NCBI GenBank assembly: GCA_030433275.1
Contig: JAUILK010000010.1
Span: 1-64,000, forward strand
From: Gammaproteobacteria bacterium
GTDB taxonomy: Bacteria > Pseudomonadota > Gammaproteobacteria > Nitrococcales > Nitrococcaceae
DNA: 64,000 nucleotides
Direction: 5' to 3'
The notes under the pieces were generated by a model. That model saw only the letters and a list, made by a program, of their open reading frames with translations, had not been told where the DNA came from and searched no databases. Below, one piece after another: positions 1 to 64,000 of the stretch. Numbering within the stretch: position 1 is the first letter of the stretch; each line of letters opens with the position of its first letter. The position numbers and the translations under genes were made by a program.

Positions 1-1
1 C

Positions 2-226
2 AATCAACACATCCCGCAGAAGGCACTTGAGCACCGAACGCCCATTCAGGCTCTCAAAGATTGGCAGCACAAACACCCTGATCTGTTTATACGTCAAGTT
101 CGTAATCAGCCGGGACCTGACATCTACGTAAGCATCTCGTTGGCCCCGCGTGCCTTACCGAGCGCGACCGGTAAGGCACGCAGAGGAAACTCTCCGCTCG
201 GTGTCATCTCTCATTCCAAGGCTTGA
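2..226 (+). mobile_element. C-terminal fragment of a DDE transposase (IS481/IS3-like)
   Basis: A frame open from the left edge reads NQHIPQKALEHRTPIQALKD followed by a WQ..HPDLF..V.NQPGPD stretch. This is the typical carboxy end of integrase-core transposases of the IS481/IS3 type, where a PHxALxxxTPxxAL motif precedes a W..K.P.LF tail. Conservation should end near base 118; the frame happens to stay open to a TGA at 224-226, overlapping the 3' end of hmp by 16 bases. The rest of the element lies outside the window, so it cannot be said whether it is intact. No clear terminal inverted repeat was recognised here. Family assignment is from motif memory. Confidence 0.7.
148..181. terminator. Perfect inverted repeat between transposase end and hmp
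   Basis: Two perfect 13-base arms (148-160 and 169-181) enclose an 8-base loop. It sits just past the stop codon of hmp (minus strand) and just past the conserved end of the transposase (plus strand), so it could stop transcription from either side. Neither flank has a T-run, so a Rho-independent terminator is not certain. It could also belong to the end of the insertion element. Confidence 0.45.
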
Positions 227-1383
227 GCCGGCCCGAAAAACTCGAAATGACGCCGGTTTTGGGGGACACCAATTTGGCCGAGCAACCGCAGCATCTCACG
301 CATGAATGGCACCGGGCCGAGGAAGTAAACCTCGCTGTCGGGTAGCAGATTTTGCGAGAGCACTTCTGCGTTCACCTGCCCATATACATCGGCATCATCG
401 CCTTGATCGGCCTGATCGTAAAGATAGCAGCGCTCGATATGATCATGAGATTGGGTCAGGCGATCCACATGATCACGAAACGCATGATGGCTCTGCTTGG
501 TGGCGGCATGCACAAAGCGAACTGGGCGCCTGCTGCCGGCAAGTGCGTTGAGCATGGCGATGGCGGGTGTGATACCGACCCCGCCGGTGAGCAAGACGAC
601 CGGATGATCGCCATCGCGCAGCGTGAAATTGCCGCTCGGCGGATAAAGATTGAGGGTATCACCGACCATGACCTTGTCATGCAAATACCCTGAGACCCGC
701 CCCACTGGCTCGCGCTTTACGGAGATTCGGTAGAACCGTCCATTGGGAGCGTCCGAAAGGGAATAGTTGCGCCGCATCGGTTCTCCATCGACTGTGACGT
801 CCAAACCGATGTATTGCCCGGGGGCGAAGTCCATGATGGGGCTGCCGTCTACAGGCTCAAGGTAAAAAGAAGTAATGACTTCGCTTTCCGGCTGCTTGCG
901 AACGACCCGGAAGGCTCGCAAACCGCGCCACCCACCCGGCTGCCGTTCCCGCGCACGGTAGAGGGCTTCTTCACGCTCGATGAGCAAATTCGCGAGCTGC
1001 CAATACGCAGCCTCCCAGCTTTCAGCGAGTTCCGGGGTCAACGCATCACCGAGCACCTCGGCCATCGCCTGTAACAGACAAGTGCCGACGATGGGATAAT
1101 GCTCAGGCAGAATATTCAACGACACATGCTTGTTGACGATTAAACCAATCGCTTCATTGAGAGTCTCCGGCTGTTCAATGTGGCGCGCATAGGCCAGGAT
1201 CGCACCGGCGAGCGCGCGCTGCTGCGCCCCATCACTCTGATGGCTTTGATTGAACAGCGCACGCACCTGCGGGTAATCCCGGAACATCAGTCGATAGAAA
1301 TGGCGCGTCAGTGACTCACCGTGTTCAACCAAGGCGGGTACGGACGCTTTGATCAGTTGAGTTTGTTGCTCACTCAGCGACAT
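211..1383 (-). CDS. hmp: Flavohemoglobin / nitric oxide dioxygenase
   Basis: The 390-residue product has the full-length Hmp layout. An N-terminal globin domain (about 1-140) carries the proximal-histidine segment PEHYPIVG. An FAD-binding reductase domain (about 150-260) carries the RNYSL motif. A C-terminal NAD(P)H domain carries LTGGVGITPAIAML. Hmp converts NO plus O2 to nitrate in the cytoplasm using NAD(P)H, FAD and heme b. The ATG is preceded by AAGGAAGG at good spacing. The gene is monocistronic and read leftwards; an AT-rich palindrome lies about 185 bases upstream. With nirBD 8 kb away it suggests exposure to nitrogen oxides. The family call is firm; which regulator controls it cannot be read from the sequence. 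Confidence 0.96.
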   Translation of the reverse strand: MSLSEQQTQLIKASVPALVEHGESLTRHFYRLMFRDYPQVRALFNQSHQSDGAQQRALAGAILAYARHIEQPETLNEAIGLIVNKHVSLNILPEHYPIVGTCLLQAMAEVLGDALTPELAESWEAAYWQLANLLIEREEALYRARERQPGGWRGLRAFRVVRKQPESEVITSFYLEPVDGSPIMDFAPGQYIGLDVTVDGEPMRRNYSLSDAPNGRFYRISVKREPVGRVSGYLHDKVMVGDTLNLYPPSGNFTLRDGDHPVVLLTGGVGITPAIAMLNALAGSRRPVRFVHAATKQSHHAFRDHVDRLTQSHDHIERCYLYDQADQGDDADVYGQVNAEVLSQNLLPDSEVYFLGPVPFMREMLRLLGQIGVPQNRRHFEFFGPAQALE

Positions 1384-1567
1384 ATCCGATTGCCTTCCTT
1401 CAGCTTGTTATGAGATGTGACAGGCTATCCAAGCGTTTCCGCGTGGAAGCAGTCAAAAATGCCGTTCTAATGGATTGCTAGGCAGCCCCTTTTCGCGAGG
1501 GATAGATCTTTCGATACCGGCAAAGACAGCTTTGGCCAACAATCGAGGTCAAGTATACACAAATAAG

Positions 1568-1586
1568 AAATATATTAAATATATTT
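1568..1586. promoter_or_regulatory. AT-rich palindrome upstream of hmp
   Basis: AAATATATT and AATATATTT form a perfect 9+1+9 palindrome in a conspicuously AT-rich island (about 1550-1590) upstream of hmp. Position and symmetry suit a dimeric repressor operator. It does not match the NsrR consensus when aligned position by position, and no FNR/DNR half-site (TTGAT...ATCAA) is visible, so the factor is unknown. Confidence 0.3.
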
Positions 1587-1981
1587 TTATGGTTGGCCAG
1601 ACCGGCCCAACGAGCATGATCCATTATTGGCCACGCGCGCCCATCTCCTAATAGAGAGAGAGAGAGGCCTTTCTCTTTGGATACCGCCCACCCTGGGAGC
1701 AGTGGCGGGCGTCAAAGACAACTGTTCGAGCGGGCGATTTGTCGCCAAGTACTGCTGCGCTGGTGCCCAAAAGTAAGAGGGCGGCCTCCGGACACACAGA
1801 TCTATTTACCGCATCTCTTGCCCTCAACTCGCTGCACGGCTCCGAAAAGCCTCTGGATACAGCGGATTAACTGGTATCGACATGGCTGCGCTTGGGCGCG
1901 TACTCAGGAAAAATCAATGCCGCTTCGAACCTCTAGGCGATTCACCAAGGCTATGGTATGGTCAATTCAATCATAAGCATG

Positions 1982-2005
1982 GCCGCCAACCGGCGGCTTT
2001 GTTTT
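1982..2005 (+). terminator. Rho-independent terminator-like hairpin before ctaG
   Basis: GCCGCC (1982-1987), loop AACC, GGCGGC (1992-1997), then TTTGTTTT. This is the classic form for plus-strand termination, yet no gene is recognised upstream on that strand. It ends only 8 bases before the ctaG start, so it either ends an unrecognised small transcript or acts as a leader element for ctaG. Confidence 0.55.
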
Positions 2006-2012
2006 ATAGGCG

Positions 2013-2921
2013 ATGCCCCTATCCGGTATTAGCGCAATGTTTTCAACTCTGCAGTTCCTGCAGCCCTGGGAACCCTCGTTGGCGATCCAGCTGCTCTGCG
2101 CGTTCGCTGTAGGCCTCTATATAACAGGGCTGGTAAAAGGGCGCCGCAGCGGTCACCGCGAAGGGTTTTGGAAACCGTTCGCTTTTTTACTCGGCGTGAC
2201 GCTGATGTATTTCGTCACGCAGACGCAGTACGACTATCTCTCGCAACACATGTTTTTCATTCACCGGATTCAGCACCTGGTATTGCATCACCTAGGTCCC
2301 TTTCTGATCGCCCTATCGGCCCCGGCCGCCGTGCTCGGTCGTGGTGCACCGGATAGCGCACGCCGCTCCAGAAGTTTCCTACGGCCACTTTGGGTCCCCG
2401 CACGGAGTGCTTATCGCATTCTGCAGCAGCCCGTCATTGCTACTGTGCTGTTCGTTGGCCTGATTTTTTTCTGGCTGACCCCATCGATTCATTTCGACGC
2501 CATGCTCAGCGCGCAGCGCTACGCTCTAATGAACTGGAGCATGGCGGTGGATGGACTGCTGTTCTGGTGGCTGATTCTCAATCGTGCCCCGGATGGTTTG
2601 ACGCCACAACTGAGCTATGGCCGCCGCATCTTGATTTTGGCGGTGATCATGCCGCCACAGAGTGTGCTCGGCGCTTATATAGCTTTGAGTAAACAGGATC
2701 TCTTCGATGTCTATGCAGTTTGCGGTCGTGCCTGGCCGGTGAGCCCGCTAGTCGATCAGCAGATTGGTGGATTGGTCACCTGGATTCCTTCTTCCATGAT
2801 GAGTGTGGTGGCGGCCTTGATCCTACTTGGCTTCATGTTCCGCGAGCACCGAACCCGCCGGTCTACCCCTTCGCCAGCCGGCCCACCGGGCAATCCGCTC
2901 TCATCGACCACCTCGGTTTGA
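2013..2921 (+). CDS. ctaG: Cytochrome c oxidase assembly factor, caa3_CtaG family
   Basis: The 302-residue integral membrane protein has about seven hydrophobic segments. It carries a histidine-rich stretch early in the chain, MFFIHRIQHLVLHHLGPF, which is typical of the caa3-type CtaG family. These proteins are implicated in copper delivery or assembly of heme-copper oxidases. The C-terminus is polar and proline-rich. ATG 2013 is used; an internal ATG at 2037 is an alternative and neither has a strong ribosome-binding site. The SCO-family gene follows after 9 bases, so the two are probably co-transcribed. No oxidase subunit genes lie nearby in the window. Confidence 0.85.
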   Translation: MPLSGISAMFSTLQFLQPWEPSLAIQLLCAFAVGLYITGLVKGRRSGHREGFWKPFAFLLGVTLMYFVTQTQYDYLSQHMFFIHRIQHLVLHHLGPFLIALSAPAAVLGRGAPDSARRSRSFLRPLWVPARSAYRILQQPVIATVLFVGLIFFWLTPSIHFDAMLSAQRYALMNWSMAVDGLLFWWLILNRAPDGLTPQLSYGRRILILAVIMPPQSVLGAYIALSKQDLFDVYAVCGRAWPVSPLVDQQIGGLVTWIPSSMMSVVAALILLGFMFREHRTRRSTPSPAGPPGNPLSSTTSV

Positions 2922-2930
2922 ATTGCCATA

Positions 2931-3524
2931 ATGACTTCAAAATGCCGCCGTATCCTGATCAGCATTGGTTTATGTTTGCTGCTTGCCGCCTGTGGCGACG
3001 GTATTGATTGGCAAACCAAAGGTATTGCCGGATTGATGCCGCCGTTGCGCTTCACATTGACCGAAGACAGCGGCAGCCCGGTTCAGGCCAAGGACTTCCA
3101 TGGCCATATAACGTTAATGTATTTCGGCTATACGCATTGCCCGGATATCTGCCCGACCACTCTAGCCAAGCTGAAGGCTGCTATTGCGCGGCTACCGGAA
3201 TCGGCCGCACAGGATGTGCGAGTACTTTTTGTTACTGTGGATCCAAAGCGTGACGGGCTCGAACGCTTGCGCACCTATACGGCGGCGTTCGGACCGCAGT
3301 TCGTGGGCCTGAGGGGCAGCGATGTCGAGCTAACCCAACTGACTAAACGCTATCGCATCACCTACGGCCGCGGTAAACCCGATGCAAGTGGCAATTACGA
3401 GGTTTCCCACAGCAGTGCGGTCTTTGTTTTCGACCGCAGCGGGGAGGCGCGACTTATGGTGCGTGACTCCGACGGAGTGGATGCCCTCGCAGCGGATCTC
3501 GAGCGCCTGGAAAACAAGACGTAA
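2931..3524 (+). CDS. SCO1/SenC/PrrC-family copper chaperone lipoprotein
   Basis: The 197-residue protein begins with a lipoprotein signal ending LLLAAC, so the mature protein should be anchored in the membrane facing the periplasm. It has a thioredoxin-like fold with the copper-binding CPDIC motif (about residue 70) and the distal histidine in YEVSHSSAVFVFD (about residue 160), the three metal ligands of Sco proteins. Its role is maturation of the CuA centre or thiol chemistry in cytochrome oxidase assembly. It follows ctaG closely and ends at a strong bidirectional terminator. Confidence 0.92.
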   Translation: MTSKCRRILISIGLCLLLAACGDGIDWQTKGIAGLMPPLRFTLTEDSGSPVQAKDFHGHITLMYFGYTHCPDICPTTLAKLKAAIARLPESAAQDVRVLFVTVDPKRDGLERLRTYTAAFGPQFVGLRGSDVELTQLTKRYRITYGRGKPDASGNYEVSHSSAVFVFDRSGEARLMVRDSDGVDALAADLERLENKT

Positions 3525-3556
3525 CGTGCGCACGATAACTCGACCGTCGTATACTT

Positions 3557-3587
3557 AGAAAGCGCCCCCTTCTTGGGGGCGCTTTCT
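3557..3587. terminator. Bidirectional terminator between sco and ilvD
   Basis: Perfect 13-base stem (3557-3569 and 3575-3587) with a TTCTT loop; the outer arms are A-rich and T-rich respectively, so it works in both directions. It lies between the convergent ends of the SCO gene (3524) and ilvD (3597). Confidence 0.85.
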
Positions 3588-3596
3588 CTGAGTATG

Positions 3597-5285
3597 TCAG
3601 TCGAATAGGTCTTTGTCCGTAACCGCTCCAATGCTCGCCGAAGAGACCAATTTGGCGTATTTTGCGAGCACACCACGGCGATAAAGAGGGCGTGGCGGCT
3701 GCCAGGCGGCTCGACGCCGGGTAAGATCCATGTCGTCGATGTGGAGCATCAGCAGATTACGATCGGCATCGATCGTGATTTCATCACCCTCCTGCACCAA
3801 AGCAATCGTACCGCCGACCGCCGCCTCTGGTGCAACATGGCCGACCACCATGCCATAGGTGCCACCGGAGAAGCGCCCGTCGGTAATGAGACCTACCGCA
3901 TCCCCCAAACCCTTGCCGATAATCGCCGAAGTCGGCGCCAGCATTTCGCGCATCCCGGGTCCTCCCTTCGGACCCTCATAACGAATCACGATGATATCAC
4001 CCGCTACGATTTGATCCGCCAGAATCGCCTCCAGCGCGCTCTCTTCGGAGTCGAAAACCCGCGCTGGACCGGTGATCCGACGCTGCTTGATGCCGGTGAC
4101 CTTGGCGACGGCACCCTCCTCGGCCAGGTTGCCGCGCAGGATGGCCAAATGTCCCTGTGGATACAGGGGCTGCTTGAAAGGCCGAATAATCTCCTGACCG
4201 CTCGGCGGCTCGGCGGGTACATCGGCCAACAGTTCGTCGATGGAGTGTCCGGAAATAGTAAGGCAGGCGCCGTGCAGCAAGCCGTGGGTCAAAAGAATCT
4301 TCATCACCTGCGGGGTACCGCCGACTTCATGGAACTGGCTGGTCACGAAGCGGCCGGAGGGCTTGAGTTCGCAGAGCACGGGCACCTGGCGTCGGATCGC
4401 TTCGACATCGTCGATGCTGAAATCGACTTCTGCAGCATTGGCAATCGCTAGCAGATGCAGCACGGCGTTGGTCGATCCGCCGAGCGCCATGACCACTGCA
4501 AAAGCGTTTTCGAACGCCTGGCGGGTCATTATGTCACGCGGTAGGCGCTGTTCCCGGATGGCAGCTACCAAAACTTCAGCCGAACGCCGCGCGCTCTGCG
4601 CTTTCTCGGGGTCCTCCGCGCACAAGGTAGAAGAGCCCATCAGACTCATACCCAAGGCCTCGAAGGAACTGGACATGGTGTTGGCGGTGTACATCCCGCC
4701 GCAGGCACCGGCACCGGGACAAGCGTTGCGCTCCACGCCCTGCAAATCCTCGGCTGAGAGTTTGCCGGCGGCATACTGCCCAACCGCCTCAAACGCGCTC
4801 ACGATGGTCAAATCCTGACCCTTATAGCGGCCCGGTTTAATGGTCCCGCCATAGACAAAAATTGCCGGGATGTTCATGCGTGCTATGGCGATCATGGCAC
4901 CTGGCATGTTCTTGTCACAGCCGCCGGTGGCGAGCATGCCATCCAGGCATTGGCCATTGCCTACCGTTTCGATGGCATCGGCTATAACCTCGCGGGAGAC
5001 CAACGAGTATTTCATGCCCTCGGTGCCCATGGATATTCCATCAGAGATGGTGATGGTGCCAAAGCTGACCGGCATGGCACCGGCGCCACGTAGCGCCTGC
5101 TCGGCCTGAGCCGCTAAGGCACCAATACCCACGTTGCAGGGGGTGATAGTACTGTGGGCATTGCCCACCCCAACGATTGGTTTATCGAAATCAGCGTCGG
5201 TAAAACCGACAGCGCGCATCATAGCCCGGTTCGGCGTACGGGCCACGCCATGAGTGATCACGCGGCTGCGGCGATTATCGGCCAT
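3597..5285 (-). CDS. ilvD: Dihydroxy-acid dehydratase
   Basis: IlvD dehydrates 2,3-dihydroxy-isovalerate and -methylvalerate in valine/isoleucine synthesis. The 562-residue form is shorter than the E. coli enzyme and has [23 protein letters not shown] and [20 protein letters not shown]. These place three cluster cysteines in the pattern I associate with the plant/mycobacterial subtype, often reported to bind [2Fe-2S]. ATG 5285 is chosen because GAGGAGAA precedes it and the protein then starts MADNRRSR. The upstream frame to 5351 is not family-like. It stands alone between a bidirectional terminator and a gene-free region, apart from the other ilv genes at 55-56 kb. Confidence 0.96.
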
Positions 5286-5601
5286 TACTTCTCCTCGCAG
5301 ACACTCGGGAAATCGGATCGAACCGACAGAACGGCATATTGTAGCAGGCAACCGTCATGGGGCCGTTGCTGAGTTACCGAGGGCAGTACCCAATCGGCAG
5401 TCAGATTCGCCTCCAACTTGCTACACGCAGCCCGCCCTCTTGGTGACTTGTTACATCTTACAGTTTCAATCGGCACGCCGGTCCACGCCCTACAAGAACA
5501 GCCGTATACCGTTTGAAGTGAACCGGCCGGGTCACCCATACTCCTCTTGTGATCTCCTAAGAAGATAACTTAACCCCGCATGCTGCTTATAAAATCCTGG
5601 G

Positions 5602-5805
5602 TATTCCACAGAATCTGTGGATAACCCTGTGGACGAACTGGGGGAACATCGACCGAAGCGGCGCTCTACAAGGCTTTTTGTTAATTCGACCAACTTTTCA
5701 TCAGATTGAAATTTTATTTATAAAACATAGCCTTACTCATGTGGCGGCAACGCGAGGCAGCCAGCCCACATCGATGACCCAAAACCCCGACCGGACTGTG
5801 CATAA
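5602..5805. other. DnaA-box-like cluster beside AT-rich DNA
   Basis: The 5286-5831 gap has no gene. Within it are a perfect DnaA box on the minus strand (TGTGGATAA, 5616-5624), a second consensus match (TGTGCATAA, 5797-5805) and two 7/9 matches (5602-5610 and 5628-5636) packed around the first. Between them lies a run rich in A and T (about 5681-5730), resembling an unwinding element. The arrangement looks like a small replication origin or DnaA-binding locus, but dnaA, dnaN, mnmG or parAB are not in the window. Motif matches are seen; function is inference. Confidence 0.35.
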
Positions 5806-5831
5806 CTCGATTTGTCAAGCCGAACACCCTC

Positions 5832-6752
5832 TCAGGAGATCAACGCAGCGACATGACGCGCAGCACTGCGCGCCAACGCCTGCAAATTATAGCCGCCCTC
5901 GAGCGTAGAGACGATTCGCCCCTGGCAGCAAGTCTCGGCAACCCCGACCAACTCTTCGGTTGCCCATTGATAATCGTCATCGGTCAAGGCAAGTTCAGCC
6001 AGAGGATCGGATTCATGAGCGTCGAAACCCGCCGACACCAAGATCAGATCCGGAATAAAATCCGCGAGCGCCGTTATGACCTCGACGCGAAAGTGCTCCC
6101 GAAACGCCTCGGAACCGGCCCCGGGCGGCAGTGGAATATTGCATAGCGAGCCGGGTCGATTCTCCTCGCGTCGCCCGGTATTCGGAAACAGGGGGTGCTG
6201 ATGGGTCGAGACATAGAGAAAACCCTCGCGACCGGCCAACATGGCTTGGGTTCCATTGCCATGATGAACGTCGAAATCCACGACAGCGATATTGCGCGCC
6301 GCATATCTACAGCGGGCCTGCAACGCACCCACGGCCACGTTGTTGAACAAGCAAAAGCCCATTGCCCGGGCGGGCTCGGCATGATGGCCGGGTGGCCGCA
6401 CCGCACAAAAAGCCCGCTTGGCCGCGCCGCTCATTACCGCATCCACGGCTTGCCTAACCGCGCCAGCCGCCCGCAAAGCGGCCTCACCTGAGGCCGGGCT
6501 GATCATGGTATCCGGATCGAGGGAGCGCCACCCCGAGGCGGGAATCATCGTCAAAATCCGTTCTATATAGTCTCGCTCATGGACGCGCGCGATCTCCTCC
6601 AGCGTCGCCGCTTCGGCTTCCCGTCGCACCAGCCCTGCAAAGGCGGGGGTATCGAGCGCCGCGAGAATCGCCCGCAGCCGATCGGCGCATTCGGGGTGAT
6701 CATAGCCAGTGTCATGCTGCAGGAAAACAGGATGTGTGATTAGCCACGTGGC
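5832..6752 (-). CDS. Histone deacetylase-family (arginase/deacetylase fold) amidohydrolase
   Basis: The 306-residue zinc hydrolase is of the class II HDAC / acetoin-utilisation / acetylpolyamine amidohydrolase superfamily. Visible signatures are RPPGHHA (catalytic His pair), VDFDVHHGNGTQ (zinc Asp/His), HQHPLFPNTG and LEGGYNL near the C-terminus. Bacterial members deacetylate acetylated small molecules or proteins; the substrate here cannot be told. The ATG at 6752 is preferred over an upstream TTG (6785) because an AGGAG lies ahead. It is downstream of metXW on the same strand with a gap of about 100 bases. Confidence 0.88.
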   Translation of the reverse strand, partial: ATWLITHPVFLQHDTGYDHPECADRLRAILAALDTPAFAGLVRREAEAATLEEIARVHERDYIERILTMIPASGWRSLDPDTMISPASGEAALRAAGAVRQAVDAVMSGAAKRAFCAVRPPGHHAEPARAMGFCLFNNVAVGALQARCRYAARNIAVVDFDVHHGNGTQAMLAGREGFLYVSTHQHPLFPNTGRREENRPGSLCNIPLPPGAGSEAFREHFRVEVITALADFIPDLILVSAGFDAHESDPLAELALTDDDYQWATEELVGVAETCCQGRIVSTLEGGYNLQALARSAARHVAALIS

Positions 6753-6850
6753 CATTTGTCTATAGGCTCCTGGCCGGGTTGACAAAGGTTAGCCGAACCG
6801 CCTGTGCTGAATGAGTAACCGAGTCCTGTCGAACGAGGCTGCGGCGTGCG

Positions 6851-7453
6851 TCAGCTGCGGCAGAAGCGATAAATTGCGATCTCGGCGAGCAGATTCGGCA
6901 GCACGCCGGCAATTACTGGGCGACGCAGATCATGCGAGAGGACTTCACGTTCCAGGATGCGGATACCTTTTTGCAGGCACAGCTCCTCGAAATCATTGAT
7001 CGAGCACAAGTGGATGTTCGGCGTTTCGTACCAAGTATACGAGAGAGCACCGCTCATGGGCATACGACCCAGCACGGCTAGGTAATAACGCAAGCGCCAA
7101 AAGGCGAAATTTGGGAAGGTGACGATCCCCATGCGGCCTACCCGCAATATCTCGTCAAGCAGCAAATCCGGGCGGCGCACCGCCTGGAGGGTCTGGGTCA
7201 TGACCACATAGTCGAACGACCCCGCATCAAAATCCGACAGCCCCTGGTCAAGATCGGTTTGAATCACATTCACGCCGCTGCGGATGCAATGGACAATTTT
7301 CTCGGCGTCGATCTCCAGCCCGTAACCGGTAACCGAGCGGTTGTCCTGGAGGTGGCGCAGCAGCCTACCGTCGCCGCAACCGAGATCAAGCACTCGAGAG
7401 CGAGGCGCGATCCAGTCCGCCACGATTTGCAAATCGGCCCGCAGCCCGCTCAC
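6851..7453 (-). CDS. metW: Methionine biosynthesis protein MetW
   Basis: The 200-residue class I methyltransferase-fold protein has the SAM-binding motif [12 protein letters not shown] near residue 21 and a second conserved block [13 protein letters not shown]. MetW is always coupled to metX in many proteobacteria and is needed for full homoserine acyltransferase function. The start is a GTG overlapping the metX stop as GTGA, a translational-coupling arrangement that decides the start. Confidence 0.94.
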
Positions 7454-8619
7454 ACCCCGCTCTCCGCGGCTACCTTGTCCATGTAGGTACGTAGCACCTC
7501 TAAGTACTGGGGCACCGGCATCAGAAAGGCATCATGGCCGTGATCGGCTTCGATCTCCGCGTAACTGACTTCCTTGTCGTTATCCAGCAAAGCTCGAACG
7601 ATCTCCCGCGAACGGGCCGGCGAGAACCGCCAATCGCTAGTGAAAGCGACGACTAGAAACCGCGCCGCAACACCCGCCAGCGCCTTAGCCAAATCCCCTT
7701 CAAACGCCGCGGCTGGATCGAAATAGTCCAACGCCTTGGTCATCAACAGGTAGGTGTTGGCGTCGAAGCGATTGACGAACGACTCGCCCTGATAGCGCAG
7801 ATAGCTCTCTACTTCGAATTCCACCTCGTAGTGGAAATCGAAATCATCCTTGCCCCGCCGCAAATCACGACCAAATTTCGCGCGCATCGCCTGATCCGAA
7901 AGGTAGGTGATGTGCCCCAGCATCCGTGCCAGCATCAATCCGCGGCGAGGCACGACTTGGTGACTCTGGTAGCGACCACCATAAAACTCCGGATCCGAGC
8001 GGATAGCCTGCCGGGCCACTTCGTTGAAGGCGATGTTTTGAGCCGACAAACGCGGCGCAGCGGCAATCACCGCCGCATGACGCAGCCGTTGCGGGTACTC
8101 GATAGCCCACTGCAGGGCCTGCATGGCACCCAGGCTGCCACCGGCTACCGCTGCCCAGCGGTCAATCCCCAGATGATCGGCTAGGCGCGCCTGGCTGTGA
8201 ACCCAATCCTGCACGGTGATGATGGGAAAATCGGCCCCGTAAGGCTCATCCGTGGCCGGATTGATGCTCGTGGGGCCGGTGGAACCGTGACATCCGCCCA
8301 AATTATTACTGCAGACGACGAAAAAGCGGTTGGTATCAATGGGCTTGCCAGGGCCAATACACACTTCCCACCAACCGGGTTTGCGATCCGATGGACTATT
8401 GTACCCCGCCGCGTGATGGGTTCCGGACAGCGCATGACAAATCAGTATCGCATTGCTGCGAGCCGCATTAAGTCTCCCGTAAGCTTCATAGACAAGCTCA
8501 TAGCTGGGCAAGCTACGGCCACACTCCAGCATCAGCGCCGTATCGAAACGGGCGGATTTGGGCTCGACTAGGCCGACTGAATCGGGCGGAATCGATTCAG
8601 GCATCGTCTCCGCGGTCAT
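7450..8619 (-). CDS. metX: Homoserine O-acyltransferase MetX
   Basis: The 389-residue alpha/beta-hydrolase enzyme activates homoserine for methionine synthesis. The nucleophile elbow GGSLGAMQ is near residue 165 and the Asp/His pair is near the end (TSDWRF and DHGHDAF). The oxyanion-region motif ALSGTHH is near residue 64. Proteobacterial MetX proteins may be acetyl- or succinyl-transferases; the sequence read here does not let me decide. It starts at ATG 8619 and runs into metW with a 4-base overlap. No riboswitch was recognised upstream. Confidence 0.94.
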
Positions 8620-9164
8620 GCTGATGAATTGAGTATTGGGATAAAGGTTAAAAATAATAACAGAGCGCTATTGCAACGCAACCGGGAGCTGGATGGCGTC
8701 GATGAGAGCCAAACCAATCTGAACGCCGACACACATGGCAACCGCCATGGAGGATGATTCAGCTCCACTATGGGTAAACGCGATCTGCCTGCAGTGTGTA
8801 CGACCGGAATACCGAGCCGCCAGCCCCGGGGCGCGTGCAGCAGATCGCTGCATAACCTAAGGCAAACGCTATTGCCTCGGATTACGGTAAACAGGACGAG
8901 CAAGACCGTCAAACGCATCTACGGCAAGCGCCGCCACGCCAGATCTGATCTGGAGCAACGCCTCTCCACTGCGCGGCACGCCCCATCTTGGTGCACCCAT
9001 CGCTGCAGCGCACCAAACAGCCCCTACCAATCCGTCAGATCCGGCATTTTTATAAAAATTTTCTCTATAAAACAAAATATTATTCAATACATTTGTATAT
9101 GGCCTATATTTTGCATTCATATACAAAGCGAGCAAATAGCAAACCCAAGTGGGAGATCCGGGTC
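8620..9164. other. Divergent intergenic region metX / nirB
   Basis: This 545-base region separates metX (leftward) from nirB (rightward). No protein gene is convincing. The open frame at 8616-8918 (minus) has no YggT signature, although yggT often precedes metX. The last 120 bases are strongly AT-rich and hold the inverted repeat described separately. Confidence 0.5.
9092..9127. promoter_or_regulatory. Inverted repeat ahead of nirB
   Basis: Perfect 10-base arms TTTGTATATG (9092-9101) and CATATACAAA (9118-9127) with a 16-base spacer lie 38 bases upstream of the nirB ATG in AT-rich sequence. It could be a two-site operator or an mRNA leader hairpin controlling nirBD in response to nitrogen source or oxygen. 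No FNR or NarL consensus was recognised. Confidence 0.45.
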
Positions 9165-11597
9165 ATGGGTAAAGAACGGCTGGTATTGGTGGGCAACGGC
9201 ATGGCTGGCATGAAGGCGGTCGAAGAACTGCTTGCCATCGCCCCCGATCGGTACGACATCACTGTTTTCGGCGCCGAACCCTACGGCAACTACAATCGTA
9301 TCCTGCTCTCCCCGGTACTGGCTGGCGACCAGACGGTGGACGACATCATGCTCAACCGGGCGGAATGGTATACGGAAAATGGCCTTGCGCTGCATAGCGG
9401 CTGCGAGGTCATCGAGATCGACCGCTTCCACCGGCGCGTGATCGCCAACGACGGCACGTCAGCGGCCTATGATCGGTTACTGCTGGCCACTGGCTCTAAT
9501 CCTTTCATCATTCCTGTGCCGGGTAACGACCTGCCCGGAGTGCTGGCTTATCGCGACATCCATGACGTGGAAACCATGCTCGCAGCCAGCCGCTGCCAAA
9601 AAGACGCAGTGATTATAGGCGGGGGGCTGCTGGGGCTGGAAGCGGCTTATGGGCTGATGAAGCAGGGCATGGCAGTCACTGTAGTTCATCTGGAAGAGAC
9701 CTTGATGGAGCGCCAGTTGGACCGGCCGGCCGGGGAGTTGCTCAAACACTCTCTGGAAGCACGCGGCATGCGGTTTTTGATGAAGACCCAGACCGCCGAG
9801 ATCGTAGGCGATGGGCGGGTGCAGGCGGTGCGCTTTGCCAACGGCTCGGAGATTCCTGCGGATCTGGTGGTCATGGCCGTGGGCATTCGCCCCAACACAG
9901 CGCTGGCGCAAAGGGCGGGCCTATATTGCGAGCGCGGAGTGGTCGTCTCGGATACCCTGCAGACCTTTGATCCGCGCATCTATGCCGTGGGCGAATGCGT
10001 GCAGCATCGCGGCCAGTGCTACGGCTTGGTTGCGCCGCTCTTTGAACAGGCCAAAGTCTGCGCCAACCACCTTGCCGGGCTGGGCTATCGTTATTATGAG
10101 GGCTCAGTAACCTCTACCAAGCTCAAGGTTACCGGTGTGGAACTGTTCTCGGCCGGCCATTTCCAGGGCGGACGGGGCTACGAAGAGATCGTGCTGCAGG
10201 ATCCGAGCGCCGGGGTCTACAAAAAACTGGTGGTCAGGGACGCACAGATCGTCGGAGCGGTGATGTATGGCGATACCGCTGATGGCGCCTGGTATTTCCA
10301 GATGATGCGCGATGCAACCCCCATCAACGATATCCGCAGCACGCTGTTATTCGGTCAGGCCAACCTCGGCGATTCCGGTCACGGTGGCGTGCGACAAACG
10401 GCAGACCTTCCCGATTCCGCCCAGATCTGCGATTGCAACGGCGTCTGCAAGGGCACGATCGTGGAGGCCATTGTCGGCAAGGGGCTGTTCACCCTGGAGG
10501 ACGTGCGCGCCCATACCAAGGCGTCGGCGTCCTGCGGCTCCTGTACCGGATTGGTGCAGCAGATCCTCCAAAACACCGTAGGCAACTACTCCGCCCCTGC
10601 TATCACTGCGCTGTGCCGGTGCACTGATCACAGCCACGATCAGGTGCGCGAAACCATCCGACGACACCATCTGACCAGCCTAGAGGCGGTGTTCGCCTTC
10701 ATGGAATGGAAGACCCCGGATGGCTGCGAGAAGTGCCGACCGGCCATCAACTATTATCTGATCGTCGCTTGGCCGGGCGAGGCGATCGACGATGCCCAGG
10801 CCCGCCTCGTCAACGAGCGCATGCATGCCAATATCCAAAAGGACGGCAGTTACTCGGTGGTGCCGCGGATGTGGGGCGGAGTAACGAGTCCCGCCGAGCT
10901 ACGCGCCATCGCCGATACGGCAGAGCGCTATCAGATACCCACGGTAAAGGTCACCGGCGGCCAGCGCATCGACCTACTGGGGGTAAAAAAGGAGAATTTG
11001 CCTAAGGTCTGGAGCGACCTCTCGAAAGCCGGTTTCGTATCCGGACACGCCTACGGAAAAGCGCTGCGCACAGTCAAGACCTGCGTGGGCTCGGAGTGGT
11101 GCCGATTCGGGGTACAAGACTCCACACGGCTGGGCATCGAACTGGAGGCGATGTGCTGGGGCACCTGGACGCCGCACAAGACGAAAATGGCCGTCTCCGG
11201 CTGCCCTAGAAACTGCGCCGAAGCCACTATCAAGGATCTGGGGATCGTGGCCATCGAATCCGGCTGGGAAATCCATGTGGGCGGCAATGGCGGGATGAAG
11301 GTCCGCGCCACCGACGTGCTGTGCCGGGTGGAGAGCGCCGCGACGGTAAAAGAATACGCTGCCGCCTACCTGCAGCTCTATCGCGAAGAGGCACGTTATC
11401 TGGAGCGCACCGCGCATTGGATCGAACGGGTAGGACTGAGCTATGTGAAACAGCGCCTGGTCGACGATGTGGCCGGGCGCAAGAACCTGGCCGAGCGGTT
11501 CCATACATCCCAACGTCAAGCCCAGGAGGATCCCTGGGCGAAGTATGCCGAAAAATGTCATGCCGACAAATTCCAAGCCTTGCAGGAGGTGAGCTGA
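9165..11597 (+). CDS. nirB: Assimilatory-type NAD(P)H nitrite reductase, large subunit
   Basis: The 810-residue protein has an FAD/NAD-dependent reductase domain (about 1-400, starting LVLVGNGMAGM, with a second nucleotide motif IIGGGLLGLEAA). Next come BFD-like [2Fe-2S] segments (CDCNGVCKG ... CGSCTG, and CRCTD ... CEKCRP). Last are the siroheme/[4Fe-4S] domains with CVGSEWC and CPRNC supplying four cysteines. It reduces nitrite to ammonium in the cytoplasm. ATG 9165 is chosen: a GGGAGA precedes it and the protein begins as family members do; the frame back to 8988 is extraneous. The stop overlaps the nirD start. Confidence 0.96.
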   Translation: MGKERLVLVGNGMAGMKAVEELLAIAPDRYDITVFGAEPYGNYNRILLSPVLAGDQTVDDIMLNRAEWYTENGLALHSGCEVIEIDRFHRRVIANDGTSAAYDRLLLATGSNPFIIPVPGNDLPGVLAYRDIHDVETMLAASRCQKDAVIIGGGLLGLEAAYGLMKQGMAVTVVHLEETLMERQLDRPAGELLKHSLEARGMRFLMKTQTAEIVGDGRVQAVRFANGSEIPADLVVMAVGIRPNTALAQRAGLYCERGVVVSDTLQTFDPRIYAVGECVQHRGQCYGLVAPLFEQAKVCANHLAGLGYRYYEGSVTSTKLKVTGVELFSAGHFQGGRGYEEIVLQDPSAGVYKKLVVRDAQIVGAVMYGDTADGAWYFQMMRDATPINDIRSTLLFGQANLGDSGHGGVRQTADLPDSAQICDCNGVCKGTIVEAIVGKGLFTLEDVRAHTKASASCGSCTGLVQQILQNTVGNYSAPAITALCRCTDHSHDQVRETIRRHHLTSLEAVFAFMEWKTPDGCEKCRPAINYYLIVAWPGEAIDDAQARLVNERMHANIQKDGSYSVVPRMWGGVTSPAELRAIADTAERYQIPTVKVTGGQRIDLLGVKKENLPKVWSDLSKAGFVSGHAYGKALRTVKTCVGSEWCRFGVQDSTRLGIELEAMCWGTWTPHKTKMAVSGCPRNCAEATIKDLGIVAIESGWEIHVGGNGGMKVRATDVLCRVESAATVKEYAAAYLQLYREEARYLERTAHWIERVGLSYVKQRLVDDVAGRKNLAERFHTSQRQAQEDPWAKYAEKCHADKFQALQEVS

Positions 11598-12013
11598 TGG
11601 ACTGCCCGACACCGAAGTGGGTCGCCGTAGGCAAGCCCAATGACATCCCCACGCTAGGCGCACGGGTCGTGAAGACGGCCCGCGGGCCGATCGCACTATT
11701 CAAAACCCGCACGGGGAAAATTTTCGCTCTGTTGGATCGCTGTCCGCACAAAAACGGACCGCTCTCCGAGGGCATGGTCCACGGCACAACCGTTACCTGC
11801 CCCCTGCACGGCTTGAATATCCATCTGGATAGCGGCACGGCGGTGGCTCCGGATAAGGGCTGTGTGCCGCGTTTTCCGGTCAAGATCGAGGACGGGCGAA
11901 TTTGGCTAGGGCTGACAGCCTTGCGGCAAGCCGACTCCTCTGTTCCGTGTACACAGCCATCCGAAGGAGCCGAAGGGAAACAGTTACGGCTGACCGCTGT
12001 GCCCGAGAAATGA
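11597..12013 (+). CDS. nirD: Nitrite reductase small subunit with Rieske motif
   Basis: The 138-residue protein begins at ATG 11597, overlapping the nirB stop (TGATG) with GGAGGTGAG ahead, so the two are translationally coupled. It has a complete Rieske [2Fe-2S] signature, CPH (about residue 48) and CPLHG (about residue 68). Some enterobacterial NirD proteins lack these ligands, so here the subunit may carry a real cluster. The last 30 residues are polar and not conserved. No nirC, nitrate reductase or cysG follows. Confidence 0.93.
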   Translation: MDCPTPKWVAVGKPNDIPTLGARVVKTARGPIALFKTRTGKIFALLDRCPHKNGPLSEGMVHGTTVTCPLHGLNIHLDSGTAVAPDKGCVPRFPVKIEDGRIWLGLTALRQADSSVPCTQPSEGAEGKQLRLTAVPEK

Positions 12014-12066
12014 GGGCCGCCGGCGAAATCCGCCTGATCACTGCTGAGGACAACGCGCCTAAGCCT

Positions 12067-12109
12067 CGCTGATTGCCCACCGCGAGCGAAGCGACGGTGG
12101 TTATCAGCG
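12067..12109 (+). terminator. Imperfect stem-loop downstream of nirBD
   Basis: CGCTGAT..CCACCG and CGGTGG..ATCAGCG form a long hairpin with a small internal mismatch loop, 54 bases after the nirD stop. There is no clear T-run, so it may be a weak terminator or an mRNA 3' end structure. Confidence 0.4.
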
Positions 12110-12728
12110 TTAGCATCTCACTGATTTTCCGCTGCGAAACCGGCGCCGTGCGCGGATTGCGGAGCTTACCCCGGCGCAGTCCCTCAAGCCGGCCTCCGTG
12201 ACGCGCGCGCGCCAACCCCAGAAACCCCCATCCGAATCCGGCGGCCAAACAACACGCTGCAGGGCAAAGCCTCGGCGCGCAGAAGAACCCTCTCCGGTCG
12301 CCGCACCCGCTTGGGCGGCATGCTGCCGCGACGGATCCGCTCAGCGCTTACAATTCGGCACGCTCGGCTTCGTGCAAAGCAATCTCTATTGCCTACCCCC
12401 AATGAGATCACAAAACTACCGATAGCCTCCAAACCGTGCATTCGCGGCAGACTTTGTTGCACCATGTGTGACTCATTGCGAATCGAGTACCGCGGCGCAC
12501 TGCGCCATATCATATGCTGGCACCCGGCAATGGGTACGAGTCAAGCGGTTGGATCGTCCCAAATAGATACGGCATGACTCTTAATGCCTTTCGACGATAT
12601 AACTGAAATAAATTTAAAAGGAATTCTGCAGAGAAGGGTCTATAAGAGACTATGATATGCGTGCTATGCGCGGGAACCGATTTCCGCACCCACCTGACGA
12701 GGTTCGGTCGAACAACCCGAGGGATCTC
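12110..12728. other. Intergenic region nirD / sulP
   Basis: About 620 bases after the nirBD hairpin hold no gene I can support. Frames such as 12184-12513 (minus) have no recognisable features. The last 150 bases become AT-rich and should contain the sulP promoter. Confidence 0.45.
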
Positions 12729-14264
12729 ATGAGTGAGCAGGGCAAAGCAGGCGGCACCTTCTTCCACGATTTGATGGCTTCAATCGTGGTCTTCTGCGTG
12801 GCACTTCCACTGTGTATGGGTATCGCCATTGCATCCGGAGTTCCCCCAGCTCTGGGCTTGATCACCGGAATAATCGGCGGAATCGTCGTTGGAGTGTTAG
12901 CGGGCCAACCGCTGCAGGTGGGTGGGCCTGCCGCAGGGTTGACTGTACTGATTTGGGATATCGTCCAGCGGCACGGTCTCGAAATGCTGGGTGTCGTGGT
13001 GCTTGCCGCCGGGGTCATCCAGGCCGCCGCCGCCTTGCTCCGACTCGCCCCCTGGTTTCGCGCCGTCTCGCCGGCAGTCATCCAGGGCATGCTTTCAGGC
13101 ATTGGCGTGCTGATCTTCGCCAGCCAGTTCCACGTGCTGATGAACAACGAACCGCAGGGTAGCGGGATCATGAACCTGATCTCGATTCCCGAGGCCATCC
13201 ACGCAGGGATCACCCCTATAGACGCCACCGCCTTAGCAGCGATGATGGGCGTAGTAACCCTGCTGACGCTGATAGGATGGAACGAATTCCGACCAAAGTG
13301 GTTGCGAGCAATTCCGGGCCCGCTGGTCGGAGTGATCGTGGCAAGCATCACAGCAGCGATCGTTGGGCTGGATACCCATTATGTGGAAGTGCCTAAGAAC
13401 CTTATCCACAGCATGAATATCCCGACCCTCGATGACTTTGCGCGCTTGACCGAACCACTTGTCTTCGGCGACGCCGTGGCCATCGCTCTCGTGGCCAGCG
13501 CCGAAACGCTGCTGTGCTCGGCCGCCGTCGACCGGATGCAGAACCGCATTCGGACCAACTACAATCAAGAACTCCTGGCGCAAGGAGTAGGCAACACACT
13601 GGCTGGGGTGCTCGGCGCGCTGCCGATGACCGGTGTTATCGTGCGCAGCAGCGTCAATATCGAGGCCGGCGGGCGAACGCGCCTTTCGCCAATTCTGCAT
13701 GGTGTGTGGTTACTAGGCCTCGTTGTGGCGCTTCCGCAGGTGCTCGAACTCATTCCGCGCTCAGCACTAGCGGCCATTCTGATCTACACGGGCTACCGAC
13801 TGTTCAACCTGTCTGCCCTACGGCGCCTGTGGCGCCTAGACCGTGTGGAATTCAGCATCTGTATCGTGACGCTGAGCGTGATCGTGTTCACCGATCTGCT
13901 GACCGGCATCATCACGGGCGTCTTGCTCTCGTTCATCAAGCTCGTACGCACGCTTAGCCACCTCGAGATCGAGGTCACGCCAGCGGGCGAGCGGCGTTAC
14001 GATGTGGACCTGCATGGTGCAGCGACCTTCGTTCGCTTGCCGGAACTTGCGGAGACAATCGAGCGCCTACCCAACGACGCGGAGATTCACTTGCACGTCG
14101 GGGGACTGGTACACGTCGATCGGGCCTGCATCGAGTGGCTGCAAAACCACGAAAGCTCCCACATTTCGCGCGGCGGCAAACTGGTCGTCGACTGGAATGA
14201 GTTCACGCGGCGGAACGTTGGGAAGCCGCTTTGGGCGACGGTCGGACGGGGCGAGACCTTATAA
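12729..14264 (+). CDS. SulP-family inorganic anion transporter with STAS domain
   Basis: The 511-residue protein has a SulP membrane domain of about ten or more hydrophobic segments, including the GQPLQVGGPAAGLTV block and MTGVIVRSSVNIEAGGRTRL. A C-terminal STAS-like domain follows (about 420-500). SulP proteins move sulfate, bicarbonate or other anions; the substrate is not readable here. ATG 12729 is chosen for the GAGGG seven bases upstream and the family-like start MSEQGKAGG. Its end is 2 bases from the end of the convergent sigma-factor gene. It is clearly homologous to the truncated SulP gene at the right edge. Confidence 0.9.
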   Translation: MSEQGKAGGTFFHDLMASIVVFCVALPLCMGIAIASGVPPALGLITGIIGGIVVGVLAGQPLQVGGPAAGLTVLIWDIVQRHGLEMLGVVVLAAGVIQAAAALLRLAPWFRAVSPAVIQGMLSGIGVLIFASQFHVLMNNEPQGSGIMNLISIPEAIHAGITPIDATALAAMMGVVTLLTLIGWNEFRPKWLRAIPGPLVGVIVASITAAIVGLDTHYVEVPKNLIHSMNIPTLDDFARLTEPLVFGDAVAIALVASAETLLCSAAVDRMQNRIRTNYNQELLAQGVGNTLAGVLGALPMTGVIVRSSVNIEAGGRTRLSPILHGVWLLGLVVALPQVLELIPRSALAAILIYTGYRLFNLSALRRLWRLDRVEFSICIVTLSVIVFTDLLTGIITGVLLSFIKLVRTLSHLEIEVTPAGERRYDVDLHGAATFVRLPELAETIERLPNDAEIHLHVGGLVHVDRACIEWLQNHESSHISRGGKLVVDWNEFTRRNVGKPLWATVGRGETL

Positions 14265-14266
14265 TC

Positions 14267-14884
14267 TTAGGTGTTTAGCTCCGGCATTCGATGGATTGGA
14301 TCGAGGATGAATCGACGCGATTCGATTACCGCAACTTCGAGATCGGTTTTCACCCGTGCGCACCTACTCGCGAGGAAAACCCCTATCAACACCTGGTAGC
14401 AACGACGCAGAACGTGGACCACATCTTTCTCGACGGCGCTCAAGGAGACGGTGAGTTGTTCGCCGATCCGGGGATAGCTTTTGCCTTCCAGACGGGACAA
14501 TAGGAACACTTCGCGCCCGCGCGGTTTGAGACCGTCCAAAAGCGCATCGATTCGCGTCAGCGCATCCGCAATCAATTGGTGCTCCTCCCGCGAGGGCTCA
14601 GCGGTCTCCGGCATGGCGGCCAATGTTTCCAGCCAAGTCCGCTCTAGGGCTTGGCGGCGGCGGTGATCCACCAACAAGCCATGGGCGATACGCGCCAGAT
14701 AGGCCCTTGGTTCCCGCATAGGCGGCAAGGAAGTCTCACCCAACAAACGCAGGAATACGTCTTGGGTTAAGTCAGCGGCGGTATGGACGCACCCTGATCG
14801 ACGATACAACAACCTCCACAACCACCGATTACGGTCGACGTACAAAGTAAGCCGTGGATAGGAACAGGAGGCATACGGATACAT
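14267..14884 (-). CDS. ECF RNA polymerase sigma factor (FecI-like)
   Basis: The 205-residue protein has a sigma-2 region (about 10-85, AADLTQDVFLRLL and PRAYLARIAHGLLVDHRRR) and a sigma-4 helix-turn-helix (about 130-180, LKPRGREVFLLSRLEGKSYP). Such factors direct RNA polymerase to a small stress or iron regulon. The FecR anti-sigma or TonB receptor genes usually beside FecI-type factors are absent; the 3' neighbour is the convergent sulP. The last 40 residues are an unconserved tail. Confidence 0.85.
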   Translation of the reverse strand: MYPYASCSYPRLTLYVDRNRWLWRLLYRRSGCVHTAADLTQDVFLRLLGETSLPPMREPRAYLARIAHGLLVDHRRRQALERTWLETLAAMPETAEPSREEHQLIADALTRIDALLDGLKPRGREVFLLSRLEGKSYPRIGEQLTVSLSAVEKDVVHVLRRCYQVLIGVFLASRCARVKTDLEVAVIESRRFILDPIHRMPELNT

Positions 14885-15446
14885 CTGCGGCTGACCGTAA
14901 ACAAAGCCTAAAATTGTAATACAAAGACAAATTGCTTTTTAAATGCCCGTCGGCGATGTCTGCTTACCGCTAGGCCAGACAACCGGCTGAGATCAACCGT
15001 ACACGGGCGCTCGGTTTCATTTCACAGCGTTCACAACCCCTTCGGGCCAGCCCGCAACAAGTCCATGCCGTCCGCCTGAAGAAGAATGGACGGTTTACGA
15101 TGAAGCTCGGTAACCGCGCACTGCAACGCCCCAGGCGTCTTCAACTGGCAACACGATGATGACCGACTAGCCAGTCTTAAGGAGGCTTGCTTAGAAAGCT
15201 ACGCCTCCATCTGAACCGTCTCTACTACCATAACTGAGTTGGGTTTTCGCCTTCGGCACGAACGGTGGGCCGTTCAGGAGCGGGATAAGAAAGAACGCTT
15301 CGAAACCAAGCGTCGAGCCAGCAATTCGTTGGCCTTGAGGGCGGCAGGCAGCGAGGCTAGTTCGTGACTGGCATTTTTATTGCTTAAATACCGTTGAAGA
15401 ATGGCATTCGTTCTTTGCTGATCAAAGCATTCTAAGGAGCCTACCG
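14885..15446. other. Intergenic region between sigma factor and DUF4168 gene
   Basis: A divergent 560-base gap. It must hold promoters for the sigma factor (leftward) and the DUF4168 gene (rightward), the latter with AAGGAG before the ATG. No gene remnant was recognised. No convincing ECF promoter motif was identified. Confidence 0.4.
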
Positions 15447-15782
15447 ATGAGTATTACTAAGCGCGCCGGTTTGGCGCTGGCGATCGGACTACTGACCGTG
15501 GTACCAGCAACGTACGCGCAGGATGGCGCTGATCTCTCCCAGCAGAAGCTGGAGCAATATACCCAAGCTCAACAGAAGGTCGCGAGCATCAGCCAGGAAT
15601 ACCGTGAACGCTTGGGTGCAGCTCAGGACAGAGAGAAGGCCACAGAATTACGGAATCAAGCCCGACAAGAGATGATGCAGGCGGTTACAGCTAGCGGCCT
15701 GACAGTGGCCGAATATAATCGGATCACACAAGCGGTGCAGACTGACCCGAAACTCCGCGAACGTGTCCTCGAGCACCAATAG
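15447..15782 (+). CDS. Small exported DUF4168 protein
   Basis: The 111-residue protein has a signal peptide (about 1-24, hydrophobic core AGLALAIGLLTVVPATYA, cleavage near AQDG). A helical, Gln/Glu-rich mature part follows, with AQQKVASISQEYRERL and LTVAEYNRITQAVQTDPKLR. This matches the DUF4168 family, whose function is unknown. AAGGAG precedes the ATG. It is followed by a very strong hairpin and is probably monocistronic. Confidence 0.82.
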   Translation: MSITKRAGLALAIGLLTVVPATYAQDGADLSQQKLEQYTQAQQKVASISQEYRERLGAAQDREKATELRNQARQEMMQAVTASGLTVAEYNRITQAVQTDPKLRERVLEHQ

Positions 15783-15808
15783 AGTTCCCGCTTGCGCCGC
15801 CAAGGTAT

Positions 15809-15853
15809 TACGGGGTAGCAGGCCAAGCTCGCCGCTTGGCCTGCTACCCCGTA
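15809..15853. terminator. Perfect 20-base hairpin after the DUF4168 gene
   Basis: Arms 15809-15828 and 15834-15853 are perfectly complementary over 20 bases with a TCGCC loop. It lies 26 bases past the DUF4168 stop and covers the last codons and stop of the decayed minus-strand gene, so it could serve both. There is no T-run. Confidence 0.7.
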
Positions 15854-16338
15854 GCTTCCTGACGACAGCCAAGAATACGGATGCAGACCGCAATTATCGC
15901 GATGATCACCATAAGCGTGTACACGCTTCCCAGCGCGATACCTTCGAAGCCGACGCCCAGCGCTCCACGTCGCTCACGGCGCAACAAGTCACCGAGCCTG
16001 AACACGAAAACCGCGTTCGATAGCGGACCTGCAACGTGCTCAAGATTCGCTTACCAATAGGCTGTATCCACGATACCAAGCGCAAAAATCTGCGCGGCAA
16101 CGCCACCCTGACGGCATTACTGTAGGCAATGCGAAGCGGGGCCATTGCCGGCAACAGTTGCGGTTCATGTCAATTCCGGACGGCGAGAAATGCCACCGAA
16201 GAAGATCGAACCGAATACGGCCTCACCGACTCCCGCCCAGTCTGCAAATTCGTCGCCAGCCTGCGACAATCGAGTGCGAAACCCGATCGTGAGCACCACT
16301 CCCCCGAAGGCGGTAATATACTCACGGGTAAGGACCAT
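15844..16338 (-). pseudogene. Decayed gene for a membrane protein
   Basis: One minus-strand reading frame reads sensibly from an ATG at 16338 to a TAG at 15844-15846 but contains three internal stops (first a TGA at 16165-16167, then two TAA). The pieces look like membrane-protein sequence: EYITAFGGVVLTIGF, AGVGEAVFGSIFFGGIS, VAAQIFALGIVDTAYW and a C-terminal helix GSVYTLMVIIAIIAVCIRIL. Because all pieces share a frame, point mutations rather than indels broke it. I cannot name the family. An alternative is chance hydrophobic coding, which is less likely given continuity over about 165 codons. Confidence 0.5.
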
Positions 16339-16485
16339 GACGCCGTTCCGCTCACACCCCTTGAAATCCCACGTTCGGAAACATGCGGGAAACAACAAGT
16401 GTCACCCACGTTGACCGATTCCGAGCGAAGACGTTGCCGGCTGGCCTGCGGTTCATTTTCCCCAGGCTACCGACAAAATAGCGTG

Positions 16486-16510
16486 CCCGCACCCAATCTC
16501 ATGGTGCGGG
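16486..16510. repeat. Short hairpin between two pseudogenes
   Basis: CCCGCACC (16486-16493) and GGTGCGGG (16503-16510) pair around a 9-base loop. It may be a relic terminator or leader structure. No functional call is made. Confidence 0.3.
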
Positions 16511-16587
16511 TCAAATAGTGCCGGCAAACTGAGTGGCAACCGGGAAATTACCTTTTTCAGTCGCGTACTTATTTGAATCCACCCGAT

Positions 16588-16661
16588 CGGTCCGAGCGTA
16601 GGGGCGCGATCAGGCGGCAGTCGCAACAAGATGATATAACGTTCCTACCACGCTCGGACCG
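16588..16661. repeat. Inverted repeat at the 3' end of the MBL pseudogene
   Basis: CGGTCCGAGCGT (16588-16599) and ACGCTCGGACCG (16650-16661) are perfect 12-base complements 50 bases apart, one inside the last codons of the pseudogene and one outside. It may be a small inverted duplication produced during decay. Confidence 0.5.
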
Positions 16662-17615
16662 TAATGGCCCGGCGCGAAAGTATCGGCAAGCCGCACCTTG
16701 GCTCGCCAGCCGGTCAGCGGCCGGGTGCAACGATACGCGGCAGAATTCGTTGAGCGAGATCACGCACGGTCGGTTCGATGCGCGGCTCCATTGCCTTACC
16801 GGCGAGGTGATACCCTCCGAGCACCACGTCGAGGGGCATGCCCGGAAACTGCTCCTGAACGCTCAGACAGGCGTTGACGATGCCCGCATGAGAACAGGCC
16901 GAAAGCACCGTCACTCCTCTCCCTTTAACCCAGACGGCGACGTAACGCTCGCCCATGATCAGCGGATCGGCCATACCCTTGTCGCCCCGAAAGGGGTGAT
17001 GGCCCGCGAGGCCGGTCTCATAATCTGTGATGCGCTCAATGGCACCACTGCCCAAGAAAAAACCGCCGCCAGCGTATGCGCATCGGCGCAAGTAGCAATC
17101 CGCCCGCCGCCGCTGGCGATTTCATCGAAACGCGGCTCTTTGGGCAAAAGCTACATCTGTCCGTTTGCCAAGAGTATGCCGCGCTGGTCCGGTCGATCCG
17201 GATGCAGGTTCACGAGTACGGGTGTATCCAAGCCGGCCGCTTCGCGGGCTCGACTGATCGCGGTAACAACCTTGGACAAAGCCCCGCTGCGGTCAAAGTG
17301 CCAGTGGGAGAGAAAGACGCACTCGATAGCCGCGAGTTCAACATCGAGGCGCCGGGCATTGTCCAACCAAACATCCGGATAGGGGCCAACATCGAAAAGC
17401 AACGTACGGGTCTCGTTACCACACCGCCCAGTAATCAATACGGAAAGACCATGGCAAGCACAGCACATTCGATCGAACACAATTTTGCCCGCCTGCCCTT
17501 GATAAACCCGGCTCACAGGCGCTCTCGCTGCATGCTGAATAACTTCGGGGATCTGAGGTGCACCGTCATCAACGCTGGATAACGTATCGGTTTCATTATC
17601 GACGAGGACGAGAAT
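16610..17615 (-). pseudogene. Frameshifted metallo-beta-lactamase-fold hydrolase
   Basis: The remains of a class-B beta-lactamase-superfamily hydrolase of about 330 residues are readable in three frames. The N-terminal part (17615 to 17154) contains TRTLLFDVG and LSHWHFDRSGAL, where the last ligand of HxHxDH is changed to Arg. It meets a TAG at 17151-17153, continues in frame, then shifts near 17055-17070 into a piece with VLSACSHAGIVN and VLGGYHLAG. It shifts again at about 16711 into a C-terminus TGWRAK...PSVVGTLYHL ending at TGA 16610-16612. The normal start is also missing. The order of motifs matches the family of metal-dependent hydrolases with a CSHAGIVN block. It is certainly not translated whole. 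Confidence 0.82.
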
Positions 17616-17919
17616 TTACACCTCGTCGAGAGCGAGAACGCCGTTACCCCTCTTTTTCAGAGCACGTTGCCCTGCCATTGCCATGCAAGGCTCCACTCGA
17701 GGTGACTCGAACCATTGTCATTGCGCCAGAAATCGATTCCATATTGAGGCGATGGCACGAACCATCACATCAAGCACCTCTGCCGCTATCATCAACCTTA
17801 TCCGCCCCAGCGGGGACAACGGTCTCCAGCAACACGGCTGAACTCGTCATAGGGTGATTTGTACCACGCACACTCCGCTCCGACAGTCTCAAGGTAACGG
17901 GAACGCGAAGAGATAGATC
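17616..17919. other. Gap between MBL pseudogene and PAP2 gene
   Basis: About 300 bases with no supported gene. A short minus-strand frame (17855 downwards) soon hits a stop and has no recognisable motif. Confidence 0.4.
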
Positions 17920-18663
17920 ATGAGTAAGACCCAACAATTCCGCCACGCCGCCTTGTCGTGGCTAACATGGCTCGCTCGCCACGAATTGGCCATTCTCTTG
18001 TCCGTCATGGTCTGCGCCGGTGGATCGTGGGGATTCATAGAACTGGCCGAAGACGTCGCCGAAGGCGATACCCACCGCATCGACGAAACCATACTGCTGG
18101 CTCTGCGCAGCCCAACCGATCGCTCGGATCCGCTTGGACCGGCCTGGGTAGAGGAGGCCGTTCGCGATATTACGGCACTCGGCGGCATTCCTATGGTGAC
18201 GCTGATCATCTTGGCGGCAGCCGGCTATCTGCTGCTCGCGCAGCGTTTTCATACGGCGTTGTTCATTGTGATCGCTGTGCCAGGTGGCTTGTTGGTGAGC
18301 AGCCTACTAAAAACGAGCTTCGAACGACCGCGCCCCGATCTAGTGCCCGCCGAAGTCAGCGTCTATACGGCCAGTTTCCCCAGCGGCCACTCGATGATGG
18401 CTGCAGTCACCTACCTGACCCTGGCGGTACTGCTTGCTCGGATCGTGCCGGAGTGGCGTTTGAAGCTCTACCTACTGCTGATCGCGGCGTTTGTTACAGT
18501 ACTTGTAGGGGTAAGCCGTATTTACCTCGGCGTCCATTGGCCCACTGATGTGCTGGCCGGATGGACGGCAGGTGCGGCTTGGGCTGCGCTCTGTTGGCTC
18601 GTGGCCCATCAAGCGCCACAGCGCTTATCTGCGTCTACCAGCAAAGTTTTACGCAAACGCTAG
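17920..18663 (+). CDS. PAP2-superfamily membrane phosphatase
   Basis: The 247-residue protein has about six membrane segments and all three motifs of the PAP2 acid phosphatase family: KTSFERPRP (about residue 130), PSGHS (about 152) and SRIYLGVHWPTD (about 199). Members dephosphorylate phosphatidic acid, undecaprenyl pyrophosphate or related lipids on the outer face of the inner membrane. It is intact although flanked by two pseudogenes. Start is ATG 17920; a competing plus-strand frame (17958-18548) is a shadow. Confidence 0.9.
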   Translation: MSKTQQFRHAALSWLTWLARHELAILLSVMVCAGGSWGFIELAEDVAEGDTHRIDETILLALRSPTDRSDPLGPAWVEEAVRDITALGGIPMVTLIILAAAGYLLLAQRFHTALFIVIAVPGGLLVSSLLKTSFERPRPDLVPAEVSVYTASFPSGHSMMAAVTYLTLAVLLARIVPEWRLKLYLLLIAAFVTVLVGVSRIYLGVHWPTDVLAGWTAGAAWAALCWLVAHQAPQRLSASTSKVLRKR

Positions 18664-18922
18664 CTCTGCTGCTGGCGGCTGCCGCTGGCACGGCAACCCC
18701 GCCCACGCCCACTATTCGTCGGCACGGCCGCACTATCATCGGATGCTTTGCTTACTCTGGCAAGCTATCGCTGCAACGCGCTGTCCAAAGGCTAGAGCCC
18801 CCGCCCTGGTAGCTCTGCTTCACTGGAACCCTCACAAAGGATCAGGCAGCCGCGTAAAATTATAAGCCGGTTGGCTGGCCGACAGAGGAATTAACAACAG
18901 ACCTATCGCCCGAAGAAAGCAC
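18664..18922. other. Gap between PAP2 gene and AhpD-like pseudogene
   Basis: About 260 bases without a supported gene. It contains an AT-rich patch near 18855-18870 that could be the old promoter of the decayed AhpD-like gene. Confidence 0.35.
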
Positions 18923-19278
18923 ATGACGCAGGAGCTTTACCCTCATGTATCGGTTGAAGCCGCGCAGCGGCACACCCAATTAGCCGTCGATACACACCGG
19001 GCGTTTCAGCGCCTTCAACAAGCAAATCTTCGCCGACGGAGCCCTATCCACAAAGACCAAGCAATTGATCGCCGTCACGGTTGACCATATTATCCAAGCC
19101 ATACTGCATTCCCGACCATACCAAGGCGGTGTTGCGCGAAAACGCCAGCGCGGAGAAAATCATGGAAGCGATTTAGGTTGCTTGCAAGATGCGTGCGTGC
19201 GGCGCCTACCTACGCCCACTCTACCTTGCACTGGATACGGTGAGAAGGCGTACTTACCAAGCAGCGCGGCTGCTCTGA
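18923..19278 (+). pseudogene. Decayed AhpD-like / carboxymuconolactone decarboxylase-family gene
   Basis: Three plus-strand frames give successive parts of an AhpD-fold protein. They are MTQELYPHVSVEAAQR from ATG 18923; then, after a shift near 19000, FNKQIFADGALSTKTKQLIA; then, after a shift near 19105, YCIPDHTKAVLRENASAEKI. The last continues as MEAI-stop-VACKMRACGAYLRP and ends at TGA 19276-19278. The internal TAG (19174-19176) sits where family members usually have Trp, so it is probably TGG changed to TAG. The CxxC peroxidase site is damaged (only the second Cys remains). The family match is strong in three independent pieces; the gene is broken. Confidence 0.8.
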
Positions 19279-19351
19279 GCGGGATCGAGACGCAAAGCGG
19301 CTGCCGGAGTTATTGGCACTAATAACACGCGGAGCAGTGTCTAACAGTGCA

Positions 19352-20659
<1,308 letters not shown>

Positions 20660-20933
20660 TCAGCTCGCTCCTCGAGCTACAGATCATTGCGTTACAAGAT
20701 CTTCTTTCGATTTGGCAAGACAGGCTCGGTCGATTTAAGCCAAGCTTTTAAACTCTTTTCCCTGTCCAGACCGATCTCGCCCGCCTCTCGAACTAGCCTC
20801 AATGCTGGCTTGGGAAGGTGTGCTGCGCCCTGAGCGACAGCAAACAAACTCGCCAACGCTGGTTAAGTGAAGCAATCTCGGACGGGCTTCCCGAAAGACA
20901 ACCGCCAAAAGCCCTGTACTGTACCACAAACGT

Positions 20934-22133
20934 TCAGGCCGGTTTCACCTGCCAACAGCCACCTAAATTGACCAGCTTGCGGTCGCAACCCAGCTCATAC
21001 AGCTCAGCCTTGTCCCCTGGCAGTAACCAGATCACCCGTTCACCCGCCTGACGAAGCTTGCTCACCTCTGCCAGCAACGCCGCATCATCATCACAGGGCG
21101 CGGCAATAGCGAGCACCGATGTTTGCTGAGCGCGATCGCTAAGCGCGAACAGGGTCTTGAGATCGGCGCTGAACCCTGTTGCGGGCCGGGAACGCCCGAA
21201 CACGCGGCCGATGTGATTATAGCGCCCCCCCCGCGCCACCTCATGGCTGTGCCCGGCAACGAACGCGGCAAACACGACTCCCGTGTGGTACTGATAGCCA
21301 CGCAGCTCACCTAGATCAAAATGCAGGGGCACGTCCGGCAACCAGCGTTGCAGAAGGTTCGCGATGCTGCGAAGTTCACGCAGCGCCTGCTGTACACCAT
21401 CGTGCGCAGGCGTCAGATCGGCATTCGCCCGTTCCAAAACCTCGAGGCCACCATTGAGCTCCGGCAACGCCGCGAGCATATCGCGCAGTGACTCCGCCAC
21501 ATCGAACTCGCCAAGAACAGCTTCGATCTCCGCTCCGGCCTTGCGTTGCAAGGCATCCCACAAGCGCATCTCTGCATCTGGACCCAACCCCGCCTGGGAA
21601 GTGAGGCCGCGAAAAATACCTACATGGCCGAGATCCAAATGTGGTTGCGCGACGCCGGAAATCCGCAGCGTCTCCAACATCAAGGCGATGATCTCGGCGT
21701 CACTTTCAAACCCAGCATGGCCATATAGTTCAGCGCCGATCTGCAGCGGGTTACGAGAACTCCCCGGTCCCTCTAGTCGCGTCTGCAGCACCGTATCCAG
21801 ATAGCACAAACGCACCGGGCAATCGCGCCGCAACTGGTGAGCATCAATGCGCGCGGCCTGCGGGGTGATATCGGCTCGCACACCCATCATCCGCCCGGTC
21901 AGCTGATCGGTGAGCTTGAAGGTCTGGAGATCGAGATCGTGCGCGGCGCCCGTGAGCAGTGCCTCCAAATATTCAATCGCCGGGGGCATGACCAACTCGT
22001 AACCCCAACGATAATAATAATCGAGCAACTCCCGACGCAGGCGTTCTAGAGCGAAGGCATGGGGGGGAAGAATCTCATCCACCCCATCGGGCAACAGCCA
22101 ACGGTTGACCTTGGCAAAATCATGCTCGGTCAC
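20934..22133 (-). CDS. hisZ: ATP phosphoribosyltransferase regulatory subunit
   Basis: The 399-residue paralogue of histidyl-tRNA synthetase lacks an anticodon-binding domain. It begins with RWLLPDGVDEILPP and has the catalytic-core-like motif 2 region (VRADITPQAARIDA). HisZ is needed for activity of the short form of HisG in histidine synthesis, so a short HisG should exist elsewhere. The GTG at 22133 is preferred (GGAG nine bases ahead) over a TTG at 22151. It lies between yjeT and purA, a common placement in proteobacteria with this pair. Confidence 0.94.
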   Translation of the reverse strand: MTEHDFAKVNRWLLPDGVDEILPPHAFALERLRRELLDYYYRWGYELVMPPAIEYLEALLTGAAHDLDLQTFKLTDQLTGRMMGVRADITPQAARIDAHQLRRDCPVRLCYLDTVLQTRLEGPGSSRNPLQIGAELYGHAGFESDAEIIALMLETLRISGVAQPHLDLGHVGIFRGLTSQAGLGPDAEMRLWDALQRKAGAEIEAVLGEFDVAESLRDMLAALPELNGGLEVLERANADLTPAHDGVQQALRELRSIANLLQRWLPDVPLHFDLGELRGYQYHTGVVFAAFVAGHSHEVARGGRYNHIGRVFGRSRPATGFSADLKTLFALSDRAQQTSVLAIAAPCDDDAALLAEVSKLRQAGERVIWLLPGDKAELYELGCDRKLVNLGGCWQVKPA

Positions 22134-22157
22134 GGCGAAACGGCTCCACAAATCGAC

Positions 22158-22346
22158 TCAATGGCGCACCAGATACAACAGGATTACGCCGGCCAACATA
22201 GTCACCAAACCGGTGATCCGCAGCGTTCGATTGTTCTGCTGAACCATTTGAAACATCATACGCCGCAACAGATTGGGGCTGAGAAAAGGGAGAATCCCCT
22301 CGATGACCAGCACCAGTGCAACCGCAGTGATCAGCTCCTGCCCCAT
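22158..22346 (-). CDS. yjeT: YjeT/DUF2065 small membrane protein
   Basis: This 62-residue protein has two hydrophobic segments (ELITAVALVLVIEGILPFL and GLVTMLAGVILLYLV) separated by a basic loop. This is the DUF2065 pattern and it sits in the conserved place between hflC and purA/hisZ. Function unknown. Confidence 0.85.
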   Translation of the reverse strand: MGQELITAVALVLVIEGILPFLSPNLLRRMMFQMVQQNNRTLRITGLVTMLAGVILLYLVRH

Positions 22347-22401
22347 TTGCCTTTTTATCCAGCTCTATATCATCTATAGGTAGGCAATGAGCCAACCCCA
22401 A

Positions 22402-23283
22402 TTACGGCTTTTTCTCGCCCAACTCGCCTAGCTCGAAATACCGGAAAAACTCGGCATTTGGCGACAGGACAAACAGATCGTCCTTACGATCAAAGGCCTT
22501 AGCATACGCCGCCAGGCTTCGATAGAACGAATAGAAATCCGGATGGCGGCTGTAGGTCTGAGCATAAATCTCCGCCGCCTTGGCATCGCCCTCGCCGCGA
22601 ATCTTCTTCGCATCACGATGAGCATCGGCCAGGATGATCTGCCGACGCCGGTCCGCCTCCGCCCGTATGCGCTCGGCAGCCTCCTTACCTTCGGCTCGAT
22701 ATTGACGTGCCGCTCTTTCCCGCTCGGCGCTCATCCGTTGATATACCGAGTCGCTGACATCTTCCGGCAGATCGACTCGTTTGATGCGCACATCGACCAC
22801 CTCTACGCCAAGCGAGTCGGCTGCTTGATCAGTCTCGCGCTGCAAAATCCTCATAAGCTGAGCGCGATCACCGGAGACGACTTCGTTAATGGTACGCTTG
22901 CCGAATTCGCTGCGCAGACCGTTTCTCAAAATCTCTGATAGTCGCAGATTAGTGCGCTCCGGTTGACCCGCTACCGTAGTGTAGTACGCACCGACGTTTT
23001 CGATCCGCCACTTCACGAACGAATCGACGATCACGTTCTTTTTCTCCACCGTCATGAATCGCTGCGGCTCCTCATCCAGTGTCTGGACGCGGGCATCGAA
23101 CCTCTTGACGTTGTTGACAAGTGGCCACTGAAAATGAAGTCCCGGCGCGATAGCGGTGTCGATGATCTCGCCCAGACGAAACTTGACCGCCTTTTGCGCC
23201 TGGCCGACGGTATAAGTCCCAGCATACAAAAGTACCAGCGCGAGCAGGGCTACGAACACGGTACCAGACATGAGCTTCTGCAT
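22402..23283 (-). CDS. hflC: HflC, SPFH-domain regulator of FtsH
   Basis: The 293-residue protein has one N-terminal membrane helix (VFVALLALVLLYAGTYTV), an SPFH/band-7 domain (about 20-190) and a charged coiled-coil tail rich in Ala/Glu/Arg. HflC forms a large complex with HflK around the FtsH protease in the inner membrane, facing the periplasm. The ATG overlaps the hflK stop by one base (TAATG), indicating coupling. Confidence 0.96.
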   Translation of the reverse strand: MQKLMSGTVFVALLALVLLYAGTYTVGQAQKAVKFRLGEIIDTAIAPGLHFQWPLVNNVKRFDARVQTLDEEPQRFMTVEKKNVIVDSFVKWRIENVGAYYTTVAGQPERTNLRLSEILRNGLRSEFGKRTINEVVSGDRAQLMRILQRETDQAADSLGVEVVDVRIKRVDLPEDVSDSVYQRMSAERERAARQYRAEGKEAAERIRAEADRRRQIILADAHRDAKKIRGEGDAKAAEIYAQTYSRHPDFYSFYRSLAAYAKAFDRKDDLFVLSPNAEFFRYFELGELGEKKP

Positions 23284-24515
23284 TAGCGAACCTCTCTCGA
23301 ACGCGACCGACTGCCCTGCCGGCTGGCAGCCGCCTCGTTATCTTTGGCGGCGGATGGTACCGCAGGCGCGGCCTTCGCCTCCGGCGAGCGCGTTCCAACC
23401 TTGCTCTGCCGACTGCGGGTATGCTCCAGCATGCGATCCAATGGCAGGTACATAAGCGGTTGGCCACCCTTCGTATCGCTCACTACCACCTTGCCGATCC
23501 TGGAGAACACCCCTTCCATTGCCTCTAGATAGAGCCGCTCGCGTGTGATTTCCGGCGCTTTGGCATATTCGCTGGCGATCTGACTGAAGCGGCTGGTGTC
23601 GCCCTCGGCTCGCGCGATCGTCTCGGCCCGGTACCCGGCTGCTTGTTCGCTGATTCGCGCCGCCTCGCCCTGAGCTTTGGGAAGGATGGCATTACGATAG
23701 CTTTGCGCTTGATTGATCAAGCGTTGTTCATCCTCGCGCGCCTTATTGACATCGGAAAAAGCGCTTTGGACCTGCTCGGGAGGCCGGATGTCCTGAATGG
23801 CTACAGTTACCACCTGCAGACCGAGCTCATAGCGCTCGATGATGCCCTCGATCATCGACTGTGTCTCAGCGGCCACCTCCGCCCGCCCACGGGTCAGAAC
23901 GAAATCCATATCGTGCTTGCCGATCACCTCGCGCAAGGCGCTCTCGGTGACGTCCTTCAGCGTCTGATCCGCATCGCTGAAGTTGAAGACGTATTTGGCC
24001 GGATCGGAAACATGATACTGAACGGCGAGCTGCACGTTGACGATATTCTCGTCCTCAGTAAGCATCAGCGCCTCACCGAGCACCGGTCGAGTGCGCCCAG
24101 GGCCGATAGCATCATAGCCGATCGTGAGCCGGCGCCGCTGCTCCACATTGACTCGAGCCACCTGCTCGATCGGGTAGGGCAAATGCCAGTGAGGCCCCGG
24201 CAAAGTGGTGGCTGCATATTTCCCGAAGCGGGTCACCAATCCCCGCCAGCCCTGGTCAACGATGTAGAAACCGGAGAGCAGCCAAATGATCGCCCCGAGT
24301 GCCAAAACGATGGCGATACCGATTACCCCACCCCCGCCGCGACGGGGCTCACCGCCACCTTCACCACCACCGCCGCGGTTATCGCTCCGGCGAAACAGCT
24401 GTTTGAAGCGTTCCTTGAGCTTGCGGACGAGTTCGTCGAGATCGGGTGGCCCTTGATCGTCGCGACGCCCCCCCCATGGATCTCGGTTTCCGCTCCCCGG
24501 ATCGTTCCAGCTCAT
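23283..24515 (-). CDS. hflK: HflK, SPFH-domain regulator of FtsH
   Basis: The 410-residue protein has a Gly/Arg/Asp-rich cytoplasmic N-terminus (about 1-75, ending in a run of glycines), one membrane helix (GIAIVLALGAIIWLLSGF), a band-7 domain and a coiled-coil with EQAAGYRAETIARAEGD. It partners HflC. The ATG at 24515 follows GGAG at seven bases and gives the family-typical start MSWNDPGSG; a GTG at 24542 is less likely. The C-terminal tail is Arg/Ser-rich and variable. Confidence 0.96.
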   Translation of the reverse strand: MSWNDPGSGNRDPWGGRRDDQGPPDLDELVRKLKERFKQLFRRSDNRGGGGEGGGEPRRGGGGVIGIAIVLALGAIIWLLSGFYIVDQGWRGLVTRFGKYAATTLPGPHWHLPYPIEQVARVNVEQRRRLTIGYDAIGPGRTRPVLGEALMLTEDENIVNVQLAVQYHVSDPAKYVFNFSDADQTLKDVTESALREVIGKHDMDFVLTRGRAEVAAETQSMIEGIIERYELGLQVVTVAIQDIRPPEQVQSAFSDVNKAREDEQRLINQAQSYRNAILPKAQGEAARISEQAAGYRAETIARAEGDTSRFSQIASEYAKAPEITRERLYLEAMEGVFSRIGKVVVSDTKGGQPLMYLPLDRMLEHTRSRQSKVGTRSPEAKAAPAVPSAAKDNEAAASRQGSRSRSREVR

Positions 24516-24589
24516 GTACCACTCCGTAGTTGCTTTACACACGCCCGACCCGACGGGCTGGCATCTTCTAGCTTAACTCGCAGGCAGCA

Positions 24590-24620
24590 AGCAGCCGGTC
24601 TCAACAGAGACCGAGCTGCT
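24590..24620. terminator. Stem-loop between hflX and hflK (first)
   Basis: AGCAGC-CGGTCTC and GAGACCG-A-GCTGCT pair over 13 base pairs with one bulged A and an AACA loop. Placed in the 215-base gap between the two genes of the operon, it may terminate or attenuate hflX transcription before hflKC, or stabilise a processed end. Confidence 0.5.
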
Positions 24621-24646
24621 CTTTCCAAAATCATAGAAAGATTGAG

Positions 24647-24668
24647 GCTTATTGCCTCGGCAATAAGC
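24647..24668. terminator. Stem-loop between hflX and hflK (second)
   Basis: GCTTATTGCC and GGCAATAAGC are perfect 10-base arms around a 2-base TC loop, just downstream of the hflX stop in the direction of transcription. No T-run follows. With the neighbouring hairpin it separates the hfq-hflX unit from hflKC. Confidence 0.5.
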
Positions 24669-24731
24669 ACCTCGGACACCGGGACAAGCTGCCTATGTTA
24701 AAGAGCCCGGCGTTGTCGTCGCAATATACGT

Positions 24732-26045
24732 TCAATAATCCGACGGCCATAGCTCGACGTTGGGCCCTTCCTGCCGACGCAACCGGGCCCATTCCCGTTG
24801 CGGCAGATCCACTTCCAACTCACAGATACCCTGCTCGCTGATATGCTCACAACGTACCTGACCAAGCGCATAGAGCCGAGCGCGCAGCCGACCCTCTGCG
24901 GGCGCGAGCCGGACTCGACCATGCACTCGCGCGAGGCCGATGCGTTCCGAGATCGCCGCTCTCAGCAACTCCGTGCCCTCGCCGGTCTGAGCCGAAACCC
25001 AGACGGCCGCGGCTTGACCGGTTTCGTCGCGCTCGAGTCGCGTCGAACCGCAGCTCAGATCGGCCTTGTTGAAGACCAGAAGAGCGGGAATGTCGCCGGC
25101 ACCAATGTCCGCCAAAACCCGCTCCACCTCCCACCGCCGCTGTTCGCGCAGAGGGTCAACGGTATCGATCACGTGCAGCAGCAAATCCGCCTGAGCCACC
25201 TCCTCCAGCGTCGATCGGAAAGCGGCAACCAGCTGATGTGGGAGCTCGCGGATGAAACCGACCGTATCGGCGATGATGGCCTGCTCCGAGCCCGGCAGCT
25301 CAATACGACGCAGCGTCGTATCCAATGTCGCAAACAACAAGTCCGCCGCATACACGCGCGACACGGTCAACTGGTTGAACAGGGTGGATTTCCCGGCATT
25401 CGTATAGCCCACCAACGAGATCGTCACAAACTCGCGCTTGCGCCGGGCCTGCCGTCCCTGCTCACGCTGACGACGCACCTTGGCAAGCCGCTTTTCGAGC
25501 TGTTTGATACGCTGACCGAGTAGCCGCCGATCCAGTTCGAGCTGGGTCTCTCCGGGACCCCGCAAGCCGATACCACCTTTCTGGCGTTCCAGATGGCTCC
25601 ATCCTCTAACCAAGCGGCTGGCGATATGGCGCAACTGAGCCAACTCCACCTGGAGTTTGCCTTCGTGAGAGTGCGCACGCAAAGCAAAAATATCCAGGAT
25701 CAAACCGGTACGATCCAATACCCGAGTGCCGAGCGCCCGCTCCAGATTACGCTCCTGGACCGGCGAGAGCCCGTGGTTAACCAAAATCAGGTTGGCCCCT
25801 GTCTCGTAAATCCGCTCGGCGAGCTCGTCCACCTTACCCTTACCGATAAAATAGCGCGGGTCAGGGGCCGCGCGACGGTTGACAAGCTTATCCACCACCA
25901 CAGCACCGGCCGTTTCGGCCAGCGCGGCCAATTCCACAATAGCTTCGCCGATGTCGACAACATTGTTGTCGAGCTGAACCAAAATGGCCCGTTCTCCCCC
26001 CTCCGGGCGGGCGAAGAGCCGGGACGGCGCTGCATCTATCTCCAT
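24732..26045 (-). CDS. hflX: Ribosome-associated GTPase HflX
   Basis: The 437-residue protein has an N-terminal nucleotide-binding HflX domain (about 1-200, ending in GGIGLRGPGETQLELDRR) and a central G domain with GYTNAGKSTLFN (G1), DTVGFIRELPH (G3) and NKAD (G4). HflX splits stalled or heat-damaged ribosomes. It begins 4 bases after hfq in the conserved hfq-hflX pair. Confidence 0.96.
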   Translation of the reverse strand: MEIDAAPSRLFARPEGGERAILVQLDNNVVDIGEAIVELAALAETAGAVVVDKLVNRRAAPDPRYFIGKGKVDELAERIYETGANLILVNHGLSPVQERNLERALGTRVLDRTGLILDIFALRAHSHEGKLQVELAQLRHIASRLVRGWSHLERQKGGIGLRGPGETQLELDRRLLGQRIKQLEKRLAKVRRQREQGRQARRKREFVTISLVGYTNAGKSTLFNQLTVSRVYAADLLFATLDTTLRRIELPGSEQAIIADTVGFIRELPHQLVAAFRSTLEEVAQADLLLHVIDTVDPLREQRRWEVERVLADIGAGDIPALLVFNKADLSCGSTRLERDETGQAAAVWVSAQTGEGTELLRAAISERIGLARVHGRVRLAPAEGRLRARLYALGQVRCEHISEQGICELEVDLPQREWARLRRQEGPNVELWPSDY

Positions 26046-26049
26046 CAGC

Positions 26050-26307
26050 TTAGTATTTGTTACCGATATCGTTGCTCGCGCGGTCGTCTACTTGGTGAGG
26101 CCTGATGTTACGCACCGGCACGATAGTGGAGATGGCATGCTTATAAACCATCTGACTGACGCTGTTACGTAACAAAAGTACAAATTGATCGAATGACTCG
26201 ATCTGGCCCTGCAATTTGATGCCGTTCACCAAATATATAGAAACTGGTACCTTTTCCTTGCGAAGGGCGTTGAGAAACGGCTCTTGAAGTGATTGCCCCT
26301 TGGCCAT
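26050..26307 (-). CDS. hfq: RNA chaperone Hfq
   Basis: The 85-residue protein has both Sm motifs: [28 protein letters not shown] (Sm1) and [10 protein letters not shown] (Sm2), with a short polar tail. It forms a hexamer that pairs small RNAs with mRNAs. ATG 26307 follows GAGGAG; the longer frame to 26421 is not Hfq. Presence implies trans-acting small RNAs in this organism. It is followed at 4 bases by hflX. Confidence 0.97.
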
Positions 26308-26439
26308 TCCAGTGACTCCTCGTGCACTTGGCAACTTGTTGTTATCCGGGCCCATCGCAGCATGCCCGCCGTCGCATCCTTGCCTGGACACCGTCACATC
26401 CGAACTTTTATGAGTTAGCATAGCAGTATTGGCTTGATT

Positions 26440-27381
26440 TTACCCTAAAGCAGTATCTAACCTTTGTTTCAGTCTGGTCACGACACGTGCATATGGCCCA
26501 TTCGTATCGAACCATTCCGCATCCTGCTCACGGCGTAGCCACGTGAGCTGGCGCTTGGCAAACTGTCGCGTTGCGCTAATCCCGCACGCAACCATCGTAG
26601 TGTAATCATAGCTCCCATCCAGATGGCACCATATCTGTCGGTATCCTACCGCTCGCATCGACGGCTTGCTTAAATCGAGATCGCCCCGGCGGCGTAGCTC
26701 GAATACTTCGTCCACAAAACCATTGTCCAGCATTTGTCGAAATCGCTCCGCGATGCGCCGATGGAGCACTTCCCGCACGGCGGGTACCATAACAAATTTG
26801 ATCAATGGGAAAGGTAATTGTTCCAAGGCATGCCTACGGGTCAAATCACTCAGTGCCCGCCCTGTCAACTCGTACACTTCCAAAGCCCTTTGAATACGTT
26901 GTGCGTCATTAGGGTGCAAGCGGGCAGCTGTCTCGGCATCCACTCGCGCCAAGCGCTCATGCAGCGCAGGCCAACCGGCACGCTGCGCCTCCCGCTCAAG
27001 GAAGGTTCGAAGCCGATGGTCGGCCGCTGGAAGGTCGGCCAACCCACCGGCCAAAGCACGAAAATACAGCATGCTGCCGCCGACCAGCAGCGGAATGCGA
27101 CGCCTAGCGTGAATCGCTTGGATCAAGGATAACGCCTCGTCACGAAATTCCGCCGCGGAATAGCATTGAGCGGGGTCGCGAATATCGATCAACTGATGCG
27201 GGGCGACCGCCAGAGTCTCCGCAGAGGGTTTGGCGGTGCCAATGTTCATACCCCGATAAACTAATGCCGAGTCGACACTAATGATCTCACAAGGCAGCGC
27301 TGCAACCAGTTCTACCGCCACCGCTGTTTTACCGGAGGCGGTCGGGCCCATGAGGAAGACAACCGGCAGGGGAGTAGACAT
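26440..27381 (-). CDS. miaA: tRNA dimethylallyltransferase
   Basis: The 313-residue protein (from the ATG at 27381) has the P-loop GPTASGKTAVAVEL, the DSALVYRGMNIGTAKP block and the R.P.L.VGG.MLY segment of MiaA. It adds dimethylallyl to A37 of tRNAs reading UNN codons. A TTG at 27390 overlapping the mutL stop as TTGA is an alternative start that would couple it to mutL. It precedes hfq by 132 bases. Confidence 0.96.
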   Translation of the reverse strand: MSTPLPVVFLMGPTASGKTAVAVELVAALPCEIISVDSALVYRGMNIGTAKPSAETLAVAPHQLIDIRDPAQCYSAAEFRDEALSLIQAIHARRRIPLLVGGSMLYFRALAGGLADLPAADHRLRTFLEREAQRAGWPALHERLARVDAETAARLHPNDAQRIQRALEVYELTGRALSDLTRRHALEQLPFPLIKFVMVPAVREVLHRRIAERFRQMLDNGFVDEVFELRRRGDLDLSKPSMRAVGYRQIWCHLDGSYDYTTMVACGISATRQFAKRQLTWLRREQDAEWFDTNGPYARVVTRLKQRLDTALG

Positions 27382-27386
27382 ATCCG

Positions 27387-29273
27387 TCAACGACCACGCA
27401 GAAACAGCCGATCCAGCTCTGCCAAGGTAAGCCGCATCCAGGTCGGCCGACCGTGGTTACATTGACCGATATTGCGGGTTCGCTCCATGTCGCGTAGCAG
27501 CGCATTCATCTCCGCAATCGTGAGTCGACGCTGCGCGCGCACCGAACCGTGGCACGCCATGGTGGCTAGAAGTTGATTGATCATCGCTTCGAGTTGACCG
27601 CTCATCCCGTGCACCGCAAGACCACTCAGCACATCGCGCAACAAAGCCGTGACATCGATCTGCCCAAGCAGCGCCGGGATGCGTCGCACGACCAACACAT
27701 CCGGGGCGGCTCGATCAACCTCGAACTGCAAGCGTTTGAACAAGCCAGCGCAGTCCTCAACCAAATCCGCTTCCGCCGGCGTCACACCAACCCGCAGTGG
27801 CACTAGCAACGCCTGGCCGGCAAGCCCCTCTCGATCGAGCTCGTCTTTGAGACGCTCGTAGACAATGCGCTCGTGAGCGGCATGCATATCCACCAGAATC
27901 AGTCCTGCGGCATCCTCCGATAGTACATAGACACCATGCAGCTGGGCCAACGCATAGCCCAGCGGCGGGATGGCTTCCTCGCTCTGCCCTACCGCTAGCG
28001 CCGGATGATGGGGTAATGCGTGCGATAGTAGTCGAGCCCCCCCCTCACTCCATTGCGTTTTTTCATCGTTGCCAATCGGCTCATCAGCGGCGGCATAAAG
28101 CCGTGTTGCCTCGACCATGGGAAACGCAATGGAAGACTGCCACGGCGATTGATAAGTTGACCGGTTTTCCTGCACCAAGCTGGCGCAAGAACTCGTGGAT
28201 GCGCGGCAGCGCCGATCTTCGGTAACACCACGGGGGTGTGCCAACGCCCGATGCAGCTGATGAAACAGAAAATCATAGACCAGGCGCGACTCGCGAAAGC
28301 GCACTTCATATTTGCTCGGATGGACATTCACGTCCACCTCCGCCGGGTCCATCTCAAGGTAGAGAACATAAGCGGGATGCTTTTCCTTATAAAGAAGATC
28401 CGCATAAGCACGGCGGATGGCATGCCCGGCCAAACGATCCCGAATCATGCGTCCATTGAGATAGAGATACTGCAGGTCGGCCTGCGCCCTGGCCGCACTC
28501 GGCAGACCGATCCACCCACGCAGCTGCAATCCCGCCGCCTCCGCATCCAAAACGAGAGACTGTCCAACAAACTCACGCCCCAACAGCTCCGCTAACCGCG
28601 CTTCCTGTTCAACGCTCGTGCGAGCCGGCACGAGCCGATAGTTACAACGACCATGGCAGTTCAGCTCGAATCCCACCTCGGGCCGACTCAGAGCGATTCG
28701 CTTGACCAGGGCCTGAATATGGCGCAACTCGGTCTGATCCGTGCGCAAAAACTTCCGTCTCGCCGGCGTATTGTGAAACAAATCACGCACAACCACCGAT
28801 GTCCCTGGCGGATGCGCCGCCGGCGCCGCCTCACCGAGCAATTCCCCGCCGCTCAGTTCCAACCGCCAACCATGCTCCTCGTCACGGCAACGGGTAATGA
28901 GCGTCAAACGCGCCACCGAAGCAATACTCGGCAGGGCTTCACCCCGAAACCCGAGACTGGCGATGCGCTCCAGATCGATTAGCTCGCGAATCTTGCTGGT
29001 TGCGTGGCGGCTGACGGCCGAGCGTAAATCTTCGCGTCCCATGCCGATGCCATCGTCGCGAACGCGTATGAGTCGCTTGCCACCGCCCTCAACCACGATC
29101 TCGATCCGACCAGCATCGGCATCCAGCGCATTCTCCACCAATTCCTTTACAACCGCCGCCGGGCGTTCGATGACTTCGCCGGCCGCGATTTGATTGACGA
29201 GCTGGGGGGGCAGACGCCGGATCCGTATCTGAGGTAAGGGGGCATCGTCGTTTAATTGATTCATGAGCGGCAT
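27387..29273 (-). CDS. mutL: DNA mismatch repair protein MutL
   Basis: The 628-residue protein has the GHKL ATPase N-domain (about 10-340) with VKELVENALDADA, DDGIGMGREDL and GFRGEALPSIASV. A linker (about 350-430) follows, then the C-terminal dimerisation domain with VDMHAAHERIVYERL. The metal-binding endonuclease motif DQHAxxERxxYE of nicking MutLs is replaced by the DMHAAHER form seen in enterobacteria-like enzymes, so MutH-dependent versus nicking action cannot be settled here. It lies between amiC and miaA as in E. coli. Confidence 0.96.
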   Translation of the reverse strand: MPLMNQLNDDAPLPQIRIRRLPPQLVNQIAAGEVIERPAAVVKELVENALDADAGRIEIVVEGGGKRLIRVRDDGIGMGREDLRSAVSRHATSKIRELIDLERIASLGFRGEALPSIASVARLTLITRCRDEEHGWRLELSGGELLGEAAPAAHPPGTSVVVRDLFHNTPARRKFLRTDQTELRHIQALVKRIALSRPEVGFELNCHGRCNYRLVPARTSVEQEARLAELLGREFVGQSLVLDAEAAGLQLRGWIGLPSAARAQADLQYLYLNGRMIRDRLAGHAIRRAYADLLYKEKHPAYVLYLEMDPAEVDVNVHPSKYEVRFRESRLVYDFLFHQLHRALAHPRGVTEDRRCRASTSSCASLVQENRSTYQSPWQSSIAFPMVEATRLYAAADEPIGNDEKTQWSEGGARLLSHALPHHPALAVGQSEEAIPPLGYALAQLHGVYVLSEDAAGLILVDMHAAHERIVYERLKDELDREGLAGQALLVPLRVGVTPAEADLVEDCAGLFKRLQFEVDRAAPDVLVVRRIPALLGQIDVTALLRDVLSGLAVHGMSGQLEAMINQLLATMACHGSVRAQRRLTIAEMNALLRDMERTRNIGQCNHGRPTWMRLTLAELDRLFLRGR

Positions 29274-29390
29274 TATGCCGAAGATCGGTGGGTCGGGTCA
29301 GCTCGCGAAATGGATTCCCGGCGTGGAGCGAATCACCTGCCTAAACGGCTCGATAAGACACCTGTGCACACCGGCACAAAAAGTGTTTCG

Positions 29391-30665
29391 TTAAGGAATC
29401 ATCAACCGACTGCCGATCGCGATGACATCGCCGTTCAGATCGTTGAGCTTACGCAACTGTTTAACGCTTACGTTGTGCTCCTGCGCGATGGCGCTCAAAG
29501 TATCACCGCGGCGCACCACGTACTCATGGGCGCTTACCATGATGCGCCTGCCCGGCATGAATTCTTCGATGTAATCGCTGACACCTCGTGCCAACGCCCG
29601 CGCGAGCTTCCACTGGAAACGGCTGCTGCGTAACCGAAGCTCCTCCCGAGGGTTGGATATAAAGGCACTTTCAACCAGCACCGAAGGCATGTCCAAAGAT
29701 TTGAGTACGGCGAAGCCAGCGTGTTCCACCGAGCTCTTGTGCAATTCACCGACGTCGCCCAAAACCGCAAGCATTGAGTGCGCGAGGTGGGTGCTCGACT
29801 CGATCGTAGCCGCTCGGGAAAGATCGACCAGCACAGTAGCGACCACGTCATCCTTGCCATCCAGCGAAACCCCACCGATGCGATCCGAAGAATTCTCCCG
29901 TTGCGCCAGCAGCCGTGCAGCCTCGGTCGAGGCGCCGTGGCGCGAAAGCACATAGACCGAGGCCCCTTGCGCCCGGCCATCACCGATCGAATCGGCATGG
30001 ATCGATATAAAAAGATCGGCTCGGGCCTGCCGAGCCAGCTGGGTGCGCTCACGCAAGCCCACGTAATAGTCGCCCTTGCGCGTCAGCACCGCACGCATAT
30101 TCGAGCGCACGGAAATCAGCTCAGCAAGCTTCCGGGCAATGCCTAGGGTGATCGTTTTTTCGAATGTTCCGCGCTGCCCGATGGCTCCCGGATCCACCCC
30201 CCCATGACCGGCATCGATGGCGACCACTAGCTCCTTCGGCTGTTGGTCCAAGGTCTTTACCGGCTCTCGCAGACCCTGGGGCTTTTCGAAATCCACCACA
30301 AGACGATTGCCGTAGGTATTATTCGGTTTGACCAAAAAACTCTTGAGCCGAGCGATTTGCATGAGATCAAAGACCACTCGCAAATCGCTACCATTGTGGA
30401 TGGCGCCTCGGATTCCCTCCAACACACCGACCGCCTCGGCGGATTTGAGCAAACCCTCGGAAAGTGCAGCGGATTGGATGTCGAGTACCGCGCGGCTGGG
30501 ATTATTAAGCGTGAACAGACGATACTCGACCGGTTGCGAGAGATCGAAAACCACCCGCGTATGGTCCGGACCGGCCCAGGTACGAATTCGCTCGACGCTC
30601 GCCTGTCGACCCAGTGCCCCCACGCAGGCGCAACACAATAAGGCGAATATCAACCTACGTTTCAT
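29391..30665 (-). CDS. N-acetylmuramoyl-L-alanine amidase (AmiB/AmiC type) with AMIN and LysM domains
   Basis: The 424-residue protein has a signal peptide (1-20), an AMIN domain (about 25-130), an amidase_3 catalytic domain (about 150-365) and one C-terminal LysM repeat (YVVRRGDTLSAIAQEHNV). The catalytic domain has zinc ligands in DAGHGGVDPGAIG, E near 190 and SIHADS. It cleaves septal peptidoglycan during cell division and is normally activated by EnvC/NlpD. The AMIN-plus-LysM build matches AmiB of E. coli at this locus. Confidence 0.94.
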   Translation of the reverse strand: MKRRLIFALLCCACVGALGRQASVERIRTWAGPDHTRVVFDLSQPVEYRLFTLNNPSRAVLDIQSAALSEGLLKSAEAVGVLEGIRGAIHNGSDLRVVFDLMQIARLKSFLVKPNNTYGNRLVVDFEKPQGLREPVKTLDQQPKELVVAIDAGHGGVDPGAIGQRGTFEKTITLGIARKLAELISVRSNMRAVLTRKGDYYVGLRERTQLARQARADLFISIHADSIGDGRAQGASVYVLSRHGASTEAARLLAQRENSSDRIGGVSLDGKDDVVATVLVDLSRAATIESSTHLAHSMLAVLGDVGELHKSSVEHAGFAVLKSLDMPSVLVESAFISNPREELRLRSSRFQWKLARALARGVSDYIEEFMPGRRIMVSAHEYVVRRGDTLSAIAQEHNVSVKQLRKLNDLNGDVIAIGSRLMIP

Positions 30666-30779
30666 TTTCGGCCTTGTCGTTATGCCGAGGCGCCTTTTTA
30701 GCTAGCCATAACGGGCAAGTGTTTTCAACCTATTTTGCTGCATTTGCCGATAGATAGACACATGTTTTTGTGTTCATTC

Positions 30780-31241
30780 TCAATCATTCGGCAAGCGAGC
30801 GAGTAGCGCCGCCCCGATCGGCGTACGAGCCGCCAACTGCGCAAGCCGCCTCGATTCGACGACAATCAGCGCGACGACCAGATCGGCTGTCGGCAGCGCC
30901 CGCCCTCCCCGCTCAGGCCATTCGACCAACAGTACGGCCGACTCGCCCAGCAAGTCGCGCAGGCCAATGTATTCAAGCTCCTCGGGATCCGAAAGGCGGT
31001 ATAGATCGAGGTGATAAAGGCGACGACCGGCCACTTGATAGGGCTCTATCAAAGTGTAGGTCGGACTGCGCACCGGCCCGGTATGGCCCAATGCACTCAA
31101 CAAGCCCCGGACCAGAGTTGTTTTCCCCGCGCCAAGCTCACCGGTGAGATCGATGCGACAGCGCATCGGCAGAGCCGCTGCGAGTTGGGCACCGAGCAAC
31201 GCCGTGGCCTGCGGCCGGGGCAGCCAACGTTGGCGAGTCAT
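30780..31241 (-). CDS. tsaE: tRNA threonylcarbamoyladenosine biosynthesis ATPase TsaE
   Basis: The 153-residue P-loop protein has LTGELGAGKTTLVRGLL (about residues 32-48), the SPTYTLIEPY block and YHLDLYRL. It works with TsaB and TsaD to make t6A37 in ANN-decoding tRNAs. The ATG overlaps the nnr stop (ATGA). A 115-base gap separates it from the amidase. Confidence 0.95.
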   Translation of the reverse strand: MTRQRWLPRPQATALLGAQLAAALPMRCRIDLTGELGAGKTTLVRGLLSALGHTGPVRSPTYTLIEPYQVAGRRLYHLDLYRLSDPEELEYIGLRDLLGESAVLLVEWPERGGRALPTADLVVALIVVESRRLAQLAARTPIGAALLARLPND

Positions 31242-32722
31242 TCCGGATTGGCAAGGCGGCGCAGAGGTCCGAACAGGTCCGTGGCCAACAGACCCCGCAC
31301 CCCATCCGCTGCCGCCTGATCGGCAGCGCGGGCATGCAGCCAGACCCCACTCATAGCCGCCGCCTCGGAGCTCACGCCTTGCGCCAACAGCCCACCGACG
31401 ACACCGCTGAGCACATCACCCATGCCGCCGCTGGCCATCCCTGGATTGCCGCAATCGCAAAGCCACGTTAACGTCGGGCTGCGGATCAAGCTGCCGGCCC
31501 CCTTGAGGACGATCACCCCCCCCCAACGGGACTGCAACGCTTCCACAGCCGCAAACCGATCAGCCTGCACCTCGGCAGCGGAACAGCCGAGCAAACGCCC
31601 CGCCTCGCCGGGATGGGGTGTCAAAACCCAAGCATCGCATCGCGGTGGCGTCTGCGCGAGGCGGTTGAGGCCATCGGCGTCAATCACCAGCGGACCGCCG
31701 AAGGCAACGCAGCGCTCGAACAGCGCTTGACTCCAGGTGCTACTCCCTAAACCAGGGCCCAGCACCACCACCGTCGCCCGGGTCAACAGAGGTTCCAAAT
31801 CTTCGGGATCAGCTACAGCGCGGCACATGATCTCGGGACGCGCAGTGAGAATCGGGGTTATGTGCTCTGCCCGGGTCGCCACGCTAACCAGTCCTGCGCC
31901 CAACCGACAAGCCGCCTCCGCAGCCAAGCGTACGGCGCCGCCCATACCTCGGTCACCGCCCACGATCAGAACGTGACCAAACCATCCCTTGTGGGCCGTG
32001 CGCCGCCTCGGCGCAAGATGCGGACTCACTTCGGCGGCGGTAATTCGGCGCACTGCCGGCTCGATCCCGTTCGAGACAGCCGGCGGCACCTCCAAATCAC
32101 CGAATATCACCTCACCCGTATAATCAGGTGCAGCTCCGGTAAACAAGCCCTGCTTGAGGGCAATGAAGGTCGTTGTGGCACTGGCAGCTATCGCCGCGCC
32201 CAGAATTTGCCCGGTATCACCGTGGATGCCGGAGGGGATATCGACGGCCAGCACCGGCAGATGCCTTGCATTGATCGCCGCAATCGCTTGCGCAAAGCGC
32301 CCTTGCACCGGGCGATCCAGCCCGGTGCCGAACAAGGCGTCGACGATGACTTCGGCTTCACCGAGCGCCTCGGCCGTAAACGGCTCGGTCCGAGCGAGTT
32401 CGAGATAGGCCTTAGCCGCCGTGCCGGCTACGCCTTGCAAGCGCTCCGGGTCAACCAGCGCCAGCACGCGCACAGTCAAACCATCGCGCAGCGCAAAGCG
32501 AGCCACCACATAGCCATCACCGGCGTTGTTGCCCCCGCCACAGACGATACAGATCCGCCGCGCCTCCGGCCAGCGCCGACGTAGCGTCCGGTAGGTCACA
32601 CGACCCGCTCGCTCCATAAGCGCATAGGCAGGAATGCCATACACCTCGGTGGCGAGTCGGTCCAACTCTCGACTCTGGTCAGTTCGATAGAGCCCGCGCG
32701 GCAGATCATTCATAGATGCCAT
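31238..32722 (-). CDS. nnr: Bifunctional NAD(P)H-hydrate epimerase / ADP-dependent dehydratase
   Basis: This roughly 494-residue fusion has an N-terminal YjeF epimerase domain (about 10-215, CGGGNNAGDGYVVAR and DIPSGIHGDTG). Its C-terminal ribokinase-like dehydratase domain (about 225-490) carries GGDRGMGGAVRLA, VLGPGLG, LTPHPGEAGRLLG and GMASGGMGDVLSG. It repairs hydrated NAD(P)H. ATG 32722 is preferred; ATG 32713 and GTG 32752 are alternatives. It is divergent from queG with a promoter region of about 120 bases. Confidence 0.95.
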   Translation of the reverse strand: MASMNDLPRGLYRTDQSRELDRLATEVYGIPAYALMERAGRVTYRTLRRRWPEARRICIVCGGGNNAGDGYVVARFALRDGLTVRVLALVDPERLQGVAGTAAKAYLELARTEPFTAEALGEAEVIVDALFGTGLDRPVQGRFAQAIAAINARHLPVLAVDIPSGIHGDTGQILGAAIAASATTTFIALKQGLFTGAAPDYTGEVIFGDLEVPPAVSNGIEPAVRRITAAEVSPHLAPRRRTAHKGWFGHVLIVGGDRGMGGAVRLAAEAACRLGAGLVSVATRAEHITPILTARPEIMCRAVADPEDLEPLLTRATVVVLGPGLGSSTWSQALFERCVAFGGPLVIDADGLNRLAQTPPRCDAWVLTPHPGEAGRLLGCSAAEVQADRFAAVEALQSRWGGVIVLKGAGSLIRSPTLTWLCDCGNPGMASGGMGDVLSGVVGGLLAQGVSSEAAAMSGVWLHARAADQAAADGVRGLLATDLFGPLRRLANPE

Positions 32723-32839
32723 TATAGCTACTCTATCCGCGAATCCAGTCACTGCGCAGTACGAACAGCGGCTATCGTAAGTAAGCGTACCCGATCACAA
32801 GGAAAGCTTTACTCAGGTAAGCCCTAGTACAATAAGCCG

Positions 32840-33925
32840 ATGAACGACGCGCAGCCGACACTCGATCTACACAGCTTGGCCCGAGACATAAAACACTGGG
32901 GCGAGGAGCTTGGTTTCGACCGGGTGGGTATCGCCAAACCCGATCTGGCCGTCGACGAAGCGCGCCTGCTGCAGTGGCTGCGCCGTGGCTTCCATGGTGA
33001 CATGACCTACATGGCTCGGCACGGAGTCAAACGGGCGCGCCCTCAGCGCCTGCTAGCGGGCACCCTGCGGATAATCTCGGTGCGGCTGAACTACCGACCG
33101 CCGGGGATCGAACCCGACGCCCAGGTTCTACAGGACGCTCGCCGTGCCTTCATTGCCCGCTATGCTTTGGGACGTGATTATCACAAACTCATGCGCAAAC
33201 GCCTGCAACAGCTTGCACGCCGGATCGAAACCATCGCCGGACCATTCGGCTACCGAGCATTGGTCGACAGCGCCCCGGTGTTGGAAAAGGCGCTCGCACG
33301 TGATGCGGGTTTGGGCTGGATCGGTAAGCATACCCTACTGATGAGCCGGGATGCCGGCTCCTATTTCTTTCTAGGAGAGCTCCTCACGGACTTACCACTA
33401 CCGAGCAGCGCCCCGAGCAGCGCCCCGAGCAGCGAGCACTGCGGCAGCTGCCGAGCTTGCCTGAAGGTCTGTCCAACCGGGGCAATCGTCGGACCTTACC
33501 AACTCGACGCTCGCCGCTGCATCTCCTACCTCACGATCGAGCACCAAGGGAGCATCCCCGAGTCATTGCGCCCCTTGATCGGCAATCGGGTGTTCGGCTG
33601 TGACGACTGCCAAGCTGTCTGTCCATGGAATAAATTCGCCCGCCCCACCGACGAGGCCGATTTTCAACCCCGTCACGGCCTGGATACTGCCACGCTCACT
33701 ACGCTCATGCGCTGGGAAGAGGCGGAATTTCTGGAGCATACGGCAGGCTCGGCGATCCGCCGTTTGGGCTACGTGCGGTGGCTGCGCAACCTAGCGGTTG
33801 CCCTGGGTAACGCACCGCGTGATGAGGCCGCGATCAGCGCCCTGCACGCACGCTCGCAACACCCTTCTGCCTTGGTGCGCGAGCACATAGCCTGGGCTCT
33901 CGCCCGCCAGGGCGAAAAGCCGTGA
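32840..33925 (+). CDS. queG: Epoxyqueuosine reductase
   Basis: The 361-residue cobalamin- and Fe-S-dependent enzyme makes the last step of queuosine in tRNA. Two ferredoxin-type clusters are visible, CGSCRACLKVCPTGAI (about residue 202) and CDDCQAVCPWN (about 255), together with the N-terminal cobalamin domain. Just before the first cluster (residues 188-199) is a repeat of Pro-Ser-Ser-Ala encoded by nearly three copies of a 12-base unit at 33401-33436. It is divergent from nnr, as in E. coli. Confidence 0.95.
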   Translation: MNDAQPTLDLHSLARDIKHWGEELGFDRVGIAKPDLAVDEARLLQWLRRGFHGDMTYMARHGVKRARPQRLLAGTLRIISVRLNYRPPGIEPDAQVLQDARRAFIARYALGRDYHKLMRKRLQQLARRIETIAGPFGYRALVDSAPVLEKALARDAGLGWIGKHTLLMSRDAGSYFFLGELLTDLPLPSSAPSSAPSSEHCGSCRACLKVCPTGAIVGPYQLDARRCISYLTIEHQGSIPESLRPLIGNRVFGCDDCQAVCPWNKFARPTDEADFQPRHGLDTATLTTLMRWEEAEFLEHTAGSAIRRLGYVRWLRNLAVALGNAPRDEAAISALHARSQHPSALVREHIAWALARQGEKP

Positions 33926-33997
33926 TGGCCACACCGGGTCACGGAGAAGACCGACTCGCGCCAGGCAAGGACAAAGCTTGCCTGCACCGCACCGGTT

Positions 33998-34378
33998 TCA
34001 TGCGACTTGTCGAGGGATGGGATTGCGGATACGTTTGATGCGATTTTGCTCGTCACAATATACGATCACCGGCTGATAGCCTTCCAGATCGGCTTCGGGC
34101 ATCAGCGCATAACAACAAATGATCACCCGATCACCGGGCTTGGCTTTGTGTGCGGCTGCACCGTTCATCGAGATGGTTCGCGAACCGCGTTCGGCGCGAA
34201 TAGCGTAGGTCGCGAACCGCTCGCCGTTGGCCATGTTGTAGATATGGATCTGCTGGTAGTCATAAATACCGGCCGCCACGAGCAGATCGGCGTCGATAGC
34301 GCATGATCCTTCGTATTCCAGCTCAGCGTGGGTCACCCGCGCCTGGTGGAGCTTGCATTTCAACATAGTCAAGTGCAT
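33998..34378 (-). CDS. panD: Aspartate 1-decarboxylase proenzyme
   Basis: This 126-residue pyruvoyl enzyme makes beta-alanine for pantothenate. The self-cleavage site Gly24-Ser25 is seen in YEGSCAID, and Lys9 and Tyr58-region residues ([15 protein letters not shown]) are in place. It is last in the pcnB-folK-panBCD gene line and convergent with queG. Confidence 0.97.
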
Positions 34379-34460
34379 AGCGTTCGCCTCTCAGCAGGCC
34401 AACTGATTGCTTCACAGCCAGCATCCCACTGTATATTGCAGGGCAGCATATTATCCATGG

Positions 34461-35321
34461 TCAACCGTGGCGGTTCAACGACACCTCTACATTATCGATC
34501 AACCGGGCTTCGCCGAGCCAAGCCGCCGCGAGCACCACGAGCTCGGGGTCGTCCCGGCCAGGCTCACGCAAATCCTCACCGCGCCGAATAGCCACATACT
34601 CCGGACGCATTCCTGCTTCCTGCAACATCCTGCTGCCACGCGCCTCCAGCGACCGGAAATTCGACTCCCCCTCGCGCAATGCCTGCCTCAGCGCTGTCAA
34701 TGTGCGGAACAGCTCGGGTGCAAGAGCGCGCTGAGCGGGTTTCAAATAGGCATTGCGCGAGCTGCGGGCAAGTCCATCCGACTCACGCACCGTCGGCACT
34801 CCGATCACCCGCACGGGCAAATCGAGATCCGCCACCATACGCCGAATCACCAACAGCTGCTGATAGTCCTTGCGCCCAAACACCGCGCTATCCGGCTGAA
34901 CGACGTTGAGTAGCTTGGCTACCACAGTCGCCACGCCGATAAAATGGCCGGGGCGGAGAGCACCGCAAAGAATCCCGGAAAGCCCCGGAACATCCACCAA
35001 AGTGTGCCCCGTGGTGCCCGCCGGATACATCTCCACCACGGCGGGCGCGAATACGGCGTCTACCGCCAGTGCCCTAAGCTGCGTACAGTCGGTTTCCAAA
35101 CTCTGCGGATAGGTCGCGTAATCCTCTCCCGCACCGAATTGGGTGGGATTGACGAATAAGCTCGTCACCACCCGGTCGCCATGCTCGCGCGCCACTTTCA
35201 CCAGCGCCAAATGACCTTCATGCAGATTGCCCATCGTCGGCACGAGGCTGACCGTGAGCCGTTGCGCCCGCCAAGAGCGTACCTGCGAGCGCAGTTCGGG
35301 GATTCGCCGCACGATCCGCAT
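34461..35321 (-). CDS. panC: Pantothenate synthetase
   Basis: The 286-residue enzyme joins pantoate and beta-alanine using ATP. The nucleotide motif PTMGNLHEGHLALV (HIGH-like), FVNPTQFGAGEDYATYP, VFGRKDYQQL and LARSSRNAYL are all present. It lies 26 bases after panB and 82 bases before panD. Confidence 0.97.
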   Translation of the reverse strand: MRIVRRIPELRSQVRSWRAQRLTVSLVPTMGNLHEGHLALVKVAREHGDRVVTSLFVNPTQFGAGEDYATYPQSLETDCTQLRALAVDAVFAPAVVEMYPAGTTGHTLVDVPGLSGILCGALRPGHFIGVATVVAKLLNVVQPDSAVFGRKDYQQLLVIRRMVADLDLPVRVIGVPTVRESDGLARSSRNAYLKPAQRALAPELFRTLTALRQALREGESNFRSLEARGSRMLQEAGMRPEYVAIRRGEDLREPGRDDPELVVLAAAWLGEARLIDNVEVSLNRHG

Positions 35322-35347
35322 GCACCAGTGCCCTTATTTAAAACACG

Positions 35348-36175
35348 TTAAAAACAATGTTGCTCGCCTGGAAAGCGACGTGCCTTGACGGCCGCCACAT
35401 ACTCCCGCACCGCGGCCTGAACGTTGCCTGTCTCGGCCATGAAATCCTTGGCGAACCGCGGTGGTCGACCCGGCGTAATACCGAGCAAATCCTGCAGCAC
35501 CAGGATCTGGCCATCACAGCCGGCCCCCGCCCCGATGCCGATGACGGGGATGCGCAATTCATGCGCCAACTGCTCCCCAAGCGCAGCCGGGATGCACTCC
35601 ACCAACAACAAATCGGCCCCCGCCGCCTCTAAGGCGCGGGCATCATCGATCATGGCGTGCGCGCTCGCTCGGTCACGCCCCTGAACCTTATAGCCGCCGA
35701 GCTTGTGAATGCGCTGCGGCAATAAGCCCAGGTGCGCGCAGACCGGAACGCCCGCCCGCGCGAGGGCAGCGACGATACTGACCTGATCGGCGGTACCTTC
35801 CAGCTTCACCATACGGGCACCACCCTCTTGCATGAGTCGCCCGGCGTTGCGCAGCGCAGTGGCTTCATCGAGATAACTCATAAACGGCATATCCGCCATG
35901 ATCAACGCTCGCCTGCGAGCAGCGGCCACACACCGGGTGTGGTAGATGATGTCGTCGACACTCACCGGAAGCGTCGTCTCATGCCCTTGAATGACCATCC
36001 CGAGCGTGTCACCGATCAGGATCACGTCGACGCCGGCCTCGTCCACCACACAGGCAAAACTATGATCGTAGGCGGTAAGGCACGCAATCACCTCACCGGC
36101 AGTTTTCATCTGCAGCAAATGAGTAACATCCACGCTCGGCGCGGCGCGCTTATCCGATTTCTCGACGGCCATCAT
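35348..36175 (-). CDS. panB: 3-methyl-2-oxobutanoate hydroxymethyltransferase
   Basis: The 275-residue TIM-barrel enzyme transfers a one-carbon unit to ketoisovalerate, the first pantothenate step, competing with leucine synthesis. Visible are MKTAGEVIACLTAYD, VILIGDTLGMVIQGHE, ADMPFMSY, KLEGT, GLLPQ and IGIGAG. The true start is one of two adjacent ATGs (36175, 36172) behind GGGAG; the frame extending to 36490 is Arg/Ala-rich read-through of folK antisense sequence. Confidence 0.96.
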   Translation of the reverse strand: MMAVEKSDKRAAPSVDVTHLLQMKTAGEVIACLTAYDHSFACVVDEAGVDVILIGDTLGMVIQGHETTLPVSVDDIIYHTRCVAAARRRALIMADMPFMSYLDEATALRNAGRLMQEGGARMVKLEGTADQVSIVAALARAGVPVCAHLGLLPQRIHKLGGYKVQGRDRASAHAMIDDARALEAAGADLLLVECIPAALGEQLAHELRIPVIGIGAGAGCDGQILVLQDLLGITPGRPPRFAKDFMAETGNVQAAVREYVAAVKARRFPGEQHCF

Positions 36176-36273
36176 GCATGGCTCCCTATCGCGGGAAAAA
36201 GCTACTGTACAGCGCATAAGGTGCTGCATTGAAGCCGCATCCGTAGGTACACGGACCGGACTGCCTACATCGA

Positions 36274-36771
36274 TCAACCAATCCGCCTCAACGCCCCGCC
36301 ACCCAGGTCGGCAAGCAACTGCTCGATACGGCCGCAACCTGGCACATCGAGCCCGGGTGCCAGCTCGGCAAGCGGGTACAGCACGAAAGCGCGCTGCGCA
36401 ACACCGGGATGGGGCACAATAAGCCCCGGCAATTTCAGCCGGCGCCGCCCCCACAGGAGGATGTCGAGATCCAGCGTACGCGGCCCCCAATGCAGCGTAT
36501 TACGGTTGCGTCCCTGCTGTGATTCGATCCGCTGCAACGCAGCAAGCAGTGCATACGGCATAAGAGCGGTGCGCAACTCGGCAACCGCATTGACGTAATC
36601 GGGCTGCCACCCCGGACCCATCGGAGGGCTCCGATACAACGAGGAGTGTGCTTGTAACCGAGTCGCCGGCAAGCTGACGAGCGCACGTAATGCTTGGCGC
36701 AGCTGCTGTGCCGGCCTAGCGAGATTGCTACCCAGGCCGACGAACACCCGCGTCAGTACCTTGGCAACCAT
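36274..36771 (-). CDS. folK: 6-hydroxymethyl-7,8-dihydropterin pyrophosphokinase
   Basis: The 165-residue protein has the HPPK motifs FVGLGSNLARP at the N-terminus, RTLDLDILLWG and VPHPGVAQRAFVLYPLAEL. It acts in folate synthesis. Its ATG overlaps the pcnB stop (TGATG), so the two are coupled as in E. coli. Confidence 0.96.
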   Translation of the reverse strand: MVAKVLTRVFVGLGSNLARPAQQLRQALRALVSLPATRLQAHSSLYRSPPMGPGWQPDYVNAVAELRTALMPYALLAALQRIESQQGRNRNTLHWGPRTLDLDILLWGRRRLKLPGLIVPHPGVAQRAFVLYPLAELAPGLDVPGCGRIEQLLADLGGGALRRIG

Positions 36772-38081
36772 CAGACGGTATCGCTGCCCTTGTGTCGGCC
36801 ACGCCGCCGAGTGCCGGAGCGCCGGCGGCGACCAGCCTTCTCCGTACGTTGCTCACCCGAGGCGTGCTGCAACTGCGTCCACCCACGCGCCAGCTCCGCC
36901 TCCACCTCCCCGGCCTCCGCACGCAGCAACAAAAAATCATAGGCAGCGCGAAACCGCGGATGGCTCAGCAACCGCAGCGCCCGCTTACCCGTAAGCCGCT
37001 CGAAACGGGGCTGCAGCGACCATATCTCGCGCATGGGAATCGAAAAACGCTTGGGAATGCTCACGCATCGCGTTTGATCTTGCAAAACCTCGCTGGCAGC
37101 TTCCTGAATCGCTTGAGTGGATCCGGCCGCACGAAGCTCTGCAGCAGGGAGCCGCTGCGTGATCGACGGCCACAACAGCGCGGCAAACAAGAAGGCGGGC
37201 GTCACCGATTTACCCTCGGCAACTCGACGGTCGGTATCGGCGAGCGAGCGCGCGAGAAAGCCAAGCGCAACACCGAACTCATCGCCCAACAGCACCGCTT
37301 CGGTAGCGGGGAACAAATGTCCGAACAAATTGTAGTGACGCAGGCACTCGAAAGCCTCAAGCCCCATACCAGTGGCAAACAGCTTGAGCGTTTCATCGAA
37401 TAACCGCGCTGGCGGAATATGGCCCAAAAGATGCGCCATACGGGGAATTGCCCCAGCCGTTTCCGGATGCATGCGAAAACCAAGTTTCACTGCGAAACGT
37501 ACGGCTCGGAGCATGCGCACCGGATCCTCTCGATAGCGCACCTCGGCATCGCCGATCAGCCGTAGCACACCACGGCGCAGATCGGTGATGCCACCTACGT
37601 AGTCCACCAAGGTAAAATCGGCGATGCGATAGTAGAGTGCGTTAACGGTGAAATCGCGGCGCAACGCATCCTCTTCGATAGTACCGAAGACGTTGTCACG
37701 CAGGAGCCGGCCATCCTCCAGCACACGGGCTTCCTCACCCGCCTCCCCGGCCTCTTGCAGGGCTCGGAATGTGGCCACTTCAATGATCTCACAGCCGAAA
37801 TACACGTGCGCCAAACGAAAGCGCCGGCCAATCAGGCGGCAATTGCGGAACAACTGCTTGACCTGCTCTGGTCGCGCATCGGTGGCGATATCGAAGTCCT
37901 TCGGCTCACGCCCGAGGGAAAGATCACGGACCCCGCCGCCAACCAGGTAAGCCGCATAACCGGCCTTGTTTAATCGATACAGCACCTTTAGTGCGTTTCG
38001 ACTGATATTGGCCCGCGAAATGCCATGCTCAGATCGGGAAATGACGACAGGATCGTGGTGAATGGCAACAAGCTCCGTCAC
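36771..38081 (-). CDS. pcnB: Poly(A) polymerase I
   Basis: The 436-residue class II nucleotidyltransferase has LVGGGVRDLSLGREPKDFDIAT with the catalytic Asp pair and the RRFRLAHVYF block. The helical tRNA-nucleotidyltransferase-like domain follows, and a very basic C-terminal tail (GRRRRSGTRRRGRHKG) ends the protein. It adds A tails that speed RNA decay. GTG 38081, with GGGAG shortly upstream, is the likely start. The frame reading up to 38201 would run into the tRNA gene and is rejected. Its 5' end is divergent from tRNA-Glu. Confidence 0.94.
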   Translation of the reverse strand: MTELVAIHHDPVVISRSEHGISRANISRNALKVLYRLNKAGYAAYLVGGGVRDLSLGREPKDFDIATDARPEQVKQLFRNCRLIGRRFRLAHVYFGCEIIEVATFRALQEAGEAGEEARVLEDGRLLRDNVFGTIEEDALRRDFTVNALYYRIADFTLVDYVGGITDLRRGVLRLIGDAEVRYREDPVRMLRAVRFAVKLGFRMHPETAGAIPRMAHLLGHIPPARLFDETLKLFATGMGLEAFECLRHYNLFGHLFPATEAVLLGDEFGVALGFLARSLADTDRRVAEGKSVTPAFLFAALLWPSITQRLPAAELRAAGSTQAIQEAASEVLQDQTRCVSIPKRFSIPMREIWSLQPRFERLTGKRALRLLSHPRFRAAYDFLLLRAEAGEVEAELARGWTQLQHASGEQRTEKAGRRRRSGTRRRGRHKGSDTV

Positions 38082-38094
38082 GTACTCCCACGAC

Positions 38095-38122
38095 TTGTCC
38101 GCTCGCAAGGTGCGCGTATAAT
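38095..38122 (+). promoter_or_regulatory. Promoter of tRNA-Glu
   Basis: A perfect -10 box TATAAT (38117-38122) with TTGTCC (38095-38100) 16 bases upstream as a -35 element. Transcription would begin about 65 bases before the tRNA. It lies only 14 bases from the divergent pcnB start. Confidence 0.6.
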
Positions 38123-38193
38123 ACCAACCTTTGTAGCAAGGTGCAGGCTTCGCTTGCGAGCGAGGCCGCACAAATCGAGTCAGACTCGAACAC

Positions 38194-38269
38194 GCTCCCA
38201 TCGTCTAGTGGTTTAGGACGCCGCCCTCTCAAGGCGGAAACCGGGGTTCAAATCCCCGTGGGAGCGCCA
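38194..38269 (+). tRNA. tRNA-Glu (anticodon CTC)
   Basis: The 76-base gene folds as a cloverleaf. The acceptor GCTCCCA/TGGGAGC is perfect, the anticodon stem CCGCC/GGCGG holds the loop CTCTCAA (anticodon CTC), and the T-arm CGGGG TTCAAAT CCCCG is perfect. The discriminator is G and CCA is encoded. D-arm features (GTCTAGTGGTTTAGGAC) match bacterial tRNA-Glu. It reads GAG. Confidence 0.97.
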
Positions 38270-38311
38270 TTATCCGGCGAACCTACCCGCCACCGTGTAG
38301 GCTTTGCAGTG

Positions 38312-38785
38312 ATGCCGCTCATTATGGCAAGCAATACCCCAACTCATCATGGCTTGCTCGAACTACCCACAGCGGGCTTATTCAGACGCCTAGCGGCCGG
38401 GTTCTACGACGCGCTGGTACTGCTTGCACTGTGGCTGACCACTACGACGCTGTGGCTTCTTGCCCGCCACGGCGAGGCAATTGTCCCCGACGGCTCGCTC
38501 CTCTATCACTGCTATCAACTCAGCCTATTGCTGGTTGCATTTGCCTTTTTCGTGGGTTTTTGGGGCAGTGCCGGCTGCACTCTCGGCATGCAAGCCTGGC
38601 GTCTGAAGCTAATCCGCTCGGATGGCCGGCGGCTGCGCTGGCGCGACGCCGCGGCACGCTTCCTGGCGGCGCCGACCGCTTGGTTGCCACTCGGTATCGG
38701 CGTTTTTTGGTCATTGGTGGACCGTGATCATCTCGCCTGGCATGATCGTCTCTCCGGCACTCGGCTGATCGTCAAACGCCACTAA
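38312..38785 (+). CDS. RDD-family membrane protein
   Basis: The 157-residue protein has an Arg-rich start to the first helix (GLFRRLAAGFYDALVLLALW), a second helix (LSLLLVAFAFFVGFWGS), the GCTLGMQAWRLKLIRSDGRRL block and DRDHLAWHDRLSGT near the end. These are the hallmarks of RDD proteins, whose role (often linked to ion transport) is not well defined. ATG 38312 is used; the longer frame reads through the tRNA. It converges with lptG, leaving a 6-base gap. Confidence 0.88.
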   Translation: MPLIMASNTPTHHGLLELPTAGLFRRLAAGFYDALVLLALWLTTTTLWLLARHGEAIVPDGSLLYHCYQLSLLLVAFAFFVGFWGSAGCTLGMQAWRLKLIRSDGRRLRWRDAAARFLAAPTAWLPLGIGVFWSLVDRDHLAWHDRLSGTRLIVKRH

Positions 38786-38791
38786 GCGCAC

Positions 38792-39868
38792 TCACACGCT
38801 ACGGCGCGACAGCCGCACCAGGCTGCCGAGCGCAATACCCAAAAACAAGACCGTCGGCCCCAGCGCGCTCGCCAGCGGCGGCAGACCAAAGACCATTGCA
38901 GCCCGGTTCAACAACCGGTTCAACAAAAAAAAAGCAATGCCGATTAGCACGCCGATAAATATGCGCTGCCCCATGTTGGCGCTACGCAACGAGCCGAATA
39001 CCAGCGGTACCGTCAACAACAGCATCGTTACGGTAGCGAGCGGCGTAGCCACTTTTACCCAGAAAGCCAACCGATAACGGCTGCTATCAAGCCCGTTTTG
39101 CTCTAGATAACGCGTGTAGGTCCACAGCTGCGTGACGGGCAGAACCTCCGGCTCGACCACCACCACATCGAGCATATCGGGCTTGAGCTCACTGCGATAG
39201 CGAGCGCGGGCGGCACGGCTGACACGGACGCTACCGTCGAGAGCGAAATCCGTCGTAACCGGAGCAAGCAGCACCCAAACTCCCCGCTCATAGCGAGCGC
39301 GCCACGCCGTGACAATCCGGTCCAGGCGAACACCTTGGAAAACGTAGATCTTGAGATCCTCCAGCACATTCGGCTCGGGCACTTGCCGAGCATGGAGATA
39401 ACGGTCTCCATCGCGTGCCCAGAAACCCGATTCACTGCCCACCGACAACCGCCCACCGACGGCGCGCGTCTGCAATTCCGTAGCCAAACGGTCGGTTCGC
39501 GGCGCCAACCACTCGCCGATACCCATGGCCACCAGCGCGAGCAACAGGCCCGCCACGACCAGGGGGCGCGCGATGGTCAGCGCCGACATCCCGGTGCCCC
39601 GCATGACCACCAACTCCGAGCGCGCCGCCAGCCCGCCCAGTCCGATCAGGCTACCGATGAGTGTGGCGAAAGGGAACGCCTGGTAGGCGCTGTAAGGCGT
39701 CGTAAGCAGCACATAGAGCAGCGCAAGCCATACCGTATAATTCCCCTGCCCACTATCCTGGCTTTCCTTGAGAAAATTAAACAGCAAATCGAGCGAAACG
39801 ATCACCGACAACACGATCAGCGTGCCAGCGGTTACGTTGCGTGCTATATAACGGTCAATCAGCTTCAT
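38792..39868 (-). CDS. lptG: LPS export system permease LptG
   Basis: The 358-residue inner-membrane protein of the LptB2FGC transporter has three N-terminal helices, a large periplasmic beta-jellyroll domain (about 135-260) and three C-terminal helices. The coupling-helix region carries GSLIGLGGLAARSELVVMRG, which contacts LptB. It extracts LPS from the inner membrane toward LptA. Its start overlaps the lptF stop by 4 bases (ATGA). Confidence 0.96.
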   Translation of the reverse strand: MKLIDRYIARNVTAGTLIVLSVIVSLDLLFNFLKESQDSGQGNYTVWLALLYVLLTTPYSAYQAFPFATLIGSLIGLGGLAARSELVVMRGTGMSALTIARPLVVAGLLLALVAMGIGEWLAPRTDRLATELQTRAVGGRLSVGSESGFWARDGDRYLHARQVPEPNVLEDLKIYVFQGVRLDRIVTAWRARYERGVWVLLAPVTTDFALDGSVRVSRAARARYRSELKPDMLDVVVVEPEVLPVTQLWTYTRYLEQNGLDSSRYRLAFWVKVATPLATVTMLLLTVPLVFGSLRSANMGQRIFIGVLIGIAFFLLNRLLNRAAMVFGLPPLASALGPTVLFLGIALGSLVRLSRRSV

Positions 39869-40965
39869 CGCCTGCTCCTAGAGCCGACCGGCACTCGATG
39901 TAGGACCTGGAAGCGCAGCTGCAGCGCTGCCAAGGCAGCGCCCAACATGAGCGCGTGCACCCACCAGAGACCGAGGCTCACCGGGTAATGTCCTTGGCTT
40001 AACAAGCCTTGGGCAACCTTGAGGAGGTTGAAATAAAGCACATAGATCAACACAGCAAACAGCAGTTTTGCATAGCGCCCCTCCCGCGGGGCGCTTTTAC
40101 TCAATGGCAACGCAAATAGCGTGAGCACGAGAGTGACCAGCGGCATGGACAGGCGCCATTGCAATTGCGCCCAGGCGGCCCGGTTATCGGAATGCCAAAG
40201 CTGCCAACTCGTGAGCGCATCGCGGGCAGCGCTGAATTGCACAGGCCCTGACCCACCCAAGCCCAAACCATGCTGACCAAAACGGACCACCCGCCACACG
40301 CGCTGCCCAGGTATCCCCTGATAACGACGGCCATCGAGCAGCACTAAAAATCGCTCCCCCGTCTTGGGGTCCACTTCACGCCGCGCCCGCTCAGCCGCGA
40401 TCAACACCGGCTGCCCATCCTGCTCGGCCCGGGCGAAAATACCATGCATGATCCCCTCGGCATCGATAGAGGCGACATAAGCCACCGCCGAACCCGTTCC
40501 CAAGTCGAGAAACCGCCCAGGACGTACCCCCTGAAGACGATTCGACTGCTGAGCCTGCGCCACGATTCGTTGTGCTGTACCCTCAGCCCAAGGACCGAAC
40601 ACCAGCGACAGATAGCCCACCAACAGAGCCAATGGTACGGCCAGCAGCAACAACGCCCGGCAAAGCTCCCGCGGTCCGACGCCGCAGGCCGCCAAAGCGG
40701 CCATCTCTGAGTCGCGATACAAACGCCCCATCCCCATGACGATGGCCAGAAAAAAACTGGCCGGCAGGACTGTGCCCAAATTGGCCAAGGCCTTCAGGCC
40801 CAGTAGAGCGAAGAGTAGATTGGCCGGGATATCACCGCTGGCGGCATCGGCTAGAAATCGAATCAGCCGGTTGGTCAAAAGCACCACCAATAAAACTACG
40901 GTTACGGCTAACCAGCTCCAACCGACCTCTGCCACCACATAGCGGCTAATCCGAGTTATGTGCAC
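39865..40965 (-). CDS. lptF: LPS export system permease LptF
   Basis: This partner of LptG has the same topology, with the coupling-helix block MGRLYRDSEMAALAACGVG (about residue 90) and a periplasmic domain in the middle. A GTG at 40965 gives VHITRISRYVV, the usual LptF beginning; a TTG at 40995 is an alternative. It is divergent from pepA, sharing about 150 bases of promoter region, as in E. coli. Confidence 0.95.
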   Translation of the reverse strand: MHITRISRYVVAEVGWSWLAVTVVLLVVLLTNRLIRFLADAASGDIPANLLFALLGLKALANLGTVLPASFFLAIVMGMGRLYRDSEMAALAACGVGPRELCRALLLLAVPLALLVGYLSLVFGPWAEGTAQRIVAQAQQSNRLQGVRPGRFLDLGTGSAVAYVASIDAEGIMHGIFARAEQDGQPVLIAAERARREVDPKTGERFLVLLDGRRYQGIPGQRVWRVVRFGQHGLGLGGSGPVQFSAARDALTSWQLWHSDNRAAWAQLQWRLSMPLVTLVLTLFALPLSKSAPREGRYAKLLFAVLIYVLYFNLLKVAQGLLSQGHYPVSLGLWWVHALMLGAALAALQLRFQVLHRVPVGSRSRR

Positions 40966-41120
40966 AAATCTGCCCGGATCTGCATTATCCTGCAAAGTGC
41001 GTCCCTAACTGCAGTGCGATAGAGTTTCAAGAGCATCCCGCCCCGTTTACGATGGATTGGCGCATCGCTACAACAAGCGCTGCTACTACAGTATTTTTCA
41101 AAAAACACAAGGAGTAAGCG

Positions 41121-42620
41121 ATGGATTTCCTGGTCAAAAGCGGCAATCCGGAGAAACAGCGCTCCGCCTGCGTCGTTGTCGGTGTTTTCGAACCCCGCCG
41201 ACTCTCCTCAGCCGCCGTTCAGCTGGACAGGGCGAGCAACAATTTTATCTCCGGTCTCGCGCGCCGCGGCGACCTAGAGGGAAAGCTGGGCCAGAGCCTG
41301 CTGTTGACCAATGTACCAAACGTTCTGTGTGATCGCGTGCTGATAATCGGCTGCGGCCGAGAGCGAGAGTTCAACGAACTTGCCTACCGCCAAGCGCTTG
41401 CTGTGATGGCGAGCCAATTGCAGGATGGCGGAGCGGTGGAAGCCGTTACCTACTTAACCGATCTCAACGTCAAAGGTCGCGACGCCGCCTGGCGGATTCG
41501 CGAGGCCGTAATAAGCGTTACCGACACGCTGTATCGATTCGATCAGCTCAAAAGCAAGCAGGACACTCCGCGGCGGCCACTCCGTAAACTCATTTTGAGC
41601 GTGCCGAGCCGCCGCGAACTCGGGGCGGGAGAACGGGCCGCGCAAATTGGCAGCGCCATTGCCGAAGGCGTGACGCTCGCGAAGGACCTGAGCAACCTTC
41701 CCGGTAATATCTGTACCCCAAGCTATCTCGCCGAGCAGGCGCAGCAACTAGCCGATCGCTTCCAGAAGCTGCGCGTCGAAATTCTCGGCCCCAAGGAGAT
41801 GAATGACCTGGGGATGGGTGCCTTACTCTCGGTGGCACGCGGCAGCCGACAGGAACCGCGGCTCATAAGTCTGCATCACCAGGGCGCGGAGGAGGAAACG
41901 CGTCCTTATGTCCTGGTCGGCAAGGGGATCACCTTCGACTCCGGCGGCATTTCGCTCAAACCGGGCCAGGCTATGGATGAAATGAAGTTCGACATGTGCG
42001 GCGCAGCCAGTGTCTTCGGCGCGCTCCAAGCCATTGCCGAACTGGCGCTGCCGATCAATGTGGTCGGTGTCGTGGCGGCAAGCGAGAATCTCCCGGACGG
42101 CAACGCCAGCAAACCCGGCGATATCGTCACTACACTATCGGGGCAGACGGTGGAGATTCTCAATACCGATGCCGAAGGGCGTCTGGTACTATGCGATGCG
42201 CTTACCTACAGCGAGCGTTTCGAGCCCGAGGCGATCGTCGACCTTGCCACGCTTACTGGGGCCTGTATCATTGCGCTGGGCCATCACGCACACGGTTTGC
42301 TCGGCAATCATCCAGCGCTGGTGAACGAGCTATTGGCAGCGGGTAACAGCGCCGGCGACCGGGCCTGGGAACTGCCATTGTGGGATGAATATCAGGAACT
42401 GCTCAAGAGTAACTTCGCCGATATGGCGAATATTGGCGGACGGGGCGCAGGCACCATCACGGCCGCCTGCTTCTTGTCCCGATTCACCAAGAAGCAGCGT
42501 TGGGCGCATTTGGATATTGCCGGTACCGCATGGAAAAGCGGCGACCAAAAGGGTGCGACCGGCCGACCTGTGCCTCTACTGGTGCAATATCTCCTTGATC
42601 GCACTCAAACGCAGGCCTAG
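41121..42620 (+). CDS. pepA: Cytosol leucyl aminopeptidase PepA
   Basis: The 499-residue M17 metallopeptidase has the dinuclear zinc site in [17 protein letters not shown] (Lys, Asp) and the signature [10 protein letters not shown] (Asp, Glu, Arg). The oligomeric enzyme removes N-terminal residues from peptides. AAGGAG precedes the ATG. It leads the pepA-holC-valS cluster. Confidence 0.97.
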
Positions 42621-42625
42621 GCGAT

Positions 42626-43060
42626 ATGGCGCCAACACCGCGTATCGATTTCTACGTGCTGGCTACCGCTTCAGCCGCAACACGCGAGCTCTTCTGCTGC
42701 CGGCTCACCGAGAAAGCGTATCGGCAGGGTTACCGAGTATTTATACTTACCGGCGACAAAGCGCTGACGCAAACGCTGGATCTGCAGCTGTGGACCTTCC
42801 GGGGCGGAAGCTTCGTGCCGCATGCCACGACCGAACAAGCGGACGGCGAGCCCATTGTACTCGGCGAACAGCCGCCCCACACTGACTTCGATCTGTTGGT
42901 CAACCTGACAGCGCAGTGCCCGGAGCATTGGCAGCGGCTCAGCCGGATAGCCGAAATCGTCACGCAACAGCCGGAAAGCTTGGGATTTGCGCGGGAGCGC
43001 TTTCGCTGTTATCGAAACAACGGCGGACAGCCCGCTTACCATCGGCTGACGCCGCCATAG
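42626..43060 (+). CDS. holC: DNA polymerase III chi subunit
   Basis: The 144-residue protein starts RIDFYVLATASAATRELFCC and keeps the HolC pattern of helices, including LWTFRGGSFVPHA and FDLLVNLTAQCPEHW. Chi links the clamp loader to single-strand binding protein. It sits 5 bases after pepA and 102 bases before valS, the conserved gammaproteobacterial order. A minus-strand frame of 287 codons across this gene is a shadow. Confidence 0.93.
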   Translation: MAPTPRIDFYVLATASAATRELFCCRLTEKAYRQGYRVFILTGDKALTQTLDLQLWTFRGGSFVPHATTEQADGEPIVLGEQPPHTDFDLLVNLTAQCPEHWQRLSRIAEIVTQQPESLGFARERFRCYRNNGGQPAYHRLTPP

Positions 43061-43162
43061 GCCCCGTGCGGTACGGGCAAGTCGACACCGGCCGGCGCCC
43101 GCTACCGGGAACACTGGGTTATAGTACTGCTTTCCTCGAACACAAAGGCGACTGGGGATTCC

Positions 43163-45922
43163 ATGGAGAAGACGTACGACCCTAGCAAAATCGAGGCGCG
43201 CTGGTACGAACTGTGGGAATCCAGTGACTATTTCGCACCCTCGGGTCAGGGTGAGCCCTATTGCATTATGATACCGCCCCCCAACGTCACCGGTACCCTG
43301 CATATGGGGCATGCCTTCCAGGATACCATCATGGATATCCTGACCCGCTATCATCGTATGCAAGGCCGAGACACCCTCTGGCAGCCGGGCACCGACCACG
43401 CCGGTATCGCAACACAAATGGTAGTGGAACGTCAGCTCAACGCCGCAGACATGACACGCCACGACCTCGGCCGCACAGCATTCATCGAGCGGATCTGGCA
43501 GTGGCGGGCACAGTCCAGCGGCACCATTACCCAACAGCTGCGCCGGCTGGGCGCCTCCGTGGACTGGCGGCGTGAACGCTTTACTATGGACGCTGGACTC
43601 TCTGCCGCCGTGCGTGAGGTCTTCGTACAGCTGTATGACGAAGGAATCATCTATCGCGGCAAGCGGCTAGTCAATTGGGATCCAGTATTGCACACGGCAG
43701 TCTCCGACCTTGAAGTGGTTGCAGCGGAGGAGTCGGGTCAGCTGTGGCACATCCGCTACCCGTTGGCGCGGGGCTCAGCCCATCTAGTGGTGGCGACCAC
43801 CCGCCCAGAAACAATGCTCGGTGATACCGCTGTGGCGGTACATCCGGAGGACCCCCGCTATCGACATCTTATTGGCGAGTCCGTGCGCCTACCGCTTACC
43901 GCACGCGAAATTCCGATCATCGGTGATCGTTATGTAGACCCCGAATTCGGCAGCGGTTGCTTGAAAATCACCCCAGCGCACGACTTCAACGATTACGCTG
44001 TAGGACAACGCCACGCACTGCCATTAATTAATATTTTCACTGCGGCAGCACAGATCAATGACGAGGCACCTGCGACTTACCGCGGTCTGGATCGCTACCA
44101 GGCGCGCGAGAAAATCGTGCGCGATCTGCAGGCGCTCGGCCTGCTGGAACGCGTCGACGCCCATCGGCTCACGGTCCCGCGCGGTGACCGCAGCGGTGCC
44201 GTCATCGAACCCTACCTCACCGATCAATGGTACGTGAAAACCGAAGCGCTGGCCGCTCCCGCCATCGCCGCCGTCGAATCCGGACGGATCCGCTTCATAC
44301 CGGAGAGTTGGAGTAAAACCTACTTCGAATGGATGCGCAATCTTCAGGACTGGTGTATCAGCCGCCAGATCTGGTGGGGCCATCGGATACCCGCCTGGTA
44401 CGATGCCGACGGCAACGTCTACGTAGGCCACAGCGAAGAGGCGATACGTCGCAAACACGAGCTGGGCGAGATCGTACTGCACCAGGACGAAGACGTTCTC
44501 GATACTTGGTTCTCCTCCGCCCTTTGGCCGTTTTCAACCCTGGGTTGGCCGCAACAGACCGAGGCTTTGCGGCGCTATTATCCCACTAGTGTGCTGGTCA
44601 CCGGCTTCGATATCATTTTCTTCTGGGTAGCCCGCATGATCATGCTGGGCCTGCGGTTCATGGACGACGTGCCCTTCCGGGAAGTATACATCCATGGGCT
44701 GGTGCGCGATGCCGACGGCCAGAAGATGTCCAAATCCAAGGGCAACGTTCTGGACCCGCTGGATATCATCGATGGCATCGAGCTCGATGCGCTGGTCGCC
44801 AAACGCACCAGCGGGTTGATGCAGCCGCAGCTCGCGCCCATGATCGAACGCGCCACACGAACGCATTATCCGAATGGCATCGTCGCGCACGGCAGCGACG
44901 CTCTGCGCTTCACCTTCGCCTCGCTCGCCACGACCGGCCGTGATATCGTCTTCGATCGAGGCCGGGTGGAAGGCTATCGCAACTTCTGCAACAAGCTCTG
45001 GAACGCGGCCCGCTACGTGCTCATGAACACACAAAACCATGATACCGGGCTCGAGGGTGGCGCAATCGAGCTCGCGCTGCCCGATCGCTGGATCATCTCA
45101 CGGCTGCAAAGAGCGGAACAGGAGGTTATCGACGGCATCCGCGGCTACCGAATGGACCAGGCTGCTCAAGCGCTCTACGAGTTTGTCTGGGACGAGTATT
45201 GCGATTGGTACCTGGAGCTGTCCAAAGCCATTCTCCAGCACTCGGATGATCCGGCCCAACTGCGCGGAACCCGGCGCACCTTAGTGCGCGTGCTGGAAAC
45301 CGTCCTACGCCTAGCGCATCCATTCATGCCCTTCATTACCGAGGAGATCTGGCAACGTATCGCACCCCTGTCCGGTCGAACCGGCACAACCATCATGCTG
45401 GAACCTTATCCCAAGCCCGCGACCGAGCGCATGGACGAATCAGCCGAGACCGAGTTTGCCTGGCTGCAATCCTTTATCCTCGGTGTGCGACGTATTCGCG
45501 GGGAGATGAATATACCACCGGGCCGGGCCGTGCCAGTGCTGCTGCGCCATGCAAGCCGCGCCGATCGAGAGCGGTTGACCGACCACCGCGCCTTCGTAGA
45601 TGCGTTGACTCGACTCGAATCCATAACCTATCTGGCCCACGAGGACACCGCGCCGGAGTCCGCTATAGCACTGGTCGGCGAGCTGGAGATATTGGTGCCG
45701 ATGGCCGGCTTAATCGACAAATCGGCTGAGCTGCTGCGCCTGGACAAAGAACGGCAACGCTTGAACCGGGATCTCGACCGAGCCGAGCAGAAATTAGCTA
45801 ACGCGCACTTCGTGGCCAAAGCACCGGCCGCAGTAGTGCAAAAGGAACGCACCAAGCTTGCCGAGCTGCGCTCGGCGCTGAGCCGGCTCGACCGGCAGTA
45901 CCAACGTGTACGCGCCATCTAA
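43163..45922 (+). CDS. valS: Valyl-tRNA synthetase
   Basis: The 919-residue class I synthetase has the HIGH motif in [14 protein letters not shown] (about residue 45) and the CP1 editing domain (about 190-340, [17 protein letters not shown]). KMSKS appears in [15 protein letters not shown], followed by the anticodon-binding helical domain and a C-terminal coiled-coil arm ([20 protein letters not shown]). Full length. No upstream gene overlap. Confidence 0.98.
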
Positions 45923-46078
45923 GCCAGAAAATGGCCACCGGGAACGATACAAGCCCACGGAGTCGACCGCATCGCATCAGGATTTGGCAGTGACTCGATA
46001 AAACAGGTTGCGTCCTCGCCAATCCGGATCGAGATCCTCTGACCCAGTGGAGAGCAAAACTCAAATCGAGCTCTAGAC

Positions 46079-46807
46079 ATGGACCTGAGTGTCGTTATCC
46101 CCGTATACAATGAAGAGGGCAACATTGAGGCGCTGCTCAGGGAAGTGACCGCTGCTCTTGCCATCTGCGGTGACTATGAGGTGATCTACGTCGACGATGC
46201 GAGTACCGATCGCACCCGTGAGCGCCTGCGCACTCTACGCCCACACTATCCACGGCTGCGCCTAATCCGTCATTTGCGCAACTGTGGCCAAAGTGCCGCC
46301 TTGCTCAGTGGAGCTCGTGCCGCTCGCGCCAACTGGATCGTCACCTTGGACGGCGATGGCCAGAATGACCCGATCGATATTCCAAAGCTTATCAGGGCAC
46401 GCGATAGCGCACGGGATCTGCCGGGCGAGCTGCGAATGGTGGCCGGCCAACGCCTGCGCCGAGCCGACAACTGGCGTCGCCGCTTCGCCTCCCGGCTGGC
46501 GAACGCGGTGCGCCGCAGTATTCTTGCCGACGGCACTGCAGACACCGGCTGTGGACTCAAACTGTTTCGTCGTGATGCGCTGCTGAATGTTCCCCATTTT
46601 GACCACATGCATCGTTTTCTCCCTGCCTTGATCCGTCGAGACGGCGGCGTGGTGATCACGGTGCCGGTGTGCCATCGGCCCAGACTGTATGGCTGCTCCA
46701 AGTATGGTTTCTTCGACCGGCTGTGGGTCGGCCTTGTGGATCTGGCGGGTGTACTGTGGCTCCAACATCGGCCTTGTATCGCCGCGACCGAAGAGGAAAC
46801 GCCGTGA
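46079..46807 (+). CDS. Family 2 glycosyltransferase (DPM1/ArnC-like catalytic domain)
   Basis: The 242-residue protein has a GT-A fold. MDLSVVIPVYNEEGNIEALL opens it, YVDDASTDRT and LDGDGQNDP (DxD metal site) follow, and CGLKLFRRDALL is central. Such enzymes move a sugar from a nucleotide donor to undecaprenyl phosphate or a similar carrier. It lacks the C-terminal membrane helices of ArnC. Its stop overlaps the GTG of the next gene (GTGA), tying it to a LAB_N and an ArnT-like gene, a set suggestive of lipid-linked sugar supply for lipid A or envelope glycans. The sugar is unknown. Confidence 0.88.
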   Translation: MDLSVVIPVYNEEGNIEALLREVTAALAICGDYEVIYVDDASTDRTRERLRTLRPHYPRLRLIRHLRNCGQSAALLSGARAARANWIVTLDGDGQNDPIDIPKLIRARDSARDLPGELRMVAGQRLRRADNWRRRFASRLANAVRRSILADGTADTGCGLKLFRRDALLNVPHFDHMHRFLPALIRRDGGVVITVPVCHRPRLYGCSKYGFFDRLWVGLVDLAGVLWLQHRPCIAATEEETP

Positions 46808-47100
46808 ACAATGAATCCATGGCCTGGTTGGCGGTCGGCTTCGCCGGCCAAGCCCTGTTCTCCATGCGATTTTTGGTTCAGTGGCTGCGCAGCGAGCGAA
46901 TCCGCCGCAGCGTGGTTCCGGTGGAGTTCTGGTATTTCAGCATCGCCGGCGGAGCCACTTTGCTCACCTACGCGTTGCACCGCCAGGATCCCGTGTTCAT
47001 CGTCGGACAGCTCGGCGGTTTGCTCATTTATGCTCGCAACCTCTATTTCCTATACTGCGAGCGGTGCCCAGCGGGCGAGACGAAACGGGCGAGCGAATGA
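46804..47100 (+). CDS. LAB_N-domain membrane protein
   Basis: The 98-residue protein with three helices resembles the N-terminal domain found before lipid-A-disaccharide synthase in some proteins: FAGQALFSMRFLVQWLRSE, VVPVEFWYFSIAGGATLL and GGLLIYARNLYFLY. Free-standing LAB_N proteins are commonly encoded with a GT2 and an ArnT-like glycosyltransferase, as here. The GTG start (46804) overlaps the GT2 stop, and its own stop overlaps the next ATG (ATGA). Biochemical role unknown; perhaps a flippase-like or scaffold partner. Confidence 0.85.
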   Translation: MNNESMAWLAVGFAGQALFSMRFLVQWLRSERIRRSVVPVEFWYFSIAGGATLLTYALHRQDPVFIVGQLGGLLIYARNLYFLYCERCPAGETKRASE

Positions 47101-48713
47101 GCCGCCGCATCGGTTATCCCACTCTATGGTTTATGGCCGGCGGTGCTCTGCTCACCGCCATGCTGTCCACCTTTACCCTGCTACCCGTGGATGAAACCCG
47201 GTATGCCGGTGTCGCCTGGGAGATGTTTCACCGCGGCGAGTTCCTCGTGCCGCTCAACAATGGCGTACCGTATGCGCAAAAACCACCAATGCTGTTCTGG
47301 CTGCTCCACGTCGGCTGGCTGGTACTCGGACCCAGCGATTGGTGGCCACGCCTAGCCACTGGGCTGTGCTCCCTACTCAGCCTTTTCCTCACTATGAACC
47401 TGGCGCGACGGCTGTGGCCACAGCGCGAAACCATCGCCTACCTGGCGCCGACGATCCTGCTCGGGAGCTTGCTTTGGAGTCTGTGGACCCCGCTTGTCAT
47501 GTTCGATGTCCTGCTAGCGGCCTGCGTACTCGTCGCCGTCACCGGAATCGTGACGGCCGGGTGCGACCGAACGCCCAGCGGCTGGCTGTTGGCAGGCCTT
47601 GGTATCGGGTTTGGCGTACTCGCCAAGGGGCCGGTCGTTCTGCTCCATACCCTGCCGCTGGCGCTACTCGCGCCCTATTGGTATCCGCAACGGGACCACT
47701 TCGGTTGGCGAAGTTGGTATACGGGATTGCTCGGGGCACTGGCGATCGGTGCCGCCATTGCACTGGCCTGGGCCGTACCAGCGGCCTTACAGGGCGGAAG
47801 TAGCTACACCCAAACGATCTTCTGGAAACAAAGCGCGGGGCGTTTGGTCGACTCCTTCGCCCACCGCCATCCGTTCTATTGGTATCTGCCATGGTTGCCG
47901 CTGGTGCTTTTCCCTTGGTCGCTGTGGCCACCGGTGTGGCGAGCGCTGGCGAGACTACGCTGTGGCGGCAAATGGCAGACACGGCTGTTGCTTGCATGGC
48001 TGATCCCAACCTTCCTCGGGTTCAGTCTCATCAGCGGCAAACAGGCCCATTATCTGGTGCCACTGCTGCCCGGCTTTGCTTTATTGGCAGGACGCGGTCT
48101 CGTCGGTGAGTTGAGCAGCCTCGGCTGGCGCGACCAGTGGCCTGTTAGTGCGGCATTGCTAATCGTCGCAGGAATCCTGCTCTGGGTTCCGGCACAAAGC
48201 ACCACTTATCATGATCTGCCCGCCTGGGTAGCCGCCGTGTCGCCCTACACAGCGCTATTGACAGCGGTTTGCGCACTGATCAACCTGCTGCCGATGGGTA
48301 GCCTTGAAAAGCAAATACGGCTGCTTGCCATTACCGCAATTGCTCTAGTCAGCGTTTTGCTGCTTGGGATCGGACGCGCGGCCGCACCCTATTACGACCT
48401 CAGCGGCGCGGCGCGGTTCATCGCGACAGCCCAAATCAGCGGCGCGCCCGTGGCCCACGTCGGCAAGTACCACGACCGCTTCCAGTTTCTCGGCCGGCTG
48501 ACCCGACCGCTCAGCGTACTCAGTTCCAACAGGGTTTTGGCCTGGACACAAACCCACCCAAACGGGTTTGTGGTGGCCTATTTCGAGCAACGGCCAACTG
48601 CGATCGGTGCAATGGCCCCACACTACGTCCAGCGCTATCGGCGCGAATGGCTGACCATTTGGCCGGCTGCGACGCTAATAAAGCACGCAGAACTCATTGC
48701 CGAAATGGACTAG
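47097..48713 (+). CDS. ArnT/PMT-family lipid-linked sugar glycosyltransferase
   Basis: The 538-residue multi-pass membrane enzyme is of the GT-C fold. It begins with a membrane helix followed by the acidic loop LLPVDETRYAGVAWEM and the conserved PYAQKPPMLFWLLH, both typical of ArnT and protein O-mannosyltransferases. About ten further hydrophobic helices and a short C-terminal soluble part follow. It would take a sugar from a polyprenyl carrier outside the membrane and transfer it to lipid A or another acceptor. ATG 47097 overlaps the LAB_N stop by 4 bases; the longer frame to 46881 is antisense-like filler. Confidence 0.88.
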   Translation: MSRRIGYPTLWFMAGGALLTAMLSTFTLLPVDETRYAGVAWEMFHRGEFLVPLNNGVPYAQKPPMLFWLLHVGWLVLGPSDWWPRLATGLCSLLSLFLTMNLARRLWPQRETIAYLAPTILLGSLLWSLWTPLVMFDVLLAACVLVAVTGIVTAGCDRTPSGWLLAGLGIGFGVLAKGPVVLLHTLPLALLAPYWYPQRDHFGWRSWYTGLLGALAIGAAIALAWAVPAALQGGSSYTQTIFWKQSAGRLVDSFAHRHPFYWYLPWLPLVLFPWSLWPPVWRALARLRCGGKWQTRLLLAWLIPTFLGFSLISGKQAHYLVPLLPGFALLAGRGLVGELSSLGWRDQWPVSAALLIVAGILLWVPAQSTTYHDLPAWVAAVSPYTALLTAVCALINLLPMGSLEKQIRLLAITAIALVSVLLLGIGRAAAPYYDLSGAARFIATAQISGAPVAHVGKYHDRFQFLGRLTRPLSVLSSNRVLAWTQTHPNGFVVAYFEQRPTAIGAMAPHYVQRYRREWLTIWPAATLIKHAELIAEMD

Positions 48714-48759
48714 AGGCCTCCTCATCCACGGGCGAAGCCAAAAGGCGCCTACTTGAAAC

Positions 48760-48999
48760 TCAGCCACCGGCCATATGGAGGACTACACGAACGACTGTAA
48801 CGATCGTCAGAATAAAAAGAATCGTACCGACGACACCGGCGATAATAAAATGAATAGGACGACCATGAGAAAAATCACGTTGCCGTGCCGTCTCCGACTG
48901 CACGCCAAAACCCGCCGCGGCGGTACTCTTGATCACCTGCCACGTAGTAACCTTCGCTTGATCAGCTGGAGCAGCTTGCTTCTGGGTATCCGCACTCAT
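48760..48999 (-). CDS. Small DUF2970 membrane protein
   Basis: The 79-residue protein has a polar N-terminus, a central WQVIKSTAAAGFGVQSE block, RDFSHGRPIHFIIAG and one C-terminal helix (GVVGTILFILTIVTVVRVVL), matching DUF2970. ATG 48999 follows GAGGAGAG. Convergent with the ArnT-like gene. Function unknown. Confidence 0.82.
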   Translation of the reverse strand: MSADTQKQAAPADQAKVTTWQVIKSTAAAGFGVQSETARQRDFSHGRPIHFIIAGVVGTILFILTIVTVVRVVLHMAGG

Positions 49000-49143
49000 T
49001 AAACTCTCCTCATACGTTCGTTTCATTTAAAAAAAATACTAGTATAGCGTTTTTGAAGAGTCCAGCTATTTGCCGAACTCGGTCGACGCCTGCCATCACC
49101 ACCGCCCCGAAAACCCACCCTGCCTGATCCCATGCGGCTTAGA

Positions 49144-50496
49144 CTAGCGCAACGCCCTCGCCGGGGCCTCGGACTCGCGTACCTGTGCGAGCAGCACGAC
49201 GCCGGCAATGAAGAGCAAGATCAGCGCCAGCATTGAATAGCGTGGATTACCAAACCACACTCCGAACAATCCAAACAGCGGTGGACCAACGAGTACGGCG
49301 AATTTACCCATGAGATTATAGAAACCGAAAAACTCTCCCGCTGCGTCGGCCGGGATAAGGCGTGCATAGAACGAGCGGCTCAGCGCCTGAACACCTCCTT
49401 GAACCAGACCTATCAATACGGCAATAGAAAAAAATTCCCAAGGCTCGCGAATCAACGCACCCCACAGGCACACTCCGACGTAAATACCCAACCCGAGATA
49501 GATTCCGCGCCGGGGACCAATGCGCTGCCCATACCAACCAAACAGGATCGCCGCGGGAAATCCAACAAATTGGGTGATGAGCAGCGCCACGATAAGCTCA
49601 TTTTGTGCAAAGCCGAGCGATCGGCCGTAGGCCACCGCCATCCGGATCACGGTGCCGACCGCATCAATATAGAGCCAGTAGGCAAGCAAAAAAATTCCAA
49701 TCACCCGAAAGGTACGTAGGTGATGAATGGTCTCGACAAGCTGAGCAAACCCACGAGCCCACATCCGCCGACGCCCACGTGCACCCAGGCTCGGCTCTCG
49801 AACGAAAAGAATCAGCGGTATCGAGAAAGCTCCCCACCACAGAGCCGTGACGAGAAAAGCCGTCGTAGCCGCTGCCGTGGCATCGGTAAAGCCGAGTGCT
49901 TGCGGGTTCAAAGCGGCCAGCACGCAGCCGAGGTAAAGCAGTCCGCCCCCCAAATAACCCATGGCGAAACCCAACCCTGAAACAAAATGCCAGCGATCGG
50001 GGGGAGCAACCACAAGCAATAGCGCATCGTAGAACACATTCGCTCCCGCGAAACCGATCATGGCGCAAACATAAAGGCTCGCGGCCGGCAACCAGGCACC
50101 TCCGGGTACTGAACTCAGCAAGCCGGTTGCAAATACTCCCAGAACCATGAAGACGACCAAAAAGCGTTTTTTGGCCCCGGCGCGATCCGCCACGGCACCA
50201 AGCACCGGCGCGAGTAAGGCGACGCCTAGGCCGGCCACGGCATTAATCCATCCCAAACGAAGGTTGGACTCGGCCCCACTGAGCCCAATGCTCCAAAAAT
50301 CTTGGAACAGCAACGGAAAAAAACCGGCCAGCACCACGGTCGCAAACGCAGAGTTGGCCCAATCGTAAAGCGCCCACCCCCACACCGCTCGCGACCACAG
50401 TGAAAATCCACGTATCGACTGCAGGAAAGGCACGGTATCACCCAGGACATCTGGTCTACCCTGGGCCTGCATACCCGGCGGGTTCTCATGTGCCAT
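49144..50496 (-). CDS. MFS transporter, UMF1 (Atg22-like) family
   Basis: The 450-residue protein has about twelve helices. The early ALYDWANSAFATVVLAGFFP block is diagnostic of the UMF1 family, and GYLGGGLLYLG and QGGVQALSRSFYARLIP follow later. Substrate unknown; relatives include vacuolar amino-acid exporters in fungi. ATG 50496 overlaps rimI by 11 bases; an upstream start at 50550 is possible. It is the third gene of a udg-rimI-umf1 line. Confidence 0.88.
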   Translation of the reverse strand: MAHENPPGMQAQGRPDVLGDTVPFLQSIRGFSLWSRAVWGWALYDWANSAFATVVLAGFFPLLFQDFWSIGLSGAESNLRLGWINAVAGLGVALLAPVLGAVADRAGAKKRFLVVFMVLGVFATGLLSSVPGGAWLPAASLYVCAMIGFAGANVFYDALLLVVAPPDRWHFVSGLGFAMGYLGGGLLYLGCVLAALNPQALGFTDATAAATTAFLVTALWWGAFSIPLILFVREPSLGARGRRRMWARGFAQLVETIHHLRTFRVIGIFLLAYWLYIDAVGTVIRMAVAYGRSLGFAQNELIVALLITQFVGFPAAILFGWYGQRIGPRRGIYLGLGIYVGVCLWGALIREPWEFFSIAVLIGLVQGGVQALSRSFYARLIPADAAGEFFGFYNLMGKFAVLVGPPLFGLFGVWFGNPRYSMLALILLFIAGVVLLAQVRESEAPARALR

Positions 50497-50986
50497 GGCC
50501 TGATTCAACCCGTGGCGGCGTTGCAAAATCGAGCCGTAAAACGAGGGCATCTTCTCGCCCCTCTCGGCTCGGATAGTAGTTCCGCCGTCGCCCTATGATA
50601 CGAAATCCGACGCTGCGGTAGAGATGCAACGCCGCGGCGTTGGACGGGCGCACCTCCAAGAATAGCGCCTGAGCGCCAAACCGAACGGACTGACGCAACG
50701 TGCGTTGCAAGAGGTTTCTGCCAAACCCGCGGCTCTGCCATTGCGGGCCAACCGCGATATTGAGTATGTGAGCTTCGCCAGCACCATAACGCAGCACGAC
50801 ATATCCCACGATCCGGCTGGCGAATACGTGCACGCAACAATCATAGCCCACGCGCAAGCAGTCTCTGAATATACCGCGAGTCCAGGGAAACTCGTAGGCA
50901 GCCAACTCAATGGCGATGATTTCGTCGAGGTCGGCCGCGCGCATCGGCCGGATGGGGGTGAAAAATTCGCAGGGCTCAGCGCTCAT
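50486..50986 (-). CDS. rimI: [Ribosomal protein S18]-alanine N-acetyltransferase
   Basis: The 166-residue GNAT acetyltransferase begins IRPMRAADLDEIIAIELAAY and has the acetyl-CoA loop QSRGFGRNLLQ and LEVRPSNAAALHLYRSVGF. These are typical of RimI, which acetylates the N-terminal Ala of S18. Its ATG overlaps the stop of the uracil-DNA glycosylase gene (ATGA). Confidence 0.9.
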   Translation of the reverse strand: MSAEPCEFFTPIRPMRAADLDEIIAIELAAYEFPWTRGIFRDCLRVGYDCCVHVFASRIVGYVVLRYGAGEAHILNIAVGPQWQSRGFGRNLLQRTLRQSVRFGAQALFLEVRPSNAAALHLYRSVGFRIIGRRRNYYPSREGREDALVLRLDFATPPRVESGHGT

Positions 50987-51789
50987 GGCGCGACTCCCAT
51001 GGGCGGACTTGCATCGCGCAAACGCTGCCGGACATGCTTGAGATCCTGCCAGGCGTTACGCTTGTCCGCGGGGCTGCGCAGCAAATAAGCTGGATGATAG
51101 GTAACCCGCAACAGTGTTGCCTGTGGACCGTAATGGTGCCACGCGCCACGCAGTCGTCCCAGTGACTGGGTGCTCTTGAGCAAACACTGTGCCGCAACCC
51201 GGCCTAGGGCGAGGATTAAGCTGGGCGAAATCAACTCCAGTTGCCGTCGCAGATAGGGCTCACACGCCGCGACCTCTTCCGGCCGTGGATCCCGGTTGTT
51301 CGGAGGCCTTGATTTCAACACATTAGTGATATAGACCGTCTCGCGCGAGAGGTCGATCGCACGCAGCATCTCATCGAGCAGTTTGCCCGCGCGCCCGACG
51401 AAAGGTTCACCGCGGAGATCCTCCTGAGCCCCGGGTGCTTCGCCGATCAATACCAATTGCGCCTGCCGATCGCCGATGCCGAAGACCGCCTGGGTTCGCG
51501 TCTCATGCAGGGAGCAACGCTCGCACTGCTCTACCCGCTCGCGCAAAGCCTCCCAGTTCAAACTCGCAATTTCGGCCTGCTCCGTCAACGGCCGCTCTTG
51601 TTGTTGTATATCGGCCGCATCTTCAGCCGTGGCGCCTAGCTGCACCGGCCGCTCGACCGACGCCCGACCGGCCGTGTTTTCCACAGGCGCTTGCCTGGTC
51701 ACTTCGCATTGTCGTCGAACCCACACATCAATACCCAGACGCTCAAGATACTGCAGCTGAAATAAACCATTGTGCGTCTTCATGAACAT
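50983..51789 (-). CDS. Family 4 uracil-DNA glycosylase
   Basis: The 268-residue protein has a variable N-terminal tail (about 1-85) and a family-4 UDG core: CERCSLHETR (first Fe-S cysteines), GEAPGAQEDLRGEPFVGRAG (uracil pocket), NVLKSRPPNNRDP, ACEPYLRRQLELI and VTYHPAYLLR. It removes uracil from DNA and carries a [4Fe-4S] cluster. Position next to rimI is common in proteobacteria. M1 or M3 could be the start. Confidence 0.92.
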   Translation of the reverse strand: MFMKTHNGLFQLQYLERLGIDVWVRRQCEVTRQAPVENTAGRASVERPVQLGATAEDAADIQQQERPLTEQAEIASLNWEALRERVEQCERCSLHETRTQAVFGIGDRQAQLVLIGEAPGAQEDLRGEPFVGRAGKLLDEMLRAIDLSRETVYITNVLKSRPPNNRDPRPEEVAACEPYLRRQLELISPSLILALGRVAAQCLLKSTQSLGRLRGAWHHYGPQATLLRVTYHPAYLLRSPADKRNAWQDLKHVRQRLRDASPPMGVAP

Positions 51790-51922
51790 ACTTCGCGGCT
51801 AACCGCAACCCTCGACGTTACCGAATCTTCGAACTGAACTCGCCTTTACAGTAACTCTAGCTGCTTTGCTCCGCCGCGGTGACTCGTCCCGCAGGTCAAT
51901 ACAATCGACCTGCCCCCTACTC

Positions 51923-51945
51923 CCCTCTCAAACCAGTTGAGAGGG
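51923..51945. terminator. Hairpin after leuA
   Basis: CCCTCTCAA (51923-51931) and TTGAGAGGG (51937-51945) pair perfectly around ACCAG. It lies 27 bases past the leuA stop in the direction of leuA transcription and before the uracil-DNA glycosylase gene. It is followed by a G-rich run on that strand rather than T. Confidence 0.6.
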
Positions 51946-51971
51946 CCGATCGAGCTCGCCAACAACCCGCC

Positions 51972-53522
51972 TTAAGGCAGCGCGATTTGCGGATGAGTCC
52001 GCCGATCGGCCTGTTCCAATTTATTGAGCGCGTTGATGTAGGCTTTTGCCGAGGCAACCACGATGTCGGTATCCGAACCCTGACCATTGACGATCCGCCC
52101 GGCCTTGTCCAGCCGCACCGTTACCTCTCCCTGAGCATCACTGCCAGTCGTAATATTGTTCACGGAGTACAGCAGCAACTCCGTACCGCTTTGAACGACA
52201 CTGTCGATCGCCTTGAAAGCAGCGTCCACCGGCCCATCCCCGCTCGAACTGGCCCGGCGCTCTTCCTCACCTAACACAAGAATGATCTCTGCGAACGGGC
52301 GCTCTCCCGTTTCCGAACAACACCGGAAAGAAATTAACCGGATGCGCTCGTTGATCAATGCGGCACTCGCCTCGCTTGCAAGTGCTTGTAGATCTTCGTC
52401 GAATATCTCGTGCTTTTTATCGGCGAGATCCTTGAACCGAGCGAAGGCCTCGTTGAGCTGCGCTTCGGTAGAAAAACCAATCCCCAGAGCTTGGCAGCGG
52501 CTCCGAAAGGCGTTACGACCGCTGTGTTTGCCCAACACCATGCGGTTGGCTCCCCAACCGACCTCCTCGGCACGCATGATCTCGTAGGTTTCACGCATCT
52601 TGAGCACACCGTCCTGGTGGATACCCGACTCATGGGCAAAAGCATTGGCGCCAACAATGGCCTTGTTGGGCTGGACCGTAAAACCGGTAATATTGGCTAC
52701 CAACTTCGAGGTCGGCACGATCTCTTGTGCGTTAATGCCCGTATCGCACGGAAAAAAATCCCGCCGCGTGCGCACGGCCATTACGAGCTCCTCCAAAGCC
52801 GCATTGCCCGCTCGTTCACCCAACCCGTTGATCGTACATTCCACTTGACGAGCTCCGCTCATGACAGCAGCCAGCGAGTTTGCCACTGCCAAACCGAGAT
52901 CGTTATGGCAGTGCACCGACCAAGTGGCCTGGTCCGAGTTCGGCACGCGTGCTCGCAAATCCGCGATCAACGCTCCAAACTGCTCGGGAACGCTGTATCC
53001 CACGGTATCGGGTATATTAACCGTCGTGGCCCCTGCCTTGATCACCGCCTCCAGCACTTGGCAGAGAAAATCCGGCTCCGAGCGTGCAGCATCCTCAGGC
53101 GAGAATTCGACGTCATCGCAATAGCGTCGGGCATGCCGAACCGCCCAAACAGCCTGCTCTAACACCGCTTGCGGCTCCATCTTGAGCTTCATCTGCATAT
53201 GGATCGGTGAGGTGGCAAGGAAGGTGTGAATGCGCCCGGCCGCCGCCGGCTCGATTGCTGCTGCGGCCCGGTCGATGTCCGCCTCGCGCGCCCGGGCGAG
53301 TGCGCAAACCCGGCTTTCTCGAACACACCCCGCCACCGCTCGCACGGCCTCATAGTCGCCACTGCTCGCAGCTGGAAAGCCGGCTTCGATCACATTGACC
53401 CGCATCCGCTCCAGCGCTTTGGCGATGCGCAGTTTCTCCTCTCTGGTCATGGAAGCCCCGGGGCTTTGTTCGCCATCGCGAAGGGTGGTGTCAAATATGA
53501 TAAGACGTTCGGCCTGGTTCAT
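51972..53522 (-). CDS. leuA: 2-isopropylmalate synthase
   Basis: The 516-residue enzyme makes the first committed step of leucine synthesis. The catalytic domain has [34 protein letters not shown] (metal-binding His pair) and [15 protein letters not shown]; the C-terminal part (about 390-505) is the LeuA dimer domain that binds leucine for feedback inhibition. It is separated from pssA by 320 bases holding a Leu-codon-rich ORF. Confidence 0.97.
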
Positions 53523-53576
53523 GCTTAGGCTCCGCTTGGTTATCCCATAGATGCCAATCCGCTGACCCCACCGAAC

Positions 53577-53756
53577 TCATGGGAGCCGATTTGGGCGCGG
53601 TTTCGAACAGCGGGTGATCGTGAGCGGGAGAGTTGCTACCTTAAGGCAACCGCCGTCGCAGCCGCTACGAATCGGCGCAGATAGCAATAGACGAAGACGC
53701 CCGGGACAACTCCATAGTAGTAGCGCCGGAGCAGTGGGTGAGGAGCAGCCCATCAT
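53577..53756 (-). promoter_or_regulatory. Leu-codon-rich ORF upstream of leuA, possible leader
   Basis: A 59-codon frame starting ATG ATG at 53756 has CTA CTA CTA at codons 12-14 and then CTT, CTA, TTG, CTA within the next dozen codons, ending 54 bases before leuA. Runs of rare Leu codons ahead of leu genes are the mark of attenuation leader peptides (leuL). Against it: the ORF is long for a leader, its ribosome-binding site is weak, and no clear terminator/antiterminator pair was traced. The 320-base region holds no other gene. Confidence 0.3.
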
Positions 53757-53842
53757 TAAGATTCACACTGCACCACCCGCCCGGTGGGCCCCCAAATTCA
53801 GATATTAACTATATAACGCCCATTCGCGACTGGACAACCCAT

Positions 53843-54643
53843 TTACTTCCCCGACGGAGGACGCTCAGCGACGGCGCGAATGCGCCGACGGCGGCGTTGC
53901 ACCACGGTCAGCACCGGACCAGAGCCCATATATACAAGCGCCACCAAAAACAGCACCAGCGGAGGATGCACCGAGGTCACCGCGAGCACTAGAACCAGCA
54001 ACACCATGGCAATAAACGGGACTCGATAGCGAAAATCAATCTCTTTAAAGCTGTAATAGCGGGCGTTACTTACCATCAGAATCCCGGCCAACACCGTCAA
54101 CACCAAAGCGGGAAGACCAACACCAACGCCGCCCATATCCAGCCGATTGCCCGCCCAGACCATGCCGGCGACTACAGCGGCGGCCGAAGGGCTAGGGAGC
54201 CCCTGGAAATAGCGCTTGTCGGCTACCCCGGCCTGGGTGTTAAAGCGCGCCAAACGCAAGCCGGCGCAGGCCGCATAAATGAACGCTCCCAACCAACCCA
54301 ACTTACCCCATAGGGGACCCCATGCGGCGAGATCCGCCAGCGCCCACTGATATATCACCAGCGCCGGCGCCACCCCAAAGGAAACCATATCGGCGATGCT
54401 ATCGTATTGCATCCCGAAAGCGCTTTGAGTATTGGTCAACCGGGCCACGCGACCATCGAGTCCATCCATCACCATGGCGATCAGCACACCGATAGCAGCG
54501 CTTTGGAACGCATCGTTAATCGCCGCAACCATCGCGTAAAAACCAAAAAACAAGGCCGTTGTGGTCAAAAGGTTAGGCAATAGATAGATGCCGCGGCGCT
54601 GCCGAACAACCCTGCCATTGTGGCTGTCGTTGGGTTCACTCAT
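53843..54643 (-). CDS. pssA: CDP-diacylglycerol-serine O-phosphatidyltransferase
   Basis: The 266-residue membrane enzyme is of the CDP-alcohol phosphatidyltransferase family. The catalytic motif is clear (DGLDGRVARL, then G...D...D in FGMQYDSIAD), and about seven hydrophobic helices follow. It makes phosphatidylserine, the precursor of phosphatidylethanolamine. Its place between ilvC and leuA is common in proteobacteria of this type. Confidence 0.93.
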   Translation of the reverse strand: MSEPNDSHNGRVVRQRRGIYLLPNLLTTTALFFGFYAMVAAINDAFQSAAIGVLIAMVMDGLDGRVARLTNTQSAFGMQYDSIADMVSFGVAPALVIYQWALADLAAWGPLWGKLGWLGAFIYAACAGLRLARFNTQAGVADKRYFQGLPSPSAAAVVAGMVWAGNRLDMGGVGVGLPALVLTVLAGILMVSNARYYSFKEIDFRYRVPFIAMVLLVLVLAVTSVHPPLVLFLVALVYMGSGPVLTVVQRRRRRIRAVAERPPSGK

Positions 54644-54745
54644 GGAAGCACGGGCAGGTGTGGCATCGGTTCAACCGTCGGTTGCGGCGCTACATTGCCT
54701 CAAGTGTAGGGCCATAGACGGCCGGCGAGCGCGCGGGGGCAGCGC

Positions 54746-54775
54746 GGCGCCGACCAGCCGCAGCGGGTCGGCGCC
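54746..54775. terminator. Hairpin between ilvC and pssA
   Basis: GGCGCCGACC (54746-54755) and GGTCGGCGCC (54766-54775) are perfect 10-base arms around a 10-base loop, in the 245-base gap after ilvC. It may end or attenuate transcription from ilvHC into pssA. Confidence 0.5.
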
Positions 54776-54888
54776 ACGCCGATGACAAGACGGGTAGCTA
54801 CCCCAATGGGGCGCCGCAGCAACCTGCCGATAACGATACGGTATCGCGATCGGCTGGCCAATGCGGAGCAATGTGCGCTGCACAAAAA

Positions 54889-55953
<1,065 letters not shown>

Positions 55954-56448
55954 TCAAAGCCGCATTTGCTTGTCACCTCGCGCAATACCGATCACGCCGG
56001 AGCGCACGACTTCAAGCGGCGTCCGCCGTTCGATCACCTCGAGGAAGGCATCCAGCTTACTGCTGGTACCGGTGAGCTCGATGGTGTAGCTCTTGCTGGT
56101 GACATCAAGTATGCGTCCGCGGAAAATATCCGCCAGACGCTTGTATTCTTGGCGAGCCTCTGCCGTGACGGCCTGCACCTTTACCAGCATAATCTCTCGC
56201 TCGATGTGCTCGGCCTCGGTGATGTCCAGCACTTTGACCACATCCAGCAGCTTGTTCAACTGCTTGATGATCTGCTCGATGATGCGGTCATCACCAAAGG
56301 TCACCAGCGTCATGCGCGAGAGCGTAGGGTCATCCGTAGGGGCAACCGTAAGGCACTCGATATTGTAACCACGGGTAGTGAACAAACCGGCGATCCGCGA
56401 TAGAGCGCCGAACTCGTTCTCCACGAGAATGGAGATAATATGCCGCAT
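55954..56448 (-). CDS. ilvH: Acetolactate synthase regulatory (small) subunit
   Basis: The 164-residue protein has an N-terminal ACT domain (ISILVENEFGALSRIAGLF, RGYNIECLTVAPT) that binds valine and a C-terminal domain (VEVIERRTPLEVVRSGVIGI). It activates and confers feedback control on the catalytic subunit IlvI/IlvB. The catalytic gene normally lies directly upstream but is absent; instead a divergent DUF4124 gene begins 254 bases away. Confidence 0.96.
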   Translation of the reverse strand: MRHIISILVENEFGALSRIAGLFTTRGYNIECLTVAPTDDPTLSRMTLVTFGDDRIIEQIIKQLNKLLDVVKVLDITEAEHIEREIMLVKVQAVTAEARQEYKRLADIFRGRILDVTSKSYTIELTGTSSKLDAFLEVIERRTPLEVVRSGVIGIARGDKQMRL

Positions 56449-56701
56449 TGGCCCCCTACCCAGGTTACGGGCCCGATACTGGAACGCGAACCGACGCGAC
56501 GTCCCGGGCCTACGCGGGATGCTTGAAATGGTCCGCCAGATAATTCAGTGAACGTTGAATTGTATTGGGTACGAGGAAGCGCATCAAGCGCCAAGCAAGT
56601 ATCGGTGGAAAACCGCCGTTCGTCGGCCATCTAATACCTGCCCTTTTGGGTATGCTTCATACTCCTTCCTGCATACCACTCTATTTCAAGGAGAGGCACG
56701 C

Positions 56702-57175
56702 ATGCAGCGAATCGTATGGATTGCGACCGTATTGGCCGTACTGACGGTTTCAACCGCTATGGCGGAAAAAATCTTCAAATGGCGTGACTCTCAGGGACAA
56801 ATCCATTACGGCGAACTCCCGTCCGCGGGGCAATCTGCGCAAACCCTCGACATCCAAACACCGCCCGAACATACGGCGCCGCGCCAGCCTACAACCCTAC
56901 CAGGAACACCGCTGAGCTCCGACGACCAGAAAACTGCGGCCCAGCTGAACGAAAGCGACCAGCACGCCCAGCAAAATGCCGGCAAGCGACAACCGCCGCA
57001 CCCCTCGTGCTCGACCGCGCGACAAAATCTAGTTTATCTTCAAGCCGGTGGCAGCAATCGCCGATTCCGCGATACTTCCGGGAAAGTGGTGCGCTATACG
57101 CAAGCGCAGCGGGAGGCGAAAATCGCCGCCACCAAGCATTACCTTGAGAAGTACTGCTCACCGAATAACCCTTAA
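56702..57175 (+). CDS. Exported DUF4124-domain protein
   Basis: The 157-residue protein has a signal peptide (about 1-22, ending STAMAE) and an N-terminal DUF4124 motif (IFKWRDSQGQIHYGELP). A Gln/Thr/Pro-rich linker follows, and two C-terminal cysteines (SCSTARQNL, YLEKYCS) may pair. Function unknown; periplasmic. GGAGAGG precedes ATG 56702. It lies between ilvH (divergent) and proS (same strand). Confidence 0.85.
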   Translation: MQRIVWIATVLAVLTVSTAMAEKIFKWRDSQGQIHYGELPSAGQSAQTLDIQTPPEHTAPRQPTTLPGTPLSSDDQKTAAQLNESDQHAQQNAGKRQPPHPSCSTARQNLVYLQAGGSNRRFRDTSGKVVRYTQAQREAKIAATKHYLEKYCSPNNP

Positions 57176-57275
57176 GGTTGAGCGGTTGCCGTCGATTCCG
57201 TACACGGCATGAGATACCCTTTAGAACGCTTGGTATGCAAATCCCGGCCGTGGCTTGCGGAGACAATTAACAGCT

Positions 57276-58985
57276 ATGCGAGTAACCGGTTTTCCCCTAT
57301 TTACCTCAAGGGAGGTTCCAGCTGATGCCGAGATCATCAGTCATCAGTTGATGCTTCGTGCCGGCCTTATCACTCGGCTCGGTGCTGGGCTTTACACTTG
57401 GCTACCGCTCGGACTGCGAGTGCTGCGCAATGTCGAGCGGGTGGTTCGAGAGGAGATGGATCGCATCGGCACGTTGGAGGTGTTGATGCCCGCCGTCCAG
57501 CCGGCCGAACTCTGGCAGGAATCCGGGCGTTGGGATATGTATGGCCCACTTCTGCTGCGCATCAAGGATCGCCATGAGCGCGATTTCTGCTTCGGCCCTA
57601 CCCACGAAGAGGTGGTCACGGACGTCGTACGGCGGGAGATCAAAAGCTATCGCCAGCTTCCCGTCAGCTATTACCAGATCCAGACCAAGTTCCGGGATGA
57701 GACCCGACCCCGGTTCGGCGTCATGCGTGCACGTGAGTTCGTGATGAAGGACGCCTACTCCTTCCACCAGTCCCAGGAATCGCTGCAGCAGACCTACGAC
57801 GCCATGCGCGGAGCCTACAGCCGGATCTTCGAACGGCTGGACCTGTCCTTCCGGCCGGTGTGCGCCGACTCCGGCACCATCGGCGGCGCCGTCTCGGAGG
57901 AGTTTCATGTGCTAGCCGACTCCGGCGAGGACGAAATCGCCGCTTGCGGGCGCTGCGACTACGCAGCTAACACCGAACTCGCCGAAAGCCGGCCGCCGCT
58001 CCCCGCCAGGGAACCCCCTGCTGATCGCGAGGAGCACGAAACGCCGGATATCCATACCGTCGCCGAGCAGACGGAAATGCTCGGCATCCCCTTAACCAAG
58101 GCGGTCAAGACCGTCGTCGTCATGGCCGACAACGAACCCGCGGTGCTCTTCGTGGCCGGCGACGACGCGCTCAATATGATCAAGGCGGCCAACACCCTTG
58201 GCGCCAGTGAGGTCCGCCTCGCCGAGCCCGAAGAGGCGCAAGAAGCCACCGGTGTACCAAGGGGCTTCATCGGCCCCCGCGGCTTGCCAGAAGGCCTGCG
58301 AACCCTGGTAGATGCCCGTGCCGCGCAGCTCACCAACTTCTCTTCCGGGGCCAACCGCAAGGACTATCACTGGGTCAACCTGAATTGGGGCCGGGACATG
58401 CCTCTGCCCGAAGTTGCCGACCTGCGCACGGTCAAGGCCGGCGAGCAGTGCCCGCGCTGCGACGGGCGGTTGGTCATCACCCGGGGCATCGAGGTGGGCC
58501 ATATCTTCCAGCTCGGCACCAAGTACAGCGAAGCCATGGAGGCCCGCGTCCTGAACGAGAACGGCGACCAGGTTCCCATGATCATGGGCTGCTATGGAAT
58601 CGGCGTCTCCCGGGTGGTGGCCGCCGCAATCGAGCAAAATCACGATGAGCGCGGCATTGTCTGGCCGACACCTCTGGCACCCTTCCAGGTCGCTATCGTC
58701 TCCATCAACGCGCACCGCTCCGAGGATGTTCGCCGTGCGGCTGAACGCCTACATGAGACACTCGATGCCGCCGGACTGGAGCCGCTCTGGGACGATCGCG
58801 AGGCGCGGCCGGGGGTCAAATTCGCCGACATGGAGCTGATCGGTATACCCCATCGCCTCGTAATCAGCGATCGCGGGCTTGCCGCCGGCACAGTCGAATA
58901 TCGCGGCCGTACCGAGCCCACTAGCCGCCATCTGCCCTGCGAACACGTACTTGAATTCCTGCGCGGCCTCCACCAGGAAGCCTGA
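57276..58985 (+). CDS. proS: Prolyl-tRNA synthetase, bacterial type
   Basis: The 569-residue class II enzyme has motif 1 and 2 regions (LMLRAGLITRLGAGLYTWLP and RDETRPRFGVMRAREFVMKD), an inserted YbaK-like editing domain (about 230-390) that hydrolyses Ala-tRNA-Pro, motif 3 (GCYGIGVSRVVAAAIEQ) and the anticodon domain. ATG 57276 matches the family start (RVTGFPL); a TTG at 57255 is possible. A GC-rich stretch at about 57700-58500 in this gene has slightly different codon use from neighbours but no break. Confidence 0.97.
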   Translation: MRVTGFPLFTSREVPADAEIISHQLMLRAGLITRLGAGLYTWLPLGLRVLRNVERVVREEMDRIGTLEVLMPAVQPAELWQESGRWDMYGPLLLRIKDRHERDFCFGPTHEEVVTDVVRREIKSYRQLPVSYYQIQTKFRDETRPRFGVMRAREFVMKDAYSFHQSQESLQQTYDAMRGAYSRIFERLDLSFRPVCADSGTIGGAVSEEFHVLADSGEDEIAACGRCDYAANTELAESRPPLPAREPPADREEHETPDIHTVAEQTEMLGIPLTKAVKTVVVMADNEPAVLFVAGDDALNMIKAANTLGASEVRLAEPEEAQEATGVPRGFIGPRGLPEGLRTLVDARAAQLTNFSSGANRKDYHWVNLNWGRDMPLPEVADLRTVKAGEQCPRCDGRLVITRGIEVGHIFQLGTKYSEAMEARVLNENGDQVPMIMGCYGIGVSRVVAAAIEQNHDERGIVWPTPLAPFQVAIVSINAHRSEDVRRAAERLHETLDAAGLEPLWDDREARPGVKFADMELIGIPHRLVISDRGLAAGTVEYRGRTEPTSRHLPCEHVLEFLRGLHQEA

Positions 58986-58996
58986 ACGGCGACCGG

Positions 58997-59584
58997 ATGA
59001 GCGGATCAAACGCATTGCACTATCTGATAGGCACGCTGTTAATTGTGAGCTTGGTTGCCGGGGAGGTTTCAACCACTCGAGCCGCGCCCCCCGACCCCCG
59101 TCTTCGGGCCGCACTGAAGCGCGCCATCGAAAGCGCCGATAGCTTCGCCAGCCGCTTCGACGCCGAAGTCTGGCTCATGGACATGTCCAACCGATTGCGC
59201 GATCGCATCCCTGATACCGATCAACGGCTGGATTTACTGCGATTGGTGCACTCCGAAGCTCAACGAGCCGGCCTCGAACCGGAGTGGGTGTTGGCGGTAA
59301 TCCATGTTGAAAGCCGCTTCAACCGATTTGCTATCTCCTCGGTCGGCGCCCGTGGGCTGATGCAGGTCATGCCGTTCTGGCTGGAGGAGATCGGTCACCC
59401 TGAGGATAACCTTTTCCATACCCAGACCAATCTCCGGCTCGGATGCACCATCTTGCGCTACTACCTAGACCAAGAGCACGGCAATCTCGCCCATGCGCTC
59501 GCACGCTACAATGGCAGCTTAGGGAGCGGTCACTATCCGGGCCTGGTCTTCAGGGCGCTCGCAACACATTGGTTCGCGCAATAG
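58997..59584 (+). CDS. Lytic transglycosylase (SLT domain)
   Basis: The 195-residue exported protein has a signal sequence (about 1-30) and an SLT catalytic domain. The catalytic Glu is in VIHVESRFNRFA (about residue 103), and SSVGARGLMQVMPFW and ALARYNGSLG follow. It cleaves murein glycan strands to anhydro ends. It starts 11 bases after proS and is probably co-transcribed. Confidence 0.92.
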   Translation: MSGSNALHYLIGTLLIVSLVAGEVSTTRAAPPDPRLRAALKRAIESADSFASRFDAEVWLMDMSNRLRDRIPDTDQRLDLLRLVHSEAQRAGLEPEWVLAVIHVESRFNRFAISSVGARGLMQVMPFWLEEIGHPEDNLFHTQTNLRLGCTILRYYLDQEHGNLAHALARYNGSLGSGHYPGLVFRALATHWFAQ

Positions 59585-59817
59585 CCTCACCGAGACCAAT
59601 ATCACCGCACTGACCGCCAAGGCCGCCCACCTCTTCACATTCAACTCGGACGAAAAACCATCGCCTTAAAGCCGACCTAGTGCGCCTTGCTGAAACCGCA
59701 GGCCGCCTGGGCGGCAGTCTACGAGACTACCAGACGTATGCACGACGGATCTTCCCCGATGCGCGCCCAAACCCGCTCCCTGCATCGCCATTTGAGGAAA
59801 TGGATGGCTCACAGCCG
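59585..59817. other. Gap between lytic transglycosylase and trmH
   Basis: About 230 bases between convergent genes. A plus-strand frame from 59680 continues antisense through trmH and looks superficially protein-like, but no family was recognised and it is not called. Confidence 0.4.
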
Positions 59818-60483
59818 TTATTGCCGACAGGTGGGGGGCCCCATAAGATGCCCCGCCTCGTCGAGCTCGGGATAGGGCAACCCCTGCTCACGACACCGAC
59901 GCGCGATGCGGGGTTGGAGCCATTCGAACAGCGTTCGTTGTAACACCCCAGGGTCCAGGCGCAGATGATCATACATCCCCTTGGCAAGGCGCTGGCGTTG
60001 TGCCTCGTACAGAATAACGGCCGCCGCCACCGATACGTTTACCGAGGCACCGAGGCCAAACATTGGGATCTCGATGAACTCATCCACCCGCTGGCGCGCG
60101 GACTCGCTCACTCCCCAAAGTTCTGCGCCCATGAGCACGGCGCAGGGCACTGTGTAATCCGCCTGCCGATAATCGACAGCGCCTGCCACAGGGTGCGCCG
60201 CATACACGCGCAGACCCTCATTATGCAGCGCCTGAATGGCGCTGCACACATCCGGGTGAGCGACGATGTTTACCCATTTACCGACACCCGCAGAGCTATG
60301 GTGATGCACCGCTGGCACGCCGCGCGGGCAGACGGCGTGGGCCTGAAACACACCGACCGCATCACAAGTTCTGAGAATGGCGGCGAGGTTATGTGGCTTG
60401 TTGACCTGGTCCAGCAGAACCCGCAAATCAGGTTGCCGCCGTGCCAAGACCGCTCGCATGCGTGCGACTCGTTTTGCTGTCAT
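59818..60483 (-). CDS. trmH: tRNA (guanosine-18-2'-O)-methyltransferase
   Basis: The 221-residue SPOUT methyltransferase has LDQVNKPHNLAAILRTCDAV (motif 1), LMGAELWGVSESA (motif 2) and the knotted motif 3 GLGASVNVSVAAAVILYE. The HKPxN-like motif and the C-terminal extension fit TrmH rather than the rRNA enzyme RlmB. ATG 60483 gives the family-like start MTAKRVARM; the frame to 60711 is over-extended. Divergent from the SDR gene. Confidence 0.92.
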   Translation of the reverse strand: MTAKRVARMRAVLARRQPDLRVLLDQVNKPHNLAAILRTCDAVGVFQAHAVCPRGVPAVHHHSSAGVGKWVNIVAHPDVCSAIQALHNEGLRVYAAHPVAGAVDYRQADYTVPCAVLMGAELWGVSESARQRVDEFIEIPMFGLGASVNVSVAAAVILYEAQRQRLAKGMYDHLRLDPGVLQRTLFEWLQPRIARRCREQGLPYPELDEAGHLMGPPTCRQ

Positions 60484-60578
60484 TGCCCCGATCACTGCCA
60501 AAGGGGCGCTATTGTATAACCACACAACCACAGGGCAACATTCACAATCGATACCGTTTCGATGAAGAGGTGGCAAAT

Positions 60579-61454
60579 ATGAGCGGCGATTTTCATGAGC
60601 GCGTTCTGATCGCCGGGTGCGGTAAAATCGGCACCCGTCTAGGCGAGGAACTAGCGAGCCTCGGGGAAGAAGTGTGGGGTCTACGCCGTCAGCGAGTCCA
60701 ACTGCCCTCACCCTTGAAGGGCTTGACGGCCGATCTTGGTGTGCCGGAGTCGCTGCAAGCCATTCCGGCTGGGATCACTCGGGTCTATTATCTAGCGACG
60801 CCGAACACCTACACGGATGCAGCCTACCGAATGGCCTACGTCGACGGGCTGCACAATCTCTTGCGGGTACTTGCCGATCAGGGCCAGACTCCCCGCCGGG
60901 TGATTTTCGTTTCATCTACCGCCGTGTACGCGCAACAAAGCGGTGAATGGGTCGACGAAACCTCACTCACCGTGCCAACCGGTTTCTCGGGCCAACGTTT
61001 GCTGGAAGCCGAGCGCCTCCTCCTGCAAAGTCGGTTTCCCGGGCTGGTGGTTCGCTTCGGCGGCATCTACGGCCGCCACCGCAATGCCATGCTCCGCAAA
61101 GTGCAGGCCGGCGAGCCTTGCCATACCGAGCCGTTGCTCTACACCAACCGCATCCACGAGGACGACTGCGTCGGTGTATTGTGCCACCTCGGCAGGCTCG
61201 CCTCCCCAGAGCATATCTACCTCGCAGTCGACGACGCGCCCTGCACCCAGTGCGAGCTCATGGACTGGCTCGCCGAGCAGCTGGATCGGCCCAAACCAGC
61301 GCGCATCACTGCCGCCCAAAGCCCCCCCCGCACCGGCAACAAACGCTGTTGTAACACCCGGCTCAAAACCAGCGGCTATGCTTTTCGATTCCCGACCTAT
61401 CGGGAAGGTTATCAAGCCATGCTAGCAAGCAACCGCACCGATGGCTCAGAGTGA
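60579..61454 (+). CDS. NAD(P)-dependent epimerase/dehydratase-like SDR protein
   Basis: The 291-residue Rossmann protein has VLIAGCGKIGTRLGEELASLG (shown only as a GxGxxG-type loop at about residue 10), VIFVSSTAVYAQ and a C-terminal FRFPTYREGY segment. It resembles the YeeZ-like atypical extended SDR group; the usual YxxxK catalytic pair is not obvious, so enzymatic action is uncertain. GAAGAGG precedes ATG 60579. Neighbours give no pathway clue. Confidence 0.8.
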   Translation: MSGDFHERVLIAGCGKIGTRLGEELASLGEEVWGLRRQRVQLPSPLKGLTADLGVPESLQAIPAGITRVYYLATPNTYTDAAYRMAYVDGLHNLLRVLADQGQTPRRVIFVSSTAVYAQQSGEWVDETSLTVPTGFSGQRLLEAERLLLQSRFPGLVVRFGGIYGRHRNAMLRKVQAGEPCHTEPLLYTNRIHEDDCVGVLCHLGRLASPEHIYLAVDDAPCTQCELMDWLAEQLDRPKPARITAAQSPPRTGNKRCCNTRLKTSGYAFRFPTYREGYQAMLASNRTDGSE

Positions 61455-61523
61455 GCCAACCGGATGTAGTATCCCAAGCACCACCGGCAGGCGCGACACA
61501 AGCACTAGATGCTACACTGCCCG

Positions 61524-61886
61524 CTAGCGCAGGTACTCAGTGAGCAACGGCAGCAACCCCGGCAGTTCGCCCAGATGCGGCCGCAACTCCAAGCGCACAT
61601 GAGGGTGGCGATGGCGTGCCTCGGCAACCAAACGAGGAATATCGTCACAGACATGACGGCCGGCCGATAAGAAGTAAGGGAACAGCACCACTTCATCTGC
61701 CCCGGCGCACACAGCCGCATCGATGGCAGCCGGAATGGGCGGTTCGGCCAGCTCCAGGAAGGCGGGCTCGACATGCGCATAGCGATCGCTTAGGAATTCG
61801 CCGAGGAGGCGGCTCAACCGGCGAACCTCCTCGTTCGAATCGTGCCGACGGCTGCCATGGGCCAATACCAACAGCACGCACCTCAT
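61524..61886 (-). CDS. CbiX/SirB-family sirohydrochlorin chelatase-like protein
   Basis: The 120-residue small single-domain chelatase carries a metal-binding His in LAHGSRR near the start and a second in FLSAGRHVCDDIP. Small CbiX/SirB proteins insert cobalt, iron or nickel into sirohydrochlorin. Since NirB needs siroheme, a role in siroheme formation is an attractive guess. It lies 4 bases after the isochorismatase-fold gene and is likely co-transcribed. Confidence 0.87.
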   Translation of the reverse strand: MRCVLLVLAHGSRRHDSNEEVRRLSRLLGEFLSDRYAHVEPAFLELAEPPIPAAIDAAVCAGADEVVLFPYFLSAGRHVCDDIPRLVAEARHRHPHVRLELRPHLGELPGLLPLLTEYLR

Positions 61887-61890
61887 CGAA

Positions 61891-62439
61891 CTACCGCAAA
61901 TACTGTCGGCTGATCCGCTTGAACTCGGCCGTGCCGGCCTGCTGCAGCCATTCGAAAACCACCATCTCTAGACTGACGACATTCACCCCGCCCGCTTGCA
62001 GACGCTCGAGCGCAAGCTGCGCGTCGCGTGGATTACGCGAACCGACGGCATCGGCCACCACAAAAACATCACGACCGGCCTGCTGCAGCCCGATCGCACT
62101 CTGCAGTACGCAAACATGCGCCTCGACCCCAACGATGATCGCCTGCGGCTGTTCGAGCTGCGCGAGCACAGCCTGACAGGCTGGTGCCTCAGCATAGGAG
62201 AAGTGAATCTTCTCGCTGATCGCCGCGTTTGGAATGAGCTCTCGTAGCGGCGCGATCATCCGACCCAAACCCTTGGGGTATTGCTCCGAGGCCCGGATCG
62301 GCACACCCAGCTCCATGGCCACACCAAGCAAGCGCGCAATGTTGGCAACCACTTGCTCATTGGCGTGCACGACCGGCATCAGCTTCTCCTGGGCATCCAC
62401 GACCAGTAGAAACGATTTGTCCGCGCCCATCAGCCTCAT
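61891..62439 (-). CDS. Isochorismatase-family cysteine hydrolase
   Basis: The 182-residue protein has the triad of the family: Asp in FLLVVDAQEKLM (about residue 15), Lys in ISEKIHFSY (about 96) and Cys in VGVEAHVCVLQSAIGL (about 130). Members hydrolyse amides, isochorismate or related compounds; this one resembles the YcaC/nicotinamidase-related hydrolases and the substrate is unknown. First gene of a two-gene unit with the CbiX-like gene. Confidence 0.88.
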   Translation of the reverse strand: MRLMGADKSFLLVVDAQEKLMPVVHANEQVVANIARLLGVAMELGVPIRASEQYPKGLGRMIAPLRELIPNAAISEKIHFSYAEAPACQAVLAQLEQPQAIIVGVEAHVCVLQSAIGLQQAGRDVFVVADAVGSRNPRDAQLALERLQAGGVNVVSLEMVVFEWLQQAGTAEFKRISRQYLR

Positions 62440-62894
62440 CGTACCGCTCCGCCTAATTGATCCGGCCTGGACTGTTCACAGCAGCCACAAGGCATCGAGC
62501 GGCCATGTATGGCTCGACGCCCGACTTCGGTCGCCACCGATAGATGACTGAACCCCGAGGGACAGCGACGGACATGCTGATCATAGCCACAGTCGAGCTT
62601 CACAAGCTAACCCCCTGACCCGTCAAATCGAAAAAGCCAAAGCTATTTCAAATAATCGAAACTGGCCACGCCCCTTGCCATTACAGCTAGTGCACAATCA
62701 GGCCTGCAGCCAGGCTCCCCTTCTGGCGATCAGCAAAAGCGGCATTGAGCGCTCCTGTTTGACAGCCCTCCACACGATCAATTAATATATGCGATATGAA
62801 TGTTTATGCGCCCCATATCACCCAAGGGCGAAGACACGCACAAACCGCAGAGTCCAACCGGCCAGATCGCGCATCTTCGCCAGAGGGGGATTTT
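62440..62894. other. Intergenic region before the truncated SulP gene
   Basis: About 455 bases between two minus-strand genes hold no supported gene; short frames here lack motifs. It contains the promoter region of the isochorismatase-fold gene. Confidence 0.4.
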
Positions 62895-64000
62895 TCAGGC
62901 GACTCTCGACCCCTTTCCTTCCGAAGCCTGCTTCAGCTGCCTCGGCGGTCCGCCCCCGCCCTCTTGAGCAAAGCGCGCGTGCAGGGAAGTCCAATCCATC
63001 ACCAGCTTGCCCCCCAGCGATTCGTGCTGCTTGGCCCAGTCCATGAACAGCTCCAGGCAGGCATGGTCAATGTAGCGAAGATCGTGCAAATCGACATGGA
63101 GTTCCGCGTCTTTGGGAACTCTCTCCAGCTCAGCCGCCAGGCGCGGAAGCTTCAGGAACGTGGCGGAGCCCTCCAGAGACAGACTGGCTTTACTGCGCTC
63201 ACGATCGACACGAAGCTCGGTCCGAAGATGGGAGAACGTGTAGAGCAGCTTGACCCCCGACAGGACTACGCCTACCAGCACCCCGGTTAACAGATCCTCG
63301 ACGACAATCACGCTTGCCGTTACCACGTAGATAACCACTTCACCTTTGCCATACTTCCAGAGCTCGATGAGGTTATTGTGCGGATTCATGAGCTTCCAGC
63401 CCGTATAAACAAGGATACCCGCCAAGCAGGCCGTGGGGATCATCTGCAGAACGAACCCTAACGCTCCTACGAAAATTAATAGCCATAAACCATGGAGAAC
63501 CGCCGAGAGACGAGTCTGCGCCCCGGCTTGAACATTCGCCGAGCTGCGAACAATCAATCCGGCCATTGGCAAACCGCCCAAAAAACCGGCGATTATGTTA
63601 CCGATGCCCTGTGCCCGCAGCTCCTGATCATAATGCGTGCGCGCCCCCCGGTGCAGCTGATCGACGGCCGTTGCGCACAGCAACGTCAACGCGCTCGCAT
63701 TGATCGCAATGACGATACCGGATTGCAGCAAACGACCATACGAAATGTCCTCACTGAATAGTTTTTGAGGTGTCAAGATATTGACACCCTCCGTCAACAG
63801 ATTATCCGGAATAGCCACGTGCAAGACCGGCAAGACGAATGCGGCGGCGATTCCAGTCACTGCGAGGGTAGCAATTAACGGTCCGGGGATTAGCTTGAGT
63901 TTTTTGGGTGTTAAGGCTTGCCAGGCCACAATGATCAAAATGGTCAACACCCCTAGCTTAGCGGCCCAGGCATGGCTTTTAAGCTGCTCAAGGGGAACCT
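62895..64000 (-). CDS. SulP-family anion transporter, truncated by the window edge
   Basis: The frame stays open to base 64000, so the N-terminal part lies outside. The 368 residues seen cover the second half of the membrane domain (GLPMAGLIVRSSANVQAGAQ, ACLAGILVYTGWKLM) and a C-terminal STAS domain (DAELHVDLHDLRYIDHACLE). The same two blocks occur in the SulP protein at 12.7-14.3 kb (IVRSSVNIEAGGRTRL, HVGGLVHVDRACIEWL), so the two are paralogues. Substrate (sulfate, bicarbonate or other) is not readable. Confidence 0.9.
   Translation of the reverse strand, partial: VPLEQLKSHAWAAKLGVLTILIIVAWQALTPKKLKLIPGPLIATLAVTGIAAAFVLPVLHVAIPDNLLTEGVNILTPQKLFSEDISYGRLLQSGIVIAINASALTLLCATAVDQLHRGARTHYDQELRAQGIGNIIAGFLGGLPMAGLIVRSSANVQAGAQTRLSAVLHGLWLLIFVGALGFVLQMIPTACLAGILVYTGWKLMNPHNNLIELWKYGKGEVVIYVVTASVIVVEDLLTGVLVGVVLSGVKLLYTFSHLRTELRVDRERSKASLSLEGSATFLKLPRLAAELERVPKDAELHVDLHDLRYIDHACLELFMDWAKQHESLGGKLVMDWTSLHARFAQEGGGGPPRQLKQASEGKGSRVA

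Follow-up and report, generated by a model that had tools for sequence, protein, structure and literature searches.

The stretch between a DUF4168 gene and purA in this genome raises the question of why genes should have decayed side by side, and whether they mark an island that is losing function or a set of genes that once worked together, the two readings offered by an earlier note on this DNA. The window, by which we mean the whole stretch of 64,000 nucleotides that was analysed, is part of contig C34 of a draft genome of 3.41 Mb in 104 contigs (G000). The genus from which it comes is Nitrococcus, whose members are nitrite oxidizers, and the nearest relatives with which it was compared were four genomes of the same genus (G001 to G004, making five with G000), among them Nitrococcus mobilis Nb-231 (G001; contig G001:C1, NZ_CH672427.1) and a metagenome-assembled genome of N. 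mobilis (G004; contig G004:C145, JAGFJL010000048.1).

Three of the four genes between DUF4168 and purA are broken

In G001 all the genes of the region are open and, in the orientation of the window, follow one another in the order DUF4168, an exchanger of family PF01699 (374 aa, minus strand), an MBL-fold hydrolase (381 aa, minus strand), a PAP2-superfamily phosphatase (247 aa, plus strand), a CMD/AhpD-like protein (116 aa, plus strand) and purA. The MBL, PAP2 and CMD genes are also open in G004, where the exchanger is split in two pieces. In the window only PAP2 has survived intact of the four genes between DUF4168 and purA, and lesions disrupt the exchanger, MBL and CMD. Alignment of the reconstructed proteins with close relatives revealed frame-disrupting lesions in each of the three genes at places where the frames of the relatives are open, and sister strains carry intact versions in the same order, G001 for all three genes at the same place and G004 for MBL and CMD. 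The decay reported earlier is thus real, and all of it falls within 15,844–19,278.

The cluster is bordered on the left by the DUF4168 gene (15447..15782, plus strand; 111 aa; PF13767, E 3.4e-17; 84% identity to G001 over its full length) and on the right by purA, encoding adenylosuccinate synthetase (19352..20647, minus strand; PF00709, E 2.1e-177; 98% identity to G001). Both are intact and, like PAP2, have no indels and no early stops relative to G001. The DUF4168 and exchanger genes converge on an inverted repeat (15809..15853; an opposite-strand self-match of 89% over 45 bases), which is likely to be a terminator hairpin. A search for Rfam families at the gathering threshold gave none in 14,200–19,400. 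With respect to carriage on plasmids, a distant search matched 13 records, all at 60–80% identity and each with less than 80% of the query covered; it was on the PAP2 part that the five listed rows fell.

The exchanger gene has lost about half of its length

The remains of the Na/Ca-exchanger-family (PF01699) membrane protein gene lie at approximately 15892..16456 on the minus strand and were traced by a piecewise match to the intact 374-aa gene of G001. They had been described as a membrane protein with three in-frame stops. Three stops are indeed present, in 15,982–16,308, but only one of them falls on a codon aligned with G001, the other two being in shifted frames, and an internal deletion of 561–569 bases (depending on the alignment), which removed about half of the gene, had been overlooked together with several small indels and frameshifts. 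The intact G001 protein resembles the PF01699/CaCA family in having two PF01699 stretches, but it differs in scoring 41 of the 179.65 bits demanded by TIGR00367 (NCBIfam), far under the cut-off, and the window copy is broken. No PDB chain matched the exchanger by sequence at E 0.001.

In G004 the exchanger carries gaps that sum to 81 bases, and so stay in frame, together with a deletion of 457 bases. The ends of this deletion coincide with CAAGCTTCG, a 9-base word that occurs in the G001 gene as a direct repeat, once at position 316 and again 457 bases further on, at 773; the match is taken with some caution, since five 9-mers occur repeatedly in the G001 exchanger gene. The end points of the deletions differ between the window and G004. 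As the G004 gene was broken by other deletions than that of the window, the exchanger was probably lost twice, independently in the two species. A one-base gap near codon 46 appears in the alignments of both the window and G004 and was considered as a shared early lesion; it was set aside as improbable and not counted as shared, because the neighbouring gaps in G004 total an in-frame 81 bases.

It is conceivable, if unlikely, that the exchanger was not simply lost and was instead replaced by a distant, intact, predicted exchanger elsewhere in the genome. The candidate (G000:C5:21361–22398; L040 1501–2538) is an intact PF01699 protein with 43% identity to that of G001, a transposase-like ORF (DDE_3, winged HTH; L040 3017–3811) adjoins it, and G001 to G004 gave no matches at E 1e-10 beyond the purA-linked exchanger or its pieces. 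However, replacement could explain no more than one of the three losses, and in G004 the exchanger was lost without any such substitute.

The MBL and CMD genes carry several lesions each

The MBL-fold hydrolase pseudogene (16613..17681, end approximate, minus strand; PF00753 on the intact copy) has two stops, at G001 codons 46 and 201, and its body has lost a single base at each of codons 229 and 347, while the 5′ part, which is weakly conserved, has gained one. The previous description gave one stop, two shifts and a lost start. The loss of the start was not upheld, as an in-frame ATG, followed shortly by a stop, is present ahead of the conserved body, in the area where the G004 ORF starts. 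In the signature motif HxHxDH, HWHFDH has become HWHFDR, the last histidine being replaced by arginine. At E 1e-10 the rest of the genome yielded no intact copy. The family likeness is to MBL-fold hydrolases by PF00753, and the best PDB matches, over the C-terminal part, were 3h3e (TM1679) and 2p4z ('Metal-dependent hydrolases of the beta-lactamase superfamily II'); the gene differs from these in that its NCBIfam matches are far under the cut-off and that the window copy is broken.

The CMD/AhpD-like pseudogene (18923..19245, end approximate, plus strand; PF02627 on the intact copy) has one stop, at codon 85, as had been noted, and three frame-changing indels, near codons 30, 59 and 107, rather than two. 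The CxxC motif (CPYC) of the intact copies has lost its first cysteine in the window. A search of the rest of the genome at E 1e-10 gave no intact copy, and one at E 0.01 gave, besides pieces of the pseudogene, a single match of 28% identity. Intact copies are like other CMD/AhpD-like proteins in PF02627 (E 4.8e-20), in a TIGR00778 domain over its cut-off and in the CxxC motif, and differ in scoring 81 against a cut-off of 120 for the arsenosugar-associated TIGR04169; the window copy is, again, broken.

Between these two pseudogenes the PAP2-superfamily phosphatase gene (17920..18663, plus strand; 247 aa) is intact, as previously stated: its frame is open throughout, PF01569 is matched at E 1.4e-26 with 93.2 bits against a curated cut-off of 27.2, identity to G001 and G004 is 84–89%, and its codon pattern is constrained.

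Substitution patterns suggest an order of loss

Substitutions unique to the window were counted by G001 codon position and tested against the neutral expectation of 2:1, and for the window branch the mean of first- and second-position changes was divided by the number at third positions, with 95% bootstrap ranges for this ratio. The counts for positions 1, 2 and 3 did not differ from neutrality in CMD (14/16/20; p 0.37; ratio 0.75, 0.43–1.35) or in the exchanger (17/11/19; p 0.35; ratio 0.74, 0.43–1.33). They departed from it in MBL (25/20/53; p 3.5e-5; ratio 0.42, 0.29–0.61), PAP2 (13/7/34; p 9e-6; ratio 0.29, 0.17–0.50) and purA (6/2/60; p 7e-21; ratio 0.07, 0.02–0.12), and DUF4168 gave 4/6/12 (p 0.042; ratio 0.42, 0.15–1.00). 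The codon-position pattern shows that PAP2 is under purifying selection. Since the MBL substitutions are non-neutral and those of CMD and the exchanger neutral, MBL would have broken last, the exchanger and CMD earlier. This order is only suggestive, because comparison of the window branch with the pooled G001 and G004 branches gave no significant difference for any gene (p 0.095 to 0.64; CMD 0.096, exchanger 0.14, MBL 0.31). Moreover, MBL is nearly as constrained as PAP2, so that it is the lesions themselves that mark it as broken.

The block is accessory and its genes appear to behave separately

The block adjoins purA in three of the five Nitrococcus genomes, those of the window, G001 and G004. 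No such cluster lies beside purA in G002 or G003, both drafts about 95% complete, where the gene abutting purA is one we take to be trpE-like. None of the exchanger, MBL, PAP2 and CMD genes had a match in G002 at E 1e-10, and in G003 only CMD did, through two homologues on other contigs, of 63% and 37% identity. Beyond purA, the long ORF of G006, G007 and G008 is, by eye, presumably RNase R-like, and the four genes of the block were not found by tblastn at E 1e-5 in the purA stretches examined. The differing genes beyond purA indicate that this flank was rearranged within Nitrococcus. The description of an island losing function therefore fits, in the sense of an accessory block that is shedding genes, at a spot where gene order varies within the genus. 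As a separate observation, the left flank of purA (19352–20647 in the window; compared with L016–L020) has the look of a rearrangement-prone junction.

The other reading, that the four genes formed one functional module (serving, for example, calcium, peroxide or envelope-lipid stress) that was discarded in its entirety once the life style had changed, fared badly. The adjacency of the genes in three species, the loss of three in one of these, and the lack of matches at E 1e-10 in G002 and G003, apart from the CMD homologues of G003, would agree with it. However, the genes lie on both strands, PAP2 has been retained under constraint and losses differ between species, only the exchanger being lost in G004; it is for these reasons that we regard the four as separate genes. 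Nor do the homologues keep company elsewhere. A search with MBL gave 26 loci, two in Nitrococcus and 24 outside, and in none of the latter did homologues of the exchanger, PAP2, CMD, DUF4168 or purA lie beside MBL at E 1e-3 in the stretches examined, several of which were short because of contig ends. Clustering of 18 of the 24 revealed no conserved neighbour (groups in at least three loci). Besides the MBL gene itself, one group, with five loci, reached that number; it was rejected as a partner, as its members overlap the MBL gene on the opposite strand and were read as antisense frames. In other genera of the order, homologues within one genome are on different contigs (e.g. G027, G030 and G040) or about 0.6 Mb apart (G035). 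A module discarded as a whole is thus very improbable.

Decay is concentrated in the cluster

The window was compared with 128 kb of G001 using ORFs of at least 100 aa paired as reciprocal best matches, with different start choices tolerated. End-to-end correspondence was found for 41 of the 42 pairs, some of which may be mechanical frames, the exception being a frame that overlaps PAP2. In a stricter tblastn pass, 15 of the 51 G001 ORFs with a match were flagged. Seven of these were among the end-to-end pairs and were read as over-extended starts or small frame effects. Four of the other eight belong to the cluster (the exchanger, MBL, a frame over CMD and a frame over PAP2) and four lie outside it: in the variable left part, a match of 34%; a G001 frame of 125 aa where the window ORF has 62 aa; a 201-aa ORF whose sole stop lies ahead of the conserved part, where the start is probably over-extended; and an ORF of 105 aa, doubtfully coding, with a stop close to its end. 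These four were not counted as decayed genes, and the 105-aa ORF may be one. If all 44 genes ran an equal risk, which in fact they do not, three broken ones would fall by chance into a run of four neighbours about 0.9% of the time.

The concentrated decay had been placed in an otherwise tight core genome, which holds for the purA side but not for the left part, as window positions 1–8,983 and approximately 14,252–15,369 have no match of more than 200 bases in the compared 128 kb of G001. A FecI-like ECF sigma factor gene (14267–14884) likewise has no match there. A stretch of about 40–60 bases at 14268–14327 recurs at 85–90% identity at G000:C85, G004:C117 and G004:C177, and is possibly a small dispersed repeat. 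To the left of DUF4168 in G001 (L015, reverse-complement coordinates 5861–6547) is a 228-aa ORF that by eye resembles part of a FAD-dependent monooxygenase, perhaps another decayed gene of the same variable stretch.

These comparisons also bear on the idea that the breaks are sequencing or assembly errors of the draft contig. The assembly is indeed in 104 contigs, and the MBL substitutions look mostly constrained. However, the end-to-end pairing of ORFs argues against it, the CMD and exchanger substitutions fit neutrality, a pattern that errors do not produce, and neither the exchanger deletion of 561–569 bases nor an MBL gene with two stops, two body frameshifts and a lost HxHxDH histidine together is readily put down to error, so that we give this explanation hardly any credence. 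Decoding of the frames as split or recoded genes, by programmed frameshifting or readthrough, is the least credible of all, for although the MBL pattern is still mostly constrained, the sisters have single open frames, each gene has several lesions, an HxHxDH histidine and a CxxC cysteine are gone and half of the exchanger is missing.

Probably staggered pseudogene formation beside purA

The reading we prefer, with a probability of about 0.92 on the evidence of sequence comparison, is that ordinary mutation disabled three of the four genes in an accessory block beside purA, probably in succession, and that PAP2 is kept by selection. The small block of exchanger, MBL hydrolase, PAP2 and CMD stands beside purA in three of the five Nitrococcus genomes, and three of its genes would no longer have been useful in the species of the window. 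Mutation would then have broken them stepwise, the exchanger and CMD first and MBL later. In the sister species (G004) the exchanger appears to have been broken on its own, with one of its deletions running between the two 9-base direct repeats. One could go further and propose that the independent losses of the exchanger, with the loss of its neighbours in one species, reflect a shared selective push against the block in some marine niche, the cluster marking an ecological split among marine nitrite oxidizers, but we consider this a long shot.

Searches of the literature on Nitrococcus pseudogenes and genomes, on nitrite oxidizers and on pseudogenes generally gave no title on this cluster among the matches listed. 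The locus illustrates, cleanly and on a small scale, what is probably stepwise gene loss in Nitrococcus, and it carries a caution for annotation, in that this species should have its exchanger, MBL and CMD genes labelled pseudogenes. Set beside ordinary bacterial pseudogene formation in accessory regions, it shares the stops, frameshifts and internal deletions, an apparently relaxed pattern of substitution in two of the broken genes and the intact copies in sisters. Nothing essential differs, a neat touch being that two sister species seem to have lost the exchanger in parallel, through different deletions. The case is one of ordinary, probably staggered pseudogene formation and represents no new kind of system or mechanism.
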